A stretch of DNA of 64,000 nucleotides, taken from contig NC_011669.1 in NCBI RefSeq assembly GCF_000150955.2, positions 635,667 to 699,666 on the forward strand, in the 5' to 3' direction. This DNA comes from Phaeodactylum tricornutum CCAP 1055/1 (taxonomy: Eukaryota > Bacillariophyta > Bacillariophyceae > Surirellales > Neidiaceae). Below the pieces are notes generated by a model. The model saw only the letters and a program-made list of their open reading frames with translations, made no database searches and was not told the DNA's origin. Position 1 is the first letter of the stretch. Each line of letters opens with the position of its first letter. A program made the position numbers and the translations under genes. This document shows, in pieces, positions 1 to 64,000 of this stretch.

Positions 1-124
1 CCGCAGTCAAAGCCGCCGCCAAGGAGGTATATGCAGTATTACAGTAATACACGATCTAGGAAGAAGACCGAGTTTAGACCTTTGATAATGGTTGTTGTCG
101 TGTCGACAAACTCTATAGAACCCT

Positions 125-1324
125 TTAGACGAAGTTAGTATATGGCAGTTTGGGGCAATTCACCTTGGCCTTCTCGATAGATTGCTGCAAATGCTCGGAC
201 TGGATATTTCTGGCGCGCCTGAGAATCCAGAAAAAGACGTAATATTCATGCTCCAATGCAGTGCACAGGGTCTGCCTTCCATCAGCACTCAAACCTCTCG
301 TAACAGGCAGCGTCAAGGTCGTGGTATTCCGGACAGCCCGGAAATCCAAGTCCGCCGGAATTATTACTGGTTCCTCCTGACCCAGTAGTACATTGGCCCG
401 CTCCCAATCTTCCCACAAATTCTCTTGCCGAGTGACTAGAAAGATTTGTGACTCTGGTTTTGGCAAAAACGAAAATATCCGACGGTAGTTGAAAAAGAAG
501 TGGTTGAACGGCCGAACTTTGCCGTGCAAGGCGGCCCGAGCGAGATTTTTGCAAGATTTATCGACGATGACTGCTTGGTGATACGGATACGAGAAATCGA
601 GTGAGTCCCCCTTTAGAAAGCCAACATAAGCTTCCAAACTTGGGAAGCATTGGTATGCTCGCTCTAGCTTGTCTCGCAGAACTGGGTTTTCCACAGGTTC
701 ACCTCGGGCCCTTCTGTTGATAATATGTTCGAAAACAAAAGCGGATATAACACGGTCAAAAGGATCCCGAAGTGTAATGAAATAGAAATCGTGATTCGAC
801 TGACGTAGTAAGCCGAAATCAGGAACATGGTAGTAGCTTGTGATTAGTCGAGATGCCATTGTTTCGTCTGTTACGTTTCGACAGGGGTGAGGTGACCACG
901 AGTGACACCCATTTCGCAACAGCGATGACAAAGCGCTCCCGCCAGTTTTGCCTAAATGCACAAAGGCACCACCGACCGGGGACTGTAACGTCGGTATTCG
1001 TTGGGTTTCTCCTTGAGCGGAAATGGCTTCTACCCGGTTGGAAATGACTCTTACGTCGAATTGCATCCGAGGGGAGATCTTGTACCCGAAATGAGTTGCT
1101 GAAGCGTTTGGATAAACGACATTTTGCCGAGATAGCTGAATATTAAGCATGTCATGTCTTAAACGAGTAGGCGTGGAAGCTCCCTCGGTAGCCCTGTTGG
1201 TTATACAAACCAGAATCAACGTCGATAGAACGATTCCGACAGTAGCTGTAGCAACAACTGTATGCAGAAATGCTTTACGTCGAGTCTCTTTTTTCCTTGA
1301 CCTGTTGCTTCTCGGTGGTGTCAT
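125..1324 (-). CDS. Type II membrane sulfotransferase-like protein
   Basis: A 399-residue protein. It has a basic N-terminus, one membrane segment at about residues 19-41, and a lumenal domain with both PAPS-binding signatures of the sulfotransferase family: a 5'-phosphosulfate loop at 123-136 (HLGKTGGSALSSLL) and a 3'-phosphate motif at 184-196 (TLRDPFDRVISAF). This is the layout of Golgi carbohydrate sulfotransferases, which move sulfate from PAPS to sugar chains. The acceptor cannot be read from sequence. The ATG start gives the membrane anchor directly. A second sulfotransferase-like gene lies on the same strand 422 bases upstream. Sulfated polysaccharide is abundant in diatoms, so a Golgi glycan role is the natural inference. 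Confidence 0.8.
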   Translation of the reverse strand: MTPPRSNRSRKKETRRKAFLHTVVATATVGIVLSTLILVCITNRATEGASTPTRLRHDMLNIQLSRQNVVYPNASATHFGYKISPRMQFDVRVISNRVEAISAQGETQRIPTLQSPVGGAFVHLGKTGGSALSSLLRNGCHSWSPHPCRNVTDETMASRLITSYYHVPDFGLLRQSNHDFYFITLRDPFDRVISAFVFEHIINRRARGEPVENPVLRDKLERAYQCFPSLEAYVGFLKGDSLDFSYPYHQAVIVDKSCKNLARAALHGKVRPFNHFFFNYRRIFSFLPKPESQIFLVTRQENLWEDWERANVLLGQEEPVIIPADLDFRAVRNTTTLTLPVTRGLSADGRQTLCTALEHEYYVFFWILRRARNIQSEHLQQSIEKAKVNCPKLPYTNFV

Positions 1325-1746
1325 GTTTTCTGCATAGTAGTCGGCATCTTCAGAAGAATGTGAGCCGCTATCTAATGCTTTTGCGAGAATGTCCCTGAAA
1401 AGGCCAAAAAAGCCTGACCTCGTTAAAATTGTCGGTCACAATTGTCACAGTCACAGCCCGAAAGAATCATTTATCTGACGTCCAATTGTAAATTCAAATA
1501 CTGACTGTGAATGAGCTCAAAATCAGGTCTCGGATTAACCGTAAGCGACCCTGCACATACGAACTTCTCTGCGAGGTATCGATGCAACTGAAGGAAGGGG
1601 CAGATATTGGGCAGGTGGGGCCCTGTGGGAGCAGATTAATTTCCAACTGGTTATTTTAGTATAGGGATTGCTCTAACGATTTTTTTAGTAGTAGTACCGT
1701 AGAATGGCTAGATATCAACTCACAGTCAAAATGAGGGTATAAGATT
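1325..1746. other. Intergenic, between two sulfotransferase-like genes
   Basis: No coding potential seen. It holds the promoter of the downstream minus-strand gene and carries three copies of the GACTGTGA / TCACAGTC motif, near 1449, 1503 and 1721. Confidence 0.5.
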
Positions 1747-2709
1747 TCATTTTACAGTTGATCGCGACGACCGCTCTGATGCATTCACTGTCGTTGTCAG
1801 ACTTCCGTTCCAATCCTTCCTAAACCTTGGATTCTGTCGCATCCTTTTTTCGTGACTGTTGTGGTGCCCCCAGCAGGTTTTAGATATACCAATTTTACCC
1901 TCGAGTTCCTCGGCGACGTCGTTGTTCTCCAATTGAATCTCGATGTATGTTAAAGACGGACGGTCCCGAACAAATCGTCGAATCCTGTCGGCGTGCTTCT
2001 CGTAGAACGTTTCGACCTGTGAGTCGTTGGCATTCTTAAGAGGAAAATCTCTGGAGCAAGCTTTCCACCATTTGCGTAAAAGTGCACCCTTTTTCCAATT
2101 GCGCATACTTTGGCGCCACGCCTCTTTCTCTCGCTTTACTAGTAAGATAGTAGCGTTGGGATAGTGTTCGTAAAAGGATTTGAGTCCGTGAATCGATGGA
2201 TAATAGCAACGTTTTCCCCGAATGAAGCCGTTGTCGCTCCACACATGATAGTTTCCGCAGCCTGCGAAAGGTGGACGACCTTGCATCACATTCTCTTGAT
2301 AGCATTCTCCGATACGCAGTTGACGGCCGTCATCGGTGTTCGCAAATGTGTGTGCTGTCCATACTTCCCCGCAGTAGAAATAGCGTGCCATACTTGTGGT
2401 TCCCGACTTTGGCAGCGACACGACAAAAATGGGAAAAGGAATTTTCACTTTATCTTGCTGCAATGCATTGCGCCTCAGAAAGTCACTTCTCCGCAAGGAA
2501 AGTGTCCGATTCTTCAAATGATTGAGGGGGAGAACTTCTATATTGGCTCCGTTTGCTTCCGTAGAAGGCGGACCATGCATCAAACCCTCCATTCGTCCTT
2601 CGTTTACAGTTAATTTGGGGAAGTTTTCGCACCACAACACTATAGCCATAATGAAATAGATTATTGCTAGCGAAAGCGGAACCACAAGTCGTTTCGGTCT
2701 GCACATCAT
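1747..2709 (-). CDS. Sulfotransferase-like P-loop membrane protein
   Basis: A 320-residue protein with an N-terminal membrane anchor at about residues 8-27. Its P-loop-like 5'-PSB motif is at 98-106 (SLPKSGTTS). A 3'-PB-like segment follows at 191-202 (VKREKEAWRQSM), with K-R-E in place of the more usual R-D-P. Several cysteines (C151, C168 and others) suggest a disulfide-bonded lumenal domain. It belongs to the broad sulfotransferase / P-loop family of diatom and algal proteins; substrate unknown. The start is the first of two adjacent ATGs. It is same-strand with, but clearly diverged from, the sulfotransferase at 125-1324, so any duplication would be old. Confidence 0.65.
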   Translation of the reverse strand: MMCRPKRLVVPLSLAIIYFIMAIVLWCENFPKLTVNEGRMEGLMHGPPSTEANGANIEVLPLNHLKNRTLSLRRSDFLRRNALQQDKVKIPFPIFVVSLPKSGTTSMARYFYCGEVWTAHTFANTDDGRQLRIGECYQENVMQGRPPFAGCGNYHVWSDNGFIRGKRCYYPSIHGLKSFYEHYPNATILLVKREKEAWRQSMRNWKKGALLRKWWKACSRDFPLKNANDSQVETFYEKHADRIRRFVRDRPSLTYIEIQLENNDVAEELEGKIGISKTCWGHHNSHEKRMRQNPRFRKDWNGSLTTTVNASERSSRSTVK

Positions 2710-3084
2710 GGTCCATCATGGAAGGACGAGATCACTATGCTAAACCCAACGCATTTCTGCCCCGCCAGAGAGAAACAAGGCCCAGCAGATTATAGCAATC
2801 GCGTTCCTAACAGTAAATATCAGTCACTTTTTAAAAAGCGATGTGGCAACACCGGGTTGCCACATTGCAACGTCTGTCCAGTGTTCGATACAGTTGATTC
2901 GCGTCCATCGGACTACAGTTCCCAGAAAGTGAGACAGTAGTCTTCCCGTTCCTGGCACCATGCTACCAGAGAGACATCAAGCTCTTGGCCATTGTCACAT
3001 TCTATTCGCCACTGAAAGAGCCTGAGCTGATAGCGGTCTGCTCTGCATTCGACACTTCCACTTTCGGTATTGCCCTGAAGGAAT
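2710..3084. other. Divergent intergenic region
   Basis: Shared 5' flank of a minus-strand sulfotransferase-like gene and the plus-strand fusion gene. It contains one exact TAACAGTAA at 2808-2816. No gene seen. Confidence 0.5.
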
Positions 3085-5481
3085 ATGTCGACTTGTTGCG
3101 AAGGTTGCGGGAAGGAATGTGGCTCACGAAATGCTATATTCCGACACCTCAAGGACAACAAGGGAGAGTGCCTAGACAAGGAGCAGTACCAAGATTTTTT
3201 GCGCTATGTCCAAAACCAAAAGCGGGAGAAGACCATGGTGCTGTACGGATACTTGACTGCCAAAGATGAAGTTCCGCCTGAAGCTATTCTACATAACGGC
3301 CATGACGCCGCCAATCTTCTACTGCAAATAATTGAGCAACATTCTTCATCTTTCAATATTACTCCTGGGGTACCTTCTCAAACAGATGAGAATAGCAATA
3401 CCAAACTTACTAGATCTTACGGTAACACAGCAAGAAATACGAGCGTTCTAGAGCAAGATAGCTACACAGGTGCGATTACGGAAGCCTTGTGTGCCAGACT
3501 CCCACCAATTGGGGTGTCCGATTCGACGTGGTCAGACGAAATCAACAAAATCCTGGACGAGCAGCTGCAGTCTACACCCGGTCAAATGATGGTTTTTGGT
3601 CGACGAAAAATGACAATATCAAAATTTAATGCTGAAATGGATGTTACCCATCGCCGAGTTGAATATCTTTTGCCCGCCGATTTTTTGTTTGCTCCGAATG
3701 CGACTCCCAACGATAATCGATCTGATTTTCTTTCCTCACTGCCCTCCTTTACGGACGGAAGCTACAGAGATCGCAGCGAAGGACAAGTCAACTTTCAGGG
3801 TGCGCCTAGTTACGATTCGAGCAATGATCGACGGCGGCCCGATCCAGAAACACTTCGCTATCTCCACAATCTGAAAAAATTGATGCAAAGACTCACCACG
3901 CACATAGAAAAACTCGATACCAACGACAAAGCAGCCGTTTTGGAGAAAGACTTTAATCGGCAAAAACGGCACAAGAATCGACACGCCAATTCACTGAAGA
4001 AAGAAGCAAAGGGCGAGCGGCGCCTTGAAAAATCGCAGAATACATTGGTGCAACCAGAGACGAAGCGTCCCAAAAAAGAAGACAAAAAGGGCCAAAACGT
4101 GTTGCGTCGAAAGCGATATCATAATTTCACACCTTCCGTTCTAGCGCACGATTTTTTGGCGTATCGTCGTCTTGACCGCATTTATCACCGGGCGACACTG
4201 CGGTTTTCGCAGAGTACAAAAGGAGTTCTGACGCTCAGTCAAAACGCCGAAACCAAGCGACCCTTTCTCGTTTTATCTTTGTCAGGAGATATCTTTTTGA
4301 CCGGCCAAGTTTGCCGCATTGTTGGGTTGTTCATTGCTTTAAGCAAGGGTGTGATCGACGAGGACTTTTGTGACTGCGTTTTCGATGAAGCCTACCCTCA
4401 TCTTGTCTCTACTCCAGCGGCGCCAACAACAGGGATGTATGCTGGGGAAGCTTACTACATGTCAATGGAGGGCAAATGCAAGGCTGTCTTGACTCCAAGA
4501 AAAAGTACGATATTCCAAGACGGCTGGAACGATGACAAGACTCTTCAGAAAGTATACTCGTGGCAACAAAGGGTGCGAGCAGATGCCGCAGCTGCCTGGA
4601 TGGCTTTAGGGGAGGACAAAGAGGGCCGGCTCCTTGCGGAGAGAGATTGGACAAAAGAAGTTCTTGAGCCATGGGCGATTCGGGCGAAAGAGCAGTTGAA
4701 AGAGTACCGGCAGTGGAAGATGTCCAAGAAAACTAATGTTTTGCATGCAACGACTGGGGGAGCAGAAACACGGGCTCTAGAACCCCCTATCGCTTCGATC
4801 GAAACAGCGATTCCATCGTTGTTCGAGAAAGTGCTTCGTTATTTGCGTGATGCTGACAAGAGTGGATTTTGGCCGTCTACGACTCCTAAACGGCAGCTTG
4901 TGATGGTTTCTACTGTTGTTGAAGGCAAGTCAGAATCGTGCGACAACCCTTTCGAATCGGGTGCGATGCCGGCATCGTTATCTGTGGCCCACATGAAGGC
5001 CCGCTCCAACAAGATTGACAAATCGTCAGCGTATATATACGTAGAAGGGGAAGGAGGAGCAAGTGGCTCGTTTTCAGTCGGAGCCATGCCAGGTGAAGCA
5101 TGCACCCAGCCGAAAGGGAATGAACTTTTTCCGGAACTAATGAGGGCAGCATTTGAACTCGAGATTGCACTTTGCCCAAATCGGGAGCCTAGTAGCACAA
5201 TAGCGATCAACCGGAATGCTCAATTCCGTCCACACACCGATAGTGGAGCCGGAGCCGGGCAGAGCTCCAGCTTGATTGTCGGGCTCGGGTCGTACTCTGG
5301 AGGTGAATTGGTGGTAGAAGGTGAACAAAAAGATATTCGGTATCGGGCGCTTGAATTTAATGGATGGAAACAGCGACATTGGACGATGCCGTTTCATGGC
5401 GAGCGTTTTAGCCTAGTATGGTTTACACCGAAAGGTTGCGAAGGAGTTCGCGGTATTGACCTGTGCAAAAACATCGGGTAA
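3085..5481 (+). CDS. Zinc finger / PUS1-like / 2OG-Fe(II) dioxygenase fusion
   Basis: A 798-residue intronless protein with three parts. (1) Residues 5-29: a small C-x2-C...H-x7-C finger (C5, C8, H21, C29). (2) About 50-460: a TruA/PUS1-type pseudouridine synthase domain, seen from the FNAEM...RRVEYLLP block (181-197, matching the FN...R.Y.YLLP block of PUS1), the RYHNFT block (344-349) and FLTGQVCRIVG (404-414, matching the QIRKMVG block). A charged Lys-rich insert occupies about 255-340. (3) The C-terminal 150 residues: a double-stranded-beta-helix dioxygenase with iron ligands H717, D719, H765 and 2OG-binding R774. The aligned catalytic RTDKG segment of PUS1 reads YTGAI near 127-131, so the pseudouridylation aspartate appears lost. 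The likely role is RNA or DNA base oxidation with an RNA-binding pseudoenzyme module, which is inference. The dioxygenase type recalls TET/JBP-like algal families. Confidence 0.75.
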   Translation: MSTCCEGCGKECGSRNAIFRHLKDNKGECLDKEQYQDFLRYVQNQKREKTMVLYGYLTAKDEVPPEAILHNGHDAANLLLQIIEQHSSSFNITPGVPSQTDENSNTKLTRSYGNTARNTSVLEQDSYTGAITEALCARLPPIGVSDSTWSDEINKILDEQLQSTPGQMMVFGRRKMTISKFNAEMDVTHRRVEYLLPADFLFAPNATPNDNRSDFLSSLPSFTDGSYRDRSEGQVNFQGAPSYDSSNDRRRPDPETLRYLHNLKKLMQRLTTHIEKLDTNDKAAVLEKDFNRQKRHKNRHANSLKKEAKGERRLEKSQNTLVQPETKRPKKEDKKGQNVLRRKRYHNFTPSVLAHDFLAYRRLDRIYHRATLRFSQSTKGVLTLSQNAETKRPFLVLSLSGDIFLTGQVCRIVGLFIALSKGVIDEDFCDCVFDEAYPHLVSTPAAPTTGMYAGEAYYMSMEGKCKAVLTPRKSTIFQDGWNDDKTLQKVYSWQQRVRADAAAAWMALGEDKEGRLLAERDWTKEVLEPWAIRAKEQLKEYRQWKMSKKTNVLHATTGGAETRALEPPIASIETAIPSLFEKVLRYLRDADKSGFWPSTTPKRQLVMVSTVVEGKSESCDNPFESGAMPASLSVAHMKARSNKIDKSSAYIYVEGEGGASGSFSVGAMPGEACTQPKGNELFPELMRAAFELEIALCPNREPSSTIAINRNAQFRPHTDSGAGAGQSSSLIVGLGSYSGGELVVEGEQKDIRYRALEFNGWKQRHWTMPFHGERFSLVWFTPKGCEGVRGIDLCKNIG

Positions 5482-5577
5482 CGTTTAGGTTTTTTCCCGA
5501 ACGTCTCCGATGAACTAGATAAAAGTTTCGTAAGTGGTAGTAGAATGAACGAAATGGATCTGGGACAAAGTATTGTA

Positions 5578-7446
5578 TTATGCGCGAGATGGTTGGTCTG
5601 GGTAGTCCGGCCACGGCCGCATGTCGTAAGCTGTCTCCCATTCCTTCGGAATGGTTTCTACCATGTCGGATTCGGTCGCTATGTTGGATTCACTCTCTTG
5701 AAAACCAGTGGAGCTCTCAGCACTTTTCCCCATGTTCAGGACACTTCTAATTTCTCGTAGACTGGGCATTTTGAACAGCTGAGACGAAACGGAGATGTTC
5801 CTTTTAAACAGACGGAACCTGAGATCTCGCTTTTGGTCTGACTGCTCCTTAGCTTTTTCTTCGCCTTCCTTTTTTGAGCACCATTTGATAACAAATGCTT
5901 CGGCCTCTTTGACACGCTCGAGGTTTCCGGGTGGCACGTCAGCAAAGTCGTCAGAATAGTCAACGCCTGGCTTCAGAGCCAGTCCGGGCACAAATCCCCA
6001 TGAATTTTTACCGATAACATCGATGTTCTCCTGAGGCGTTTTGAGATCATCCCATTTTCCTAGGTTTTTCTCGAGGGATCCATACCTATTTTTGGCAAAG
6101 TCATATAGGCCAAAAGCCAAAATTTGATTGTAGCACCAGACAATCTGATTGTGCTCGACAAAATGATTAGACTGTTCTGCTTTTCGCAGTCCCTGCCACC
6201 ACGTGTTGATCCATTCTGCACCTAAAGCTTCCTCCTTGGCACGATCCAAGCGCTCTACAACGGTGCGAAGTTTATCTACGGTAGCCTCATGCTGGTGCAC
6301 GTGTCGGTATGCGGCTACAGCAGATTGGTCCAGATCGGACGGTCGTCCAGCACCGACGGTGTAAGTGTGCAGAATTGGCCCATTACCGTCGTACAGCGTG
6401 TTGTGATTCCAAATCCATTGTGATTTGAATTCCATAGGTTCCATTTCGGGCAGCGTTAACGAACGGAGTTTGTTGGAAGGTGCGTACAATCGACCTCCTT
6501 TGTCGAAGGGTGAAATGATAAATATGCCCATATTCTTTTGTGTTAAAAACTTGACACAGTCCAGATTTCCGTTCCCATCGTGGCCACCACCAGATGCCGT
6601 GTAGGACCCGAAGTAGTGATAGTGCAGGTTGACGTATTCGAACACATCCATATCAATAAGTTTCAGAATGAATGTGGTCGAAGCATGAGTACTGAATCCA
6701 ACATGTCGAATTTTGCCCGCCTCCATATACTCTTTCACCACCACCATGCAATTCTCGTCCCCTTTTAACGTCCATTTTATTTGTTCCTCATAATTCAAAC
6801 CGTGGAAGGAAAAAAGGTCGATGTAATCCAATTGTAAAGAACGAAAGGACGTTTCGAGGGCGGCTCGAAAGTCGCTAACTTTTTCGTGCGGGGGAATTTT
6901 GGTTTGAATAATCAGATCTTCCCGCGTCACGTACTTGGTCAAAAAGAGCTGTTTTAAGGCTGTACCGAGCTGCAGTTCACTGCAACCGTATCCGCGAGCC
7001 GTCTCGATGTGTGTCATCCCGTACGAGATGGCCTGCTTCAAAATGGCCACCAGATTGTCCTGGCAATCCGAGCCAACTTGATTCATGTTTGTAATGCGCG
7101 GCATCCACTCTTGTTGAAAACGCATGCATCCCAGCGTAACGATTGGCATTGCAAGTTGTGTTTTTCCAAAGGGGACTTTGGGGACTTTTAGCTTTTCCGA
7201 CACGAGCAACTTACATTCGCTGACGAGCAGGCGCAAAGCCTCTTCGATCTGGAATTCATCCTCTTTCTCGGCCGATAACTCGACCAGGGACTTCAAACTG
7301 CGTCCTACTTTGACGAGCCGATCATTCGAAGTGCCGACGAACTCAGCGACAGCCTTTTGGCAAAAATCAATGGCAATTTCAATGTCGCTGTCGGGATAGG
7401 CAGCGACAGCCTCCCGTGCGTACGCGGTCAAGCATTCTTCACTCAT
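5578..7446 (-). CDS. Aldo/keto reductase with long N- and C-terminal extensions
   Basis: A 622-residue protein from the ATG at 7446. A roughly 90-residue helical leader precedes an aldo/keto reductase barrel from about residue 92 to 350. The four catalytic positions are visible: E148 (Asp in most family members; HIETARGYG), Y153, K183 (IIQTKI) and H215 (FSFHG). The last 250 residues do not look like a standard member and are rich in Trp, Lys and Glu. The family reduces aldehydes or ketones with NADPH; the substrate is unknown. The Asp-to-Glu change keeps the charge and occurs in oxidoreductase-like relatives. No targeting signal is evident. It is divergent from the AIM24-like gene. Confidence 0.8.
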   Translation of the reverse strand: MSEECLTAYAREAVAAYPDSDIEIAIDFCQKAVAEFVGTSNDRLVKVGRSLKSLVELSAEKEDEFQIEEALRLLVSECKLLVSEKLKVPKVPFGKTQLAMPIVTLGCMRFQQEWMPRITNMNQVGSDCQDNLVAILKQAISYGMTHIETARGYGCSELQLGTALKQLFLTKYVTREDLIIQTKIPPHEKVSDFRAALETSFRSLQLDYIDLFSFHGLNYEEQIKWTLKGDENCMVVVKEYMEAGKIRHVGFSTHASTTFILKLIDMDVFEYVNLHYHYFGSYTASGGGHDGNGNLDCVKFLTQKNMGIFIISPFDKGGRLYAPSNKLRSLTLPEMEPMEFKSQWIWNHNTLYDGNGPILHTYTVGAGRPSDLDQSAVAAYRHVHQHEATVDKLRTVVERLDRAKEEALGAEWINTWWQGLRKAEQSNHFVEHNQIVWCYNQILAFGLYDFAKNRYGSLEKNLGKWDDLKTPQENIDVIGKNSWGFVPGLALKPGVDYSDDFADVPPGNLERVKEAEAFVIKWCSKKEGEEKAKEQSDQKRDLRFRLFKRNISVSSQLFKMPSLREIRSVLNMGKSAESSTGFQESESNIATESDMVETIPKEWETAYDMRPWPDYPDQPSRA

Positions 7447-8003
7447 TCTGTACTGGCAATGCGTAGAGTATCCCACGTTCTTTTTGGATTGTGAGTACGA
7501 ATGTGTTGTTCACTTGTTCGAATAGAGTGGGTGTACTGTTTCTAGAGTCGCAGACCAGATTCTGTCTGCTGACGGATGGGGGTGTTTGGGCACGGATCGA
7601 CTAACTGTAACAGTAAGTGTAACAGTAAATCCGATAGTTTCGACACGAGCCAATTTCACGGGACCATCACATAGTCAGCAAGCCAAAGAGAAACGATAGA
7701 TTATTCCAATTCCGACGAACGCGTACGTGCGAAATGCGCGCACGGACGACGTAATAGCACCTTACGGACCACCACACAGACGTTTGTTTCACTGGGTAAC
7801 ACGTACGGGAAACCCGTTGACAAACCCCAATACTATAGGGGTAGTCAGGGTTAGAGGTTTCCTGTCGGAACAATATCGAAACGTGGACTGCACCGCTGAT
7901 GTAATGTAACGAACTCCCGGAAGGTCAAAAGTCGACTACTTTCAACGATGAACCAAAGCAAATCGCCTTTGACTTACAGTTCGTCCGCAGCAAACTTTAA
8001 GCA
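7447..8003. other. Divergent promoter region
   Basis: 5' flanks of the aldo/keto reductase (minus) and the AIM24-like gene (plus). Two exact TAACAGTAA copies lie 12 bases apart at 7608-7616 and 7620-7628. No gene seen. Confidence 0.5.
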
Positions 8004-9473
8004 ATGCGACTAGCAGCAGCACATCAACAAGCATATCGACGAGTATTGCGATGGCGACCTATTCCGTTGCCTTTGCGGAGGCATTTGTACCATCGAAATG
8101 AACTCGGATTCGTGACAACGAAATGTGGAACGCAATCGTTTTCTTCAAAACCCGCTCTTTCGGATCAATCCGTTATCAGTAGCAACGACAGATCTCTGCC
8201 AGAAACTGTTGCTGTATCCACCCCTCCCGCCATACCCATTGACTTGCGAGTTGCTGCTAAAATTGAAGGAGAAGAATCCCACATTGCCACCGTTCAACTA
8301 TCACCGGGCGAAGTCTTGCGTGCCGAGTCAGGGGCCATGCTGTACATGACTCACGGCGTCGTCATGGAAACATCTTTACAAGGCGCGTCGAGTGCCTTTC
8401 AACGCATGCTGACCGGGCAGAATGTCTTTCTGACCGACTTCAAGTACGAGGGCCAATCGTCCGGCACAGTATGCTTGGGTACAGACTTTCCGTCCAAGAT
8501 ATTGCGGTTGCGATTGGACGATTACTCCAACAGCACACTTATTTGCCAGCGAGGTGCCTACCTGGCAAGCAATCCTACCGTAGATATTCAAATGGAAGCG
8601 ACCAAATCACTCACGGCCGGTTTTTTTGGTGGACAGGGCTTTATTCTGCAAAAACTAACGGGCCACGGCGATGTTCTCGTCAAGGGTGGTGGGACCGTCG
8701 TAAACAAGACTTTGTCGGAAGGCGAAACTCTGCGGGTCACATCGGGCAGTATTGTGGCTTTTGAATCCTCCATCTCGTACGACGTACAAATGATGCCCGG
8801 TATCAAGAATGCCATGTTTGGCGGGGAAGGCTTGTTCGTAGCAACCCTCCAGGGTCCTGGACAGATATGGCTACAAGGCATGCCACCGGATCGCATGATT
8901 GCCGAAATCGCACGGCGAATGCCGGGACCAGGTATTGGTCTAGGCATACCGATTGGAATGGGGGCTGGTGGCGGTGGACCTGGCGATGTAGCGACGGACG
9001 AAGGGGCCGCAGGAAGCGATGGAGGCGAAGGCTCACCGGAAGTATCTCAATCCGCTACAGCCACCGATGCGGCGATTGACGCCGACCGCCAGGCTACCGT
9101 TGCTTCCTCGGGAATGATGGGCGACACAGGCGGCGCTGCGGTTGACAGCGAGTCGCCATCAGCATTGTTTGGCGATGCAGCGCCGAAGGATGACGAAACA
9201 GGAAGGGCTAGTTCGACTTTGGACCAAGACGACAGCACGTTCGCAACCGAGACTACGGACCCTTCGTTTAGCGACGACAATTCCTTCTCCAGTAATGAGA
9301 CTAGCTTTGATGACGGTAATGATTTCGCCTCCGACTTTGAGAAAGACGTTTTTCAGGATGGTGAACTGTTCAACGATACGAGCTCGGGAAGCGACAGCGC
9401 GGTCGGTGAGGAAGCGTCCGGTGGGGGGATTCTTAGTTCATTGTGGGATTTCTTCACGTCGGACGACGACTAG
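8004..9473 (+). CDS. AIM24: AIM24-family (TIGR00266) protein
   Basis: A 489-residue protein. The first 45 residues are rich in Arg, Ala and His and almost free of acid, as in a mitochondrial presequence. The AIM24 beta-rich domain spans about 78-305, with the glycine-rich turns typical of the family (GGQGF, GHGDVLVKGGG, GGEGLF). A Gly-Pro linker is followed by a strongly acidic, Ser/Asp-rich low-complexity tail that ends in SDDD. In yeast AIM24 acts at mitochondrial cristae junctions (MICOS stability). The mitochondrial assignment here is inference from the leader and the family. The acidic tail of about 160 residues is not part of the usual domain. Confidence 0.8.
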   Translation: MRLAAAHQQAYRRVLRWRPIPLPLRRHLYHRNELGFVTTKCGTQSFSSKPALSDQSVISSNDRSLPETVAVSTPPAIPIDLRVAAKIEGEESHIATVQLSPGEVLRAESGAMLYMTHGVVMETSLQGASSAFQRMLTGQNVFLTDFKYEGQSSGTVCLGTDFPSKILRLRLDDYSNSTLICQRGAYLASNPTVDIQMEATKSLTAGFFGGQGFILQKLTGHGDVLVKGGGTVVNKTLSEGETLRVTSGSIVAFESSISYDVQMMPGIKNAMFGGEGLFVATLQGPGQIWLQGMPPDRMIAEIARRMPGPGIGLGIPIGMGAGGGGPGDVATDEGAAGSDGGEGSPEVSQSATATDAAIDADRQATVASSGMMGDTGGAAVDSESPSALFGDAAPKDDETGRASSTLDQDDSTFATETTDPSFSDDNSFSSNETSFDDGNDFASDFEKDVFQDGELFNDTSSGSDSAVGEEASGGGILSSLWDFFTSDDD

Positions 9474-9582
9474 CTTCACACTACTAGCATCTGTATTTAT
9501 TTTAAAACATCCAAAGTTGCTTTTCCCTTTCCAACCATGCGAAAACATTTACTTGTTAGGAACTCCTGGGTAAGCCTTGAAT

Positions 9583-10761
9583 TTATGTGATCACTAGCAT
9601 TCGATCTTCCCATCCGTACAGGTGCTTATAGCGGTCGAACATTGATTTCAATTCTGTTGACAATTGTTCCTGAATGTCCACGATTTGCTCCATTGATGGT
9701 TCTTCGGTTTGCAAATGAATGGTTGGTATTGGCTTGCCCACGACACACAATATCGGAGTCCTGTACGGTATTGGTAGTCCCCATCTACCCGCTATAGGCA
9801 CGAGGGCAAAACCTAGGATTTTACGCGAAACATACTCCAATAGCCACCGAGCTCCAGGAATACCTTCCCCTGTCCAGCACCAGTACAGATTAGTATTACC
9901 ATACATATAGCCTGGTACAAGATCCGCACCGGTGCGAATGGCCATCTTGATGACACCAATACGTTCTTTCAACAGAATGTGCTCATTGAAGTGGTTTGTT
10001 TCAAAAACTTCCGCCACGCCACCTGGCGAAATCCCGACGGTGAAAGGCCATGTTTCCAGCGCATTCCGTACCGACGCTCGAGAGGCGTCCTTGACGCCAA
10101 TGCTCCGCAAGATTTGTTTAAAGATCGGTGTCCGCAAAGCGGCATTTGCTGCCAAACCCACAATATGGTGTCCCGTCAACAACGGCCATGTGACTACAGT
10201 CAACGCGTTTCCGTATGGGAAAACTCCGTGCGGATAGGCTGTGACGATTCGTGGCCGAGCGGGCTGCTCGATCAGCTGCTTGCCAGTACACATTGTCGGA
10301 GGGCGTTCCTCCATGACCAAAGAGAAAGAAAAATATTTCAGTATCTGCAAAGCAAGCCACGATTGCAATCGGGCGGGCACATATTCTTGCGGCAGTATCG
10401 CAAGCGGTAGAAGTATACAGCCTGCTAACAGAAACGCCAAGAAAACGTTGCGTACCACGAATTTTCCGATCAGCCACGTTGCTATGGGAATCGTCAGAGC
10501 GCCATTGGGCACTCCAAACGCGAGAAACAGACAGCAAGCAGTGTGTTCTACGAAACTCATGGGTTGTACCGTCAAGACGTCTTCTTTCGTAGCTTGCGCC
10601 GCAGGTTTTGTTGCCAACCTCCGATCCTTCGGATCGTGCGCCAATCGTCGCATGTCGGCTAAGGTCAACTTGCTGGTATGAAGAAACTCAGCCTCCAATT
10701 CTGGCGACTGCTTGTGAATGCTGTCATCGTCAGAAGCGTTGGCGCAGCTTCGCTCACGCAT
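9583..10761 (-). CDS. DGAT2: Diacylglycerol acyltransferase type 2 (DGAT2 family)
   Basis: A 392-residue protein. A hydrophilic N-terminus of about 70 residues is followed by two membrane-embedded segments at about 73-120. The acyltransferase signature YPHG is at 176-179, in the position of HPHG in animal DGAT2 and EPHS in plants. Conserved blocks follow: the GISPGGVAEVF turn, the R-x-G-A-D-LVP block, and the G-x-P-I-P block near the end. The enzyme family transfers an acyl group from acyl-CoA to diacylglycerol in the ER, the last step of storage-oil formation. Diatoms carry several DGAT2 paralogues; which one this is cannot be settled here. A wax-ester or monoacylglycerol acyltransferase role is a less likely alternative. 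Confidence 0.87.
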   Translation of the reverse strand: MRERSCANASDDDSIHKQSPELEAEFLHTSKLTLADMRRLAHDPKDRRLATKPAAQATKEDVLTVQPMSFVEHTACCLFLAFGVPNGALTIPIATWLIGKFVVRNVFLAFLLAGCILLPLAILPQEYVPARLQSWLALQILKYFSFSLVMEERPPTMCTGKQLIEQPARPRIVTAYPHGVFPYGNALTVVTWPLLTGHHIVGLAANAALRTPIFKQILRSIGVKDASRASVRNALETWPFTVGISPGGVAEVFETNHFNEHILLKERIGVIKMAIRTGADLVPGYMYGNTNLYWCWTGEGIPGARWLLEYVSRKILGFALVPIAGRWGLPIPYRTPILCVVGKPIPTIHLQTEEPSMEQIVDIQEQLSTELKSMFDRYKHLYGWEDRMLVIT

Positions 10762-11210
10762 AGTGCGAGCGTCGTGGAGTCCTCTGTTTTTGTGTCTTGC
10801 AAAGGCTATCGATCAATACCCGCCAAGCTTCTGCCAGTGGAGGGGTTTGAAAACGGTCTCGTCGCAATAACGCTCCAGAATCCTATCGCTGTTGGAGCAA
10901 GGAACGGTCATACAAGTCGTGCTCTTACACTATTGAAAGTAAGACGTTTGGTCTTATCGTTTTGCTAACAGCAAGCTGCAATGGTCGAGGATTGGATTCA
11001 AAATGTCAAATTTTTTGTGGTATCGACAGACGACTATGTAGGAGATATTTACAATGAAATCTCTAACTGTAACATAAGTGATCATTGGTCTCTCAACGAC
11101 GTACAGACACCTTCAGATACTTGGCTCTATGTAGCTTGTTTCAATCTCCAGATCTCAGCAGGAGTTCAGTTGCCAGCATCACCTGTGACGCTAAAAGACT
11201 TCGCCGCAGC
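10762..11210. other. Divergent intergenic region
   Basis: Between the DGAT2-type gene (minus) and the YbeY-like gene (plus). Short open frames are present but have no recognisable protein features. Confidence 0.45.
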
Positions 11211-12029
11211 ATGTTTGCTGCCCGGAAAAAGAAGTGCTGGACCTACTATACAGTTCTCGTGTTATTGAAAAACGCTTCGAGTTCATTTACAGCGTTTGGA
11301 AGTCAAGCAAAAATGTACAGAAATGTAGCGATCGGGATGCTCACTCGAGGCCGTAGCGGTCGCATCCTGCGCGACTCGACCTATAAACACAGTGCCTCCT
11401 TTCCGCTACCGACAGTGAGACAATCCGCTCAGTTTTCTGAAAACTCAAAAATGATCCGTATGTTTGGTAGCAAGTGTCTTCCAGAAAATCCACCCGGTGA
11501 TATATATGTAGAAAACAATCAAGAGAGTCTAAACATCGACTTGGAACGTTTGAAAGCTACCATAGCCAAAATTCGGGATCTCATGGGTTACCGCACGTAC
11601 GACGTTAGTCTACTTCTGGTCGACGACCAGGAAATGCGAGAAACAAATGAAGAAACCAGAGGGATGGATGAGCCTACCGACGTACTTTCCTTTCCCTTTA
11701 CGGAAGCTATAGAACCTGGTGTCCTGACGCCGCCAGTTGTCGATATTGGCGATTACTACAATATGGGCGATATGATGATCGACGTACCGTATGTAATTCG
11801 CGCGTGTCAAGATGATGCGAAATATTCTCATTCTGATTTGGAGGACGAAGATCGAGGTGTATCCGCGGCGATGGCGATGGTTATGGATCCAGAGGAGCGT
11901 ATCAATATGCTTTTGGTACACGGCATGTTGCATCTTGTAGGATACGATCACATCGATGATGACGACTACCAGCTAATGGTCGCGAAAGAAGAAGAAATTC
12001 TCCGACTCTTAGGTAAGAAAGCTGAATGA
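11211..12029 (+). CDS. ybeY: YbeY-type single-strand endoribonuclease, organelle form
   Basis: I start it at the ATG at 11211 (272 residues); in-frame ATGs at 11085 and 11313 are alternatives. The first ~80 residues are basic and Ser/Thr-rich, like an organelle presequence. The mature part matches YbeY: the ETRGMDEPTDVLSFPF block, and the zinc-binding HGMLHLVGYDH signature with H237, H241 and H247. YbeY matures 16S-type rRNA and takes part in ribosome quality control in bacteria, plastids and mitochondria. A plastid or mitochondrial site is inferred from the leader. A loop of about 45 residues between the LSFPF block and the HGMLH motif is longer than in bacteria. Confidence 0.85.
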   Translation: MFAARKKKCWTYYTVLVLLKNASSSFTAFGSQAKMYRNVAIGMLTRGRSGRILRDSTYKHSASFPLPTVRQSAQFSENSKMIRMFGSKCLPENPPGDIYVENNQESLNIDLERLKATIAKIRDLMGYRTYDVSLLLVDDQEMRETNEETRGMDEPTDVLSFPFTEAIEPGVLTPPVVDIGDYYNMGDMMIDVPYVIRACQDDAKYSHSDLEDEDRGVSAAMAMVMDPEERINMLLVHGMLHLVGYDHIDDDDYQLMVAKEEEILRLLGKKAE

Positions 12030-12892
12030 ACGAAAATATACACAAACTATGCAGCTCGCATCTACGTTAGCGACACACAGGAGCACTTGGGAGGCTACTC
12101 AGTGATCATGGCTACCCAGCCAGCTATGGAAGGGGAAACAGGAGCTACAAGGCTTCGTGAAAGGTCCGACCATTACAGCTTATACCTGGCCACTGGTTGT
12201 TACAAACTTTGGAATAGGTCACTTCATTTTTTCTTTAAATTCAGACTATGGTTGTAGCATACATTGACTGTTAAGTTAGCTTTTGTCGGCGTGGGACAAA
12301 TAACCCGAATTTATGGTCCCACGTAATGGGACGATACCTACGCGATAGCAATTTAGGATATCTGACGCAGCAATTCCTTTGACATCGATGTCTGATACCC
12401 AAGGAAAGGTCAGCTTGAAGTGACCTTTCGTCGGGGTGCACCTTGAGGAGCATGACTTTTATTCGAGCATCAAATATGCTCTAGCCCTTTCCTCGCAAGG
12501 AAATTCAGACGCCGTCGGAAAATTTTTATATTTTGTTGTGGCCCAGTCCATTATCACCGGGACGGAGGGGTGTATTCAGAACATAGAAGGGTGTTTAAAT
12601 GTATTGATATTCTCCTGCATCTCTGACGTCTACTAAGGGATATACTTAGATTGATTTGACAATGTCGGAAAATTTTTTAGTAAATCGTTAATTAGTGTTC
12701 CCATCTAGGGCAGTAACGGTATGGACGGCGCAGTCATTTTCAATGACTTAATGGACAATGCCTGTTGCATGTGGTCATAAGAGCAGGTGCCTCATCCAAA
12801 TTTGTTGATCTTACTTTTCGGCACCACCGTTGAGGTTGGAGCCGCCTCTCATTCCACTAGCAGAATACTTGAAAGGAAGGAAAGAAAAAGTA
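12030..12892. other. Gene-free region with three small inverted repeats
   Basis: 863 bases without a credible gene. They contain CGTGGGAC/GTCCCACG (12290-12297 and 12316-12323), the 12-bp palindrome GACATCGATGTC (about 12381-12392) and AAAGGTCA/TGACCTTT (12405-12412 and 12421-12428). Each could form a hairpin; function unknown. Confidence 0.5.
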
Positions 12893-14095
12893 ATGGCGTC
12901 GACTTCGTCACCAGTAATGGTATCACAAGCTTTCTCCGGCGAGAGCCTGGACAAAGCGACTGCGCACTCGAATCTTTCGCAGTCGGAAAATGATCAGGAA
13001 GCGGACTATTGCTTACCCGCGGACGTGGCCGACAGACTTGTAAAGCGCACAGAGATGCGTGTACAACAAGTCCTTTCTCAATCAAACTTCGTGGAGAAAA
13101 ATTGCAGACTGTATGATCTTCCTCGATTCGAACGTGAAGACTTGGACATCGGCGACATGATCGCATACGGTGGTTTCTCAAATGTGCACGAAGTTCTCGG
13201 CTTCCGCGGCGAAACAGAGCTGTGCGACACCAAAAGCAAAACGACAAGGCGATATATTATAAAAAATCTGAGTCCAAAGTTGGCATTCAACCCAAAAAAG
13301 CTTGTTGTTGGCGCCAAGGATCTCGTTATGGAAGCTCATTTTTTGTCTTCTCTGCAACACAAGAACATAATTGATCTACGCGGTTGGTCTGCCGCGGGAA
13401 TCGCAGGGTTCGCCGAGACAGGTCGGGCAGATGGTTTCTTTTTGGTCTTCGACCGGCTCCAAGAGACGTTGAGCCGGAGGATATCAACTTGGAGGGATCG
13501 CGCGAAGGAAACTAAGAAGGGATCGCTAATGAAAAGCCGCGCTACAATGCGAATGCAGCTTTTCAACGAACGCATCTCAGTCGCGATTGATATCGCTACG
13601 GCAGTCGATTATCTTCATAACAAGCGTATCATATATCGCGATCTGAAACCTGCCAATATTGGTTTTGATGAGGAAGGTACACTGAAGATCTTCGATTTCG
13701 GTTTAGCTGTCGAACTTCCAGAAGGCACCGACCAGGATTCCACATTCAATCTGGCAGGAAACACGGGTACTTCCAGATACATGGCAGTGGAAGTGATCCG
13801 TAAGCATCCATACAATTGTAAGGCTGACATCTTTTCTTTCTCAATTCTGCTTTGGGAACTCATGGCGCTTTGCAAACCATATGATGGCCTTGTCGGTCAG
13901 CAAGTTAAAGAGTGCGTGTCCGTCTTCGGCGAACGCCCAGCCATACCACGAACATGGCCCACTAACCTTCGCCGCGTTCTGAGGCGAGGCTGGGGCGAAT
14001 CAATTGTGGATCGACCATTTATGACGGAAGTCAAAGACACTTTGATGAAATTGCATGAGGCGAGCTCCAAGCCTACCAAGTTGTTCAGTAAATAA
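12893..14095 (+). CDS. Atypical Ser/Thr (TKL-like) protein kinase
   Basis: 400 residues from the ATG at 12893. Kinase subdomains are visible in order: glycine loop GGFSNVHEV (93-101), ATP lysine K124, helix-C glutamate E147, catalytic loop YRDLKPAN (248-255), DFG (268-270), and the activation segment ending TSRYMAVEV. Two positions depart from the norm: HRD is YRD, and the APE motif is VEV. The metal and proton-transfer residues (D250, N255, D268) are kept, so activity is plausible. The VMEAHFLSSLQHKNII region and the GWG..P...RP end resemble the TKL group. A 40-residue insert lies before the catalytic loop. The N-terminal 80 residues are hydrophilic, with no signal peptide. Substrate and pathway unknown. 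Confidence 0.82.
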   Translation: MASTSSPVMVSQAFSGESLDKATAHSNLSQSENDQEADYCLPADVADRLVKRTEMRVQQVLSQSNFVEKNCRLYDLPRFEREDLDIGDMIAYGGFSNVHEVLGFRGETELCDTKSKTTRRYIIKNLSPKLAFNPKKLVVGAKDLVMEAHFLSSLQHKNIIDLRGWSAAGIAGFAETGRADGFFLVFDRLQETLSRRISTWRDRAKETKKGSLMKSRATMRMQLFNERISVAIDIATAVDYLHNKRIIYRDLKPANIGFDEEGTLKIFDFGLAVELPEGTDQDSTFNLAGNTGTSRYMAVEVIRKHPYNCKADIFSFSILLWELMALCKPYDGLVGQQVKECVSVFGERPAIPRTWPTNLRRVLRRGWGESIVDRPFMTEVKDTLMKLHEASSKPTKLFSK

Positions 14096-14192
14096 TCAGC
14101 TACTTTGCAAACAATGGACAAATTCTTTCATAACATCTAATGGAATGTACTAATCAAGCATTGGAAACGATGTGAATTTTGATTTATTCGGT

Positions 14193-15017
14193 TCACCGTC
14201 TCGCGTACAACCTTAGCTTTCTATTCCACGACGTATTGCTGTCTACCGTCGTCATTCCATCATCCTTCACTCGATCAAACCCATCGATCTTCAAAATATT
14301 TTCGATTTCCTCTTCAATATTCAGTCTCATGGTAAGTCTTTGTGGGGAAACATCCATTTCCGTGAGATTCATACGACGCTGTCGCATTTTAGCAGCGCGA
14401 TAGCACCGGGAAGGCTGTGACTCGATCAAGATGAAATGCTTGGAAGTTGCGCACACACGCTTCAATACTCGTTTTAAACCTTCGTCACCTCCATGCATAT
14501 GAATCCACATTGTGGTACTAAAGATACTGGTGATGTCAGTCTGTACCAGAACGCTTTCGTCCTCGAGAACGTCTCCTGCCCGAAAGGAAAATTGGATCGT
14601 CGGCCTGGACGAACTTGAATCTTTATCGCTTAAGGATGCAATGCTGTTGGCTCTTTTAATTAATGCCGTGTCTAAGTCGATCCCTATCGCTTCAAAGGAG
14701 ACTTTTCCATGATTTCGAAGAAGTCGCTCATGCAGCGCCTTGGCGACCTCTATGGTCAAGCAGCCTTGGTTGCAACCAATGTCTGTATACCGGTACGAAA
14801 GCTCAACGTTCCGTTGAAGTCGATTTTGGTCTAAGGCAGCACTAGCGATTGTATCCAAAAAGCCTTTTGGCTGGGAAAGGATCCTGCATCGTTCCGCTAC
14901 AGGATGGAAATTGTAATAGTTATGAAAGTTTCCATACCAATGGCCTTGCTCGCTTTCCTGAAGGGGTACATGCGATGACGAAGGACTGTAGGTTTCTTCG
15001 CGATTACGCTTTGACAT
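14193..15017 (-). CDS. BCDIN3D: BCDIN3D/Bin3-type RNA 5'-phosphate methyltransferase
   Basis: 274 residues. After a short hydrophilic lead comes the family-defining GNFHNYYNFHP block (29-39). Then comes SAM-binding motif I, DIGCNQGCL (79-87), the acidic motif IGIDLD, and the Bin3-specific segment TTMWIHMHGGDEGL. The ESQPSRCYRAA block follows (EPQPW-x-CYR-AA in animals). Compared with 7SK capping enzyme MePCE it is short and closest to BCDIN3D, which methylates the 5' monophosphate of tRNA-His and some small RNAs using SAM. The RNA target here is inferred only from the family. It is convergent with the kinase gene, with under 100 bases between stops. Confidence 0.82.
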   Translation of the reverse strand: MSKRNREETYSPSSSHVPLQESEQGHWYGNFHNYYNFHPVAERCRILSQPKGFLDTIASAALDQNRLQRNVELSYRYTDIGCNQGCLTIEVAKALHERLLRNHGKVSFEAIGIDLDTALIKRANSIASLSDKDSSSSRPTIQFSFRAGDVLEDESVLVQTDITSIFSTTMWIHMHGGDEGLKRVLKRVCATSKHFILIESQPSRCYRAAKMRQRRMNLTEMDVSPQRLTMRLNIEEEIENILKIDGFDRVKDDGMTTVDSNTSWNRKLRLYARR

Positions 15018-15384
15018 ACTTTTTGACAGGTACGAAAAAGGTAGCGATGATTGATACTGATAATCTCCCGAATGGAGAACGGAGTGAAATACAGTACTCG
15101 TCGACTGTGAATGGCAGGTACGGCAGTACTCTGAAAGTTTCTGTCAGTCGAGAGCCAAGCTTTCCAGTCATGAACGAACGGAGGTTTAATTTTGTGCCGT
15201 GGCGACTGACCTGTGAAGCCGAACCCGCGTAGCGGAGCGTTTTTGGTCTATTTGAATTTCTGTTACTGTTAGGTGGGATTCAGACTAATGTAAAAGGTGT
15301 CAATTTGGTGTGTTACTGGTCCAAAGTAAAGCAAAGACGAACAAACTCGAGGCTTACATAGTTCAGGTTAGTCTGTGAAGAAGC
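15018..15384. other. Intergenic, upstream of the methyltransferase gene
   Basis: Contains GACTGTGA near 15103, about 85 bases upstream of the start codon, and the reverse form TTACTGTTA at 15263-15271. No gene seen. Confidence 0.45.
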
Positions 15385-16128
15385 TTACTTTTGCTGCTTA
15401 GAATCGTCTACTTGCTTCCTATATGCTTCCAAGCCTCGATTCCACTCCTTTAAACGTAAGCCGTACGGCGTTCGGACAGTAGCGGGCCCCAGGCATGTAC
15501 TTTCTTCCCGACACCGCCCTGCTACCATACCGCAATGGTCGCCCCAGTTACAGTCGTCAAAGAACAGCATCTTGTCGTATCGAATACCAGTGGCTTCTTT
15601 CAAACGGGGAAAGTGGGACGACGCTTTATTAGACGAGAGAGGCGGCTGGCGGCCAATTTGATTGACATCAATTCCGTTCCAGTCTCTCTTAACCACCAAG
15701 TCCCAGACTGTCATTCCTGGAACCACTTCTAACAAAGCTAGTGAAGCTCTGCCAATCTTTTCAGCGAAGGGAGTATCGGCGGAACTGGCAAAAGCGACTT
15801 TCATTCCCGGATAATTGCCGTCGGCATGGTTTTGCAAAGCGTATAGTGATCCATCGTGGAGCCTTATTTCATGTGGCCCCGATAGGACCCCGATGACGCC
15901 TTCACCACGTCCGTTTAAATCGCCTATGACGATGTTGTCGGCCGTCGGCACTTCCGGCATTTCGTACATTTCTTGATCCCAAAAGCAGGCATCGAGGTCG
16001 AAGACGCATAGCTCAGGAAAATGCACAGCGCGCGCAGAAGAAGACATTTTGGTCACAACGAGTTTAGTTAATACGGAGGATCGGCGGATGGCACAGAACG
16101 AAACAAAACACTGCCTCAAATTCACCAT
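15385..16128 (-). CDS. MDP1: Magnesium-dependent phosphatase-1 family (HAD)
   Basis: 247 residues from the ATG at 16128. The HAD nucleophile motif FDLDACFW (43-50; D44 and D46) has the W at the position seen in MDP-1. Motif II is in the VAFASSADTP stretch and motif III in MLFFDDCNWGDHCG. The family dephosphorylates protein tyrosine or small sugar phosphates such as fructosamine-6-phosphate. An insert of about 45 residues separates the nucleophile from motif II, more than in the animal enzyme. The first ~30 residues are basic and hydrophobic and could be an organelle leader; an internal Met (M28) could serve as a cytosolic start. Confidence 0.8.
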   Translation of the reverse strand: MVNLRQCFVSFCAIRRSSVLTKLVVTKMSSSARAVHFPELCVFDLDACFWDQEMYEMPEVPTADNIVIGDLNGRGEGVIGVLSGPHEIRLHDGSLYALQNHADGNYPGMKVAFASSADTPFAEKIGRASLALLEVVPGMTVWDLVVKRDWNGIDVNQIGRQPPLSSNKASSHFPRLKEATGIRYDKMLFFDDCNWGDHCGMVAGRCREESTCLGPATVRTPYGLRLKEWNRGLEAYRKQVDDSKQQK

Positions 16129-16379
16129 GGTCAAGCTCTGCGAAAACTGGAGAAATCGCTGACTGACAGTGAGATTAATTGTCCTTTTAGGCGACTGTTT
16201 CTGTTACAAATACTGGGCGCATGTACTTTTAAGATACCAATCGAATCTTATTGTATACCTATTTCCGTCAGCCATCGCACACTACGTACCACCATGCTTT
16301 GAAAAAATCTAGCTAGTATAGGTATTTCACAAAGGCGTTCAACGAATGGAGCTACTATCATTCAAGCAATTCGCAAAGC

Positions 16380-17743
16380 TCAACTTTGTTCTTTCTTTTC
16401 ACGTTGTTTCTTCATCATAACTTCGTTCCACTTTTCCATTTTACGCATCTGATGCTCTTGCTTTTCCTGAGCTCTACGATTTAGCCATCCCATGAGACCA
16501 TCGTCTGCTCCTACCGCTGGTGGCGCTGCACCCGCAATGTCCTTCGCAGTCAACTGCTGGGGCCCTCCGTTGTACGCTCCGTTCTGCGAGGGCGGTAATT
16601 CCGGAGGTGGGAGACTACCTCCACGAGCCAAAGCTCCTAATCCCTGTTGCGAGCGGCGTTCACGGTGAGTGCGTAGTTCGTGGATGCGGCGGTCCTGCTC
16701 ATCGGCAATTTGATCGGCATCCATGCCTTCGTATTGTCGCAACAGCCCCGGGACGTCATTGTATCCTTCACGAGCAATCTCTACCAAAAATGGGAGGATT
16801 CGTTCTAAAGTGTTGTCCGTGCGATCCGTCGGGTCCGCGTACGGCTTGACGCGAATCAAGTTTTCAGGGTTGAATTGGACCTCCGAGGGATCATCGTCAA
16901 TCACAACCATACGATTCAGGGGACGGTTCAAACGATTCAAATCCTTCACATGCACGCCACCGGTGTAGTAGGTCGCCTCGCGATACAGTCTGTGCATAAT
17001 ACACCCATCCTTATCCAAGGAGGTGACGACAGGGTCCGCAATACCATCAATACTAGGGCTGTACAGAACAATTTCATAATACTGTGCCAGTTCGCGTAGA
17101 AATTTGTCGACACCGGGGCGTTTCGCGTGCCGCCAGCCGTAGCGACGATCCCAAGTGGAGGAAACAAGTGTATTTTCCAAGTCGAGAACAAGTGTGTGGG
17201 GAACGGGAATATCCTGAGGAACATTGGGAAGCTGCGGGACAGGCAAACCGTACAAAGTAAGATACAGTGAAAACAAAACGCCGAAATTGGACTAGATTAG
17301 TCTCGCAGTTCCATCCATACCTGTGACCAATCCGGCAAAAGCTTCTCGTGTGCAGGTTTCGCCAATGGGTCCGCCAGTCCTTGAATTAAACCAGTCAGTC
17401 CGACAGCACGAGAAATCTGTGCCGGTGGACTGTCTTCGTCGTTGAGACCCCACACCAAAAGTCCGGTGGGGACTCCCAAACCAATATACCACATCCAGCG
17501 ACTGTACCGCAGCGATGTGGGCGACGAAGACCCGTTAGCAGTTACCCCTTCCGCAGCTGCCGAACCTTGCTGCGATTGGAGCGCTTGGGTTGCGCGTTCC
17601 TTGCGAGCCGCCCGGAGTGCCGCGCGCTCGGCGGGGCTCACCGTCTGGCGCACGGGACGCGAAATAGCCGCGGTTGCGTCGGCAAACCAGCGGTAGTTGC
17701 CGCCACAACGCTGTGATAACGATCTCAGCACTGCGGTATTCAT
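16380..17743 (-). CDS. TIM50: Mitochondrial inner-membrane translocase subunit TIM50 (two exons)
   Basis: Two exons, 17321-17743 and 16380-17231, joined across an 89-nt GT-AG intron (GTATGG ... CCGCAG, phase 0), give 424 residues. Order: mitochondrial presequence-like start, basic Ala/Arg-rich stretch, one membrane segment (about 83-100), then an FCP1-like phosphatase fold with the degenerate nucleophile motif DLENT (158-162) and the VIDDDPSEVQ block. The tail is Gln-, Arg- and Lys-rich. TIM50 guides presequence proteins from TOM to TIM23. Retention of the first Asp but E for the second fits the non-catalytic TIM50 type. The intron also contains an in-frame ATG that could give a truncated start; I consider splicing far more likely because it restores the anchor. 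Confidence 0.88.
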
Positions 17744-18328
17744 AGTTTTGTTTCAAAAAGGGAACCGAGAAAGGAGGGATAGACAATAGATGGATGGAGC
17801 GGAAGTACCATATTTACTATGGTTGATTGTGGCTTGAACAAGGACTCCAGCCATGGAATAAACAAACCCTGTCAACCGTATATTCGCAGAATGAGGCAGG
17901 GTACACTGCGTTGTCCACGATGGATCCCATTTTTCCGTGATTCGTAACCAGTCACCGGGATACTGACAGACGAAGAAGATCGCGCTTCTCATTGTGACAT
18001 CGTTTTGCGTATAAGAGTCCCTTTTCATCGATTGACAAAGGAACCACTTAGCAAAACCATAGAATCGTTGGCCCTGTTCGCTTTTCACTGTGTAACTTCC
18101 GATGATTATTATGGAAGATTGGCAAAATTGCTTCTAATTACAAACTGATGTAAGCACATTCAAATGTGTAAATTCTGCGACAAAAGGCAATTCTGCGTTC
18201 ACAGCATTCGCACGACGCTCACCAGTCGCTCACATTCTTGACGTGTCGGGCAGCCGCCTCCACATAAACTTCTCGTGTCAAAGAAAAATCTTTGTTGCAG
18301 CAACTGGACTTGTTCACGAAACCGACTA
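17744..18328. other. Divergent intergenic region
   Basis: 5' flanks of TIM50 (minus) and the AzgA-like permease (plus). No repeat or gene stands out. Confidence 0.45.
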
Positions 18329-20235
18329 ATGATGAATGGAATGATCCACAAGCTGGACTCGGCCTTTCAGGCCACGAAACTGTCTAAATTCTTTCAGATG
18401 GAAGAACGCGACACCAAGCTGTCGGTCGAATTCCGTGGCGCCCTCGCGACCTTTATGAGTATGTCCTATATCTTGGCCGTCAACCCTCGTATCCTTTCCG
18501 ATTCGGGCGGACCTTGCGTCATGGATCCTGACGAAGGTCTCTTCGGTGCCGAGTATTCCGCCTGCATTGAAGCGGTCAAGCGCGAATACATTACGGCGAC
18601 CGCTGTAGCGTCCATGTTTGGATGCATTCTGATGGGTCTGTTCGCCAACCTCCCCATCGCTCTGGCGCCCGGCATGGGAATGAACGCTTTTTTTACCTAC
18701 TCGGTAGTAGGCTTTCGTGGATTGGATGATATCAGTTTCGAAGCGGCCGTGACAGCGGTGATGATTGAAGGCGCAATCTTCTTTGTGATGGCCATTACCG
18801 GAGCCCGGTACGCCATTGTTCGGCTCATTCCGGAACCAGTACGTGTTGCGACACCGGCAGCAATTGGAGCGTTTCTCGCTCACCTGGGTTTGCAAACCGC
18901 GGAAGGAATTGGTGTAGTCGTGTCCGATATCGCCACGGCGGTGACATTGGGAGGATGTCCCGAAAGTATGCGAACCCCCATTGTAGCGTTGACGGACTCT
19001 TGCCGGGCCAATACAGACTTGTGTACCACCAGCGACGCCTACACTTGCGATGATCTGGGGGGTGTCATGACGGCCGGAACGACTTGGGTAGGCGTCCTTG
19101 GATTGTTGATCATCATTATTATGCTCTCGTACAAGTAAGTTGGAAAGCGACTTGAATGGTTGCTCTTGCTGACGTTCCTGTCTCAACCAATTTCGTCTCT
19201 TATAGGAACAAGGCCGCATTCGTCGTTGGCATTGCTACCATCACGTTCCTGAGTTGGTTCCGTGGTACCGCCATTACCTACTTTCCAGATACACTCGAAG
19301 GAAACGACCGATTTGACTACTTTAAAAAGGTTGTTTCCGTGGAGAAGATTGACCTTCTTTTCGCCAACTTTACCAGCGATCTTTCGGACGTTACAGTGGC
19401 TCTCATTGTACGTGCAGGGGAGATGTATTGCATCCGACAATGTCTCTTTCCTTATACTCACCTCCTTTCTGTGTTTCATCATATAGACGTTCCTTTACGT
19501 CGATTTCCTTGATACAAGCGTAAGTTGCAAATTTGGAATTGCTAGCCAGGAAGATCCCGACCAGCGCCTTGATTCTTTTCTGACATATTCCGTGTTTGCG
19601 CACAATAGGGTACTCTTCTAGGTCTCGTTTCAGCCATGGGTTATGTAAACGAAGAAGGCGACTTTCCTCGAAGCAAACAAGCATTTGCCGTTGATGCAGC
19701 GGCGACGATGTTCGGTTCCATCTTTGGTCTTTCTCCCGTCACTTCCTACATTGAAAGTGGCGCTGGCGTTGAAGCTGGATCCCGTACCGGATTGACTGCC
19801 ATCATTGTGGGTTTTTTCTTCTTTCTTTCAATCTTTTTCGCTCCTATCATTGCCAGCATCCCTCCGTGGGCTATTGGTGGTGCTTTGATCGTCGTTGGCG
19901 CCCTTATGGCGCGCTCATTACGATTCGTTAAATGGCACGACCCTGCGCATGCAGCCACGGCCTTTTTGACCGTAGTTGTTATGCCTTTGACGTACTCCAT
20001 CGCTTACGGTCTAATTGCCGGTATTGGTTGTTGGATTGTCCTGCAAGGCACGTTCTACCTTTTGGCGCTGGTCGGTGTGAAGCGTCCTTCGTTCGCACTC
20101 GACGAAGACATTGTGCCGAAAGAAACCGAAGACAAAGACACTGATGATGAAAATGCCAAGAATATGGAAGACGATAGCAACGACTCTGGCAAGGATCCAG
20201 TGAGCGGTGAGGAAGAAAAGCAGGAACAACCCTAG
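18329..20235 (+). CDS. AzgA-type purine permease (NCS2 family, four exons)
   Basis: Exons 18329-19134, 19206-19407, 19487-19519 and 19609-20235 give 555 residues. Introns are 71, 79 and 89 nt, all GT-AG, and frame and family similarity agree at each join. Exon 3 is only 33 nt and encodes TFLYVDFLDTS, which joins GTLLGLVSAMGY to rebuild the conserved AzgA DT-x-GT-L-x-G block. About 12-14 membrane segments are visible, with the typical GMGMNAFFTY motif near the N-terminal third and an acidic cytosolic tail. Members import adenine, guanine or hypoxanthine by proton symport. The start is the ATG at 18329; the next ATGs follow closely. Confidence 0.87.
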
Positions 20236-20630
20236 TTTTTTCTCTGATATATATATAGTCGAGTCTCTGTGTTGTGTGTTGCTGTTGCGAAGAGCACTTG
20301 TGTTTATGCCGGTTGAGGACCTATGGACTGAGAACCATTAATTATGCTTACAGTAAACAAATTTGCTTATGGAGGAGACTAGTTACAGTTAGGCGATGCC
20401 TCAAAATAGTTTACGTAGCGCACACGAATAAGCCTCTCACTTTCTCGCAAACAGTTTGAGAAGGTGAAAGATCGATTCTTGTCCTGGCCGGCGGTCACGC
20501 GCAAGGCTCTCCAGATATATGCGGCGTGCAGAAAGCAGCTTTGTTCGATCAATGTTTCTGAACAAGAAACTACACGATCTTCTACTATACAACGAATGTA
20601 GAATACTCTTTAGTGTGATACAGGTATGTA
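20236..20630. other. Convergent intergenic region
   Basis: 3' flanks of the permease (plus) and PSMA4 (minus). A short TA repeat at about 20249-20258 may belong to a 3' UTR. Nothing else seen. Confidence 0.45.
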
Positions 20631-21425
20631 CTACGAATCTCCTGCAGCCGCCGACTCGGCTTCCACTTGCTCTAGAACTGCCTGAGCTTCATCCTTGGTT
20701 AGAATATGATGAACGCATTGTTTGTTCTCGTCCAGTCTCATCGTAAAGAGCTCCATCTTTTCGGCAGCCGCCGCTCCCGTACCATCCATCGTTTTGTTCA
20801 AAACCTTGACGGCAAGTTTGAGACACTCCTCAACGGTCGGGACAACGGGTTCATCTCCTTCCGCCATATCGTCACTGCTATCCTTTTGGTATTCTGTCTT
20901 CAAGATACTCTTCCCGGCCTGATTGTTGGCCCCGATCACGGTCGCTTTCCACCCACTGTAATTACCAGACGGATCCGACTGATACAATTGAAAGCCAAAG
21001 TGTTCATCGTAACCCGCGAACAAGAATGCTACTCCAAACGGGCGGAGTCCACCACGCTGCGTGTAAAACTGTTTGTAATTGCAGACGTGTTCCACAAGCT
21101 GCTCCACCGGAATGGGTTCCTGATACTGATACTGGTATCGTCCCGCCCGCAGGCGGGCTTGCTCAATCAAAATGTTCGCATCGGCCGTTAAACCCGCGAC
21201 ATTGCAGGCGGCATGAGCGGCCAAGGGATACGTCTTTTCGGATGTCTTGGAAGGTGCCAGTAGACCGGACGTAATGCGGCGTTCCGAAGCCATGACAATG
21301 CCGTCCCGGGCAAGGATCCCCACGCAAGTACCGGCGTTGTTGATCGCTTCAATCGCGTATTCAACCTGATGCAGACGACCTTCCGGCGAGAAGGTCGTAG
21401 TGGAACTATCGTAACGTCGAGCCAT
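20631..21425 (-). CDS. PSMA4: 20S proteasome alpha subunit, alpha-3 type (PSMA4/PRE9)
   Basis: 264 residues, intronless. It starts with the alpha-subunit signature RRYDSSTTTFSPEGRLHQVE, continues with the conserved GLTADAN block, then QYQEPIPVEQLV and RPFGVAFLF, and the QSDPSGNYSGWKA block that marks the alpha-3/PSMA4 branch. It forms part of the outer ring of the 20S core in cytosol and nucleus. Compared with human PSMA4 it lacks the long Lys/Glu-rich C-terminal tail. The near-identity of key blocks makes the assignment secure. Confidence 0.95.
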   Translation of the reverse strand: MARRYDSSTTTFSPEGRLHQVEYAIEAINNAGTCVGILARDGIVMASERRITSGLLAPSKTSEKTYPLAAHAACNVAGLTADANILIEQARLRAGRYQYQYQEPIPVEQLVEHVCNYKQFYTQRGGLRPFGVAFLFAGYDEHFGFQLYQSDPSGNYSGWKATVIGANNQAGKSILKTEYQKDSSDDMAEGDEPVVPTVEECLKLAVKVLNKTMDGTGAAAAEKMELFTMRLDENKQCVHHILTKDEAQAVLEQVEAESAAAGDS

Positions 21426-21821
21426 TGTTAACAGTGATTCTTGGTGATAAAGAGTAGAATTGGGATGCTACCGATATCAGGAGGCGCTTTTGAACTGACT
21501 GTGAATACGGCTACCATTCAGCAGCGCTGTCAGTCAAAAACTTCATGAAGGTGAAAGGAAGTCTTGGAGACGATTCAGGCGGAACCCTCGCGAAAGATGT
21601 ACCAACCCGGAAGTAAGAATCGGTTGTTGAAACCATGATATGATGTCGTTTTAAATTGCAAAATTTAGCTCCGAATTTTGAAAGTTACCTTTTGACGGAC
21701 TATAACGCCGTCTCTCGATCGGCATCAATTGACTTTTTTCGAACGTCGATGGGCGAGAGACGACATCGAAAGTACAGAACAAGACAGATTGGCACGAAAT
21801 GGGCACTCGCTGTGTCTCAGA
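21426..21821. other. Divergent intergenic region
   Basis: Between PSMA4 (minus) and the histone deacetylase-like gene (plus). It has TGACTGTGA at about 21497, some 72 bases upstream of the PSMA4 start, and GCTGTCAGTCA near 21526. No gene seen. Confidence 0.45.
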
Positions 21822-23108
21822 ATGATTGATCAAACCAGCCGATTGTATCTGATTACTGCTTATTTTCTTGTTTTTCTCATGGCCTACATAGTACCGAAAG
21901 GTGTTGCGGCTTGGCTTTACCCCACACGTCGGTATCTATCTGGCAGCGGCGCTAGTCAAACGAGCGTTATACTGCGAAACGGGCCGTCGATCTCCTCTGC
22001 GAGGAGATGGACCGCGTCCGTCTCCGCTGAAAGTCCATCCTCGACGCACCGTCGTCCTGCTCGGCCCTTTTTTCCTATTTACTACAACGATGTCTACGAG
22101 GTAAAATTGCCCAAGAATCACCGATTTCCAATGGAAAAGTACGGCAGGGTCCGCCAGCTGGTGCAGCAATGGCTACAGAATCTTCCCGTCGACGAACAAG
22201 GCGTCGTCAACTACGAATTTCGAGTTTCTCCTCTCTCATCGATTGACGAACTCACGACGACTCACGATCCAGCGTACGTGCAGCGCTTCTTGACTGGCGA
22301 TCAGGACGAGCGCGAACTCCGCAACGTGGGATTTCCTTGGAGCCAGTCCAACGTCGACCGTTCGCTAAGTTCCACCGGAGGAACCGTCGCAGCCGCCTGC
22401 GCTGTCGTACAAGCGCGGCTTCGAGATCCTTACGGATTGCATTGGGGTGCACACGTGGCTGGAGGAACGCACCACGCCTTTTATGATCGGGGTGAAGGCT
22501 TTTGTGTATTTTCGGATATGGCCGTTGCCGCCAATGTTGTAATGAAACGCTACCCTGGTGTCGTTCGCCGGATCCTATTCCTAGATCTGGATGTCCATCA
22601 AGGGAACGGCAACGCTCTTTTGTTTCGGGACAACGACTCCGTCTTTACTTTTTCGTTGCATTGTTCGGCAAATTACTTTTCGGAAAAACAAAACTCGGAT
22701 TTGGACATTGAATTACCACCAGAGTGTAGCGACGAGACTTACTTGGTCACTCTGAAACACTGGTTAAATCGGATCGAACGCGAGGCCGAACCGTTTGATC
22801 TGGTCTTTTTTCAAGCCGGTGTCGACGTTCTGGCCCAGGATCGGCTAGGCCGAATGAGTCTGACCCCGGTCGGAGTGCAGCGACGCAATCAGCTGGTATA
22901 CGAGTTTTGTGCGTCGCAGAGTCTACCTTTGGTTATTTGTATGGGAGGAGGCTACCCCAAAAATCAGGACTGGATGCCGACCCTGGTGGCACACGCGAAT
23001 GTTTACTACCAGGCTCACCAGTTCCTTGCGGCACATTATAAGTCGTCGATGAAGGAACAAGCCGGACAAGGAACTGCCAGTGTACAAAATCAAAAGCTTG
23101 GTCTGTAA
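21822..23108 (+). CDS. Class IV (HDAC11-like) deacetylase with hydrophobic leader
   Basis: 428 residues from the ATG at 21822. The deacetylase domain starts near residue 86 and contains the full catalytic set: H217-H218 in GGTHHAF, zinc ligands D257 and H259 in DLDVHQGNG, D335 in QAGVDVL, and Y378 in MGGGYPK. The YNDVYEVKLPKNHRFPMEKY opening and the FPWS block place it in the HDAC11 / bacterial acetoin-utilisation-like group. Family enzymes remove acetyl or long-chain acyl groups from lysine. The first ~33 residues are hydrophobic and would act as a signal peptide or anchor, followed by a Ser/Arg-rich stretch, so it is probably not nuclear. The target compartment is uncertain. Confidence 0.85.
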   Translation: MIDQTSRLYLITAYFLVFLMAYIVPKGVAAWLYPTRRYLSGSGASQTSVILRNGPSISSARRWTASVSAESPSSTHRRPARPFFPIYYNDVYEVKLPKNHRFPMEKYGRVRQLVQQWLQNLPVDEQGVVNYEFRVSPLSSIDELTTTHDPAYVQRFLTGDQDERELRNVGFPWSQSNVDRSLSSTGGTVAAACAVVQARLRDPYGLHWGAHVAGGTHHAFYDRGEGFCVFSDMAVAANVVMKRYPGVVRRILFLDLDVHQGNGNALLFRDNDSVFTFSLHCSANYFSEKQNSDLDIELPPECSDETYLVTLKHWLNRIEREAEPFDLVFFQAGVDVLAQDRLGRMSLTPVGVQRRNQLVYEFCASQSLPLVICMGGGYPKNQDWMPTLVAHANVYYQAHQFLAAHYKSSMKEQAGQGTASVQNQKLGL

Positions 23109-23170
23109 ATCATTCTTACGGCAAATGTAATGGTTTTGCTATAAATGATCGCGGCGGCTCGGCAGAGCAG

Positions 23171-23243
23171 AAAAAAGGAGGACTATTGTCAGGCCAGAAT
23201 CGTCCATTGAGAGCGACTCAGCCGTCATTCCGTCTCCATATTT
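23171..23243 (-). promoter_or_regulatory. Candidate SECIS element in the 3' UTR
   Basis: On the minus strand, starting about 70 bases after the stop codon at 23307, I can draw helix I GGAGAC/GTCCTCC (one bulge), an internal loop GGA/AATA, the quartet AUGA (23225-23228) facing UGAC (23188-23191) with tandem G-A pairs, and helix II GGCTGAGTCG/CGATTCTGGCC with one bulged C. The 11-nt apical loop CTCTCAATGGA carries the AA pair. This is the eukaryotic SECIS plan. The AA sits 16 nt from the AUGA, slightly farther than usual. Confidence 0.75.
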
Positions 23244-23306
23244 CCCCATCGACCTAAGCTCGCCTCCAATCGTTTCCCTCTAGTGGAAGGTACGTGCATT
23301 AGACCG

Positions 23307-24270
23307 TCATGTGCTGAGGTCGGTGACTTCCACGCTCAATCGTTTCGGGTGAGACCCCAAAATATCCGCAAATACGGCACTCCCCTTCAACGAGCCGCGC
23401 AGTTCAATTTCGCGAAAAATGTTCACGAAAACGTCGGCATGGGCTGCTCCGTCCACGACGGTTGTTCCTTCCACAATGAATTTAGGAATTCCGTGAACTC
23501 CAAGTTCATCCAGGGCCATCAAAGCTCGCTTAATTTCCGCGCGGCCTTCCGTGCCGTTCAGAAATGTCAACAATGCGTCCGATGTAGGTGCTTTGGCGTG
23601 TGGCAGGATTCGACCGAGCGCTTCCGCAACCGTTGTGGCGAGACGCGGACGATCGTTCAACGAGTACCCATCGACAAAATAGTACTCATTCAGTACATCA
23701 TATATAGCCTCACTTATATCCAATCCGTAGGTTTTTCCGAGATGTTGAATCAATCGATGCGACGCCATGGAATTTGCCGCCAATCGATCCAGATTAAAGT
23801 GCGGAATGCCGGCTGCCTGACCCCGACCCTTTAAATCGTGACGTTTCTTTTGGCTTTCCCAGCCTTGCCTACCGCCCCACTTTTTCACGAGGCGTTCACG
23901 GTTGGATTCGATAAAGGTCCTGCTTTCGTCGTAGTGGGGTTCGAGAAAGAACGGTACCCGAAGGACGGCAAACGCCAAAGGGCGTGGGGCATTGGCATTC
24001 GGTTCACTCAAAATGTGCTGAATCGCACGATTCAAATATTTCTTGCCAATGTACCCTGTAGACGTACGAGAGATTATTCGGGTGAGGACGAAATAGAATT
24101 GCAAAGGTCAGAAGCACAGTTCCGCTACTCGGGCACATCGTACCGTTGGGTCACAAAGTATCCGAAACTAATTCCACCGGAATGACGAGTGGCGCTCTCT
24201 TGTTCGATTCCAAAGAAAAGACGCGCCGTGAAAGTAGCTTTGTACCGCGTTGAATGGTGAACGTTCGCAT
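23307..24270 (-). CDS. Candidate selenoprotein, DsbA/FrnE-like thioredoxin-fold
   Basis: Exons 24144-24270 and 23307-24055 with an 88-nt GT-AG intron (phase 1) give 291 residues if TGA codon 40 (24151-24153) is read as selenocysteine. An in-frame stop lies two codons upstream of the ATG. The N-terminus is basic and likely organellar. Then IPVELVSDTL-U-P-N-G-YIGKKYL aligns exactly with the FrnE/DsbA active site, where the usual order is SDxxCPWC(Y/F)IGK. So Sec takes the first Cys place and Gly the second. The rest is the helical insert and the family motif GVHGIPKFIVEG (the cis-Pro region) near residue 245. A SECIS-like hairpin lies in the 3' flank. Members are thiol oxidoreductases or isomerases; partner unknown. 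If TGA is a plain stop, exon 1 would encode a 39-residue peptide. Confidence 0.78.
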
Positions 24271-24602
24271 CTTTTAGCTTTCGTGCAACGCGAGGTTGAT
24301 TTTCGTTGTCAACGCTCGTTACGGTCGACGAGAACAAAACAAGTGAATGAAATGGGACGCCCAGTAGAGCACCATACTCGTATGCCGCTCGCATACGGTG
24401 GACATCGCCTGTCCACCACACAGAGCCCAACGACTGGAACAAGCGAGTGATTATAACCCGGAGTCCCATGACTTTCGTGCGAGAACAGACTGGTACCACA
24501 CAGGGGAAGTTGCCTTTGCTCGAAAGCGCGCAACACGTGAACGGAACGCAGCATGGATGGCAGGCAGGAACGAAAAAGTCGCCGTGTCGACAAATTGTGA
24601 CC
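24271..24602. other. Divergent intergenic region
   Basis: 5' flanks of the candidate selenoprotein (minus) and the transportin-like gene (plus). An in-frame upstream ATG at 24468 for the latter leaves its exact start open. Confidence 0.4.
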
Positions 24603-27509
24603 ATGGCGACAGCCCCCGCTGCCAATTCCACACAGCACCAGGGGCCCAAGCTCCCTCCTCATAGTGGAGATGTAGATGAGGAGCTAGGAAGAATTCGTTT
24701 AGCTTTGGCAGCGGTCTTTTCTCCTTCTAATTCCGGAAATGGCTCGGAACAATGGTGGGCCCAACGACAACTTGCCGATCAGTATTTGACTTCGTTCCAA
24801 GCCACTTCAGTTTCCTGGATGGTTTGTGATCGTCTGTTACAAGGAGATATTTCCGACGTCGGTAGTGACCCGCAAAAGGTAGCCCAGCAGCAGCAGTTTC
24901 GCTTCTTTGCAGCGCAGACGCTGCACACAAAATGCCGAGCCGACATTGACCAGTTGCCCAAGACGCCCTGCCATCCCTACGGGATTCCTTATTGGCACAT
25001 CTGAATCGATACGCCGCAGACGGATCTGAAGGGCCTTTATCGACCCGCTTAGCTATGTGCATTTCGGCGCTTGCTGTACAGATGCAGTGGACTACCGTTG
25101 TTTCGGACTTGCTCGCGACACCTCAGAATGTGCATGTTGTCATGTTGATACTCCGGGCGTTGCCGGAAGAGTGTGCGTCAGATCGACTCGTGCTAGCCGA
25201 CGATGCCTATCGCTTCAAAATGCGTGATCATTTGGTATCCTTTGCACCCAACGTGTTGCAATTTCTGCATGCGCACGTTACGGACGCCTCACGAGTGCTC
25301 AAGGTACTGCACCTTTGGATTCGATACGTCCCGGTGCATCCCCAGACCTTGGTGGAATCGCCTTTGTTGAATGCCGCCGTCCAGGCGTTGAGACAACCAG
25401 CCTACATTGAACTCGCCAGCGACGTGATTGTGGAAATTCTTGCGCATGTATCCATCCCATCACTACGGCAACGAAGGGTTGGTTCGACATATGATTCCTC
25501 TCTTAAGTTCACTGCCCCTGGACGAAGCCTTGCAATCGGACGATGAAGACGTATTGCGTGCCTATTGTCGAGTTGTGACGGAAATGGGAGAGTCCTACAT
25601 GAGTTTAATTCTGTCGCCGCAATACCTGGAAGCGTCGCAACTCGTATCCTGGGTACTAAAATGCTCGGGGATGGCGAATCAAGAGATTGCTTCGATTACG
25701 TTGCACTTCTGGTACCGATTGGTCATGGACCTTGAGAGTGTCGACCCATACGATTGGCGGCAAGAATTGATCGATGCGTATACCCCTCATTTGCTTCAGC
25801 TTATCGATGTTTGCATCAAATCGTTGATGCGGTATCCAGCCGATATGGATACAATCCCAGAAGATCTGCTTGACGAGCTTACTCGGCATCGCTTTTATGT
25901 CGCCGAGACAGTAGAAGACTGCTGTAGATTATTGGGGGGGCAGAATGTGTTGCAGCGGATAGGAAATCTCCTGCAACAAGAGATTCATGCCGCCTCAGGC
26001 AACCAGGTGTGGCAAGGTCTTGAATCTTGCTTGGCGTGCATCGGTGCCATTCACCGATTTGTTCCGAGTGATGAAGCCGAACTCTTGCCTCTGACCTTTC
26101 AGCTTGTTCCGCAACTACCAACGGAAATCCGGCCACTTCGATACACGGCCAGTAAGACGATTGGAAAGTTTGCCTCCTGGTTGGCTTTTCATCCTCACTT
26201 GTTACAACCACTGATGCCATATTTGGCGCAAGGACTATCCGTTCCCGAATGCGCGCCTGCTGCTGCCGTTGCTATTAAGGAACTCTGTGAATGTTCCAAC
26301 CAGTCGTTTGCGATTGCTGAACCCGTCATGGAGCTATTCCAAGGTCTTACACCGGGAACTCTAGAAGTCGAGGACGAGTTACAAATTCTGGAAGGCGTTT
26401 GCCGCGCTCTATCAAGGCAAATGCAAGACGCTCGTGGACGTGGAAACGATACACAGGCCGCCTTGACTCGTTTGGCACAGCCTATCGGTACGAGATTGGC
26501 AGCGAGCGTCTCCGAACCCAATTCTTCGCCGCGCCGAATCATCCCGGAAATAGAGCGATTGACTGTGCTTGTTCGGTATTTAGTTATACTTTACGATGGC
26601 AATGCAACTACAGGATTGCACCCGATGTTGGAGCTAACGACGTCGATTTGGTCGTTTCTCGACGCTGCCGTCATTCGATTTCCAGGTGACATTGTGTTAG
26701 CGGAAAAGATTTGTCGACTGCACAAACACTCACTCCGAAGTTGTGGTGCACAAGCCTACAGTCCTATGCTGGATCGTTTGATGACACAGCTTGTTCAAAG
26801 TTTTGAGCGATCACACCAGTCTCCGTTTCTATATGCAGCGAGCATTTGCATTGCCGAGTATGGATCCGACTCCACCTACTCGAATAGGCTACTTGGTATG
26901 GTGTCGGCAATGGCAACGACTTGCTTCTCATTCCTTCGAAACGTTGACGAGCTGACTGCTCATCCAGATGTTGTCGAGGAGCTTTTCTATATGATGGGTC
27001 GTATGATGAGCAACTGCCCTGATCCGCTGGTGCAAAGTCCCCTGCTTCGATCCCTGCTACAATGCGCTGCGGTGGGTATGCAGTTGGACCACCACGGAGC
27101 CAATAAAGGAACACTCAAATTTTTGGAGAATACCATATCGTACGGTTTGTCCTTGCGAGAACAGAAGAAACCAGCGTGCCAAGCACCACTTGAGGAGGCA
27201 CTTTCGCAGGAAGGTCAGGCCATTGTAGTAAATTTAATGAAAGCCATGATGGGCGATCTCCCGGAGTATGGCAACAGTCAGATTCCTGAAATTTTGTGGA
27301 AGCTCAATCTGCTGTGTCCTGGGCTTTTAACTCAGTGGCTTCATTCGGCGTTTGCTGGGACGCTGACGCTCCCGGAGGGAGCAAAGAACGATTTTATTGC
27401 GGCCTTGGATACCGGCTTGGCTCGTGACGAGTTTAGTATGGCGGTGCGGGCGTTTCAAACCGCGTGCGAGCGACAGCGACGGCTGCGAAAAGGACCGCGG
27501 CGCAACTGA
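24603..27509 (+). CDS. Transportin-3/MTR10-like karyopherin, with two apparent compensating frameshifts
   Basis: A HEAT-repeat nuclear import receptor of the TNPO3/importin-13 type. The start is probably the ATG at 24603 (24468 is an alternative). The first 120 residues (importin N-terminal helices, QWWAQRQLADQYL) run in one frame. Near 24965 the frame must change by one base to reach DALPSLRDSLLAHLNRYA, the conserved SLRDSLL block. Near 25444 it must change back to read LRMYPSHHYGNEGLV. No GT-AG intron fits either spot, and the protein is conserved across both joins (about 965 residues in all). The family carries SR-rich splicing factors and other cargo into the nucleus. Sequencing errors or a real allele are both possible; a pseudogene is unlikely, since the rest is open. 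Confidence 0.72.
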
Positions 27510-27680
27510 CACCGATCCAGTCCAATATGGGTCAAATAAAACGACGATAAATTATAGAGAGAATCTGCGCCACGAAAACTATTTCTTCGACTATAAAGTT
27601 ATAACGTGATTGGTGTCTACCTAACAGTAAATCAAATTAGTCTTTCTAAATACTCGCGAACCCAATGGCTACGGTTCGAA

Positions 27681-29544
27681 CTAACGCGTCTCGATGATAC
27701 CGGCCGCAATGAGTTTGTTGATCTTTTCCCGAACCAGTGGATCCGCCATAGCTTGTTGACCGGCCGCTGGATTCTCACCCAAATCTTTCAAGACTTGCTG
27801 CATCACCGGATCCTGTAGAATGGCTTGAATTTGCGGATCCGCCATGGCGTGTGCCGCCTGCTCTTTCTTTTCATCGTCCGTCATGTTTTGTCGACCCATT
27901 TGAATCTGGTACGAACACTTACGCAGTCCATCTTTACATACCGTATTGTCCGGATCCAGTTCCAAACCGTGTTTGTACGAATCCATTGCCTTGTGATACT
28001 CCTTCATGACCATTTCGATGTCTCCCTTGCGGGCCCAAGCTTTGACGTACTTGGGATCAATTTCGATCGCGGTTTCGATTTGACGCTGGGCGCCGGAGAA
28101 ATCCATGACTTTACAGAGTGCTGCGGCCAGGTTGTTGCGAATAGGGGCATTTTTCGGTGCGCGCTTCACGGCATCTTCGTAGCACTGCACGGCTTTGGCC
28201 CAGTCCTGGGCCCGGAAGTGTTCGTTGCCCTGTTGTTTGGCCTCTTCCGCTTTGGCGTCGTCCTGATACGACTGTGCGTCGGATTTTTTCTTTTCCAATT
28301 CTAGAGTTTTCAATAATCGCTGCGTATTGGCATCGTACGACTCGAGCTGGGCTTCCTGACACATTTCAATGGCCTTGCCAATATCCTTCATCTTTTGGTA
28401 GGCCTTGGCGGCGCGTGCGTACGCCTTGGCCCGATCTTCGAACGGTCCCATGTGTTCCTTGCCAATTGCGACGGCCTGTAGACACATGTCGACGCATTCT
28501 TGGTATTTTTTCTGAGTGAACAAGACGGCCGCCTTGTTGTTGTAAAACGTCATGTTGGTGGGATCCAGGGCAATGGCGGCGTCGTAGGCTTCCAGAGCTT
28601 CGTCCAACTGTTTGGCCTTGTACAGTTCGTTACCGCGTTCCTTTTCGAGTTTCGCTTTTTTCTGCGCTTCCTTCTTTTCGCGTTCCGCCGGTGTCAAGTC
28701 GGACCAATCTTCTTCGACTTCTTCCATGGGTTCCGGTTCAGACGCGGCCGCTTTACTACTCGTTGGGCCGTTGGTGGTTGCGGCCGACGATCGGGTGGAG
28801 TCTCCCTCCTCGTCTCCGCCATCTTCTGCGGCCATCATTGCGGTCAGGAGCTGCATCATTTTCGGGTCGCTCATCATGGTGGGTAGTAGATTGGGATTCT
28901 GTTGTATCATTTTGATTTTCCCCATGACTTGAGGATCGTTGAGAAGGGGACGGAGTTTCGGATTGAGAGCCATTTGCGCCATCATTGCGGGCGAAAAGAG
29001 TCCTCCCCCGGCCCCGAACGCACCCCCACTACCACCCATCGGCTGCTCCTTTTCCTTTTGCACCTGCGCCAGTCCTTTCGTGAGCGCGGGGTCTCCGGGA
29101 AACTTGGCGAGTCCTTCGTTGTAGGCCGCGATGGAGTCGTTGTAGCGGTGGAGTGCGTGCAGGGCGGCGCCCTTGCGCGAATATCCCTTGACAAAGGCGG
29201 GTTGCAAATTGAGACAGGCCTGTGCGTCTTCGAGAGCGTTGTGGGCGTCGCCCTTTTGCAGATAGGCCGCCGAGCGATTGCTAAAGTAAACGTGACTGGC
29301 TCCGTCGAGGCGAATCGCGGAGGTGTAGTGCTCGATCGCTTGCGTGACGTTGCCGGCCTGTAAGGCGGCGTTGCCTTGGGCTTTGAACTGTGTATATTAG
29401 CACGTTTGGTATACGGGAGGGCAACGGTAAGTATACGACGACGACGGCATTCGTTGGGATCAATATGGACACCATCGTTCGAGTAACACGAGACAGAGTT
29501 CGTCCGTGAAAAGTGCAACGTACCTCTTCCGCAGTCGTCGCCAT
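27681..29544 (-). CDS. STI1: Hsp70/Hsp90 co-chaperone STI1/HOP (two exons)
   Basis: A 21-nt first coding exon (29524-29544, MATTAEE) is spliced over a 136-nt GT-AG intron to 27681-29387, giving 575 residues. The order is TPR1 (FKAQGNAALQAG onward), first Asp-Pro-rich DP1 domain (NPKLRPLLNDPQ), a Ser/Glu linker, TPR2A (ERGNELYKAKQLDEALEAYD), TPR2B (EAKQQGNEHFRAQDWAKAV) and DP2 at the end (ADPQIQAILQDPVMQQVLKD). STI1 bridges Hsp70 and Hsp90 in the cytosol during client folding. Without the first exon the protein would lack a start codon before TPR1, so the splice is required. Confidence 0.92.
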
Positions 29545-30255
29545 GTTCCGACTTTTGGGCAACGTAAGAGTTTCTGCGCTATCCAAGATGAACAACAATG
29601 GTTTTGGTTGTATCGAACAGCGTGGATTGCAACCGACGGACAGTGACGGAACGAACACAATAGTAAGGTTGGCAACGGGAGACGAAGAAAGGATTCGTAC
29701 GGTGTATGTACGTACCGTACCGAGGTGGTGTTGACTGTGAGACTGTTTGTTTGGTATTCCTGTAGACGGCTCCACGTGGACTCTCTAGTGTTGTCCGTGT
29801 GACTAACTGCAAGTCTCTGGGAGTGTGCGTATCGATGGACGGACCTCCAACGGGAATGTTGGTAGGGTATTTTGGTTCGGGTGTGTCGAGAGGTCCGACA
29901 CCAATGCGCGCGCATTCCCGCCGAGCCGGAGCGACCGGACCCACTGGGCGTGGTTCTAGCTAGGGGAGGGGAAGGGGCGGGCACACGCCCAGCGCTTCCT
30001 CGGTTGCTCTCTACTGTGTAGTAGAGGGTAGAAACAAAAAGGCCGTGGCACACACTGTCACACACTCGGTTTCGTACACCGACGTGTGCCGAGCTAGCCC
30101 TTCGTCGCGCACCACTCGACTCGCGAGACATCTTGGAACTATAGCTTGTGCGTCATCTCTCTAGCGATAGTGTGTGTGTGTGGGAGAGAGAGTGCCTGTT
30201 CCGGCGTCCAGGGGGGGGATCCACGGTCATCTAACTGGAAAGAACCATTGTCGCA
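29545..30255. other. Divergent promoter region with short GT/GA repeat
   Basis: 5' flanks of STI1 (minus) and the sugar-nucleotide transporter (plus). It contains TTGACTGTGA near 29731, a G-rich stretch around 29960-29990, and a short (GT)n(GA)n tract at about 30169-30190. No gene seen. Confidence 0.5.
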
Positions 30256-31948
30256 ATGCCGGAGATGCCGTCGCCACCACCGCACGTGTCCGTGTTGACT
30301 GCGGGAGGTGCGGGTCAACGTCGGAGTACGGGGTCCCGCGACCTCGCCACTACCCTGTCGTCTCCCCCCACAGTCCGGACGTTGACGAAATCCATCCCGG
30401 CAGTAGCCAACGACGTGACCAGCGCCCACGCGCACTCACACCCACCTCCCACACAAGTCCAGAATCCCACCACACGCGATCCCCCACCACCGGAATCGCT
30501 CATTCTCGAAATGGAAGAGACGGAGGACGACGCGGTCGCCTCCACCGACGTCCACGACAATCCCTACGCCAAAGCCCAGTCTGTCTCGCCGTTTCGAGAT
30601 ATTCCGCTCTCGGCCTCCACCGCGGCACGCGCCGACGAATCGTCCTTCCACGCCGGTCACCTGCTCGAACATTCCAAATCACACGAACTCTTTTGGTTGA
30701 CCGTATGTTTCCTCGGTATCATGGCCAGCTTCGTTTGCTACGGATTGCTGTTGGAGTACACCACGTCGGGAGACCGAGAATTGCACGAACTCAGCTTTCT
30801 CTTTGTCACCTCCGGCCTCTACACCCTCACGGCAGCCGCCGGACGATACGTACGGGACGAAACACCCTCCACCATTCCGCCAGCACGCTTCGCCATACTC
30901 GGACTCACCTCCATGGGATCCACCTTTTGCTCCGTACGATCCCTCCGGTACGTGGCACGGGAACAATATTCACTATTTGTGGCTTGCGCGCACACACACT
31001 TCCACTCACACACACAACCTTTCTACTTTTGGTACGCAGATACGTCATTTATCCCATCCAAGTGCTCGCCAAGAGCTGCAAACCGGTCCCCGTCATGATT
31101 ATGGGAGCGTTCATGGGCAAACATTGTACGTGACCGCCAGAGCGAACGAACCGCTCACAAAAAGTCTACTGCCGAGTCGCCGGATGCTCATTCACAATAC
31201 CCCCATTTATTTTTAACAATTTGCTTGTCACTGACACACAGATCCCCTCCGCAAGTACATTAACGTGGTCATGATTGTCGCCGGCGTTGCCCTCTTTATG
31301 GGAGGTGGCGACGGCGACAACAAGAAGAAGAGTGCCAACCAGAGCGAGGACGAAGGCTCGACCGCCCAACTTATTGGTATTCTCCTACTGTTCGTCAGTC
31401 TCTGTTTCGACGGTGGTACCGGGGCCTACGAAGACAAACTCATGAGCGTCCATTCCGTACAGCCCTTCGATCTCATGTACAACATACAACTCGGCAAGAC
31501 CATACTCGCCGGCGTGGCACTTCTCGTACTTAATCAACTCCACATATTCCTACAAATGGTCCAAGACATGGGCTTTCTCCTCGTGGCACTCGGTCTCAGC
31601 GGCGCGCTCGGACAAGTCTTTATCTTTGTCACGATTGCCAAATTCGGAGCCCTAACCTGCAGTATCATTGGACTCGCCCGCAAGGTTACCACCCTCGTGG
31701 CGAGTATATACTTTTACGGACACGTCCTCAACGGCGTCCAATTCCTCGGATTGTGCATCTCCGTTACCGCCATGGTACTCAACTTTTGGGGTAAAAAGGG
31801 TGGGGGCGGGCATCACGCCGGTGGGCCGTCCGGAGCCGGCGCACCCTTGCACGCGGACACCGAAACGGAAAAGCTGGTCCGGGAAGACTCGGGCGACGCG
31901 CACGTGGAACTGACAGTGGCACCCCAGACTTCCAAAGAGTTGGTGTAG
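30256..31948 (+). CDS. SLC35B1-like nucleotide-sugar transporter (three exons)
   Basis: Exons 30256-30947, 31040-31125 and 31242-31948 (introns 92 and 116 nt, GT-AG) give 494 residues. A hydrophilic N-terminal extension of about 145 residues, Pro- and Ser-rich, precedes a ten-segment drug/metabolite transporter fold. The YPIQVLAKSCKPVPVMIMG block, KYINVVMIVAGVALFM and the ALGQVFIFVTIAKFGALTCSI block match SLC35B1, an ER carrier of UDP-sugars or ATP/ADP. The C-terminus lacks the KKxx ER-retrieval signal of the animal protein and is Gly/His- then acid-rich. Substrate uncertain. Confidence 0.87.
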
Positions 31949-32393
31949 CAAAAAATCAGTGGCACGTTGTTTCCACGCTCCGTCGAATCACCGCACAACA
32001 TACAGCACTGTCGACAATAATAATACATATATTTCTTTCCTTGTTTTGCGCATAGTATCCTCTGTTACGGTGATCAGAACGAATGCTGAATGCTTGATTT
32101 CATTTTAGAAGGTTACTCTGCCGTACTAATTTGTTCGGAGGGCGTGCGTCGAGTAACAAGAAACGGCTGGCTGCGCGTACCAAAGTTCCTTGGGAAGATG
32201 TATTTTGTGTAGCTCCTGTCGGTCCCCGCCTGCTGTCGCAACTGCGGGTGTTGATAAGGCGCGCACAAGTTCCGTATGCCTGTTGTTGGTTTAGTGGTGT
32301 GTAGAAATAGCTTGGTCATACCGGAACGATTCGATCGAAACTTAAAGTGGTCGTATTCCGCCACAGCAAGTTCTTGTCTATCCTTAATCTTCT
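31949..32393. other. Convergent intergenic region
   Basis: 3' flanks of the transporter (plus) and the ankyrin gene (minus). Nothing recognisable. Confidence 0.4.
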
Positions 32394-34457
32394 TCATCCA
32401 GACCCGAGCAATGCAGGATTCTGGCGAAGGAGTTCAAATGTAAGGGAAAGTGGTAATTCATCCTGCACATGAGAGTTTCGCTTGCATTCCGTTGCAACTG
32501 CCGTCGCTTGGAGGAAGGGGTACAGCTTGGAAACACCATCGCGCCGTTGAAGTGATTCAGGGTTCAAATGTACAAGTCGCTGCAAAAGTTCAAGCATGCC
32601 TTGTAGTAAAGACTCTTTGGTGGATCGGGCTGGTCGGGAACACGCGCGAGCAAACGTGTCAACGACGTGATGGATAACCAGCCGACCACCGTTGTCGGCG
32701 ACTCGAGCAGTTTCTGGACGTGACAAATCCAAGGCTGTCCGTAGGACGCCCAACGACTCCCGCAGCAGAATTCTAGCTGCGTGCGGCTCCCCTACGTTGT
32801 CGTCGCGAGGCCAGTCCCACGCATGCCAAACGCGGCTCGCGGCATAGTGGACCGGCAATCGACCACGATTGTCAACAACATCCAGTTCTTCCGGAAACAT
32901 CGATGCAACAATATAGACAATGGCAGCGAGGCAACTTGGAGTGGCAAACGCTATGTGCACCAGAGTCGATTCGCCAATCGGAGCATTTCTGCGTCCCATT
33001 GTGGCGGCTTGCAACATGGAAACAACCTTAGTCCAGAACAAACTAACAACAACTTCCCGGCGATTCCAAATCGTTGTTGCTGGCGGTTCCTCCCCATAAT
33101 TTACCATCCCCTGCCGAGAGTCGTATCTTGCACGAATAATGCGCAATACTTCGACAGACCGTTTTGCCCACTGCAAAGACTCCAAATCCCCCAAGACTTC
33201 TAGTGGTATGTGTCTCATCCGCAAAAAGTCCACCGGAGGGTCCATCCTCTTGATCAGTTGCAGATCCGAATCAAAATCGCCCTGCTCCAACGCAGTAAAG
33301 GCATCGTAGCGCGAAAGCATTTGTCCGTTGTATTCGTTAGACGGCAAGGCAATTTCTGTAGTAGTATCTGCACCCCGAACATCGATGACGAGCAAGGAGC
33401 TGACAAACCGCACCCATAGCCAGTGCAGAGGTGTCAAGCCGGACGCATCCCGCTTGAGCACGGCTTCCGGTGCGGCTTTGGCAATGAGTGCGACGGAGCG
33501 CGGTCGTTCGCCCCGCATGGCGCAAAAGTGGAGGGGATTCTCTCCCTGTGTATTGCTTAGGAAGGCAGCCTTGGTTGCCGGTGACGTCGCTTGGGCACGC
33601 TCCGTGTCGAGCAATAACCCAATGGTGTTGGTGTGTCGTCCGTGAAAGACAGCGGAATGCAAGGCCGTATACTGCCCTCGGTAACCGGTGAAAACACAAC
33701 TAGCCGCTTGAGGACAATAGCGAAGCATACAGGCAACCATCTCGTAAATTTGACGCTCCACTAAAAAATCATCTTCGGCACCGAGTGAAGGAGCATAGAT
33801 GTTGGCCTTGATAGCATACACGATAGGGGGCTCTTCGTATTCGCCCCGGTCCGGTATGATAACGGCCTCGGGACAAGATCGAACGAGCATATCGAGGATG
33901 GGTAAAAGATCACCTGAGTCGGACTGTAAGATATTTGATTGAAATCGTCGTCGGATCAAGAGGTGGAGAGGCGTAAATCCGTCAACGTCTTGTGACAAGG
34001 CTACTCTGTTACTTGGCGTCGCTGTTGCGGTATCACTACCTTGTTCCTCTTCTAGGGCATCGTCAGCCCTCAGCAAGGCGGCGATCTCGTTAGCCCCCAT
34101 GCGTTCACAGACAATGGCTTCATGTAACGGAGATCCCCGTGAGTCCAACACGTGACGCAACTTGGAGGGTGCCGCGTGCAAAATCGCCTCCAAGCATTTC
34201 AAGGGCGCTCCCAGACGACACGCCAAGGCCAAGCATGAGGGGTCTACGTCCGCACGAGCCGCTTCCTCGGGGTAAAGCTGTACACGCTCCGTTGCTTCAT
34301 CCCATAATGAAGCTTCCAATAACGCGCTCAGGTGAATGGGCTTATCTATCGTTGCTTTCATTGGGCAACGCCTTGCAGGAGCTGTGCCGCTGCTAGTGCT
34401 TTCCACTCGAGGACGTTTCGACGATCGAGATGTTGTAGGGAAGGATGGGATCTCCAT
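32394..34457 (-). CDS. Ankyrin-repeat protein
   Basis: 687 residues from the ATG at 34457. The N-terminus is basic and Ser-rich, with a possible nuclear signal (SSKRPRV). About five to seven ankyrin repeats follow between residues 75 and 360: SPLHEAIVCER, GFTPLHLLIRRR, TALHSAVFHGRHTN, NPLHFCAMRGERP, GLTPLHWLWVRF. A C-terminal set near 540-600 includes RLPVHYAASRVW. There is no catalytic domain. Such proteins are numerous in diatoms and usually mediate protein contacts; no partner can be inferred. Confidence 0.75.
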   Translation of the reverse strand: MEIPSFPTTSRSSKRPRVESTSSGTAPARRCPMKATIDKPIHLSALLEASLWDEATERVQLYPEEAARADVDPSCLALACRLGAPLKCLEAILHAAPSKLRHVLDSRGSPLHEAIVCERMGANEIAALLRADDALEEEQGSDTATATPSNRVALSQDVDGFTPLHLLIRRRFQSNILQSDSGDLLPILDMLVRSCPEAVIIPDRGEYEEPPIVYAIKANIYAPSLGAEDDFLVERQIYEMVACMLRYCPQAASCVFTGYRGQYTALHSAVFHGRHTNTIGLLLDTERAQATSPATKAAFLSNTQGENPLHFCAMRGERPRSVALIAKAAPEAVLKRDASGLTPLHWLWVRFVSSLLVIDVRGADTTTEIALPSNEYNGQMLSRYDAFTALEQGDFDSDLQLIKRMDPPVDFLRMRHIPLEVLGDLESLQWAKRSVEVLRIIRARYDSRQGMVNYGEEPPATTIWNRREVVVSLFWTKVVSMLQAATMGRRNAPIGESTLVHIAFATPSCLAAIVYIVASMFPEELDVVDNRGRLPVHYAASRVWHAWDWPRDDNVGEPHAARILLRESLGVLRTALDLSRPETARVADNGGRLVIHHVVDTFARACSRPARSTKESLLQGMLELLQRLVHLNPESLQRRDGVSKLYPFLQATAVATECKRNSHVQDELPLSLTFELLRQNPALLGSG

Positions 34458-35312
34458 CGCCCCTTTGGATCCTGAACTATCCACTTGGTATCAAAGGCGT
34501 GGATTGTACAACAAACACCCCGTGGATGGATGGATTGACTCGCGCTTCAATCCACTGTTGTGGTAGGGCAACGCAGAGGTATCCGCATGTTGTTGGATGC
34601 GGGTGCTGCGGCAAGCCAGAGAAAGCAAAAGAGCAGAAACACAAGAGATAGCTTGGACCTCCAGCAGGGTGGGTCCAGGTCTTGGCGGGGAACATAGAAT
34701 GAATGGTTTCTATAAATACAAAGAAGCCAAGCAGAAATGTCGATTTATCAACCAATATGACGTGGTGGAAATCATTGATTATTTAAGAAGGACAGCAGCT
34801 GATTCGCGTCAAAATAACCTAAATAAGAAGGAGTTTGTGCGAACGTACTTTGCGTGCGATTGTATTTTCCGAGGCCGATGAATCCGTTCGAACTTCCGAA
34901 ATTTTCACCAATCAGAGTCATCGAAAGCATCGCTTGTTCCGAAGATATACGACCGCGACCCTCTCTCGACGGAGGAGCCCTCTCCCCTGCGGCTATACGG
35001 TAGTTTCATCGCAAGCTACCGTCTCACTCTCCCAACTTTCCGGAAGGATGGAGAATGACATAGCCAAGTAGTGGCAGAAAAAGCTGGAGACGATAAAGTA
35101 GAGACTATGTTTACCAATAGCCAGCAATCTACAACGTCCACTCCACATTCTGTCATCTTGTATACAGTGCAACTGCAATTTAGAGTAATCCTATGGATAA
35201 CGATAGGCTGGTGCTTTTAGCATGCAATCACCAAGAGTAGCCCTGAATTCCTGTTCAATGCAGGTCAATTGAAAAATGCTTGAAGGAGGAATATTGAGAA
35301 CTTTCCTTCTAT
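34458..35312. other. Intergenic region, no gene seen
   Basis: 855 bases between the starts and ends of two minus-strand genes. A small hairpin CCGCAT/ATGCGG sits near 34578-34600. Nothing else recognisable. Confidence 0.4.
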
Positions 35313-38300
35313 TTACGCGTCTGCTAAGCGATTCCGAGCCATAGTCGTTGCCCTATGCTTTCGGGATCGCAATCTACCTCGCCGGCTTTTGTCCTCCGTG
35401 TCATATGTTGGGATCAATCGGCGAATTTTCTGCAACGGGCTGGTGTCTTTGGATGGTCTACCCGCATCGACTTGTTTTACTAAAGTTAAGCCGGAACGCT
35501 CACTGTCCTTCGGTAGCTTGGCGATACTGGTAGCCACAAGCGCCTGAGCTTCGACGGATGCGTGAAGCTTTTGAGATACATTGATTGCCAACGAAACTTC
35601 TTTCAACGTATGACTCAAGCGGATTAGGTTTGCTGCATTGGTTTCGGATATCTGGTAATTGCCCAAGAACTGGACAAGCTGCCAAATGAATGCCTCGCGA
35701 CTGGGAGCGGTTTCTAGTCGACACAGGGAACCATAGTCAAAACAATCTTCATAGGTCAAAGCATCAGGTTTCTGCGTGATTCGTGTACTTTTCTCAGATA
35801 TATTCTTCTGCTGCTCAATCAGCATCATATGATGCCGCTCAATTTCAAATAACTCCACGCTCCTCCGAAGCATGCTCTCTAGTGGTATAAGAGCCCCATT
35901 AAACGAATAAGATTCTTTCACATCTGATTCCCGGGATTTTGAATCGATTTCCCTCAACGTACTCGCAAAGATAAAGTAAAGATGATGTGAGTTTGCCACG
36001 AGCAATCTGATCTGATCCGAAAGTCCTCTGGTTGTGGAAATACCGGTTCCTCGATTATGCTCAGACCGCATAGCTGTTTGACAAGAAAATTCAAGCAATT
36101 CGATGACATGAAGCATCTTTTCAACTGCGGCAAAGCTTGCGACCCTGTCATCCTTATGGCTAAGGAAAGCAACGTTTCGCCAAGCTTTGAGAGTGTTCAC
36201 GAAAACTGCTGGAGGCAGAAACACGGTGACCTCTCTCTTTCGTTGGGCTTGCTCAAATTGACCGCAATACTGTTTTAAGCTTGCTAGACATCTCCTTGCT
36301 AAGTCCTCAATCTCTTCTGCCAAAATTCCACTCACTTCGCCATTATCTCTAAGCGAGAGGAGCTCCTCTTGTCGAGCAATGCGACTAGCAATCAGGGCGT
36401 CGATCATTCGTCCGTCAGGTCTCACTGCGGGGTTTTTTTTGCCAAAATCATAAAGGCGATCCACCCAACCCTGTACCTTACAAAGACTTTCAGAGTCTTT
36501 TGAGTAGAGCCATGCGGCAATAATTGGGTGAAAAGTCTGTAGCCTTGGCTGGTTTTGCACGTCTTCAAAATCGTTCAACAGCTCTTCTGCTATCGCTTCA
36601 GCGCGAAGCAGCCCAGCACGTGTCCCGGTCCTGACCCAACCTTGAATCAAAGCTTCGTAACTCTCAATGTTTGGTTTCGTGTCTGCTTCCATTTTCATCC
36701 CTTCTATCCACGAGGCCATTGCCCTAGCATTCGAAAGTAGAGGCGACTCTTCGTCCAAAAGCTGAAAACCATTGGAGAACATTTCTTCGTAGGCATCCCA
36801 CTCTATACGTCTTACGTACGGGCGTGATCCACCGCTCCATCGCAACGGTGTGTTGTAGACCTGAGTGTCCGGCTTCAAGGTTGGATCATCTGGATGCTCA
36901 ACATAAAGTTCCTTCATCCGCTCAATACAGAGACGCGCAAATTCTACATCAAAAACATCTTGTTCACCTTGTATAGTAGGTCGGTAGGCCGAAGAAGACA
37001 AAATTGCCAAAAAGCTCCAACGATTGGGTTGAAAACTATCATCGGTGTTATCGTAACGTCCACTTACACCGCCAACCTGCGCCCAGAGCTGAATTAATAT
37101 ATTGATTGTGTTGATGTCAGGCTTTGGTACCACGGCCAACTTCCTCTGCTTTAAGCCGCTCATTCTGTTCACAAGACTTTCTGCTTTGAGGGCTACCGCT
37201 TTCGGAGTGGGTCCCTCTAGGCATAGCAAAAGCGAGTTGAATGCTCCAACATCGGGATGAGCGTATTTCGTGTTTTGAAGTATATCCATAACTCTATAGG
37301 CAACTCGTTTGACCCCAAACGTAGAGTCAGAAAAGGGTTTGCTCTGATTTGCTTTGGCTAGTGATGATAGCACTGACTTCCCCGCATGCAAAAGGCTAGA
37401 CGAGTCTCGTCTTGGCAGAAACACTCGATGTAAATCTTTCTTGGCCCACCCTCCTTGCAAAGCGCGATTGGAGGCAATCCAGTGTTCAGCTGCGCGAACG
37501 GCTAGCGAAACATCCTCCTCAAAAGAGGTCGGTCTAGGACAACCACTAGCTTTCCTTGTGATGCTGTCCAGTGTCGCGTCATTCAACGCAATTGGTGGAC
37601 TTCCTCCACTCCTTGGGAGGTGACGAATTACGAGTTCGTGCTTGTCTTCAATCTCCTCAGAGTCTACCCACGTAGCGTCTGCTGAATAATTAGGTATATG
37701 GTTTGTCTCTTCGTCTCCAGATCTGGCAAGAGAAGTCGTCCCGCGGATTGGATCTTCGTAATGCGATTCAGAGAGAGATTCACCGAGATCTCGAAGCTCT
37801 TCCATCGGTCTCACTTCAGAAGCCGATGTGTATGCAATTTGAACATCTGTTGACTTTTTCCAAGCAGACGGATCTTCTTCACACAGACGCGGCTCAGTAA
37901 CGCCCAACTTTTGGAACTGAATAACGTCCATAGCTCTAGCTGCCGCAGCATGGCAGGCAGCCTGTTTGCGTGCATAGTAAACACGACCGGTATCGGGGTC
38001 GATACAATGACCCGAGCTGATAGTGCCGCGGTGGACTCCCGAGGGATACGTTTCTTCTGGTGAAAGGGGGCACTGAAAGTCAACCGTCCACCATACCTTG
38101 CCATCGAAACTCTTGCTCTCGGCAACCATCCTTTTAGAGAGAGCTGTATTGACGCCAAGCTGATCGGAGTAATAATTATGTAGTGCGCTGATGGGAGGAA
38201 TTTCTTGATTGAAGAAAGGATCAACCCCAGCATCATTGCTTGTATCGTCGCTATCCTCCATCCCGTCAGGGTCTTCGTCATCGGCTACAAACGACAGTTT

Positions 38301-38606
38301 ATCGTCAATATGATCCGAATGATCTACGTTCATGTCCTCAGCATCGTCGTTCTCGTCGGATGAAAGCGTACCCAGGCTTCTGGTTGAAAGTTTGTAAAAG
38401 GAAGCTGTTCGGTGAAACGTGTCGTTCCTCTGATATATTTCAGAACATGACAACGAATTGAGCAGTCGCCGCCTGCTCGTATTGCGTTCCAAACTGTAAC
38501 TACTCCATCTGACGGGGGGGCAGTGCCGTAAAAGTGATCTATGAACAAGCCTTTGTGTGAGACAGTTTACTCTGACTCTTTGATAGCGACAAAGTAAACT
38601 ATTCAT
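35313..38606 (-). CDS. Large PPR-like organellar protein
   Basis: 1097 residues from the ATG at 38606, chosen because the following 50 residues are Arg-, Ser- and Leu-rich without acid, like a mitochondrial or plastid leader. Upstream in-frame ATG at 38822 is an alternative. The middle third (about 530-850) carries helix-pair repeats of PPR type: DVGAFNSLLLCLEG, DINTINILIQLWAQ, NIESYEALIQGWVR, RLQTFHPIIAAWLY, DGRMIDALIASRI. The acidic N-terminal region and the C-terminal third show no known domain. PPR proteins bind organelle RNA; here that is inference, since the repeats are degenerate. Confidence 0.6.
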   Translation of the reverse strand: MNSLLCRYQRVRVNCLTQRLVHRSLLRHCPPVRWSSYSLERNTSRRRLLNSLSCSEIYQRNDTFHRTASFYKLSTRSLGTLSSDENDDAEDMNVDHSDHIDDKLSFVADDEDPDGMEDSDDTSNDAGVDPFFNQEIPPISALHNYYSDQLGVNTALSKRMVAESKSFDGKVWWTVDFQCPLSPEETYPSGVHRGTISSGHCIDPDTGRVYYARKQAACHAAAARAMDVIQFQKLGVTEPRLCEEDPSAWKKSTDVQIAYTSASEVRPMEELRDLGESLSESHYEDPIRGTTSLARSGDEETNHIPNYSADATWVDSEEIEDKHELVIRHLPRSGGSPPIALNDATLDSITRKASGCPRPTSFEEDVSLAVRAAEHWIASNRALQGGWAKKDLHRVFLPRRDSSSLLHAGKSVLSSLAKANQSKPFSDSTFGVKRVAYRVMDILQNTKYAHPDVGAFNSLLLCLEGPTPKAVALKAESLVNRMSGLKQRKLAVVPKPDINTINILIQLWAQVGGVSGRYDNTDDSFQPNRWSFLAILSSSAYRPTIQGEQDVFDVEFARLCIERMKELYVEHPDDPTLKPDTQVYNTPLRWSGGSRPYVRRIEWDAYEEMFSNGFQLLDEESPLLSNARAMASWIEGMKMEADTKPNIESYEALIQGWVRTGTRAGLLRAEAIAEELLNDFEDVQNQPRLQTFHPIIAAWLYSKDSESLCKVQGWVDRLYDFGKKNPAVRPDGRMIDALIASRIARQEELLSLRDNGEVSGILAEEIEDLARRCLASLKQYCGQFEQAQRKREVTVFLPPAVFVNTLKAWRNVAFLSHKDDRVASFAAVEKMLHVIELLEFSCQTAMRSEHNRGTGISTTRGLSDQIRLLVANSHHLYFIFASTLREIDSKSRESDVKESYSFNGALIPLESMLRRSVELFEIERHHMMLIEQQKNISEKSTRITQKPDALTYEDCFDYGSLCRLETAPSREAFIWQLVQFLGNYQISETNAANLIRLSHTLKEVSLAINVSQKLHASVEAQALVATSIAKLPKDSERSGLTLVKQVDAGRPSKDTSPLQKIRRLIPTYDTEDKSRRGRLRSRKHRATTMARNRLADA

Positions 38607-39350
38607 CGTAAAAACACGAAAAGTAAGAGATGCTGGAGGTGGCAATTCGAGTTCCTTCCCATGGTACAGAATAGGAAGCTTGGTCGTCAAATTGATCAAA
38701 GTGGTTTCTGTTGCGCTGAAGGACGATTGACGGGGAAACAAACATTCCCGTGGTGAGAGCAAGTTTGTCTGTCTGTCGTCCTTTACAAAAATATGATTAA
38801 CAGTGAACCTCGCGGTTTCGTACATCCGGGGTCTTGTTGCACTGGTTTTTCCAAAAAAAGTTGTATTTTCTTTTTTCGCTATCGAATTAAATCGCTTATT
38901 GACAGTAATCTGTTCTGTGTAGACAGTCACGGTCCCAATGGAATTCCTGCTGAATTTCCTATAATTTTTTTGGATGCAATCATCTTATTGATAGTCTTTT
39001 TAGCTGATTTGGAATAGCAATTTGGATTGCAATAGCCGTCGTCGGAATCTGAATTTCATGACATGGAAGATTACCGGGATAAGGTACGTGCCGATAATGC
39101 ACAAGGTCCAACGGTAGCCAAAGTCGATTTCATCCCACATCGCCCTGCAAAATCGTGAATAGCAGATCTGACAACGTACGACCCCTGATTCGAGGCACCC
39201 GAGAACAAACTGGACGAAGTGGCTGATTGCTTGACAGTCAACGCAACTGGATACCAGAGAGACAGTAACTCTGAACCAGTTTTCATTTTATAGCAAAGAC
39301 CAAGCTCGCAAGTGGAAGGGTCCACGTCAGAATTAGATCGCTTATACGCC
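38607..39350. other. Divergent intergenic region
   Basis: 5' flanks of the PPR-like gene and the beta-propeller membrane gene. It has TGACAGTAA at 38900-38908 and TTGACAGTCAA near 39230. No gene seen. Confidence 0.45.
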
Positions 39351-41357
39351 ATGGCAGTATCGATGAACGCAACTCCCGAAGAAGAGGAGACGCCGCCGCC
39401 AAAGTGGAGGAGAAAGGAAGAGGAGGAAGAGGACGTTGGATGCCAGCCTGTTGGCTCATGCCCTCATGGATCCGTCGGGATCATGGCGATCCTTGTGTCA
39501 ACTGGTCTTTTCTGTTTGTCCGCTGCCGCAGCTGGTAGTTGTACCTTTGTTCTCGTCGACACCGTCGAAAGAAATGGTTTAAGCTTCGAAGATCGTAGAA
39601 TAGGGCTGTATCGGTTTGAAGATAAGCGTACAGACTCCTCCTGTTTATTTTGGACGTCTGGTGAGAACGCCGATCGTGTGTACAATAGTCACTGGAGTGC
39701 TGCTCGTGCCCTTGTCTGGGCCGCCTTGATCCTAACGCTCGTGAGCGCAGTCTTTCTATGCAGTGCCAGCTGCTACGCGCATCCCAGAAAGCTCTTCCAA
39801 TCGCTCTCTTTTTTATTTATTTTCAACTCTACGCTGTTTGGGATGTCCTTCATCGTCTTTGCGTCAGACATTTGTCAAGAAGCTGGATCTTGTGCCATGA
39901 GTACTGGAAGTATAATGATGGTTGCAGTTGCGGTTCTCTGGTTATTGACGTCCTTACTGCTGCTCTATATTCCTTCTTATTATAAGAACCCGCGCTCTCC
40001 AAGGGAGAAGCCTCGGATTCAATTTAATTCGACACAAAAAATCTGGTGTATGGCTGCCTTGATTGCTGTCTTACTTATCGGACTAGTCAACGGTTTAATA
40101 ATTGGACAAAGCGATGGTTTCTCTGAGAGGAATGGAACTGATGTTGTCTCATCACCAGTCCCGGAGATCTCCAGCCCTCCGCCAAAAAGTTTTCCAGGCT
40201 CCTGGGATACTATTGCCATTGTTCCTGGCGGTTACCAAGGGAACGCCATTTCACTGGCTCCTGGTGGGCGGGCAATCGCGGTGTCTACTTCGTACAATCC
40301 AGGCCGTCTCTCGTTTTTCTATCAACCTGAAAATAGTCTTACGTGGACAGTCCTGGGTGAGACGGGAGGACACATCGGACCGCCGAGTTTCGGTAGGTCC
40401 CTCGCGCTTTCCGATGTTGACGTTTATGCTGTCGGTACTCCAGATTTTGCTGTTGATGGAGTAGCATTTGGACGAGTGGATGTTTGGTTCTATGATCGTG
40501 ACGCAGAAGCTTGGTTGATAGACGGTTTACTGATTGGCAACAAGCCAAACTTTCATTTCGGCAGCGATGTGGCGATTACGGCTGGTGCCGACTATGCGGC
40601 AATTACTTCAACTTCTATGGAAGACGGCGCATCGGCGGTCCAAGGCTATGCATATAGCGAAGAGTTGTCGTGGGTTCCTATCGGCCAGGAAATTTCCCTT
40701 CTCCAGTCCAGTCCGGCAACAAGTGGTTGGAATGCGACTTCGTCATTGATTATTTCTCCATCGACTGGGGTGGTCACATTGTCGATCGGAATTCCTATTC
40801 AGGATATTGGAGGGATGGTTATCGTGTGGGATTACCAGCCTGCAAATGATGTATGGGTACAGAGGGGCTCGACTATTGATGCGAATGCTGTCGCCAGCTC
40901 AGACGACGGCGACGACTTTGGATATTCTGTTGCTTTAAGTGAAGATGGCAACGTTCTCGCCGTGGGTGCCCCCCAGGGCGGAAACAAATCGACGGGTAGC
41001 GGTGGTCACGTACGAATCTTCTCATTCCAACCAGGGACATGGCAGCAAGTTGGGCAAGATTTGACTTGTGGATTGAACGCAAGACGTTGTGGGGAATCCG
41101 TTAAACTGACATTTGATGGAAAGATGGTTGTGATTGGAGACTCTGGGTTTGATGGTGGTCGTGGACGCGTTATTGTTTATCAGATTGACGATTTTGCGGG
41201 CGAGTGGTATCAGTTCGGACCCGTCATTAACGGGGAATCTTCTGGTGGTGTTGGCGCAAAAGTTTCGATTTCTCGTTTTGGAGAACTTGTGGCCTACACT
41301 GATGCTACCGAGGGCTCCAGAAAGGGCGTGTTGGTAGAATACAACCCAGAGGAATAG
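39351..41357 (+). CDS. Five-helix membrane protein with beta-propeller-like tail
   Basis: 668 residues from the ATG at 39351. After an acidic N-terminal stretch there are five hydrophobic segments between about residues 40 and 260, grouped as four plus one. Then comes a roughly 390-residue extracellular or lumenal region made of repeats of the type ALS-D-G--LAVG-P-------G-V-IF, for example ALSEDGNVLAVGAP and GGHVRIFSF. These recall FG-GAP or WD-like propeller blades common in diatom surface proteins. No enzyme motif is visible. The function is unknown; a cell-surface or adhesion role is speculation. Confidence 0.65.
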   Translation: MAVSMNATPEEEETPPPKWRRKEEEEEDVGCQPVGSCPHGSVGIMAILVSTGLFCLSAAAAGSCTFVLVDTVERNGLSFEDRRIGLYRFEDKRTDSSCLFWTSGENADRVYNSHWSAARALVWAALILTLVSAVFLCSASCYAHPRKLFQSLSFLFIFNSTLFGMSFIVFASDICQEAGSCAMSTGSIMMVAVAVLWLLTSLLLLYIPSYYKNPRSPREKPRIQFNSTQKIWCMAALIAVLLIGLVNGLIIGQSDGFSERNGTDVVSSPVPEISSPPPKSFPGSWDTIAIVPGGYQGNAISLAPGGRAIAVSTSYNPGRLSFFYQPENSLTWTVLGETGGHIGPPSFGRSLALSDVDVYAVGTPDFAVDGVAFGRVDVWFYDRDAEAWLIDGLLIGNKPNFHFGSDVAITAGADYAAITSTSMEDGASAVQGYAYSEELSWVPIGQEISLLQSSPATSGWNATSSLIISPSTGVVTLSIGIPIQDIGGMVIVWDYQPANDVWVQRGSTIDANAVASSDDGDDFGYSVALSEDGNVLAVGAPQGGNKSTGSGGHVRIFSFQPGTWQQVGQDLTCGLNARRCGESVKLTFDGKMVVIGDSGFDGGRGRVIVYQIDDFAGEWYQFGPVINGESSGGVGAKVSISRFGELVAYTDATEGSRKGVLVEYNPEE

Positions 41358-42179
41358 CTTCAATTAGTCATTGTCCATCGATGTGACGGTCTGCAGAATT
41401 TATGTGCGTACTTTTTTGTCGGCGCTGCTACTTTCTGATCTTATTGCGCACGCAATTGCTTTACGGTATCTGTATCGTTGGTGAGTTGGAACTCTGCTGT
41501 GGTCCTTCACAGATGCATACCGATCAACTGTATAGACATGATTGTTCCCCCAGAAAGCGAGGCAATGCTAGTATCGAGTGGCTAGCCATGTGGGTCCGAC
41601 ATTCCCGAAGACTCGACAAATGACGCACTATTTGCCTTAATGAAGTTCGAGCTGCAAGATTATGTGTGTGTTTTCCATTGGATTGACACATATGTGATGC
41701 CGATTAAGGCCTTCACTGATGCATGCAAATCAACTGTTACCCAACACAAACTCACAGTCAACCACAATGCTGGTGTCGATTGGCCAGCCATTTTGGAGGT
41801 CCGAAATACCTGAAGACTCGACGAATAACGCTATGTTGGCCTTATTTGTTTGAGCTTCGAGATTATGTGAGTATTTTCCACTCATATTAGTTCACACAGT
41901 TGTGGTACCAACACTTTATATGTAGGAGCTAGTATAGGTTTTGCTAGTAAGGTTACTTTGATGGTTGGCTTTATTCCGTTAGCTTAACATGTTGGTTTAT
42001 GGACAACGTACCTCTCTCTAGCTAGAGCTAGTCGTGTAAAACCCCAAAACCCGAAATCAGGCGCTTTTCTTTCACCGTCAATCACCATTTGCAAAAAAGT
42101 CTCGGATGGAGGCGTGACGAAAATTCTTTTCAAATGTTTCCGGTATCCTTTTCGTTTCAGGACGACATTGAATGCCAGC
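41358..42179. other. Intergenic region holding the tandem duplication
   Basis: No credible gene. It contains the 206-bp duplication and one CTCACAGTCAA near 41750. Confidence 0.5.
41505..41890. repeat. Degenerate tandem duplication, period about 206 bp
   Basis: Two diverged direct copies. CTTCACAGATGCAT at 41505 matches CTTCACTGATGCAT at 41711, GAAGACTCGAC recurs at 41607 and 41812, and GATTATGTG recurs in both. The spacing is 205-206 bases throughout. Outside the gene ends. Confidence 0.7.
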
Positions 42180-45100
42180 ATGAACTTTGATTCTGACGAC
42201 ACTAATAAGTGTATCCTCGAAAAGGAGAACAGGACGATGACAGAGATAGAAGGGGAGGAGGAGCCTTTCGTCCCGGCGCCGCAGTCATGGTTCGAAGAAG
42301 AGCAACCAGTGGATGATGCGTCCGGTGTTGATACTCGTGTACGAAGTCCGAAAGAGTTGCCTTTGGAAAACGGAACATTGACTGACCATTGCGTTTTCGA
42401 ATCTCGCCAAACACCCACACGAAGCTTTCGCGACAGGACTATGGAATCGGCACGTCGTAAACAAGTCGTGGTTCGCCAGCAAGATGTGGGATCGCCACTC
42501 CCATCACCGTCTTGGAACGAAATTTCGTCCCAAGTGCTACCTTTGGCAGCAAAGGAGCTGCTGACGAGCAGCTTCCAGAGGATTTGCTACTTATCGCGGA
42601 AGACATATTACAAAGGTTTGTGGCATCGACAATACAGTGAACTAGGCAACAACACGGGAGGGTATTTTCGGGATTCCGATACCTTACCGCACTCTGTAAC
42701 AAACCATGACAATGTTGCGGACGGCAACAGGGTGCTGCCGAATTTACCGCCGTTTTCTTGCTTGCCCTGGGTGGATCGTCAGCTAGTAAAGGAATGGAGA
42801 ACCTACATCCCACACGATGATGATACCACGGATCAAATATACGGTGACGAGACGAGCAAACGTGATAATTGTAGTTCCGACGATACGGAAGAAGACGATT
42901 TTGCCCGTGCTCGCACTCTAGTACCAGTTGCTGTTGATAGACCTCAGTGGTGTGAAGCCGAAAGTTGCCACGAATGTCGCAAGGTTTTTGGACCTACTCG
43001 GCTGCGGCACCACTGTCGACTGTGTGGACACTCATATTGTCAAGCACATTCGAGTTTGCAACATCGCTTGCCCCATTTGGGATACGATCCAAATGTGCCG
43101 GAGCGAGTTTGTGGTCGTTGCAAGCGGCTCTTATTGGCGCAGAATCTCGCTGAGCGGGTGGCTTGGCGACGGGCCCGATGTCGTGATTATTTGGAAGGAA
43201 CTTTGACCCCATACTTCGAAACAGGCGTTGATACTTTGGAAGACGTTGCACTACGAATCACACATGCGGCTCTATCCATGGCTAAGTCAATACCATTGGG
43301 AGCACAGGCGACAGTAGCGGTTGAAACAGTCGACGTCTTGCGGAAACATGGTTTGAATGGAATCTACACCATCATGCTGCGTCAAGAGTTCCTGGCGGCG
43401 GCAGACTTGCTACGTAAGGCGTTGGGGATCAATAGGACAGCGTGGCCTTTAAGTGTACACGAGTTGAGTGCTGCGATCTTTTACGCATTAGCACAGCACC
43501 GAGCTATGAGGGGAATGAATCCGGAACGAGAAGAATGGAGTCACAGAATACGGTTGACTAATGTACCTCTTTTTCCTGGAGGTGCTTTGCCACCGCTGCA
43601 AATTGCTGATGATGCGGCTATACTCCCAGAAATTTCAGCATCATCAGTGCGCCTTGGTGATAACTCGGGCTCTTTAAAGATACCAGTAGATAGTACTGAC
43701 TTCGAAACCAGGTTGCGTGATGAAACATATCAAGTCGAGCCAGTTTGCGATAGCATTTCGAACTCAACATTGGCTTCTCTCATCTTCTACGCTCCAATTG
43801 CTTTGAATTTTATCTATGCAACGAAAGAAGTAGACATGCAGCTCTTAGCCGCGCAACAAGGCTGGAGATTAGTGTATGCCTATTTGGAGCAAGAAGTCGG
43901 CCACAAAGATTCCGATCGCCCGGCGTCTGCGTTATTTGTCCATGAAGACCAAAAGATTGCCTGCATTGCAGTACGAGGCACTGCAACGATTCATGATATT
44001 GTAATGGACATTCGACAAATTCCTGTACCTTTCCCCGAGTCAGATGTTGAGCAGACGAGGGAAGGAGATTGGACAGCTATTTCTCGCGGACAGGGACTAG
44101 CAGTGTGCGGAATGGCAGGAGCTGCCGCGAACCTGTACAGAGAGCATATTGACTCTCTTTTGCTGCTCGCCAAGCAGGGCTATCGCATTCGATTGACTGG
44201 ACATTCGTTAGGGGGCGGGGTGGCGACTCTTCTTGGTGTGCTGTTGCTTCGGGAGTTGAAACGGCTCCCTGAAGTCGACGCAATGGACGTTCCTCTGCGT
44301 GTCTACTCGTATGGGCCGACTGCTTGTGTAGATGCACAACTTGCTGACTTCGTAAAACCATTTGTGACAACAATCATTCACCACGATGATGTCGTTCCGC
44401 GTATGACGCCAGAGAGTTGTCGAGGCTTGCTGAAGCATTTATTGCACATTAGGGAGACCTGGGTCAAAGATCACTTGGAAAACGACATTTTGGCTATCAC
44501 AAATAGAGCCAAGACTGCATGGGCGCCCAGGTTACGCAGCGGTTTCACGATGGGTAACTCGTCGGTATCAAACAATGGCTGCTATAGGTCCTCTTCTTCT
44601 TTGAAGCGTTACTATCGGAAGCAAATGAAGCGCGGTAAGGATACACTTCTTTTGATAAAAGAGAAGCTGATTGGTGAAGAAGACGCTGAGGACTCAAAGC
44701 TAAATGAAATTGATTTGGAGCAATCAAAGGACGTTATCGCTAGCCTTTCCTTAAGTGAGGGGAATGAAACTTTGCCTGGGGCCTGCATTGAGAAGAACAA
44801 TCAAAGCAATGTTGCTAGGCATGAAACAAAGATGCTTGTGGATTATCTTGGTGACGTGGACAGCGAATCTGAAGGTGTCGTTATTGATGGCGATGAGTTC
44901 TTCGACACAGAAGATCTGATTGAAAGCGAAAGCGAGTCCGAGGATTCCAGACGTGTCTCTGACGATCCCATTGCCCAGTCAATGCTGGAGGAAAGAAGAT
45001 CGCAGCGCGTTGGTACCGACTCAACAGGTATCTCAAATTCTCAGTTTCCTACGCTAGTTATCGCAGCTTTTGAAAATGCTGACAGCGTGAGCCAGACTTT

Positions 45101-45857
45101 TGCAGAAGTGCATGATGACAGGGAAGTTGACGATGGCCCCGGGGCTGTCATTCTCGAGGACAGCCCTTTACCCCGCCTATACCTTCCAGGGAGAATTGCA
45201 CACGTTTACTCTCATCGTGGCGTATACAAAGCAGCATACGTCCCACGTACGTTTCTCGCAATACGTGGAATCAGTTTAGCGGGCAACATGTTGAGTGATC
45301 ATAAAAGTGAAGCATACTATAAGGGCCTGTTGGAAGTGCGATCAGTTAGGCAAGCAACGGAGGACCCCCCTCGATGGACCGCTTTTGACGCGGACAACAC
45401 ATGGTACGCTTATGATTTTGGCAGATGCGGGTAAAAAGGTAGATGTCACTCACTTGCTAGATTTTCTTGTAGCTCATGTTGCGCCAACCGTTTTACTTGG
45501 GCGAGCACATCGGATAGTGAGGCGCAGGAAGCTAGAGACAAGCACAATTGTAGAAGTTGCGGAACACTGGTTTGTAATCCATGCTCTTTGAATAGAATTC
45601 CATTGCCATCGATTGGTTTAACGGTGCCGACTCGTGTCTGTGACCGATGCTACAACGACATCGACGGTATGCTCACGGGCCCGAAGGGTATGACCAGTAG
45701 TTATCTGGACGATTCTGGCATACGAATTGGGGAGCTTGAAATGGAAGATGCTTCAGTGACAGTTGGAACACGCCCGGAGCGGCAACGTATCCGACGGAGT
45801 ACAGTTGTGGACGAATTAGCAAACCGAATCCATTCTTCTCCATTAATCTGCTCGTAA
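42180..45857 (+). CDS. FYVE-lipase-FYVE protein (two exons)
   Basis: Exons 42180-45430 and 45473-45857, joined over a 42-nt intron (GTAAAA ... TTGTAG, phase 2), give 1211 residues. The first FYVE finger starts at W257 and carries RLRHHCRLCG. A class-3 (Rossmann alpha/beta) lipase domain follows at about 590-760, with nucleophile S676 in GHSLGGG and HHDDVVPRM nearby. The C-terminal finger begins at W1075 and runs CGSC ... KHNCRSCG ... NPCS ... RVCDRCY. FYVE fingers bind PI3P on endosomes; the lipase type includes DAG lipases. The combination suggests lipid hydrolysis on endosomal membranes. Without the splice the second finger would be lost after its first cysteine. Confidence 0.82.
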
Positions 45858-45957
45858 AGCATTTTGTCGTCTTTGCCCGATTCTTTAAGAGTACTGTTCA
45901 CTTAGATTGGTTCAAGTATTCCGGCGAAAAAGTAGTTGCAGCCATTAGACACGATTC

Positions 45958-48048
45958 CTATCCAATTTTGGTTCCAACCCAAAATACGCTTCCTGTCTGG
46001 CAATCTTCCGACGCTTTCATCCAGCCTGCTTCTTGCACGTCTGACCATCCCATGGTCGCTTTGGGATTTGATTTGACTTTACGCTGTTGATGAAGCTGGG
46101 CAGCAACACCGTAGGACGGTTGCAAGGCAACCATAATAACTGTGTTCGTTAAGGAACGCTTTGTCAGCAATCCCGATAGTGTCGAAATTAATATTGACGT
46201 GGCCGAATCGTTTTCAACTGACCAGTTCGCCCACACCATTCGTGCACGGCGTTTAGGACCCGCCAACCAGGCCGCAACGGCTTTGTGATTCCAGTCTTCG
46301 ATGCTCTCACATGCCAAGGCGTGTATCGCATTCGGTTGCGAGGTCACATGTGTTTGCAACCAGGATGACGGCCCTATACAAACTGTTGTTTCGTTCTTGG
46401 CCATGGAGCTCAGCTGATTCCGATGTGTCTTGTCAGGCACACCAAAAGTGGATCCTTGCACGGCTCTACGCACGGCAAGCTCTAAGGCTGCAATTGCATC
46501 TTCTTCGCTACAATGCGATTGATCTGCCTGCTGGATTTGACGTTGAAGTAGTTGAGCGGTTAAGTGTCGGAGGGAATATTTGAAACGACCATGCGTCGGT
46601 TGAAAGAGGAGTGCTGTATCAACAATCCGGCGGTGTACCCAACGGGTCGCACGTAGATCGTTTTCCAATGAGTGTCCGATTACAATGTCGCCGTCTTGAA
46701 TATTTCGTAGTAAGTAATCTTGAACATCTTCAAGCGTGAAGGTGACGTCTTTCAAAAGTGCCGGTGTCATGCCGGAGAACTGGGTCAAGTAATTTGTGAT
46801 GGTGTGCTTCGGTTTTACGAGCTGATCCCACACCACTTTAGTTTGTACGTGACCTTCTTCGGTTACTGATTCCACCTTTACAATAGTGATACGAGCCAGT
46901 TCGGAAGCGTTTTTACTTGTCACGACCATTTCACAATCCATAGCAAAAATACCTCGCCGATGTGACGAAAAAGGCGAAGGGGCTTCCACAACCGGGATTG
47001 CGGCTTTGACGACGGTTGTCCCCACGTACGGGGGTAACCCATCCGTTTTTGTTGCGGAGGTACATGACAGCCCATTTGGATCATAGGTTCCTGGGCTTCG
47101 TTCCATGCTGGTAGACGGCGATGCCGCTTCACACGCTGATGAGTCTTGCGACGGCAGAACAACAGTTGTATGGGTGCTTTCGTTGACGACTGCGAGGGCC
47201 GGGTAGTCCTCACGTTGCCAATCATCATCTTTTACCACTAGATCGTTCAGTAGATTGTAAAGATGCTGGAGAGAAGTGACTTTGTTTGGCGGGAGGCATG
47301 TTGGCTTGGGATCTGGTGCATACATGAGCACGTCAGTGATAGATTTGGGAAAATTATTTGTGAACCAACGAGTGGGCGATTCCGTCGCAAGGCAGGATTC
47401 GTTTTCTCGTAAGCACTGGCGGATTGCTTGTTGACAAGCGAGAAAACGTGAAACGTCGTGACAGTGTATTTCTAGCACAGCGACGTGCCTCGCTGCTGCT
47501 GCATTATGTAGTGTGACCCACTGCGGCAGTTTGAATCTGTTCTGATCCTGTACGTTCGCTTGTGTGATCCTACATTCCGATACATGCTTGCGTTTCCGAC
47601 TGGTTTCTGCAGTGTCATTCGGCAAAGTATCTGTCGCAGAGTCTGTACGGTTCTCGGAGCTGGAAATATCCCCGCCGCGTTTGTGCGGTTGTTGCTCAAT
47701 AAGGCGCCGCAATACCGCGCGAACATCCGTACCTTCGACACGCTCCCGCGCCTTCCCGCTCCTCCACAAAACAGACGGCCCCAATACGAAAGCGTTTTCG
47801 GGTATTAGAGACGCCGAAGACTGCTTACGACGGAGCTCCATCAGCTCCTCCCAGTCCATTGCTTGGCAGATGCCGCTTTCCGCGTTGGCTTGGACGGATT
47901 TGGCTCGCTTGACAAGCTTTTTCAAACGACCCTTTTCTACTTTGGTCAGAAGCGTCGTAGAATTCTCCATAGGCGATGCCGATTCCTTCGATCTCAAGGA
48001 CTCGGCGGAATCGATTTCGGAAGTTGCCGTGCATAGTACTTCCTCCAT
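45958..48048 (-). CDS. REXO1-like DEDDh 3'-5' RNA exonuclease
   Basis: 696 residues. The exonuclease domain occupies about 370-560: Exo I IFAMDCEMV (D and E ligands), Exo II HSLENDLRA, and Exo III HCSEEDAIAALEL, where the H and D fit the DEDDh class. The N-terminal 365 residues are low-complexity and basic to neutral; the C-terminal 130 do not match a known domain. REXO/Rex1-type nucleases trim 3' ends of snRNA, 5S rRNA and tRNA in the nucleus. Which RNA is processed here is not evident. Divergent from the NEMF gene, about 0.44 kb apart. Confidence 0.83.
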   Translation of the reverse strand: MEEVLCTATSEIDSAESLRSKESASPMENSTTLLTKVEKGRLKKLVKRAKSVQANAESGICQAMDWEELMELRRKQSSASLIPENAFVLGPSVLWRSGKARERVEGTDVRAVLRRLIEQQPHKRGGDISSSENRTDSATDTLPNDTAETSRKRKHVSECRITQANVQDQNRFKLPQWVTLHNAAAARHVAVLEIHCHDVSRFLACQQAIRQCLRENESCLATESPTRWFTNNFPKSITDVLMYAPDPKPTCLPPNKVTSLQHLYNLLNDLVVKDDDWQREDYPALAVVNESTHTTVVLPSQDSSACEAASPSTSMERSPGTYDPNGLSCTSATKTDGLPPYVGTTVVKAAIPVVEAPSPFSSHRRGIFAMDCEMVVTSKNASELARITIVKVESVTEEGHVQTKVVWDQLVKPKHTITNYLTQFSGMTPALLKDVTFTLEDVQDYLLRNIQDGDIVIGHSLENDLRATRWVHRRIVDTALLFQPTHGRFKYSLRHLTAQLLQRQIQQADQSHCSEEDAIAALELAVRRAVQGSTFGVPDKTHRNQLSSMAKNETTVCIGPSSWLQTHVTSQPNAIHALACESIEDWNHKAVAAWLAGPKRRARMVWANWSVENDSATSILISTLSGLLTKRSLTNTVIMVALQPSYGVAAQLHQQRKVKSNPKATMGWSDVQEAGWMKASEDCQTGSVFWVGTKIG

Positions 48049-48484
48049 GGTCGGTAGCTGTCTTCTCTCGAGAGGTCACACGTTTCATTCGAGTGGGGTG
48101 AGTGGTTGTGTTGTGGAGTTTCGTGACGAGATAAACCTTGTATCCAATGAAAGTGCCGAGCTGGAACTCAGGAATTCCGGTTAGGATTATCCCTTCTTTA
48201 AGCATATTTGTCACACAGATATTTATGATTTATCGAACAGGGTTCTGGTTGGATAATCAATCGTACATCCAAATTCATCCAAGCCACTCTCAGTCAGAAC
48301 CGACTTGGAACTCGGAGGGCGCGTTTCTCTGTAGTCACAGTCGCCTTCTCGCGACGGACACATTTTTTGGAGTTTGGGACTACCTACCGTTGTCAGCCTC
48401 CAGCACTGCTGCACGTGGAAGACGTACAATTCCTCCCATTTCATCTCACCAACAACGTGATTCACCGAACCAAAAGAAGGAAAA
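48049..48484. other. Divergent promoter region
   Basis: 5' flanks of the REXO-like gene and NEMF. Nothing distinctive. Confidence 0.4.
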
Positions 48485-51400
48485 ATGCAACGAGCAAAGA
48501 AGAATCCCGCCAGTAGCGTGAAAGTCCGTTTCGACGGACTCGACGTGACGGCCATGGTGTCGCACGTACAACGCCGCTTGCTCGGACGCAAAATTATCAA
48601 CGTCTACGATGGCGACAACGGCGAAACGTACGTCTTCAAGCTGGATAGTAGTGGTGGGACTACTATCAGCAACAACAACAACAACACTAGCAACTCTAAA
48701 GAGTTCTTGTTACTGGAGTCGGGAATTCGCTTTCACCCGCTGGAGCATTTCGAGTCAAACTTGCCCATGCCGACACCGTTCTGTGCCAAGCTGCGCAAGC
48801 ATTTGCGGGGACTCCGACTGGAGCAAATATCGCAAATTGGGACCGATCGAGTGATACTCTTGCAATTTGGTTCCGGAGCTTCCCGGCACGCTTTGATACT
48901 GGAACTGTACGCCAAAGGAAACATTATCTTGACGGAGGGGATTCATTACACCATACTGGCACTTTTACGATCGCACGTCTACGAAAAGGATCAGGTCGCC
49001 GTCCAAGTTGGACAGGTCTATCCTGTTACGTATGCCACATCGGTACAAAAAGACAACCAAACCGTAGCGAATGCTGTTGCGGCTACCGATACTCAACCCG
49101 AAAACGATCCGTCACCAACTTCTAGAATCATGGACACTGCATGCGCTGCCAAAAACAAAAATGGTATTCTAAATATGTCGATTGAGGAGATTCAAGCATC
49201 CTTGGCGCTGCTACTCGAGCCGGCACCGGTATCAGCAACGACCAAAAAAGGGAAAAAAGGAAGCCCGCTCAACTTGAAAACGCTCTTATTGCAACCCCAA
49301 TGGGGTGTCTCTCAGTACGGACCCGCACTACTGGAGCACTGTATTTTACAGGCAAATCTGCTACCGCATGCATCGATCAAGGAGACCGTGCTGCAGGCGG
49401 CTGATTGGGAACGACTGCAAACATCGCTAAGCGAACAAGGTCCTGCCATCATGTATAATCTACACTCGGCAGCGATCGACACGCCCGGCTACATTCTTTA
49501 TCAACCTCGCGTGGAGGAAGATATCGTTAACGGCAAGCCGCATTCTGAAAATCTGTCGTCGGCAGTTGCAGTCGTGGCCAAAGAATTAGCACACGCTGAT
49601 AAAGTACTGCTCGAATTCCAACCCCACTTGCTTGCCCAACACCAGAATTGTCCCCGGTTGGAGTACAAACACTTCGGCGCCGCCGTGGCTGACTTTTTCG
49701 CGCATATGGTTGCCCAGAAACGCCTTCTCAAGGTCCAAGCCTCGGAAATGGCCGTCCAAGAAAAACTGCGGAAAGTACAACAAGATCAAGCCGATCGCGT
49801 GATGGCTTTGGAACGCGACCAGCAAACGCTACAAGCTTATGCCCAGGTAGTCAAGAACAACGCGGAAAACGTTGACAAGGCCTTGCTAGTGATAAACTCA
49901 GCTTTGGATAGTGGTATGGATTGGGATCAACTGATTGAACTTGTGAGTGTTGAACAGGCAAATAGAAATCCGATTGCTAATTTGATTGTCCGCTTGGAAT
50001 TGGAAAATGAAATCATGATACTACGACTGCCTCGAGACCCGTTCGACGAATTGTCTGACGTGTTGAATGTGAATGTGTCGTTGAAAGATTCGGCGCATGC
50101 CAACGCCAGTGCGCTGTTTGCAAAGTATAGGGCATCCAAGGAGAAGACACAAAAAACTCTTGAATCGTCAAGTAAGGCTTTACAGGCGGCCGAAGAAAGC
50201 GCCCAACGGCAATTGATCGAAGCCCAACGACGCACGAAACAAACTGTCGCTGCCGTCAAGCGCAAGCCAGCTTGGTACGAAAAGTTTCACTGGTTTGTCA
50301 CTAGTGACAACTATCTGGTGCTAGGCGGTAAGGACGCCCACCAGAATGAGTTGTTGGTCAAACGATACTTGCGGGCCGGGGACGCTTACTTGCATGCTGA
50401 AGTGCACGGAGCTGCCTCGTGTATTCTTCGTGCTAAACGTCGACGACTCCCGAACGGAGCCACCCAGAGTATACCCTTGTCTGACCAGGCCCTGCGGGAA
50501 GCGGGCAACTTTACAATTTGCCGGTCTTCAGCATGGGCGAGCCGCATGGTCACGTCCGCTTGGTGGGTGGAATCGCACCAAGTATCCAAAACTGCACCGA
50601 GTGGAGAATTCTTAACCGTAGGGTCATTTATGGTACGAGGTAAAAAGAATTTCTTGCCTCCGAGTCCACTAGAAATGGGCTTGGCCGTGCTGTTTCGGTT
50701 AGGCGACGACGATAGTATTGCCAGGCACAAAACCGAACGTAGAGACTTTGCCCTGATTGAGTTAGAGAATTCTAGCGTGGATGTGCTCGACGCCGTATCG
50801 TCGTTTCAGATGGAGCCGAAGACAAATATTGAAGGTCAAGAGGCTACGACACACAGAGACACAACAGAGCACGAAGGATCCGATTTAGTATCGGATGAGG
50901 TCTGGATGACGCTTCCGAAAGTCATCGTCTCAAACAGCACGTCTAGCGCTGAAAATCTGATCAACGATCCTACGCGCGACGACGGTAGTTGTGGAAGCGA
51001 TGGCAACGAAGAAGCCAAGAAAGGGTCGACCACAAACGAAGGAAATGGACGCCGTACAAAAAAGGGCCTTTCGGTCAAAGAAAGGAAGCAAATGAAGAAA
51101 TACGGTTCGCTCGGCGAAGCTAGGAAGTTGCACTCAACAGTTGCAGTTGACAAGTCATCCACAGAGGATACCCACGGTCAGCAGCCTGTTTTGCCCTCCT
51201 TGGACGGCCTCATTGACGCGAGCAAACTGAAGAGAGGCAAGCGAGCGAAAGCGAAACGTGCCATGCTAAAGTATATGGATCAGGACGACGAAGATCGAGA
51301 GTTGGCGATGCTGGCACTGCAAGGAGGTGAAGGAAAAAATCGAAAAAAGGGCAAGAATAAACGCAGCCAAGGACCTGTGTCAGCAGCGCAAAGTCAAGTC

Positions 51401-52201
51401 GCAGGAGAAACTGCTGCATTATTAGTAAGAGATACGTCCGAGACCATTGAACAGCTACCCGGTCAAGTCGTATCTATTTTGCAAGAATGCCTAACTGCAA
51501 ACAATGGACTAGGCAAGCATAACGAAGCGATTCGCTGGGATAAACTTGACTCCGACACTGTGGAGCAGCTTGTTGCGCTAGAGTCCTTGGACGCGCAAGT
51601 AGCTGCCGCAACACGTCTTTTGAATTTAAAAACGAGTACTCGAGTGGACAACTTCTCAGCGAGTTTAGGTGGTATTATTCGTACTATTCGAAAATACGGA
51701 TACAGTTGTCTCGATGATGAAAAGACCGAAGTACTAGAAAAGCCAAAAAGGAAGACGAAAGCGCAGAAAGATGTTGAAAGTACACAGTGGAAGCAAACAA
51801 TGGAAGAGGAGGGAGTTGTTGGTAGCGACCTGGATGAAGATGCGGTCGATGATACGATCGAGCTGAGCAAGTTATCTGGAATGCCTCAAGCGGAAGATCT
51901 TGTTCTCTATGCAGTACCAGTCTGCGCACCTTACCAAACTCTTTCAAAGTACACATATCGTGTCAAACTCACACCTGGTAGCACGAAGAGAGGAAAGGCT
52001 GTCAAGCAGTGTGTGGACATGTTTTTAAAGAACATGGTTTTGAAAGAGCCTTCCGCCTCGGAGCATTGTACAGAACTCATCAAGAAGCTCGGAGACAACG
52101 ATTGGGTACAAGTTATTTGTGCAGATGTAAAAATATCTGCACCGGGGGCTAGCAAGACAGCGAAGAAGCACAGAGCAATCACTAAGAAGAAAAACAAATA
52201 G
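48485..52201 (+). CDS. NEMF: NEMF/Rqc2 (NFACT family), ribosome-associated quality control
   Basis: 1238 residues, intronless. The NFACT-N domain begins at about 14 (VRFDGLDVTAMVSHVQRRL). A coiled-coil middle spans about 400-590. The NFACT-R domain is near 597-720, with WYEKFHWFVTSDNYL and AGDAYLHAEVHGAAS. A long acidic and Lys-rich region contains stretches such as GKNRKKGKNKR. The NFACT-C domain is at the end (EDLVLYAVPVCAPYQTL and LTPGSTKRGKA). NEMF binds stalled 60S subunits, recruits Listerin and adds CAT tails. Length and order match the family well; a short Asn repeat sits near residues 62-66. Confidence 0.93.
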   Translation: MQRAKKNPASSVKVRFDGLDVTAMVSHVQRRLLGRKIINVYDGDNGETYVFKLDSSGGTTISNNNNNTSNSKEFLLLESGIRFHPLEHFESNLPMPTPFCAKLRKHLRGLRLEQISQIGTDRVILLQFGSGASRHALILELYAKGNIILTEGIHYTILALLRSHVYEKDQVAVQVGQVYPVTYATSVQKDNQTVANAVAATDTQPENDPSPTSRIMDTACAAKNKNGILNMSIEEIQASLALLLEPAPVSATTKKGKKGSPLNLKTLLLQPQWGVSQYGPALLEHCILQANLLPHASIKETVLQAADWERLQTSLSEQGPAIMYNLHSAAIDTPGYILYQPRVEEDIVNGKPHSENLSSAVAVVAKELAHADKVLLEFQPHLLAQHQNCPRLEYKHFGAAVADFFAHMVAQKRLLKVQASEMAVQEKLRKVQQDQADRVMALERDQQTLQAYAQVVKNNAENVDKALLVINSALDSGMDWDQLIELVSVEQANRNPIANLIVRLELENEIMILRLPRDPFDELSDVLNVNVSLKDSAHANASALFAKYRASKEKTQKTLESSSKALQAAEESAQRQLIEAQRRTKQTVAAVKRKPAWYEKFHWFVTSDNYLVLGGKDAHQNELLVKRYLRAGDAYLHAEVHGAASCILRAKRRRLPNGATQSIPLSDQALREAGNFTICRSSAWASRMVTSAWWVESHQVSKTAPSGEFLTVGSFMVRGKKNFLPPSPLEMGLAVLFRLGDDDSIARHKTERRDFALIELENSSVDVLDAVSSFQMEPKTNIEGQEATTHRDTTEHEGSDLVSDEVWMTLPKVIVSNSTSSAENLINDPTRDDGSCGSDGNEEAKKGSTTNEGNGRRTKKGLSVKERKQMKKYGSLGEARKLHSTVAVDKSSTEDTHGQQPVLPSLDGLIDASKLKRGKRAKAKRAMLKYMDQDDEDRELAMLALQGGEGKNRKKGKNKRSQGPVSAAQSQVAGETAALLVRDTSETIEQLPGQVVSILQECLTANNGLGKHNEAIRWDKLDSDTVEQLVALESLDAQVAAATRLLNLKTSTRVDNFSASLGGIIRTIRKYGYSCLDDEKTEVLEKPKRKTKAQKDVESTQWKQTMEEEGVVGSDLDEDAVDDTIELSKLSGMPQAEDLVLYAVPVCAPYQTLSKYTYRVKLTPGSTKRGKAVKQCVDMFLKNMVLKEPSASEHCTELIKKLGDNDWVQVICADVKISAPGASKTAKKHRAITKKKNK

Positions 52202-52222
52202 TGAATACTTATTTGTGACAGA

Positions 52223-53632
52223 TTATGGCTGAGAATTTTTTTTGTTGGTTGCCGACGCTTCCTTTGTGAATTTCGGAAGACACTCACAGAACCATGAGCT
52301 GCAACTGTCGTCAGTTTCTGGGGTATTATCTGGCTTATTGCTAGCCACAACCACCTGCATGGCCCCAATCGCTTCTATGAGAGATACTTCCACGTCCTGT
52401 TGCGTATCTACTGGAATCACGTAGTCCTGAATCTCAGCAAGACGCTCCTCCACATCAGAGAGCCTCCTCGCTTTCTCAATTGTCTCAGCTTGAATATTGT
52501 CTCTAAGCTGTCGTGTGCCCTCCAAACTTGCGAGACGTAGCTCTAACGAACGAACCTCCTCCACAGAGATTGTTCCGGAAATGGTAGGTGTATGTAACTG
52601 TAAGACCGTGTTGTCGATCGAATTACATATATTCTCGGAGCAGCTTTCTCGGGAGATCGCCTTAGGATTTTGATTTTCCCGTTTGAGTTCTTGATTCTCC
52701 TCGCAAAGGGCTTTCACGGTTGATCGGAATACTCGAAGTTCAATTTCATTTTCGATAATCTGAGTTGCGAATGCATCATTCTCAAGTTGAAGTTGGCTAA
52801 GTTCTTCTTGTAGTGCTACTCGATCACTGTTTGACTTGAGAAGATTGCCGACCCGTTCCTTAAGAAAAGCGATACTGTCCAAGTGCTGTTGTTCACGCTC
52901 TTTAAGTACTTCCCTCTCTTGAGCTAACTCAATAAATTCGTATTCGAGGATTTTGAATTCGCGCTGTTGGGTCGAACTTGCAATGGCGAGGCTCTGCAGC
53001 GAGTGTTTGAGCGTTAGGATCTTGTCCAAGTCTGATCTTACTATTTGTTTCGAAGTAGATAATCCCTGGTCTTGAATATCTAACTGTAAGTAAGGCGATT
53101 TTGTGGCGGTATTACATGTCAGCGTTGTCGACGCTTCTGATGCAGCAGACGAACGAGATAGATCTGTATTACTTTGATCCAATGGAAAAGTCAGGGGTTC
53201 TGATGACAACGAGCGAACCGGAGGAGGGGATGGCTGAGGCCGGAAAAACATTCCAACGGCTCCAGCCATCTGTGGATGAGACACATCCAGACCACCATGA
53301 CAATTAGCCTCAACAGACTCATCATAGAGCTTACCAAAATTTGTTATATCTTCCGTGAATTCAACCGCTGGCATCTTTACCGATTCTCTGGCCCGAATGG
53401 AGGCGGTGACCACACCCTGAGTATCGATGCCATCCTGAGTAAGGGAAAAAGAGGCTGTAGAATCATCAGATTCGTACAACAGCTCCTGTTCTTCCGGCTG
53501 GGAAACCTGTAGAGCTTTGTCCGGCGTCAGAAAGAGTACCCTGTAAGCGCCTTTATCATTGTTAGATGCGAGTGAGCTCTTTTCCAAGGACAGCACTGAT
53601 TCTGGAGATCTGGCCTCGCTCAAACTATTCAT
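52223..53632 (-). CDS. Coiled-coil protein of unknown function
   Basis: 469 residues from the ATG at 53632. The N-terminal 180 are Ser-, Glu- and Asp-rich and probably disordered. From about 200 to 420 it is a near-continuous coiled coil rich in Leu, Glu, Gln and Arg (for example LAQEREVLKEREQQHLDSIA). A short C-terminal segment has several Cys and Trp. No enzymatic domain is visible. Coiled coils of this kind occur in cytoskeletal, centrosomal and tethering proteins; I cannot choose. It is convergent with NEMF, with only 21 bases between stops. Confidence 0.6.
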   Translation of the reverse strand: MNSLSEARSPESVLSLEKSSLASNNDKGAYRVLFLTPDKALQVSQPEEQELLYESDDSTASFSLTQDGIDTQGVVTASIRARESVKMPAVEFTEDITNFGKLYDESVEANCHGGLDVSHPQMAGAVGMFFRPQPSPPPVRSLSSEPLTFPLDQSNTDLSRSSAASEASTTLTCNTATKSPYLQLDIQDQGLSTSKQIVRSDLDKILTLKHSLQSLAIASSTQQREFKILEYEFIELAQEREVLKEREQQHLDSIAFLKERVGNLLKSNSDRVALQEELSQLQLENDAFATQIIENEIELRVFRSTVKALCEENQELKRENQNPKAISRESCSENICNSIDNTVLQLHTPTISGTISVEEVRSLELRLASLEGTRQLRDNIQAETIEKARRLSDVEERLAEIQDYVIPVDTQQDVEVSLIEAIGAMQVVVASNKPDNTPETDDSCSSWFCECLPKFTKEASATNKKNSQP

Positions 53633-54250
53633 TGTTGTTTGAGCAAACGAGCGAAGTGAGCATGAACGCGCTTTCACTGTACCATGCCGTCGATTGTCGT
53701 TGAATGATACTTAAAAGCAACACACTAGAACAATCTTTCAATAATTAGAGAAAGAGATACAACGTCCGAAGCAGTTAGCATTAACAGGGAAAACCGAAGG
53801 TGCAGAAATACACCCAGCTCGGTCCCACTAACTTTAAAGGCAAGTATTTTCTTCTGAGGTGCGGGACACCGTACAAACGAATTTGACGAAGTGTGGTCAT
53901 TCCATTGATTTTGCAAGGCTCAACTGAGCTGTCTTGTTCACTTGTGCAGCATCCCTTCATATGAACAAAGGTTTCGTAAAATGTACCATGACAGTATCTT
54001 GAACCTTCAAATGAGAGCAAGAAAGATAAGCTGCCGCTTATCATTTTTTTGCCATCTTGCAGACAAATCTGCTTATATTGTATACAAGACATGGCTAGAC
54101 AACAGACAAAAAAAATCTAATTATAGAATCGTTTACAGTTTCAAAATCAATTCTATCCATTTCCGATGTCGTCGAGAGACAACCAGTTCGAAATAAGCGA
54201 ATGAGGATTTTCCTTTTAACAGTAGTAGCTGGAAATTCAAAGTTATTTAT

Positions 54251-54779
54251 GAAGAAAATTCGCTATTTAGGATGAGCAGGGGTGAAATTTTCGCTATTTG
54301 GGAAAAATCACACTGATTCTAAGTGTTTTTACTCTCGCGGGAAAAACCTTTTAAGTAATCGTTTTAGTTAAGAACAGCCCCATATCCTAATCTTTGATCA
54401 CAAGGATTGTTTTCATGTGTCCGAAATCTCTTCGGCGGCTTGCGAGTAAACGCTGAGCCCAATCCCCTTACTCTCAACGCCTTGCGTTGCTTTCTGCTCT
54501 TTCTCCTTTTTGTCGCTGCTGCCCAATACCTCAGCCAGTGTTGTACTTCGCGTCGTGACAAAGAAAGAGTTGGCTGCTGGGTGGAAAGTCAAAAATTTCA
54601 TGGAGGGAACTGCTGAATTGAATCTTAATGAATATGTATAGTATATGGGGTTTTTCTTAACTAAAAAGAATACTTAACAAATATTCCCCGGGAGAATAAA
54701 AATACTTAGAATCCGTGTGATTTTTCCCAAATAGCGAAAATTTCATTCCAGCTCATCCCAAATAGCGAGTTTTCTCTTT
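54251..54779. mobile_element. MITE-like DNA transposon with long terminal inverted repeats
   Basis: A 529-bp element bounded by a possible 5-bp target duplication TTTAT (54246-54250 and 54780-54784). The terminal inverted repeats are about 135 bp each (54251-54385 and 54642-54779) and match at roughly four bases in five by eye. Each contains two copies of CGCTATTTGGG-like boxes, which could be transposase sites. The short internal part holds only a basic 65-residue minus-strand open frame (54364-54561). No transposase: it would need a partner element elsewhere. Family not recognised. Confidence 0.72.
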
Positions 54780-54837
54780 TTTATGTTTTCGAATTAGCAA
54801 GCAATAAATACTACGATTGCCCGCGAAGATGGAGAAC

Positions 54838-54883
54838 ACGCTCAAAATTATAGCGGAATTACGCTCAAAATTATAGCGGAATT
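54838..54883. repeat. Perfect 23-bp tandem duplication
   Basis: Two identical, directly adjacent 23-bp copies (54838-54860 and 54861-54883), each beginning ACGCTCAAAATTATAG and ending CGGAATT. AT-rich and outside genes. Confidence 0.85.
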
Positions 54884-55099
54884 TTGAAGGGTAACGATCG
54901 GGTTAGACGGTCGGTCATTCTAATGTCCCGATTGTCTTTTAGCTTGGAAATACTTTTATACCTATTCGATGCGACTATTTCAGTTTCTCGGGAGAGAATG
55001 ACCACTCACAGCACTTTTCCTGTCCAGGAGCCGAACTGGCTATTTTCTATACGGTCTTGTTTTCTGGAAACTGCAATTCACTGACAGATAGACAGAAGT

Positions 55100-56044
55100 A
55101 TGATGTCCAAGAAGAGTATAACGCTGATCAACATGAACCCGCCATATGAAATGAAGGCGACAACGCTGATGATGGCGGCGCCTCATTGCACAACTGGCGT
55201 CCAGCAAGTTTTGGTCTACGAGACCGAGATCCGCATTCGCGATTTGGTAGCAGGCGCGGCTGTTGAGACGAACAAGCCACTAAGCGTCGCATCATTCGAC
55301 GCCATCTACGCCGATTCTCATACGGTAGTCATTCCCGACGCCATGTTCACCGAGAAAAGCAAAGTGTTCAAAAGTGAAGCCTTTGTGAAGCATGGTATGG
55401 AAGCCCTCGGAAGCTTCCAAAAGGCAGGTGGAAACGTGATCGTATTTTGCGTGGAGGGGACTTTGGTCATTGGTGATACTCTAAACCGCCTTTTCGGGAC
55501 TAAGTGGAAGATCAAATTTTTTGAATCGGCGGCGGTCGAAGCGACAGATCTAGCGATGGCTACGTTTGGACGATTTCTACCGATGCAAGCGCATTTGAAG
55601 GATGGATCATACTTTATAGATTGCCCGAATAAGGAAGGCTTGTATAGGCGAATAATGAACGACAAAAAGACTTTTGAAGAAAATTTTCACGCGGAAGACG
55701 CCACTTTCGAAAAGCTGGGGATCGAAAAAGACGAAACTATGGATTGTTTCAACATTGAAAAAAGCTGGGAAAACTATGTGAGTAAGTACACCAATCGCTA
55801 TTGTATCGCACTTCACCAAGGGAGATACATGGAGGGACATGTTGTTTGGTACGGCGACCGGGGCCAGAGTGATACTATGGCATATCTCTTTTGTAAAATG
55901 CTCAATCTTGGCAGTGTCAGCCCGGATCCTAGCGATACTGTCAAAACAAAATCAAAAGAAAAGAATGGGCTTGATCTAGCGATTCTTTTACCGCTCGTTG
56001 CGATCATTGTTGCAGTTTTAACGCGCTACATCACTTCAAAATAA
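55100..56044 (+). CDS. Tail-anchored protein of unknown function
   Basis: 314 residues. The globular part (about 20-280) has alternating beta strands and helices with hydrophobic strands such as GGNVIVFCVEGT. The fold may be of the class I glutamine-amidotransferase/ThuA kind, but I see no catalytic triad to support this. The last 23 residues are one hydrophobic segment (DLAILLPLVAIIVAVLTRYI) preceded by charged residues, typical of a tail anchor in ER, mitochondrial outer or plastid membrane. Unknown family. The start is the first of two adjacent ATGs. Confidence 0.62.
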   Translation: MMSKKSITLINMNPPYEMKATTLMMAAPHCTTGVQQVLVYETEIRIRDLVAGAAVETNKPLSVASFDAIYADSHTVVIPDAMFTEKSKVFKSEAFVKHGMEALGSFQKAGGNVIVFCVEGTLVIGDTLNRLFGTKWKIKFFESAAVEATDLAMATFGRFLPMQAHLKDGSYFIDCPNKEGLYRRIMNDKKTFEENFHAEDATFEKLGIEKDETMDCFNIEKSWENYVSKYTNRYCIALHQGRYMEGHVVWYGDRGQSDTMAYLFCKMLNLGSVSPDPSDTVKTKSKEKNGLDLAILLPLVAIIVAVLTRYITSK

Positions 56045-56128
56045 AGCGCGAAAAAGAAGCTATTCTATCTGGAAAATGCAGGCGCCCGGTGGCCTACTAG
56101 CGCTTTGTGGGAATTTGATAAGCCGGGA

Positions 56129-56923
56129 TTACTGCGCCACCAGAAGGTGGAATTTGTCGCCGACTTTGCTGGTGATCACGCGATTGATCATCCCATAGTA
56201 TGAGTCCACTGCCTTCTTTATGGCTTCATATTTGACCAAAGCCTCTTCCTCGCTCTTAGCATTGCGGATATCGTTAATGTCCAGGTAAATTTCGTTCACA
56301 TACCATCTTGCGAGAAAGAGCTCGTTGGTTGCACCGGTATTCTCTGACGCCATCATTCCGTTAGCCAACAGTCCGAGGGGACGCAGCTGATATTCGGGGG
56401 CGTCTGGGCCAGGGATCTGAGTATAGTCCCCTTCTGCCATAATTATGTCTCTAAGACCAACTAAAACTTTTACACCGGATTTGACGCGTTCTCCATACTT
56501 CTTCAAGTTATCGTATCGCTGCTGCGAGACAACAAAAGGCATAGATTTTGGGAAATCGGTAGATCCAGAAGTGATCCATGGAGCCGCGACTCCAAACTTG
56601 AAAAAATGGTCCTGGTAAAATAAGACGTTAGAATTGTCGAACTTGCGGCTAGCGCTTGCTTCAGGATTTCCGACTTGCGCCCCAACTACACGATCCACCA
56701 GTGTGCCACCCGGAGTAAACTCTCCTGCCAGAGAAAGTTCCGGCTTTAGTGCTACAGCAAGTCCCAAAGTGCCCATTTCTTGAAGCAACAGCCTTCGGTT
56801 TACTACACGCAACAACGTCGTAGAGTGCTTCTTGTAAAAAGTGTGATGGCAATCGGCGATGAGTGCAGTGGTATCCGAGGTAAAGAGGGAGAAACAAATG
56901 AACAAAGTAGATCGTCGAATCAT
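56129..56923 (-). CDS. Predicted plastid (thylakoid lumen) protein
   Basis: 264 residues. The N-terminus looks bipartite: a hydrophobic signal-like stretch (1-22), a hydroxylated and basic stretch, then a second hydrophobic segment after an RR pair (RRLLLQEMGTLGLAVALK) ending in Ala-rich LSLAGEF, which resembles a lumenal signal. The mature part is mainly helical with a central LRDIIMAEGDYTQI segment and could form a four-helix bundle of the PsbQ/Psb31 kind, which is speculation. The A|F site typical of diatom plastid import is not obvious. Function unknown. Confidence 0.55.
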   Translation of the reverse strand: MIRRSTLFICFSLFTSDTTALIADCHHTFYKKHSTTLLRVVNRRLLLQEMGTLGLAVALKPELSLAGEFTPGGTLVDRVVGAQVGNPEASASRKFDNSNVLFYQDHFFKFGVAAPWITSGSTDFPKSMPFVVSQQRYDNLKKYGERVKSGVKVLVGLRDIIMAEGDYTQIPGPDAPEYQLRPLGLLANGMMASENTGATNELFLARWYVNEIYLDINDIRNAKSEEEALVKYEAIKKAVDSYYGMINRVITSKVGDKFHLLVAQ

Positions 56924-57643
56924 GATATTACAGAGATCCGATTTGCTTTTCTCAGAGCAGACTGATTTTACTTCAGTTAGAGCGAGATTCGATATTTTCT
57001 GTCGATCTTGACTGTGAACATAGAATTAAGTTGTAATAACTCGAAAAGAAAGGCTGTTTGCTTTTCGTTGTTTGACATGTGCTCAGTCAATATGAGCTGA
57101 TTCAAAGCCAAAATGGTACTTTTCTCTTGTAACGAGTTTATTTCGTGCTGTAGCGCTAACAGTAAGTCACTACTGTATCATGCAAGACGTTGCATCGAGA
57201 AATGTTAGGACGTGCATGCCAAAAAATGTGACATGGGTTATTATACCATCAATATGTACGACACTTTCAAAATTGTGCCGCTACCAAACGTACCATAGCT
57301 CGAAATGACATATAAATGATTTCATTCCCGATTTTCCCAGCCCAAGACAAATCTTTTTAGGGCTTTTGTTTTGAAATCACTTTGACCTTAAGTAAGAAGT
57401 GAACACCAAGGTATTAGGGTGGCATAAGCCGCAGTCATAGGATGAATGGTCATTCCTAATATGAAAATAATTCTATCAATTGTAAGAATACCATAAGCTA
57501 GGAGTCATTAGATATGAATCGTAGCATGACAAGGGCTGGACCAAGTTTCAGGCCATCCATGTCTATACCCCACGAGGTATTGCATTGGGCATTTTAAGCT
57601 TTTATCAAGAAAAAGTCGAAGCTCATCCCGAAAGGAAACGAAG
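56924..57643. other. Divergent promoter region
   Basis: 720 bases between the predicted lumenal protein (minus) and the cyclophilin-like gene (plus). TTGACTGTGAA occurs near 57009 and TAACAGTAA at 57157-57165. No gene seen. Confidence 0.45.
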
Positions 57644-58813
57644 ATGGTAGCCAAACACAAGAGGATCATACAAAGTCCGACGCATCACGTTAATGGTGCA
57701 GAAATAGTCCTACCGCAACATGGATATGCTCCGGGAAAGTCTCCGCTGAATATGAAATCCGACAGCAGTGGAAGCAGCGAAGACACGGTTTCGACTAGGG
57801 AGACCTTTTGGATAGGGGCACTCCATGACAGCGAGGAAATGCAACTACCAACCTGGTCGGGGAATCCACAAAGTCCTTTAGATGGAGGGCACTCATCAAG
57901 GAATACACTATTATTCACAGCTCACAAGCGAAATTTCTCGGCGCCTTTGTTCCTTATTGCCTTCGTTCTCGTGGGATTGGCTGCGATGGTTACTTCAAGA
58001 ATTACAGTGAACGATGCTTCCGAGCAAGTATCACTATTGACCACCAATAGAGCGAAAATGAACTTGCAACTTCAAAAATCACAAAAGGACATGCTCAGTC
58101 TGAAACGTAAAATCTCGGCAATGGATGCCATGATTCAACAGCAGCAGGGCATGGACACTAACGCTTCCAGTTCAGGCGCTATTCAACAGCGTGCCTTAGA
58201 AGAAGTGAACAGTCTGCAAGAAAGCCTAACGTTTTTAGGGAAACATTCTGAGGCATTAAAAAAACAGGTGCAATCCATGAGCCTTAAATCCCTCGAAGAT
58301 TCATATGGATCTTTGATACAGCGTGTCGAAGTTGAACTTCAATTTCCTGATCACAAGGTGGGGCCCCACAAATTCGTCATCGAACTCGCACCTATAGAGG
58401 TTATGCCGCATTCTGTCGACGTTTTTCTCCGAATGGTTTCGACTCACTTACTTGATGGATGCTCCTTTATCCTAAACGCTTTGCATGTGGTAAAGGCCGC
58501 CCCGCTTCCATATGACGGCAGTTCCGCTGCCGACAAGGCGAAGGCATTTACCGAACACGGCTTGGAGAGCGTAGCTTTCCGTGAATACAACGCAGACTAC
58601 CCGCATAAACAGTATACGGTGGGTTTTGCCGCAGACGGCAGTCCGAGTTTTTACATCAATACAGAAGACAACAGTGAAATTCACATCGGAGATCCATGCT
58701 TCGGCAGGATAGTTGAGGGTTTCGACACTATCCGCAGATTGGAAGCGAGTCCTACCCGTAACGGTATCTGGTTTGAGAAAAGGATAGGCATCAAACGAGC
58801 TCGAATCTTATAG
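57644..58813 (+). CDS. Membrane-anchored cyclophilin-like protein
   Basis: 389 residues. A cytosolic N-terminus of about 100 residues is followed by one membrane segment (about 104-121), a Gln- and Leu-rich coiled coil (about 130-220) and a degenerate cyclophilin-type barrel. That barrel starts at VELQF and continues with FVIELAP-IEVMPHSVDVFLRMV; the GDPCFGRIVEGFDTIRRLE block replaces the usual VFGKVVEGMDVV. The catalytic Arg and surrounding residues of the FHRV site are replaced (CSFILNALHVV), so prolyl isomerase activity is doubtful. A Golgi or ER type II layout is inferred. Similar proteins occur in diatoms. Confidence 0.7.
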   Translation: MVAKHKRIIQSPTHHVNGAEIVLPQHGYAPGKSPLNMKSDSSGSSEDTVSTRETFWIGALHDSEEMQLPTWSGNPQSPLDGGHSSRNTLLFTAHKRNFSAPLFLIAFVLVGLAAMVTSRITVNDASEQVSLLTTNRAKMNLQLQKSQKDMLSLKRKISAMDAMIQQQQGMDTNASSSGAIQQRALEEVNSLQESLTFLGKHSEALKKQVQSMSLKSLEDSYGSLIQRVEVELQFPDHKVGPHKFVIELAPIEVMPHSVDVFLRMVSTHLLDGCSFILNALHVVKAAPLPYDGSSAADKAKAFTEHGLESVAFREYNADYPHKQYTVGFAADGSPSFYINTEDNSEIHIGDPCFGRIVEGFDTIRRLEASPTRNGIWFEKRIGIKRARIL

Positions 58814-59857
58814 TCAGTCGGAGAGTGTGCCAAAATCCCGTTTGCACAAAAGCTCTCCACTGTGACTCATAAATTTGTTTGGAGCATTCTAATAACTGCG
58901 TAGAAGAGCATCGGGTTCGACTGTATCTGCAGTTAAACAACGGCTGCAGAAAAAGGCACGAACAATATGCTTGGTTTTAGTTTACTCGCGTAGTCAAGCC
59001 AGAATCAACAAATAACAAACAGAATACAGCTACTTCCTTTCGCTATAGACCCACCTTGATTGCCTTCGTCCAGCTTGATTAGTGGGACATCTAATGGTGT
59101 GGTCTTTCGACACCAAAATTGAATAATCATCCATGCAAAGTCGTTGGCTATGTGACAGATTTGGTTCACAAAAAGGGAGATTGGAGTGTCCTTCGGTTGG
59201 ACGCTCGTGGTGTGCTGGAACCTACGACGCCCTCACATTCACAAACAATGAAAATAGGGTCTCAATTGTTATGTGCTGAAGGCCAGAAACTAAAGTGACA
59301 CAGCCTTACGTGTTATCCTGTATTACCGAAAATGCTTCCACAAAATTCACGCTTTACAGATTCGTAGGGAGCACCATACTTAACAATCTCGAATGTGGAC
59401 GGTTCTGGAATAGAATCGTCAACTTCAGCCCGCTGATATTATTGAGTCTTTTCCGTGTCGCTAGTTCTGAATATGTCGTAAGATGGCTTCTTCTTTCTAA
59501 CCAGATCAGCTTGTTGACATCAGCATCCCTTACAAGATTTCTAAGCCTTGATGTTCAATAGGCTTCGTCAAAAAGGAGATTTGCAAGATTCCGTGCCGGT
59601 TGAAGTTCCCCCCAGCCAAATGGTGGCGGCAAGCTTGACGAAAGATCGTCACAGGGGATGCCACGCCCACGTCACAGGTACGAACAGTACTGTAGCCTAC
59701 ATGTCAAGCTACGATATCTTGTTTTCTGCGCCTTGGATGGGGTGTGCCGCAACCAAATTCAACTTCTGGCTCATTATCCGCCTTCGCCGATAGACGCCGA
59801 CGAGGAACCGATCTTCTTTTTCCACACCAAAAACGGACCATACCCCGCGATATCAAG
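58814..59857. other. Intergenic region upstream of ChlP
   Basis: 1044 bases with short open frames but no recognisable protein, repeat or RNA gene. Confidence 0.4.
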
Positions 59858-61529
59858 ATGAAGTTCACCCTTGCTCTTACCACCTTGACCTCGGTCTCAG
59901 CATTCACGGCTTCTTCCTTTGTCGGACAGAACCTCGCCTCCGTTCCAGTCTCCAAGTCTGCCTTGGACATGAAGTACAAGGTTGCCGTCGTCGGGGGAGG
60001 ACCGGCCGGTGCCTGCGCTGCCGAGATCTTTGCCCAAGAAAAGGGAATCGATACGGTTCTTTTTGAGCGCAAGCTCGATAATGCCAAGCCCTGCGGTGGC
60101 GCCATCCCCCTCTGTATGGTCGGCGAATTTGATCTTCCCGAGAGCGTCGTTGACCGTAAGGTGTGTTGCTAATCTCTTGTGGAATCGTGGATTGTGAGAT
60201 TGACATTGACATGGATTCGGTTTTGTATGTTGTGTTTTGGAAGGAGCCGTCTTCCGTCGGCAATCATTTTTATCCATTGGCCTTTTTCGATGGTTATTGA
60301 TGGATGGAAGCGATCCTCCCCGACAAGTTGAAGTCTGGAGGAACATTGGTACTGAATTCTACATAGTTTCGTGTACAAATCTTTACTTTTTCAGAAACCG
60401 TTCCGATCACAAGCTGACACGCGTTTTCTCGTGTTTGCAGGTCCGTCGCATGAATCTTATCTCCCCCAAGGGTGTTGAAGTTGATATTGGTGAGACCTTG
60501 AAACCTGATGAGTACATTGGTATGACTCGTCGTGAAATCCTTGACGGATACCTCCGCGACCGCGCCATCGACTACGGTGCCGAAATTGTCAATGGCTTGG
60601 TCACCAGCATCGACATCCCTGCCGACCACAAGGTATCGGAGAACCAATACACCATCAACTACCAAGCCTACGAGGAAGGATCCAGTGCCGGAACACCCAA
60701 GAACATGAAAGTTGACCTTATTGTCGGCGCTGACGGTGCCAACTCTCGTGTAGCAAAGGCTATGGATGCCGGACAGTACAATTTTGCCATTGCCTTCCAA
60801 GAGCGTATCAAGATTCCGGATGACAAAATGAAGTTTTACGAAGAAATGGCGGAGATGTATGTTGGTGACGACGTGTCTCCCGATTTCTACGGATGGGTGT
60901 TCCCCAAGTACGACCACGTCGGTGTTGGAACTGGAACCGTTGTCAACCGCCCCGCCATCAAGCAATACCAGAAGGCCATCCGCGACCGAGCGGGCGACAA
61001 GATCGCCGGAGGGAAAATCATCAAGGTAGAGGCTCACCCCATTCCGGAACATTACCGCCCCCGCCGTGTTCAGGGACGTATCGCCTTGGTTGGCGATGCT
61101 GCGGGATACGTTACCAAGTGCTCCGGAGAAGGGATCTACTTCGCCGCCAAATCTGGACGCATGGCTGCTGAAGAAATTGTCAAACTCATGAAGAATGGAT
61201 CGGTGCTTCCTACCCAGGCTGATATCGAGCGCACGTACTTGAAGAAGTACGACAACCTCTACGGACCTACGTACACCGTCTTGGACCTCCTGCAAAAGGT
61301 CTTCTACGTTAACAATGGTGCCCGTGAAGCTTTCGTCGAATTGTGCAACAGCAAGTATGTGCAACAAGTCACTTTCGACTCTTATCTGTACAAGAGAGTG
61401 CAGGGAAACAACCCCTTGGATGATCTCAAGCTCCTCGGAGAGACTATCGGATGCTTAATCAAGGGATACGCTGACGCTAAACCGGATGCTGAATTCTCCA
61501 ACCCCGTGGAGAGCCAAAAGCGCATTTAA
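59858..61529 (+). CDS. chlP: Geranylgeranyl reductase, plastid (ChlP, two exons)
   Basis: Exons 59858-60160 and 60441-61529 with a 280-nt intron (phase 0) give 463 residues. The leader has a diatom-type plastid site: signal peptide, then VSAFTASS with cleavage before Phe. The FAD-binding motif GGGPAGACAAE follows, then the PCGGAIPLCMV block, MNLISPKG and DGANSRVAKAM, and the second FAD-contact block GDAAGYVTKCSGEGI. ChlP reduces geranylgeranyl groups to phytyl in the plastid for chlorophyll and tocopherol, using NADPH. The intron is open in the frame of exon 2 and contains an ATG at 60237, but use of it would lose the FAD motif and the targeting signal. Confidence 0.93.
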
Positions 61530-61917
61530 GTTCAACAGAGGAAAATACCCTTATCAAGCATGCCTTTGTCAAGAAACACTGCGCGTGCTGTAAAATAGAA
61601 TTTTACATAAACCTCTTTTTGCGTCCGTCCAAAAGCAAAATATTGAACAAACTCAACGTTCGATTTGTACTGTTTGTTGTAAGTGACAGAGAGAATGTAA
61701 AAAGACTCGAAGTTGCGAAGGTTGTCCAAACTTCAGGTTACTGTGCTAAAATATTTCTTCGCCACAAAAGCAGATGCATTTTTGACAATATACCTATATG
61801 GTATGCCGCAACTGTCAGTAACAAGCAAGGCATACTATAGTCTTCGTTTCTAAACATCTTGCAGTTACAGACCACCTCTCGTATCGTCATTTTCCCTTGT
61901 GAAACAAAGCCAGTCTT
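61530..61917. other. Intergenic region
   Basis: 3' flank of ChlP and 5' flank of the DUF2358-like gene. Nothing recognisable. Confidence 0.4.
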
Positions 61918-62687
61918 ATGCCAAGAATATCTCTATTCGTCGTCCTCGCCTTGTGCGTGCTTTCGTTTGCAATGGCGTTCCACCTGAGCACACCGACCTT
62001 TTATGGGCACCAACAACGCCCCCGGATTCGGCCAAGAGCCACGGCCAAACCACCAGAGAGCGCGCAGGAAGAGTCCAAAAACACGAAAGAAGTCGATTTA
62101 TTGACGAAAGCTTCCTGGTATGGAGTCGAAGTCTTTGGAAAGGTATTTGGGTCCAAACGCGACTCGTCCACGTACGCATATTCGCTCGAACAACCTCCAA
62201 GTTCTGTGGAAGAAACAAAAGCACGCCTGCAGGCAGACAACAATCGCGAATACTTTTTGTCGGGGGAAGTGGACAAATGCATCTACGATGATCAGTGCGT
62301 GTTTGCAGACCCTTTTGTGTCGTTCAAAGGCCGGGATCGCTTCGTTGAAAATCTTGTGAACCTTGGTTCGTTTGTAACCAAATACAGTGCAAAACCACTG
62401 AGTTACTACGAAGAGGACGAAGCGGTTGTGACCAAATTTATGGTCAAACTTGAGTTGAATCTACCTTGGAAGCCTGTGCTAGCATGGCCGTGGGGTGTGC
62501 GGTGTGTAATTGATCGAGACACCAACCTCATCACACTGCATGAAGAGTCCTGGGATATAGCGGCGTGGGAAGTAAGTTTCCATCATGTTTGCTGTAACTT
62601 TCCCGAAAAATATTGTTCCTTTCTCTCACTTGGCAATTTGTACAGGGCGTCAAGCAGATCTTCCGAAAGCCAAAGACTAGTGTATAA
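61918..62687 (+). CDS. DUF2358-type plastid protein (two exons)
   Basis: Exons 61918-62571 and 62646-62687 joined over a 74-nt GT-AG intron (phase 0) give 231 residues ending GVKQIFRKPKTSV. The leader is a signal peptide with a plausible A|F plastid site (AMAFHLSTP). The body from about 100 carries REYFLSGEVDKCIYDDQCVFADP and the LHEESWDIAAWE end typical of the SnoaL-like, NTF2-fold DUF2358 family of plants and algae. Function is unknown in the family; a plastid site is well supported by the leader. It is convergent with the nitroreductase-like gene, with 11 bases between stops. Confidence 0.8.
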
Positions 62688-62698
62688 AAAGATTGTGG

Positions 62699-63676
62699 CT
62701 AGTGTTCTGGTACTACTCTCACGCTGTGCTCGCCAAAATTCTCACAAAAAATAACGTCTTCCATTGGATACCTACGCTCAGCTAACTTTTGTGCTGATGA
62801 ATCATTTACGAGTGCTTTTCCCGTGCTGACAATAAGGGGAATTGCGTATCGACTTGGTATGCTCAAGCCTCGTCGAATCTTTCCCGCATTGATTCCTTCC
62901 ATAGGAATCGTAGCGAGTCCTCTTGCCGTACATCCAAGCATATATGTCATCGCTACCAACGTGGCTTGTTTTGAGGCCCATGTCTCCGCGTTCGCCAGAC
63001 TTGGAAGTGGATACTGGAATAGCAAGGTTGAGAATATATTCATCAATGACAGGGCGGTTCGTACGAGGAATGAGACAGGTGAAGCCAACAAACGGGGCAA
63101 AGGATAACCCGAAGAAAAAAGAGTAATATAGAATTGCGTCACCAATAAATACTTGCGAGTGAAAGGACGATCAGATTTGTTTGATATGAATTTTCGATAG
63201 TAACGTAGCGTTCGAAAGACCTGCCGATCGGCCAAAAACACGGCCGTGCAGTCAGCGTCGAGGACTCGTCGGACATTCGGACCTAGGCACCCCTTTGACA
63301 GAGCTGCCTTTTGCTCTGGTGTTGTCACGAGAACAACTTTGTAGGGCTGCGTGTTAAATGCCGATGGGGCAAACCTTGCTATCTCCAAGCATTGGAGGGA
63401 TTGTTCTACGACAGCGGGATCAGGGAACGAGGCTACTAGAGCATCGCGTCCTTTCCGATCAAATCGTTGAAACGATTTACAGGCATTTCGTTCGCGAACA
63501 ATAGAGTCAAAAATACTACCTCGGTCCTTCGAAGAGAGGGAGGCATCTTCATCGAAACCGGCATCATATAGTTGCATCTGTTGTCGCCGAAATAAAAGAG
63601 AAGTATACGAGGCCGCATTTGCAAAAAGAATCAAATATAGCGTGGTTCGAAGCAACCAGTTCTCGAAGCCTCTCAT
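62699..63676 (-). CDS. Nitroreductase-like flavoprotein
   Basis: 325 residues. A hydrophobic start (about 7-24) may be a signal or anchor. The FMN-binding nitroreductase opening IVRERNACKSFQRF (about 60-73) and the APSAFNTQPYKVVLVTTPE block (about 101-120) are clear. A middle hydrophobic stretch and the late GLATIPMEGINAGKI, GLSIPSRYAIPLIVSTG segments match the family end. Such enzymes use NAD(P)H and FMN to reduce nitro or quinone compounds. A membrane-linked site is possible; substrate unknown. The middle 60-residue insertion is not typical. Confidence 0.78.
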   Translation of the reverse strand: MRGFENWLLRTTLYLILFANAASYTSLLFRRQQMQLYDAGFDEDASLSSKDRGSIFDSIVRERNACKSFQRFDRKGRDALVASFPDPAVVEQSLQCLEIARFAPSAFNTQPYKVVLVTTPEQKAALSKGCLGPNVRRVLDADCTAVFLADRQVFRTLRYYRKFISNKSDRPFTRKYLLVTQFYITLFSSGYPLPRLLASPVSFLVRTALSLMNIFSTLLFQYPLPSLANAETWASKQATLVAMTYMLGCTARGLATIPMEGINAGKIRRGLSIPSRYAIPLIVSTGKALVNDSSAQKLAERRYPMEDVIFCENFGEHSVRVVPEH

Positions 63677-64000
63677 TGGAGCAAGCTTTCTTTTAGAGGA
63701 ATCTAGGCAAAGTGCTAGTGGTTGTACAATGGACCTTTACAACGGAGCTCGATTCTGGGTACTATTAAGTGTCCGCTTGGTCAAGCGTCGGGGGTGATGG
63801 CTCTTCCGATTTGTGGTTAGGGGTTTGTAATTTTTGCCAGTTTTGCATATATAACGAACTGGAAGGCGTTTTTTGTTTACAGAAAGTTACAGTTGAAAAT
63901 GTAAAAAATACAAACAGATATGTAGATGGCCCGAAAAGAATGTTGCCACCTACTTCATGGCAAATTATAACAAACATGCATATTTCATTTCTGCGCTGCT
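63677..64000. other. Window end, upstream of the nitroreductase-like gene
   Basis: 324 bases with no credible gene; the window ends here. Confidence 0.4.

What the first reader, a model, noticed from the sequence alone, without database searches (positions are those of the whole stretch)
23307..24270. Candidate selenoprotein: in-frame TGA at the active-site cysteine of a DsbA/FrnE-like protein
On the minus strand the ATG at 24270 opens a frame reading IPVELVSDTL, then TGA, then CCC AAC G at a GTACGATG donor. Removing 88 nt to the CTACAG acceptor gives U-P-N-G-YIGKKYL. This aligns without gaps to the family's C-P-W-C-(Y/F)IGK site, so the TGA sits at the first catalytic cysteine and the splice phase works only if TGA is read through. 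The second cysteine is Gly, giving a UxxG site. Standard gene callers would start the protein inside exon 2 and miss the active site.
Basis: partly seen in the sequence, partly recalled or inferred. Interest (0 to 1): 0.92.

Follow-up and report, generated by a model that had tools for sequence, protein, structure and literature searches.

The report
Probable selenocysteine enzyme, FrnE/DsbA-like
A gene in this eukaryotic DNA carries a UGA "stop" codon exactly where its relatives have their key catalytic cysteine, so it most likely makes a selenium-containing redox enzyme of a kind already known in algae, here with the partner cysteine lost as well.

Summary
On the minus strand, exon 1 (24270-24144), an 88-nt GT-AG intron (24143-24056) and exon 2 (24055-23307) give a 291-codon frame with one internal stop, TGA at codon 40 (24153-24151). 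The product is an FrnE-like DsbA protein. Codon 40 aligns without gaps to the first catalytic Cys, present in all 88 bacterial relatives examined; of all exon-1 positions it is where Cys raises the family score most. None of 30 TGA-skipping splices enumerated keeps the YIGK helix start; the next in-frame ATG is codon 139. Of 27 columns at least 95% conserved, 21 are kept; three of six changes are at the active site (C to TGA, W to N, C to G). The frame has no Cys codon.

A SECIS-like hairpin starts about 70 nt after the stop, but its AA is 16 nt from the quartet instead of the published 10-13, Rfam gives no hit, and comparable hairpins arise in 1.5-3% of shuffles. Selenocysteine is likely, not shown. 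Sec-containing DsbA/FrnE proteins are already reported in algae, so this is a probable further member, unusual in its UPNG site and lack of cysteine. The organism was not verified.

The parts
24144..24270 (-). exon 1: ATG, basic N-terminal extension (about 28 aa), the segment IPVELVSDTL, TGA codon 40, PN and the first base of Gly43
   Evidence: HMM gain 12.5 bits; 1 of 10,000 random segments as good
24151..24153 (-). in-frame TGA, codon 40, in the column of the first catalytic cysteine (CPWC or CPFC in relatives)
   Evidence: C in 87 of the 87 relatives whose BLAST alignment covers the column; the 88th, L007, shows C in the MAFFT alignment; Cys-substitution scan peaks at 40
24056..24143 (-). 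88-nt GT-AG intron, phase 1, splitting the Gly43 codon
   Evidence: among the joins enumerated only this one puts VSDTL-x-PNG directly before YIGKKYL; not tested with transcripts
23307..24055 (-). exon 2: rest of the DsbA/FrnE-like domain, no internal stop, ending in TGA at 23309-23307
   Evidence: AlphaFold mean pLDDT 84; best PDB folds are FrnE entries
23177..23237 (-). SECIS-like hairpin in the 3' flank: helix I, open internal loop with AUGA (23228-23225) facing UGAC (23191-23188), 10-bp helix II with one bulge, 11-nt apical loop with AA (23208-23207)
   Evidence: helix II pair probabilities 0.87-1.0 in a 551-nt context; AA spacing 16 nt is outside the published 10-13

Best explanation
Shown by sequence or model: reading frame, homology, fold of exon 2, TGA at the catalytic Cys column, Gly in place of the second Cys, absence of any Cys codon. 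Inferred: splicing, Sec insertion, SECIS function, chemistry and location. Proposed mechanism: the Sec40 selenolate at the start of the first helix, facing the conserved proline loop (P233), attacks disulfides or peroxides. Having no resolving cysteine of its own, the enzyme is released from the mixed selenosulfide or selenenic state by an outside thiol such as glutathione, as a single-nucleophile enzyme. The arginine-, serine- and threonine-rich first ~28 residues would suit mitochondrial import (by eye; no predictor run).
For: TGA lies in the column of the first catalytic Cys in 88 of 88 relatives and is the exon-1 position where Cys raises the family score most (+7.3 bits over X; next best +0.4). 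A chance nonsense change would seldom fall there: 99 other single-base routes to a stop exist in 86 other codons, 18 of them to TGA. The remaining frame is intact, and 21 of 27 columns conserved at 95% or more are kept. None of the 30 TGA-skipping joins enumerated keeps YIGK, and the next in-frame ATG is codon 139, so without readthrough a complete domain is hard to make. SECIS-like hairpin with AUGA/UGA facing each other in an internal loop; comparable hairpins in 1.5% of 1500 240-nt and 3.0% of 600 520-nt shuffles. Sec-containing DsbA is named among the most widely distributed Sec proteins of algae, and diatoms have 20-44 selenoprotein genes (PMC7539508); Sec-FrnE in Mamiellophyceae (PMC6627142); Sec at the upstream Cys in Ciona and Branchiostoma DsbA (PMC2874816).
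Against: The SECIS-like element misses the published 10-13 nt AA spacing (16 nt), a scan with that spacing finds nothing in the 520 nt after the stop, and Rfam reports no SECIS. The two strands of the window hold 7 hairpins as good by the same cut, this one and six others, three of the others with the canonical spacing; the spacing was relaxed after the hairpin was seen. The second catalytic Cys is also gone (Gly) and the position of W42 is Asn, which a decaying active site could also show. The 2007 list of 16 Thalassiosira pseudonana selenoproteins names no DsbA (PMC2375036). No eukaryotic relative, transcript, peptide, tRNA-Sec or SBP2 was available; the window has no tRNA gene by ARAGORN.
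Confidence: 0.8

Rival explanations
1. A recently inactivated gene (pseudogene or null allele): the catalytic Cys codon mutated to TGA and the protein is no longer made beyond 39 residues.
For: Three active-site residues (40, 42, 43) all differ from the family; SECIS support is only partial.
Against: No other stop or frameshift in 291 codons (one search lists codon 40 as the only internal stop); 21 of 27 strongly conserved columns kept; GC3 of both exons (0.52, 0.54) matches the two neighbouring genes (0.53, 0.52); a random single-base stop had 99 other routes.
Confidence: 0.1
2. Sequencing or assembly error: the real codon is TGC or TGT and the protein is an ordinary Cys enzyme with a CPNG site.
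For: One base separates TGC/TGT from TGA; no reads were available to check.
Against: An error hitting just this codon is improbable (99 other single-base routes to a stop), and Sec DsbA proteins are documented in algae.
Confidence: 0.05
3. The TGA is removed by alternative splicing, or lies in a transcript leader, and a shorter Cys-free protein with a non-redox role is made from exon 2.
For: 30 frame-keeping joins that skip the TGA exist on paper, e.g. donor 24154 to acceptor 24007.
Against: All 30 delete YIGK, of which Y44, G46 and K47 are at least 95% conserved; the next in-frame ATG is codon 139, inside the domain; exon 1 carries a family-matching segment. Donors upstream of 24210 and other start codons were not enumerated.
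Confidence: 0.04
4. UGA-C leaky readthrough by a near-cognate tRNA, with an ordinary amino acid inserted at a low level.
For: The codon is followed by C, a context recalled as relatively leaky.
Against: Would not explain why the stop falls exactly on the catalytic Cys column.
Confidence: 0.01

Closest known systems
Sec-containing DsbA / FrnE of algae (PMC7539508; PMC6627142)
   Same: Same kind of protein (DsbA/FrnE), Sec form reported in algae; the first study covers diatoms
   Different: I did not see in the first study which algae, or whether any diatom, carry the Sec form, nor their motifs (figures, supplements and the SPDB database not readable), so whether this gene is already listed is unknown
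DsbA 1 and 2 (UxxC) and DsbA 3 (UxxV) of the Global Ocean Sampling set (PMC2398784, table passage)
   Same: PF01323 with Sec at the first position; DsbA 3 also lacks the second Cys
   Different: Tabulated as prokaryotic; UxxV rather than UxxG
DsbA-like protein form 2, motif DxxUP, PF01323 (PMC13188914, table passage)
   Same: D37-T-L-[TGA40]-P41 here fits DxxUP letter for letter
   Different: Prokaryotic; its sequence and its residue at the second Cys position were not seen
Deinococcus radiodurans FrnE (PDB 5cnw, 5co3) and Streptomyces SCO1869 (3gl5)
   Same: Best sequence-profile and fold matches
   Different: 3gl5 has CPWC where this protein has [TGA]PNG (alignment); this protein has no cysteine at all
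2-hydroxychromene-2-carboxylate isomerase-like protein (3fz5), same superfamily
   Same: Related fold
   Different: Much weaker match (profile E 1.6e-5; Foldseek E 0.2)

Membership tests
FrnE-like DsbA family (PF01323) | Sequence similarity over the whole domain | tested here: met
   Pfam DSBA 28.1 bits, cut-off 25.6 (with C typed at residue 40); 3gl5 E 5.4e-6; 118 plasmid records at E <= 1e-3
FrnE-like DsbA family (PF01323) | DsbA/FrnE fold | tested here: met
   AlphaFold of exon 2 only, pLDDT 84, pTM 0.80; best PDB matches FrnE and SCO1869, TM 0.70-0.77
FrnE-like DsbA family (PF01323) | CxxC active site | tested here: not met
   [TGA]-P-N-G here against CPWC or CPFC in the relatives; hence a relative with an altered site, not a typical member
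FrnE-like DsbA family (PF01323) | Proline of the loop facing the active site (cis-Pro, recalled) | tested here: met
   P233 kept; invariant in A1 and A2, at least 95% in 88 relatives
Eukaryotic selenoprotein | In-frame UGA aligned to Cys of homologues with conserved flanks | tested here: met
Eukaryotic selenoprotein | SECIS element in the 3' UTR meeting the published NTGA-(10-13)-AA/CC-(15-39)-GA pattern and fold | tested here: not met
   None in 520 nt with that spacing; one strong hairpin with spacing 16; no Rfam SECIS. My scan is a home-made version of the published rule; SECISearch itself was not available
Eukaryotic selenoprotein | Any SECIS-like hairpin (quartet, helix II, apical AA) | tested here: inconclusive
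   Present at 23237-23177; comparable in 1.5-3% of shuffles and six times elsewhere in the window; cuts set after seeing it
Eukaryotic selenoprotein | Sec machinery (tRNA-Sec, SBP2, eEFSec, SelD) in the organism | not testable with these tools
   No genome held. Phaeodactylum SELO with a likely Sec is reported (PMC3281104), but the window's species is unverified
Eukaryotic selenoprotein | Selenium in the protein | not testable with these tools
   Needs 75Se labelling or mass spectrometry

The most novel reading that the evidence does not exclude
A cysteine-free FrnE/DsbA enzyme with a single selenocysteine in a UPNG site as its only redox residue: a one-selenol enzyme derived from a two-cysteine one, working with glutathione instead of an internal resolving cysteine, and driven by a SECIS with displaced apical adenines.
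Probability: 0.45. Interest if true: 0.5.

Novelty: new variant of a known kind. Interest (0 to 1): 0.42.

Why it matters
If right, the protein would lack its active site unless UGA is recoded, so ordinary annotation would be likely to misread the gene and miss the enzyme. The protein is a clean test case: one Sec, no Cys, so any selenium- or thiol-type activity must come from residue 40. It would also show how a two-cysteine enzyme can become a one-selenol enzyme, and whether SECIS elements with a longer quartet-to-AA distance work in this lineage. It does not overturn anything: Sec-containing DsbA/FrnE proteins in algae are already reported, and Sec forms without the second Cys have a prokaryotic precedent (UxxV).

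Tried and rejected
Rfam searches for a SECIS at gathering and at loose thresholds gave nothing relevant. A SECIS scan with the published spacing gave no candidate in the 520 nt after the stop; an even looser scan of 1000 nt added only a weak one at 22813. Viral contigs gave no relative by protein, by alignment or by a TGA-Pro-Asn-Gly DNA pattern. The phage collection gave two weak hits, not fetched. The PDB hits to designed repeat proteins (PPR designs and 4ozs; no single stretch passes on its own) were taken as artefacts and ignored. NCBIfam gave no family. Exon 1 null: the first 2000 random segments gave 2 as good, both inside the gene itself, so the null was redone without the gene.

Papers were seen as search listings, passages or single sections, none whole; supplements were not readable. 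PMC7678280 (passages) does not list Phaeodactylum among its 22 tRNA-Sec species, which would count against the reading if that is the species; but its list also lacks Ostreococcus tauri, which has 26 selenoproteins (PMC2375036), so it was not relied on. PMC4342817 says nothing on SelB in Phaeodactylum in the passages seen. PMC5330540 and PMC6254913 and PMC9402790 added nothing on this family in diatoms in the passages seen. A search for 'UxxG' with 'selenocysteine' found one paper, in whose passages no DsbA has that motif. A search for DsbA, selenoprotein and diatom together found only PMC7539508.

Full report
Observation. ATG at 24270 opens a frame that meets TGA at codon 40 (24153-24151); removing 24143-24056 (GTACGATG...CTACAG, 88 nt) joins codon 43 (G|GG) to TACATTGGC and continues without a stop to TGA at 23309-23307. 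An in-frame stop lies two codons before the ATG. The frame is 291 codons long and contains no cysteine codon.

More than chance. I built an HMM from the BLAST-aligned segments of 88 relatives, without the window protein. Exon 2 alone scores 93.2 bits, exon 1 plus exon 2 with X at codon 40 105.7, and with Cys there 113.0; when every exon-1 residue is replaced by Cys in turn, position 40 is best and the next, position 42, scores 106.1. Of 10,000 random 42-codon segments of the window outside the gene, 1 does as well as exon 1 with X. A first null of 2000 gave 2, both lying inside the gene itself.

Splicing alternatives. Enumerating GT/GC donors at 24210-24051 with acceptors 40-400 nt downstream, 30 TGA-skipping joins keep a frame of more than 200 codons, but every one starts exon 2 at 24042 or later and so deletes YIGK. 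Y44, G46 and K47 are each at least 95% conserved. In-frame ATGs are codons 1, 139 and 222, so a downstream ATG cannot make the whole domain. No transcript was available.

Family. Pfam DSBA (PF01323) is met at 28.1 bits against a cut-off of 25.6 (Cys typed at codon 40). A profile of the window protein with four relatives finds Deinococcus FrnE (E 2.4e-48) and SCO1869 (3.6e-39) first among solved structures; the protein alone finds SCO1869 at 5.4e-6 and FrnE at 0.006. AlphaFold on exon 2 with 25 relatives gives mean pLDDT 84 and pTM 0.80; the six PDB matches with E below 0.001 are FrnE entries and SCO1869, TM-scores 0.70-0.77.

The site. tblastn against plasmids found 118 records; I fetched 8, and all 8 have C-P-W/F-C at residues 40-43. 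Its patterns include CP[WN][CG]Y[IL]GK, so cysteine in those 80 is partly built in; the 8 plasmid relatives are free of that bias. Over all 88, BLAST covers the site in 87: CPWC in 86, CPFC in 1; the 88th, L007, shows CPFC in the MAFFT alignment. Of 27 columns conserved at 95% or more, the window protein keeps 21 and differs at 40 (C to TGA), 42 (W to N), 43 (C to G), 136 (P to A), 138 (T to S) and 232 (V to I). Half of the changes are at the redox site.

Could it be a dead gene? There are 99 other single-base routes to a stop, in 86 codons, 18 of them to TGA, so a random nonsense change would seldom land on the catalytic Cys. GC3 of both exons (0.52, 0.54) resembles the two neighbours (0.53, 0.52). 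Against this, the changes at 42 and 43 could also mark a decaying site. No population or sister-species data were available.

SECIS. In the 3' flank a hairpin folds stably: helix I (from 23237/23177 inward), an open internal loop with AUGA facing UGAC, a 10-bp helix II with one bulge (pair probabilities 0.87-1.0 in a 551-nt context) and an 11-nt loop with AA. As plain folding energy it is not exceptional: z-scores of -2.1, -1.1 and -0.9 for three cuts of the region. The published search pattern asks for 10-13 nt between quartet and AA (PMC2375036, section read); here it is 16. With 10-13 nothing is found in the 520 nt after the stop; with 10-17 only this hairpin. Hairpins of similar quality occur in 1.5% of 1500 shuffles of 240 nt and 3.0% of 600 shuffles of 520 nt. 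On both strands of the window the same cut gives 7: this one and six others, three of those with canonical spacing. A second, energy-based cut gives 0.13% and 0.17% of the shuffles (2 of 1500, 1 of 600) but again 7 in the window, this one included. Cuts were set after the hairpin had been seen. Rfam reports no SECIS. I count this as moderate support at best.

What is known. Sec-containing DsbA is named among the most widely distributed Sec proteins of algae, and diatoms are given 20-44 selenoprotein genes (PMC7539508; passages and section 5); that any diatom has the Sec DsbA was not seen in the text. Sec-FrnE is reported in Mamiellophyceae and M. viride (PMC6627142, passages). In Ciona and Branchiostoma DsbA the upstream Cys is Sec, and the part with the Sec codon had been annotated as UTR, a close parallel to this gene (PMC2874816, passages). 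Ocean metagenomes list DsbA 1 and 2 with UxxC and DsbA 3 with UxxV (PMC2398784, table passage), and a review lists a prokaryotic DsbA-like form 2 with DxxUP (PMC13188914), which D37-T-L-[TGA]-P41 fits. So loss of the second Cys in a Sec DsbA has a precedent. I found no DsbA with UxxG in print. The 2007 T. pseudonana list of 16 selenoproteins has no DsbA (PMC2375036). Phaeodactylum SELO with a likely Sec is reported (PMC3281104), but I could not verify that the window is a diatom's; the neighbours are eukaryotic (HDAC, transportin-3/importin-13, proteasome alpha).

Mechanism. Most likely Sec40 is the single nucleophile. With no cysteine in the chain it cannot form an internal selenosulfide and must be resolved from outside, glutathione being the simplest choice. 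This is inferred from the residue content; no activity was tested. Peroxidase, disulfide reductase and isomerase roles are all open. The basic N-terminal extension looks like a mitochondrial presequence by eye only.

Verdict. Observation confirmed; interpretation probable (0.8) but not proven; a likely new variant of an already known kind of algal selenoprotein.

Noticed in passing
21696-23105 (+): Convergent histone deacetylase gene (PF00850, E 7e-45); its stop codon (23106-23108) lies 198 nt from that of the DsbA-like gene, so the two 3' UTRs are short or overlap, which bounds where a SECIS is likely to lie.
   Followed up: partly
25428-27506 (+); probable 5' part from about 24600, by eye: Transportin-3/importin-13-like gene (on 25428-27506 only), divergent from the DsbA-like gene; its frame seems to change near 25,430-25,550, perhaps an intron (by eye).
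   Followed up: partly
20634-21467 (-) and 27684-29396 (-): Proteasome alpha subunit, and an STI1/HOP-like TPR protein: ordinary eukaryotic neighbours.
   Followed up: partly
24141-24124 (-): Read straight on in frame, the intron encodes TMCPSS, a Cys-Pro close behind the TGA. It looks like coincidence: the unspliced frame ends soon after.
   Followed up: partly
24270-24187 (-): The first ~28 residues are rich in Arg, Ser and Thr with no acidic residue before Glu21, like a mitochondrial targeting peptide; no predictor was available.
   Followed up: no
21293 (+), 31272 (+), 50530 (-), 27777 (-), 18369 (-), 4241 (-): Six other SECIS-like hairpins in the window pass the same cut; whether any lies behind a TGA-interrupted gene was not examined.
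   Followed up: no
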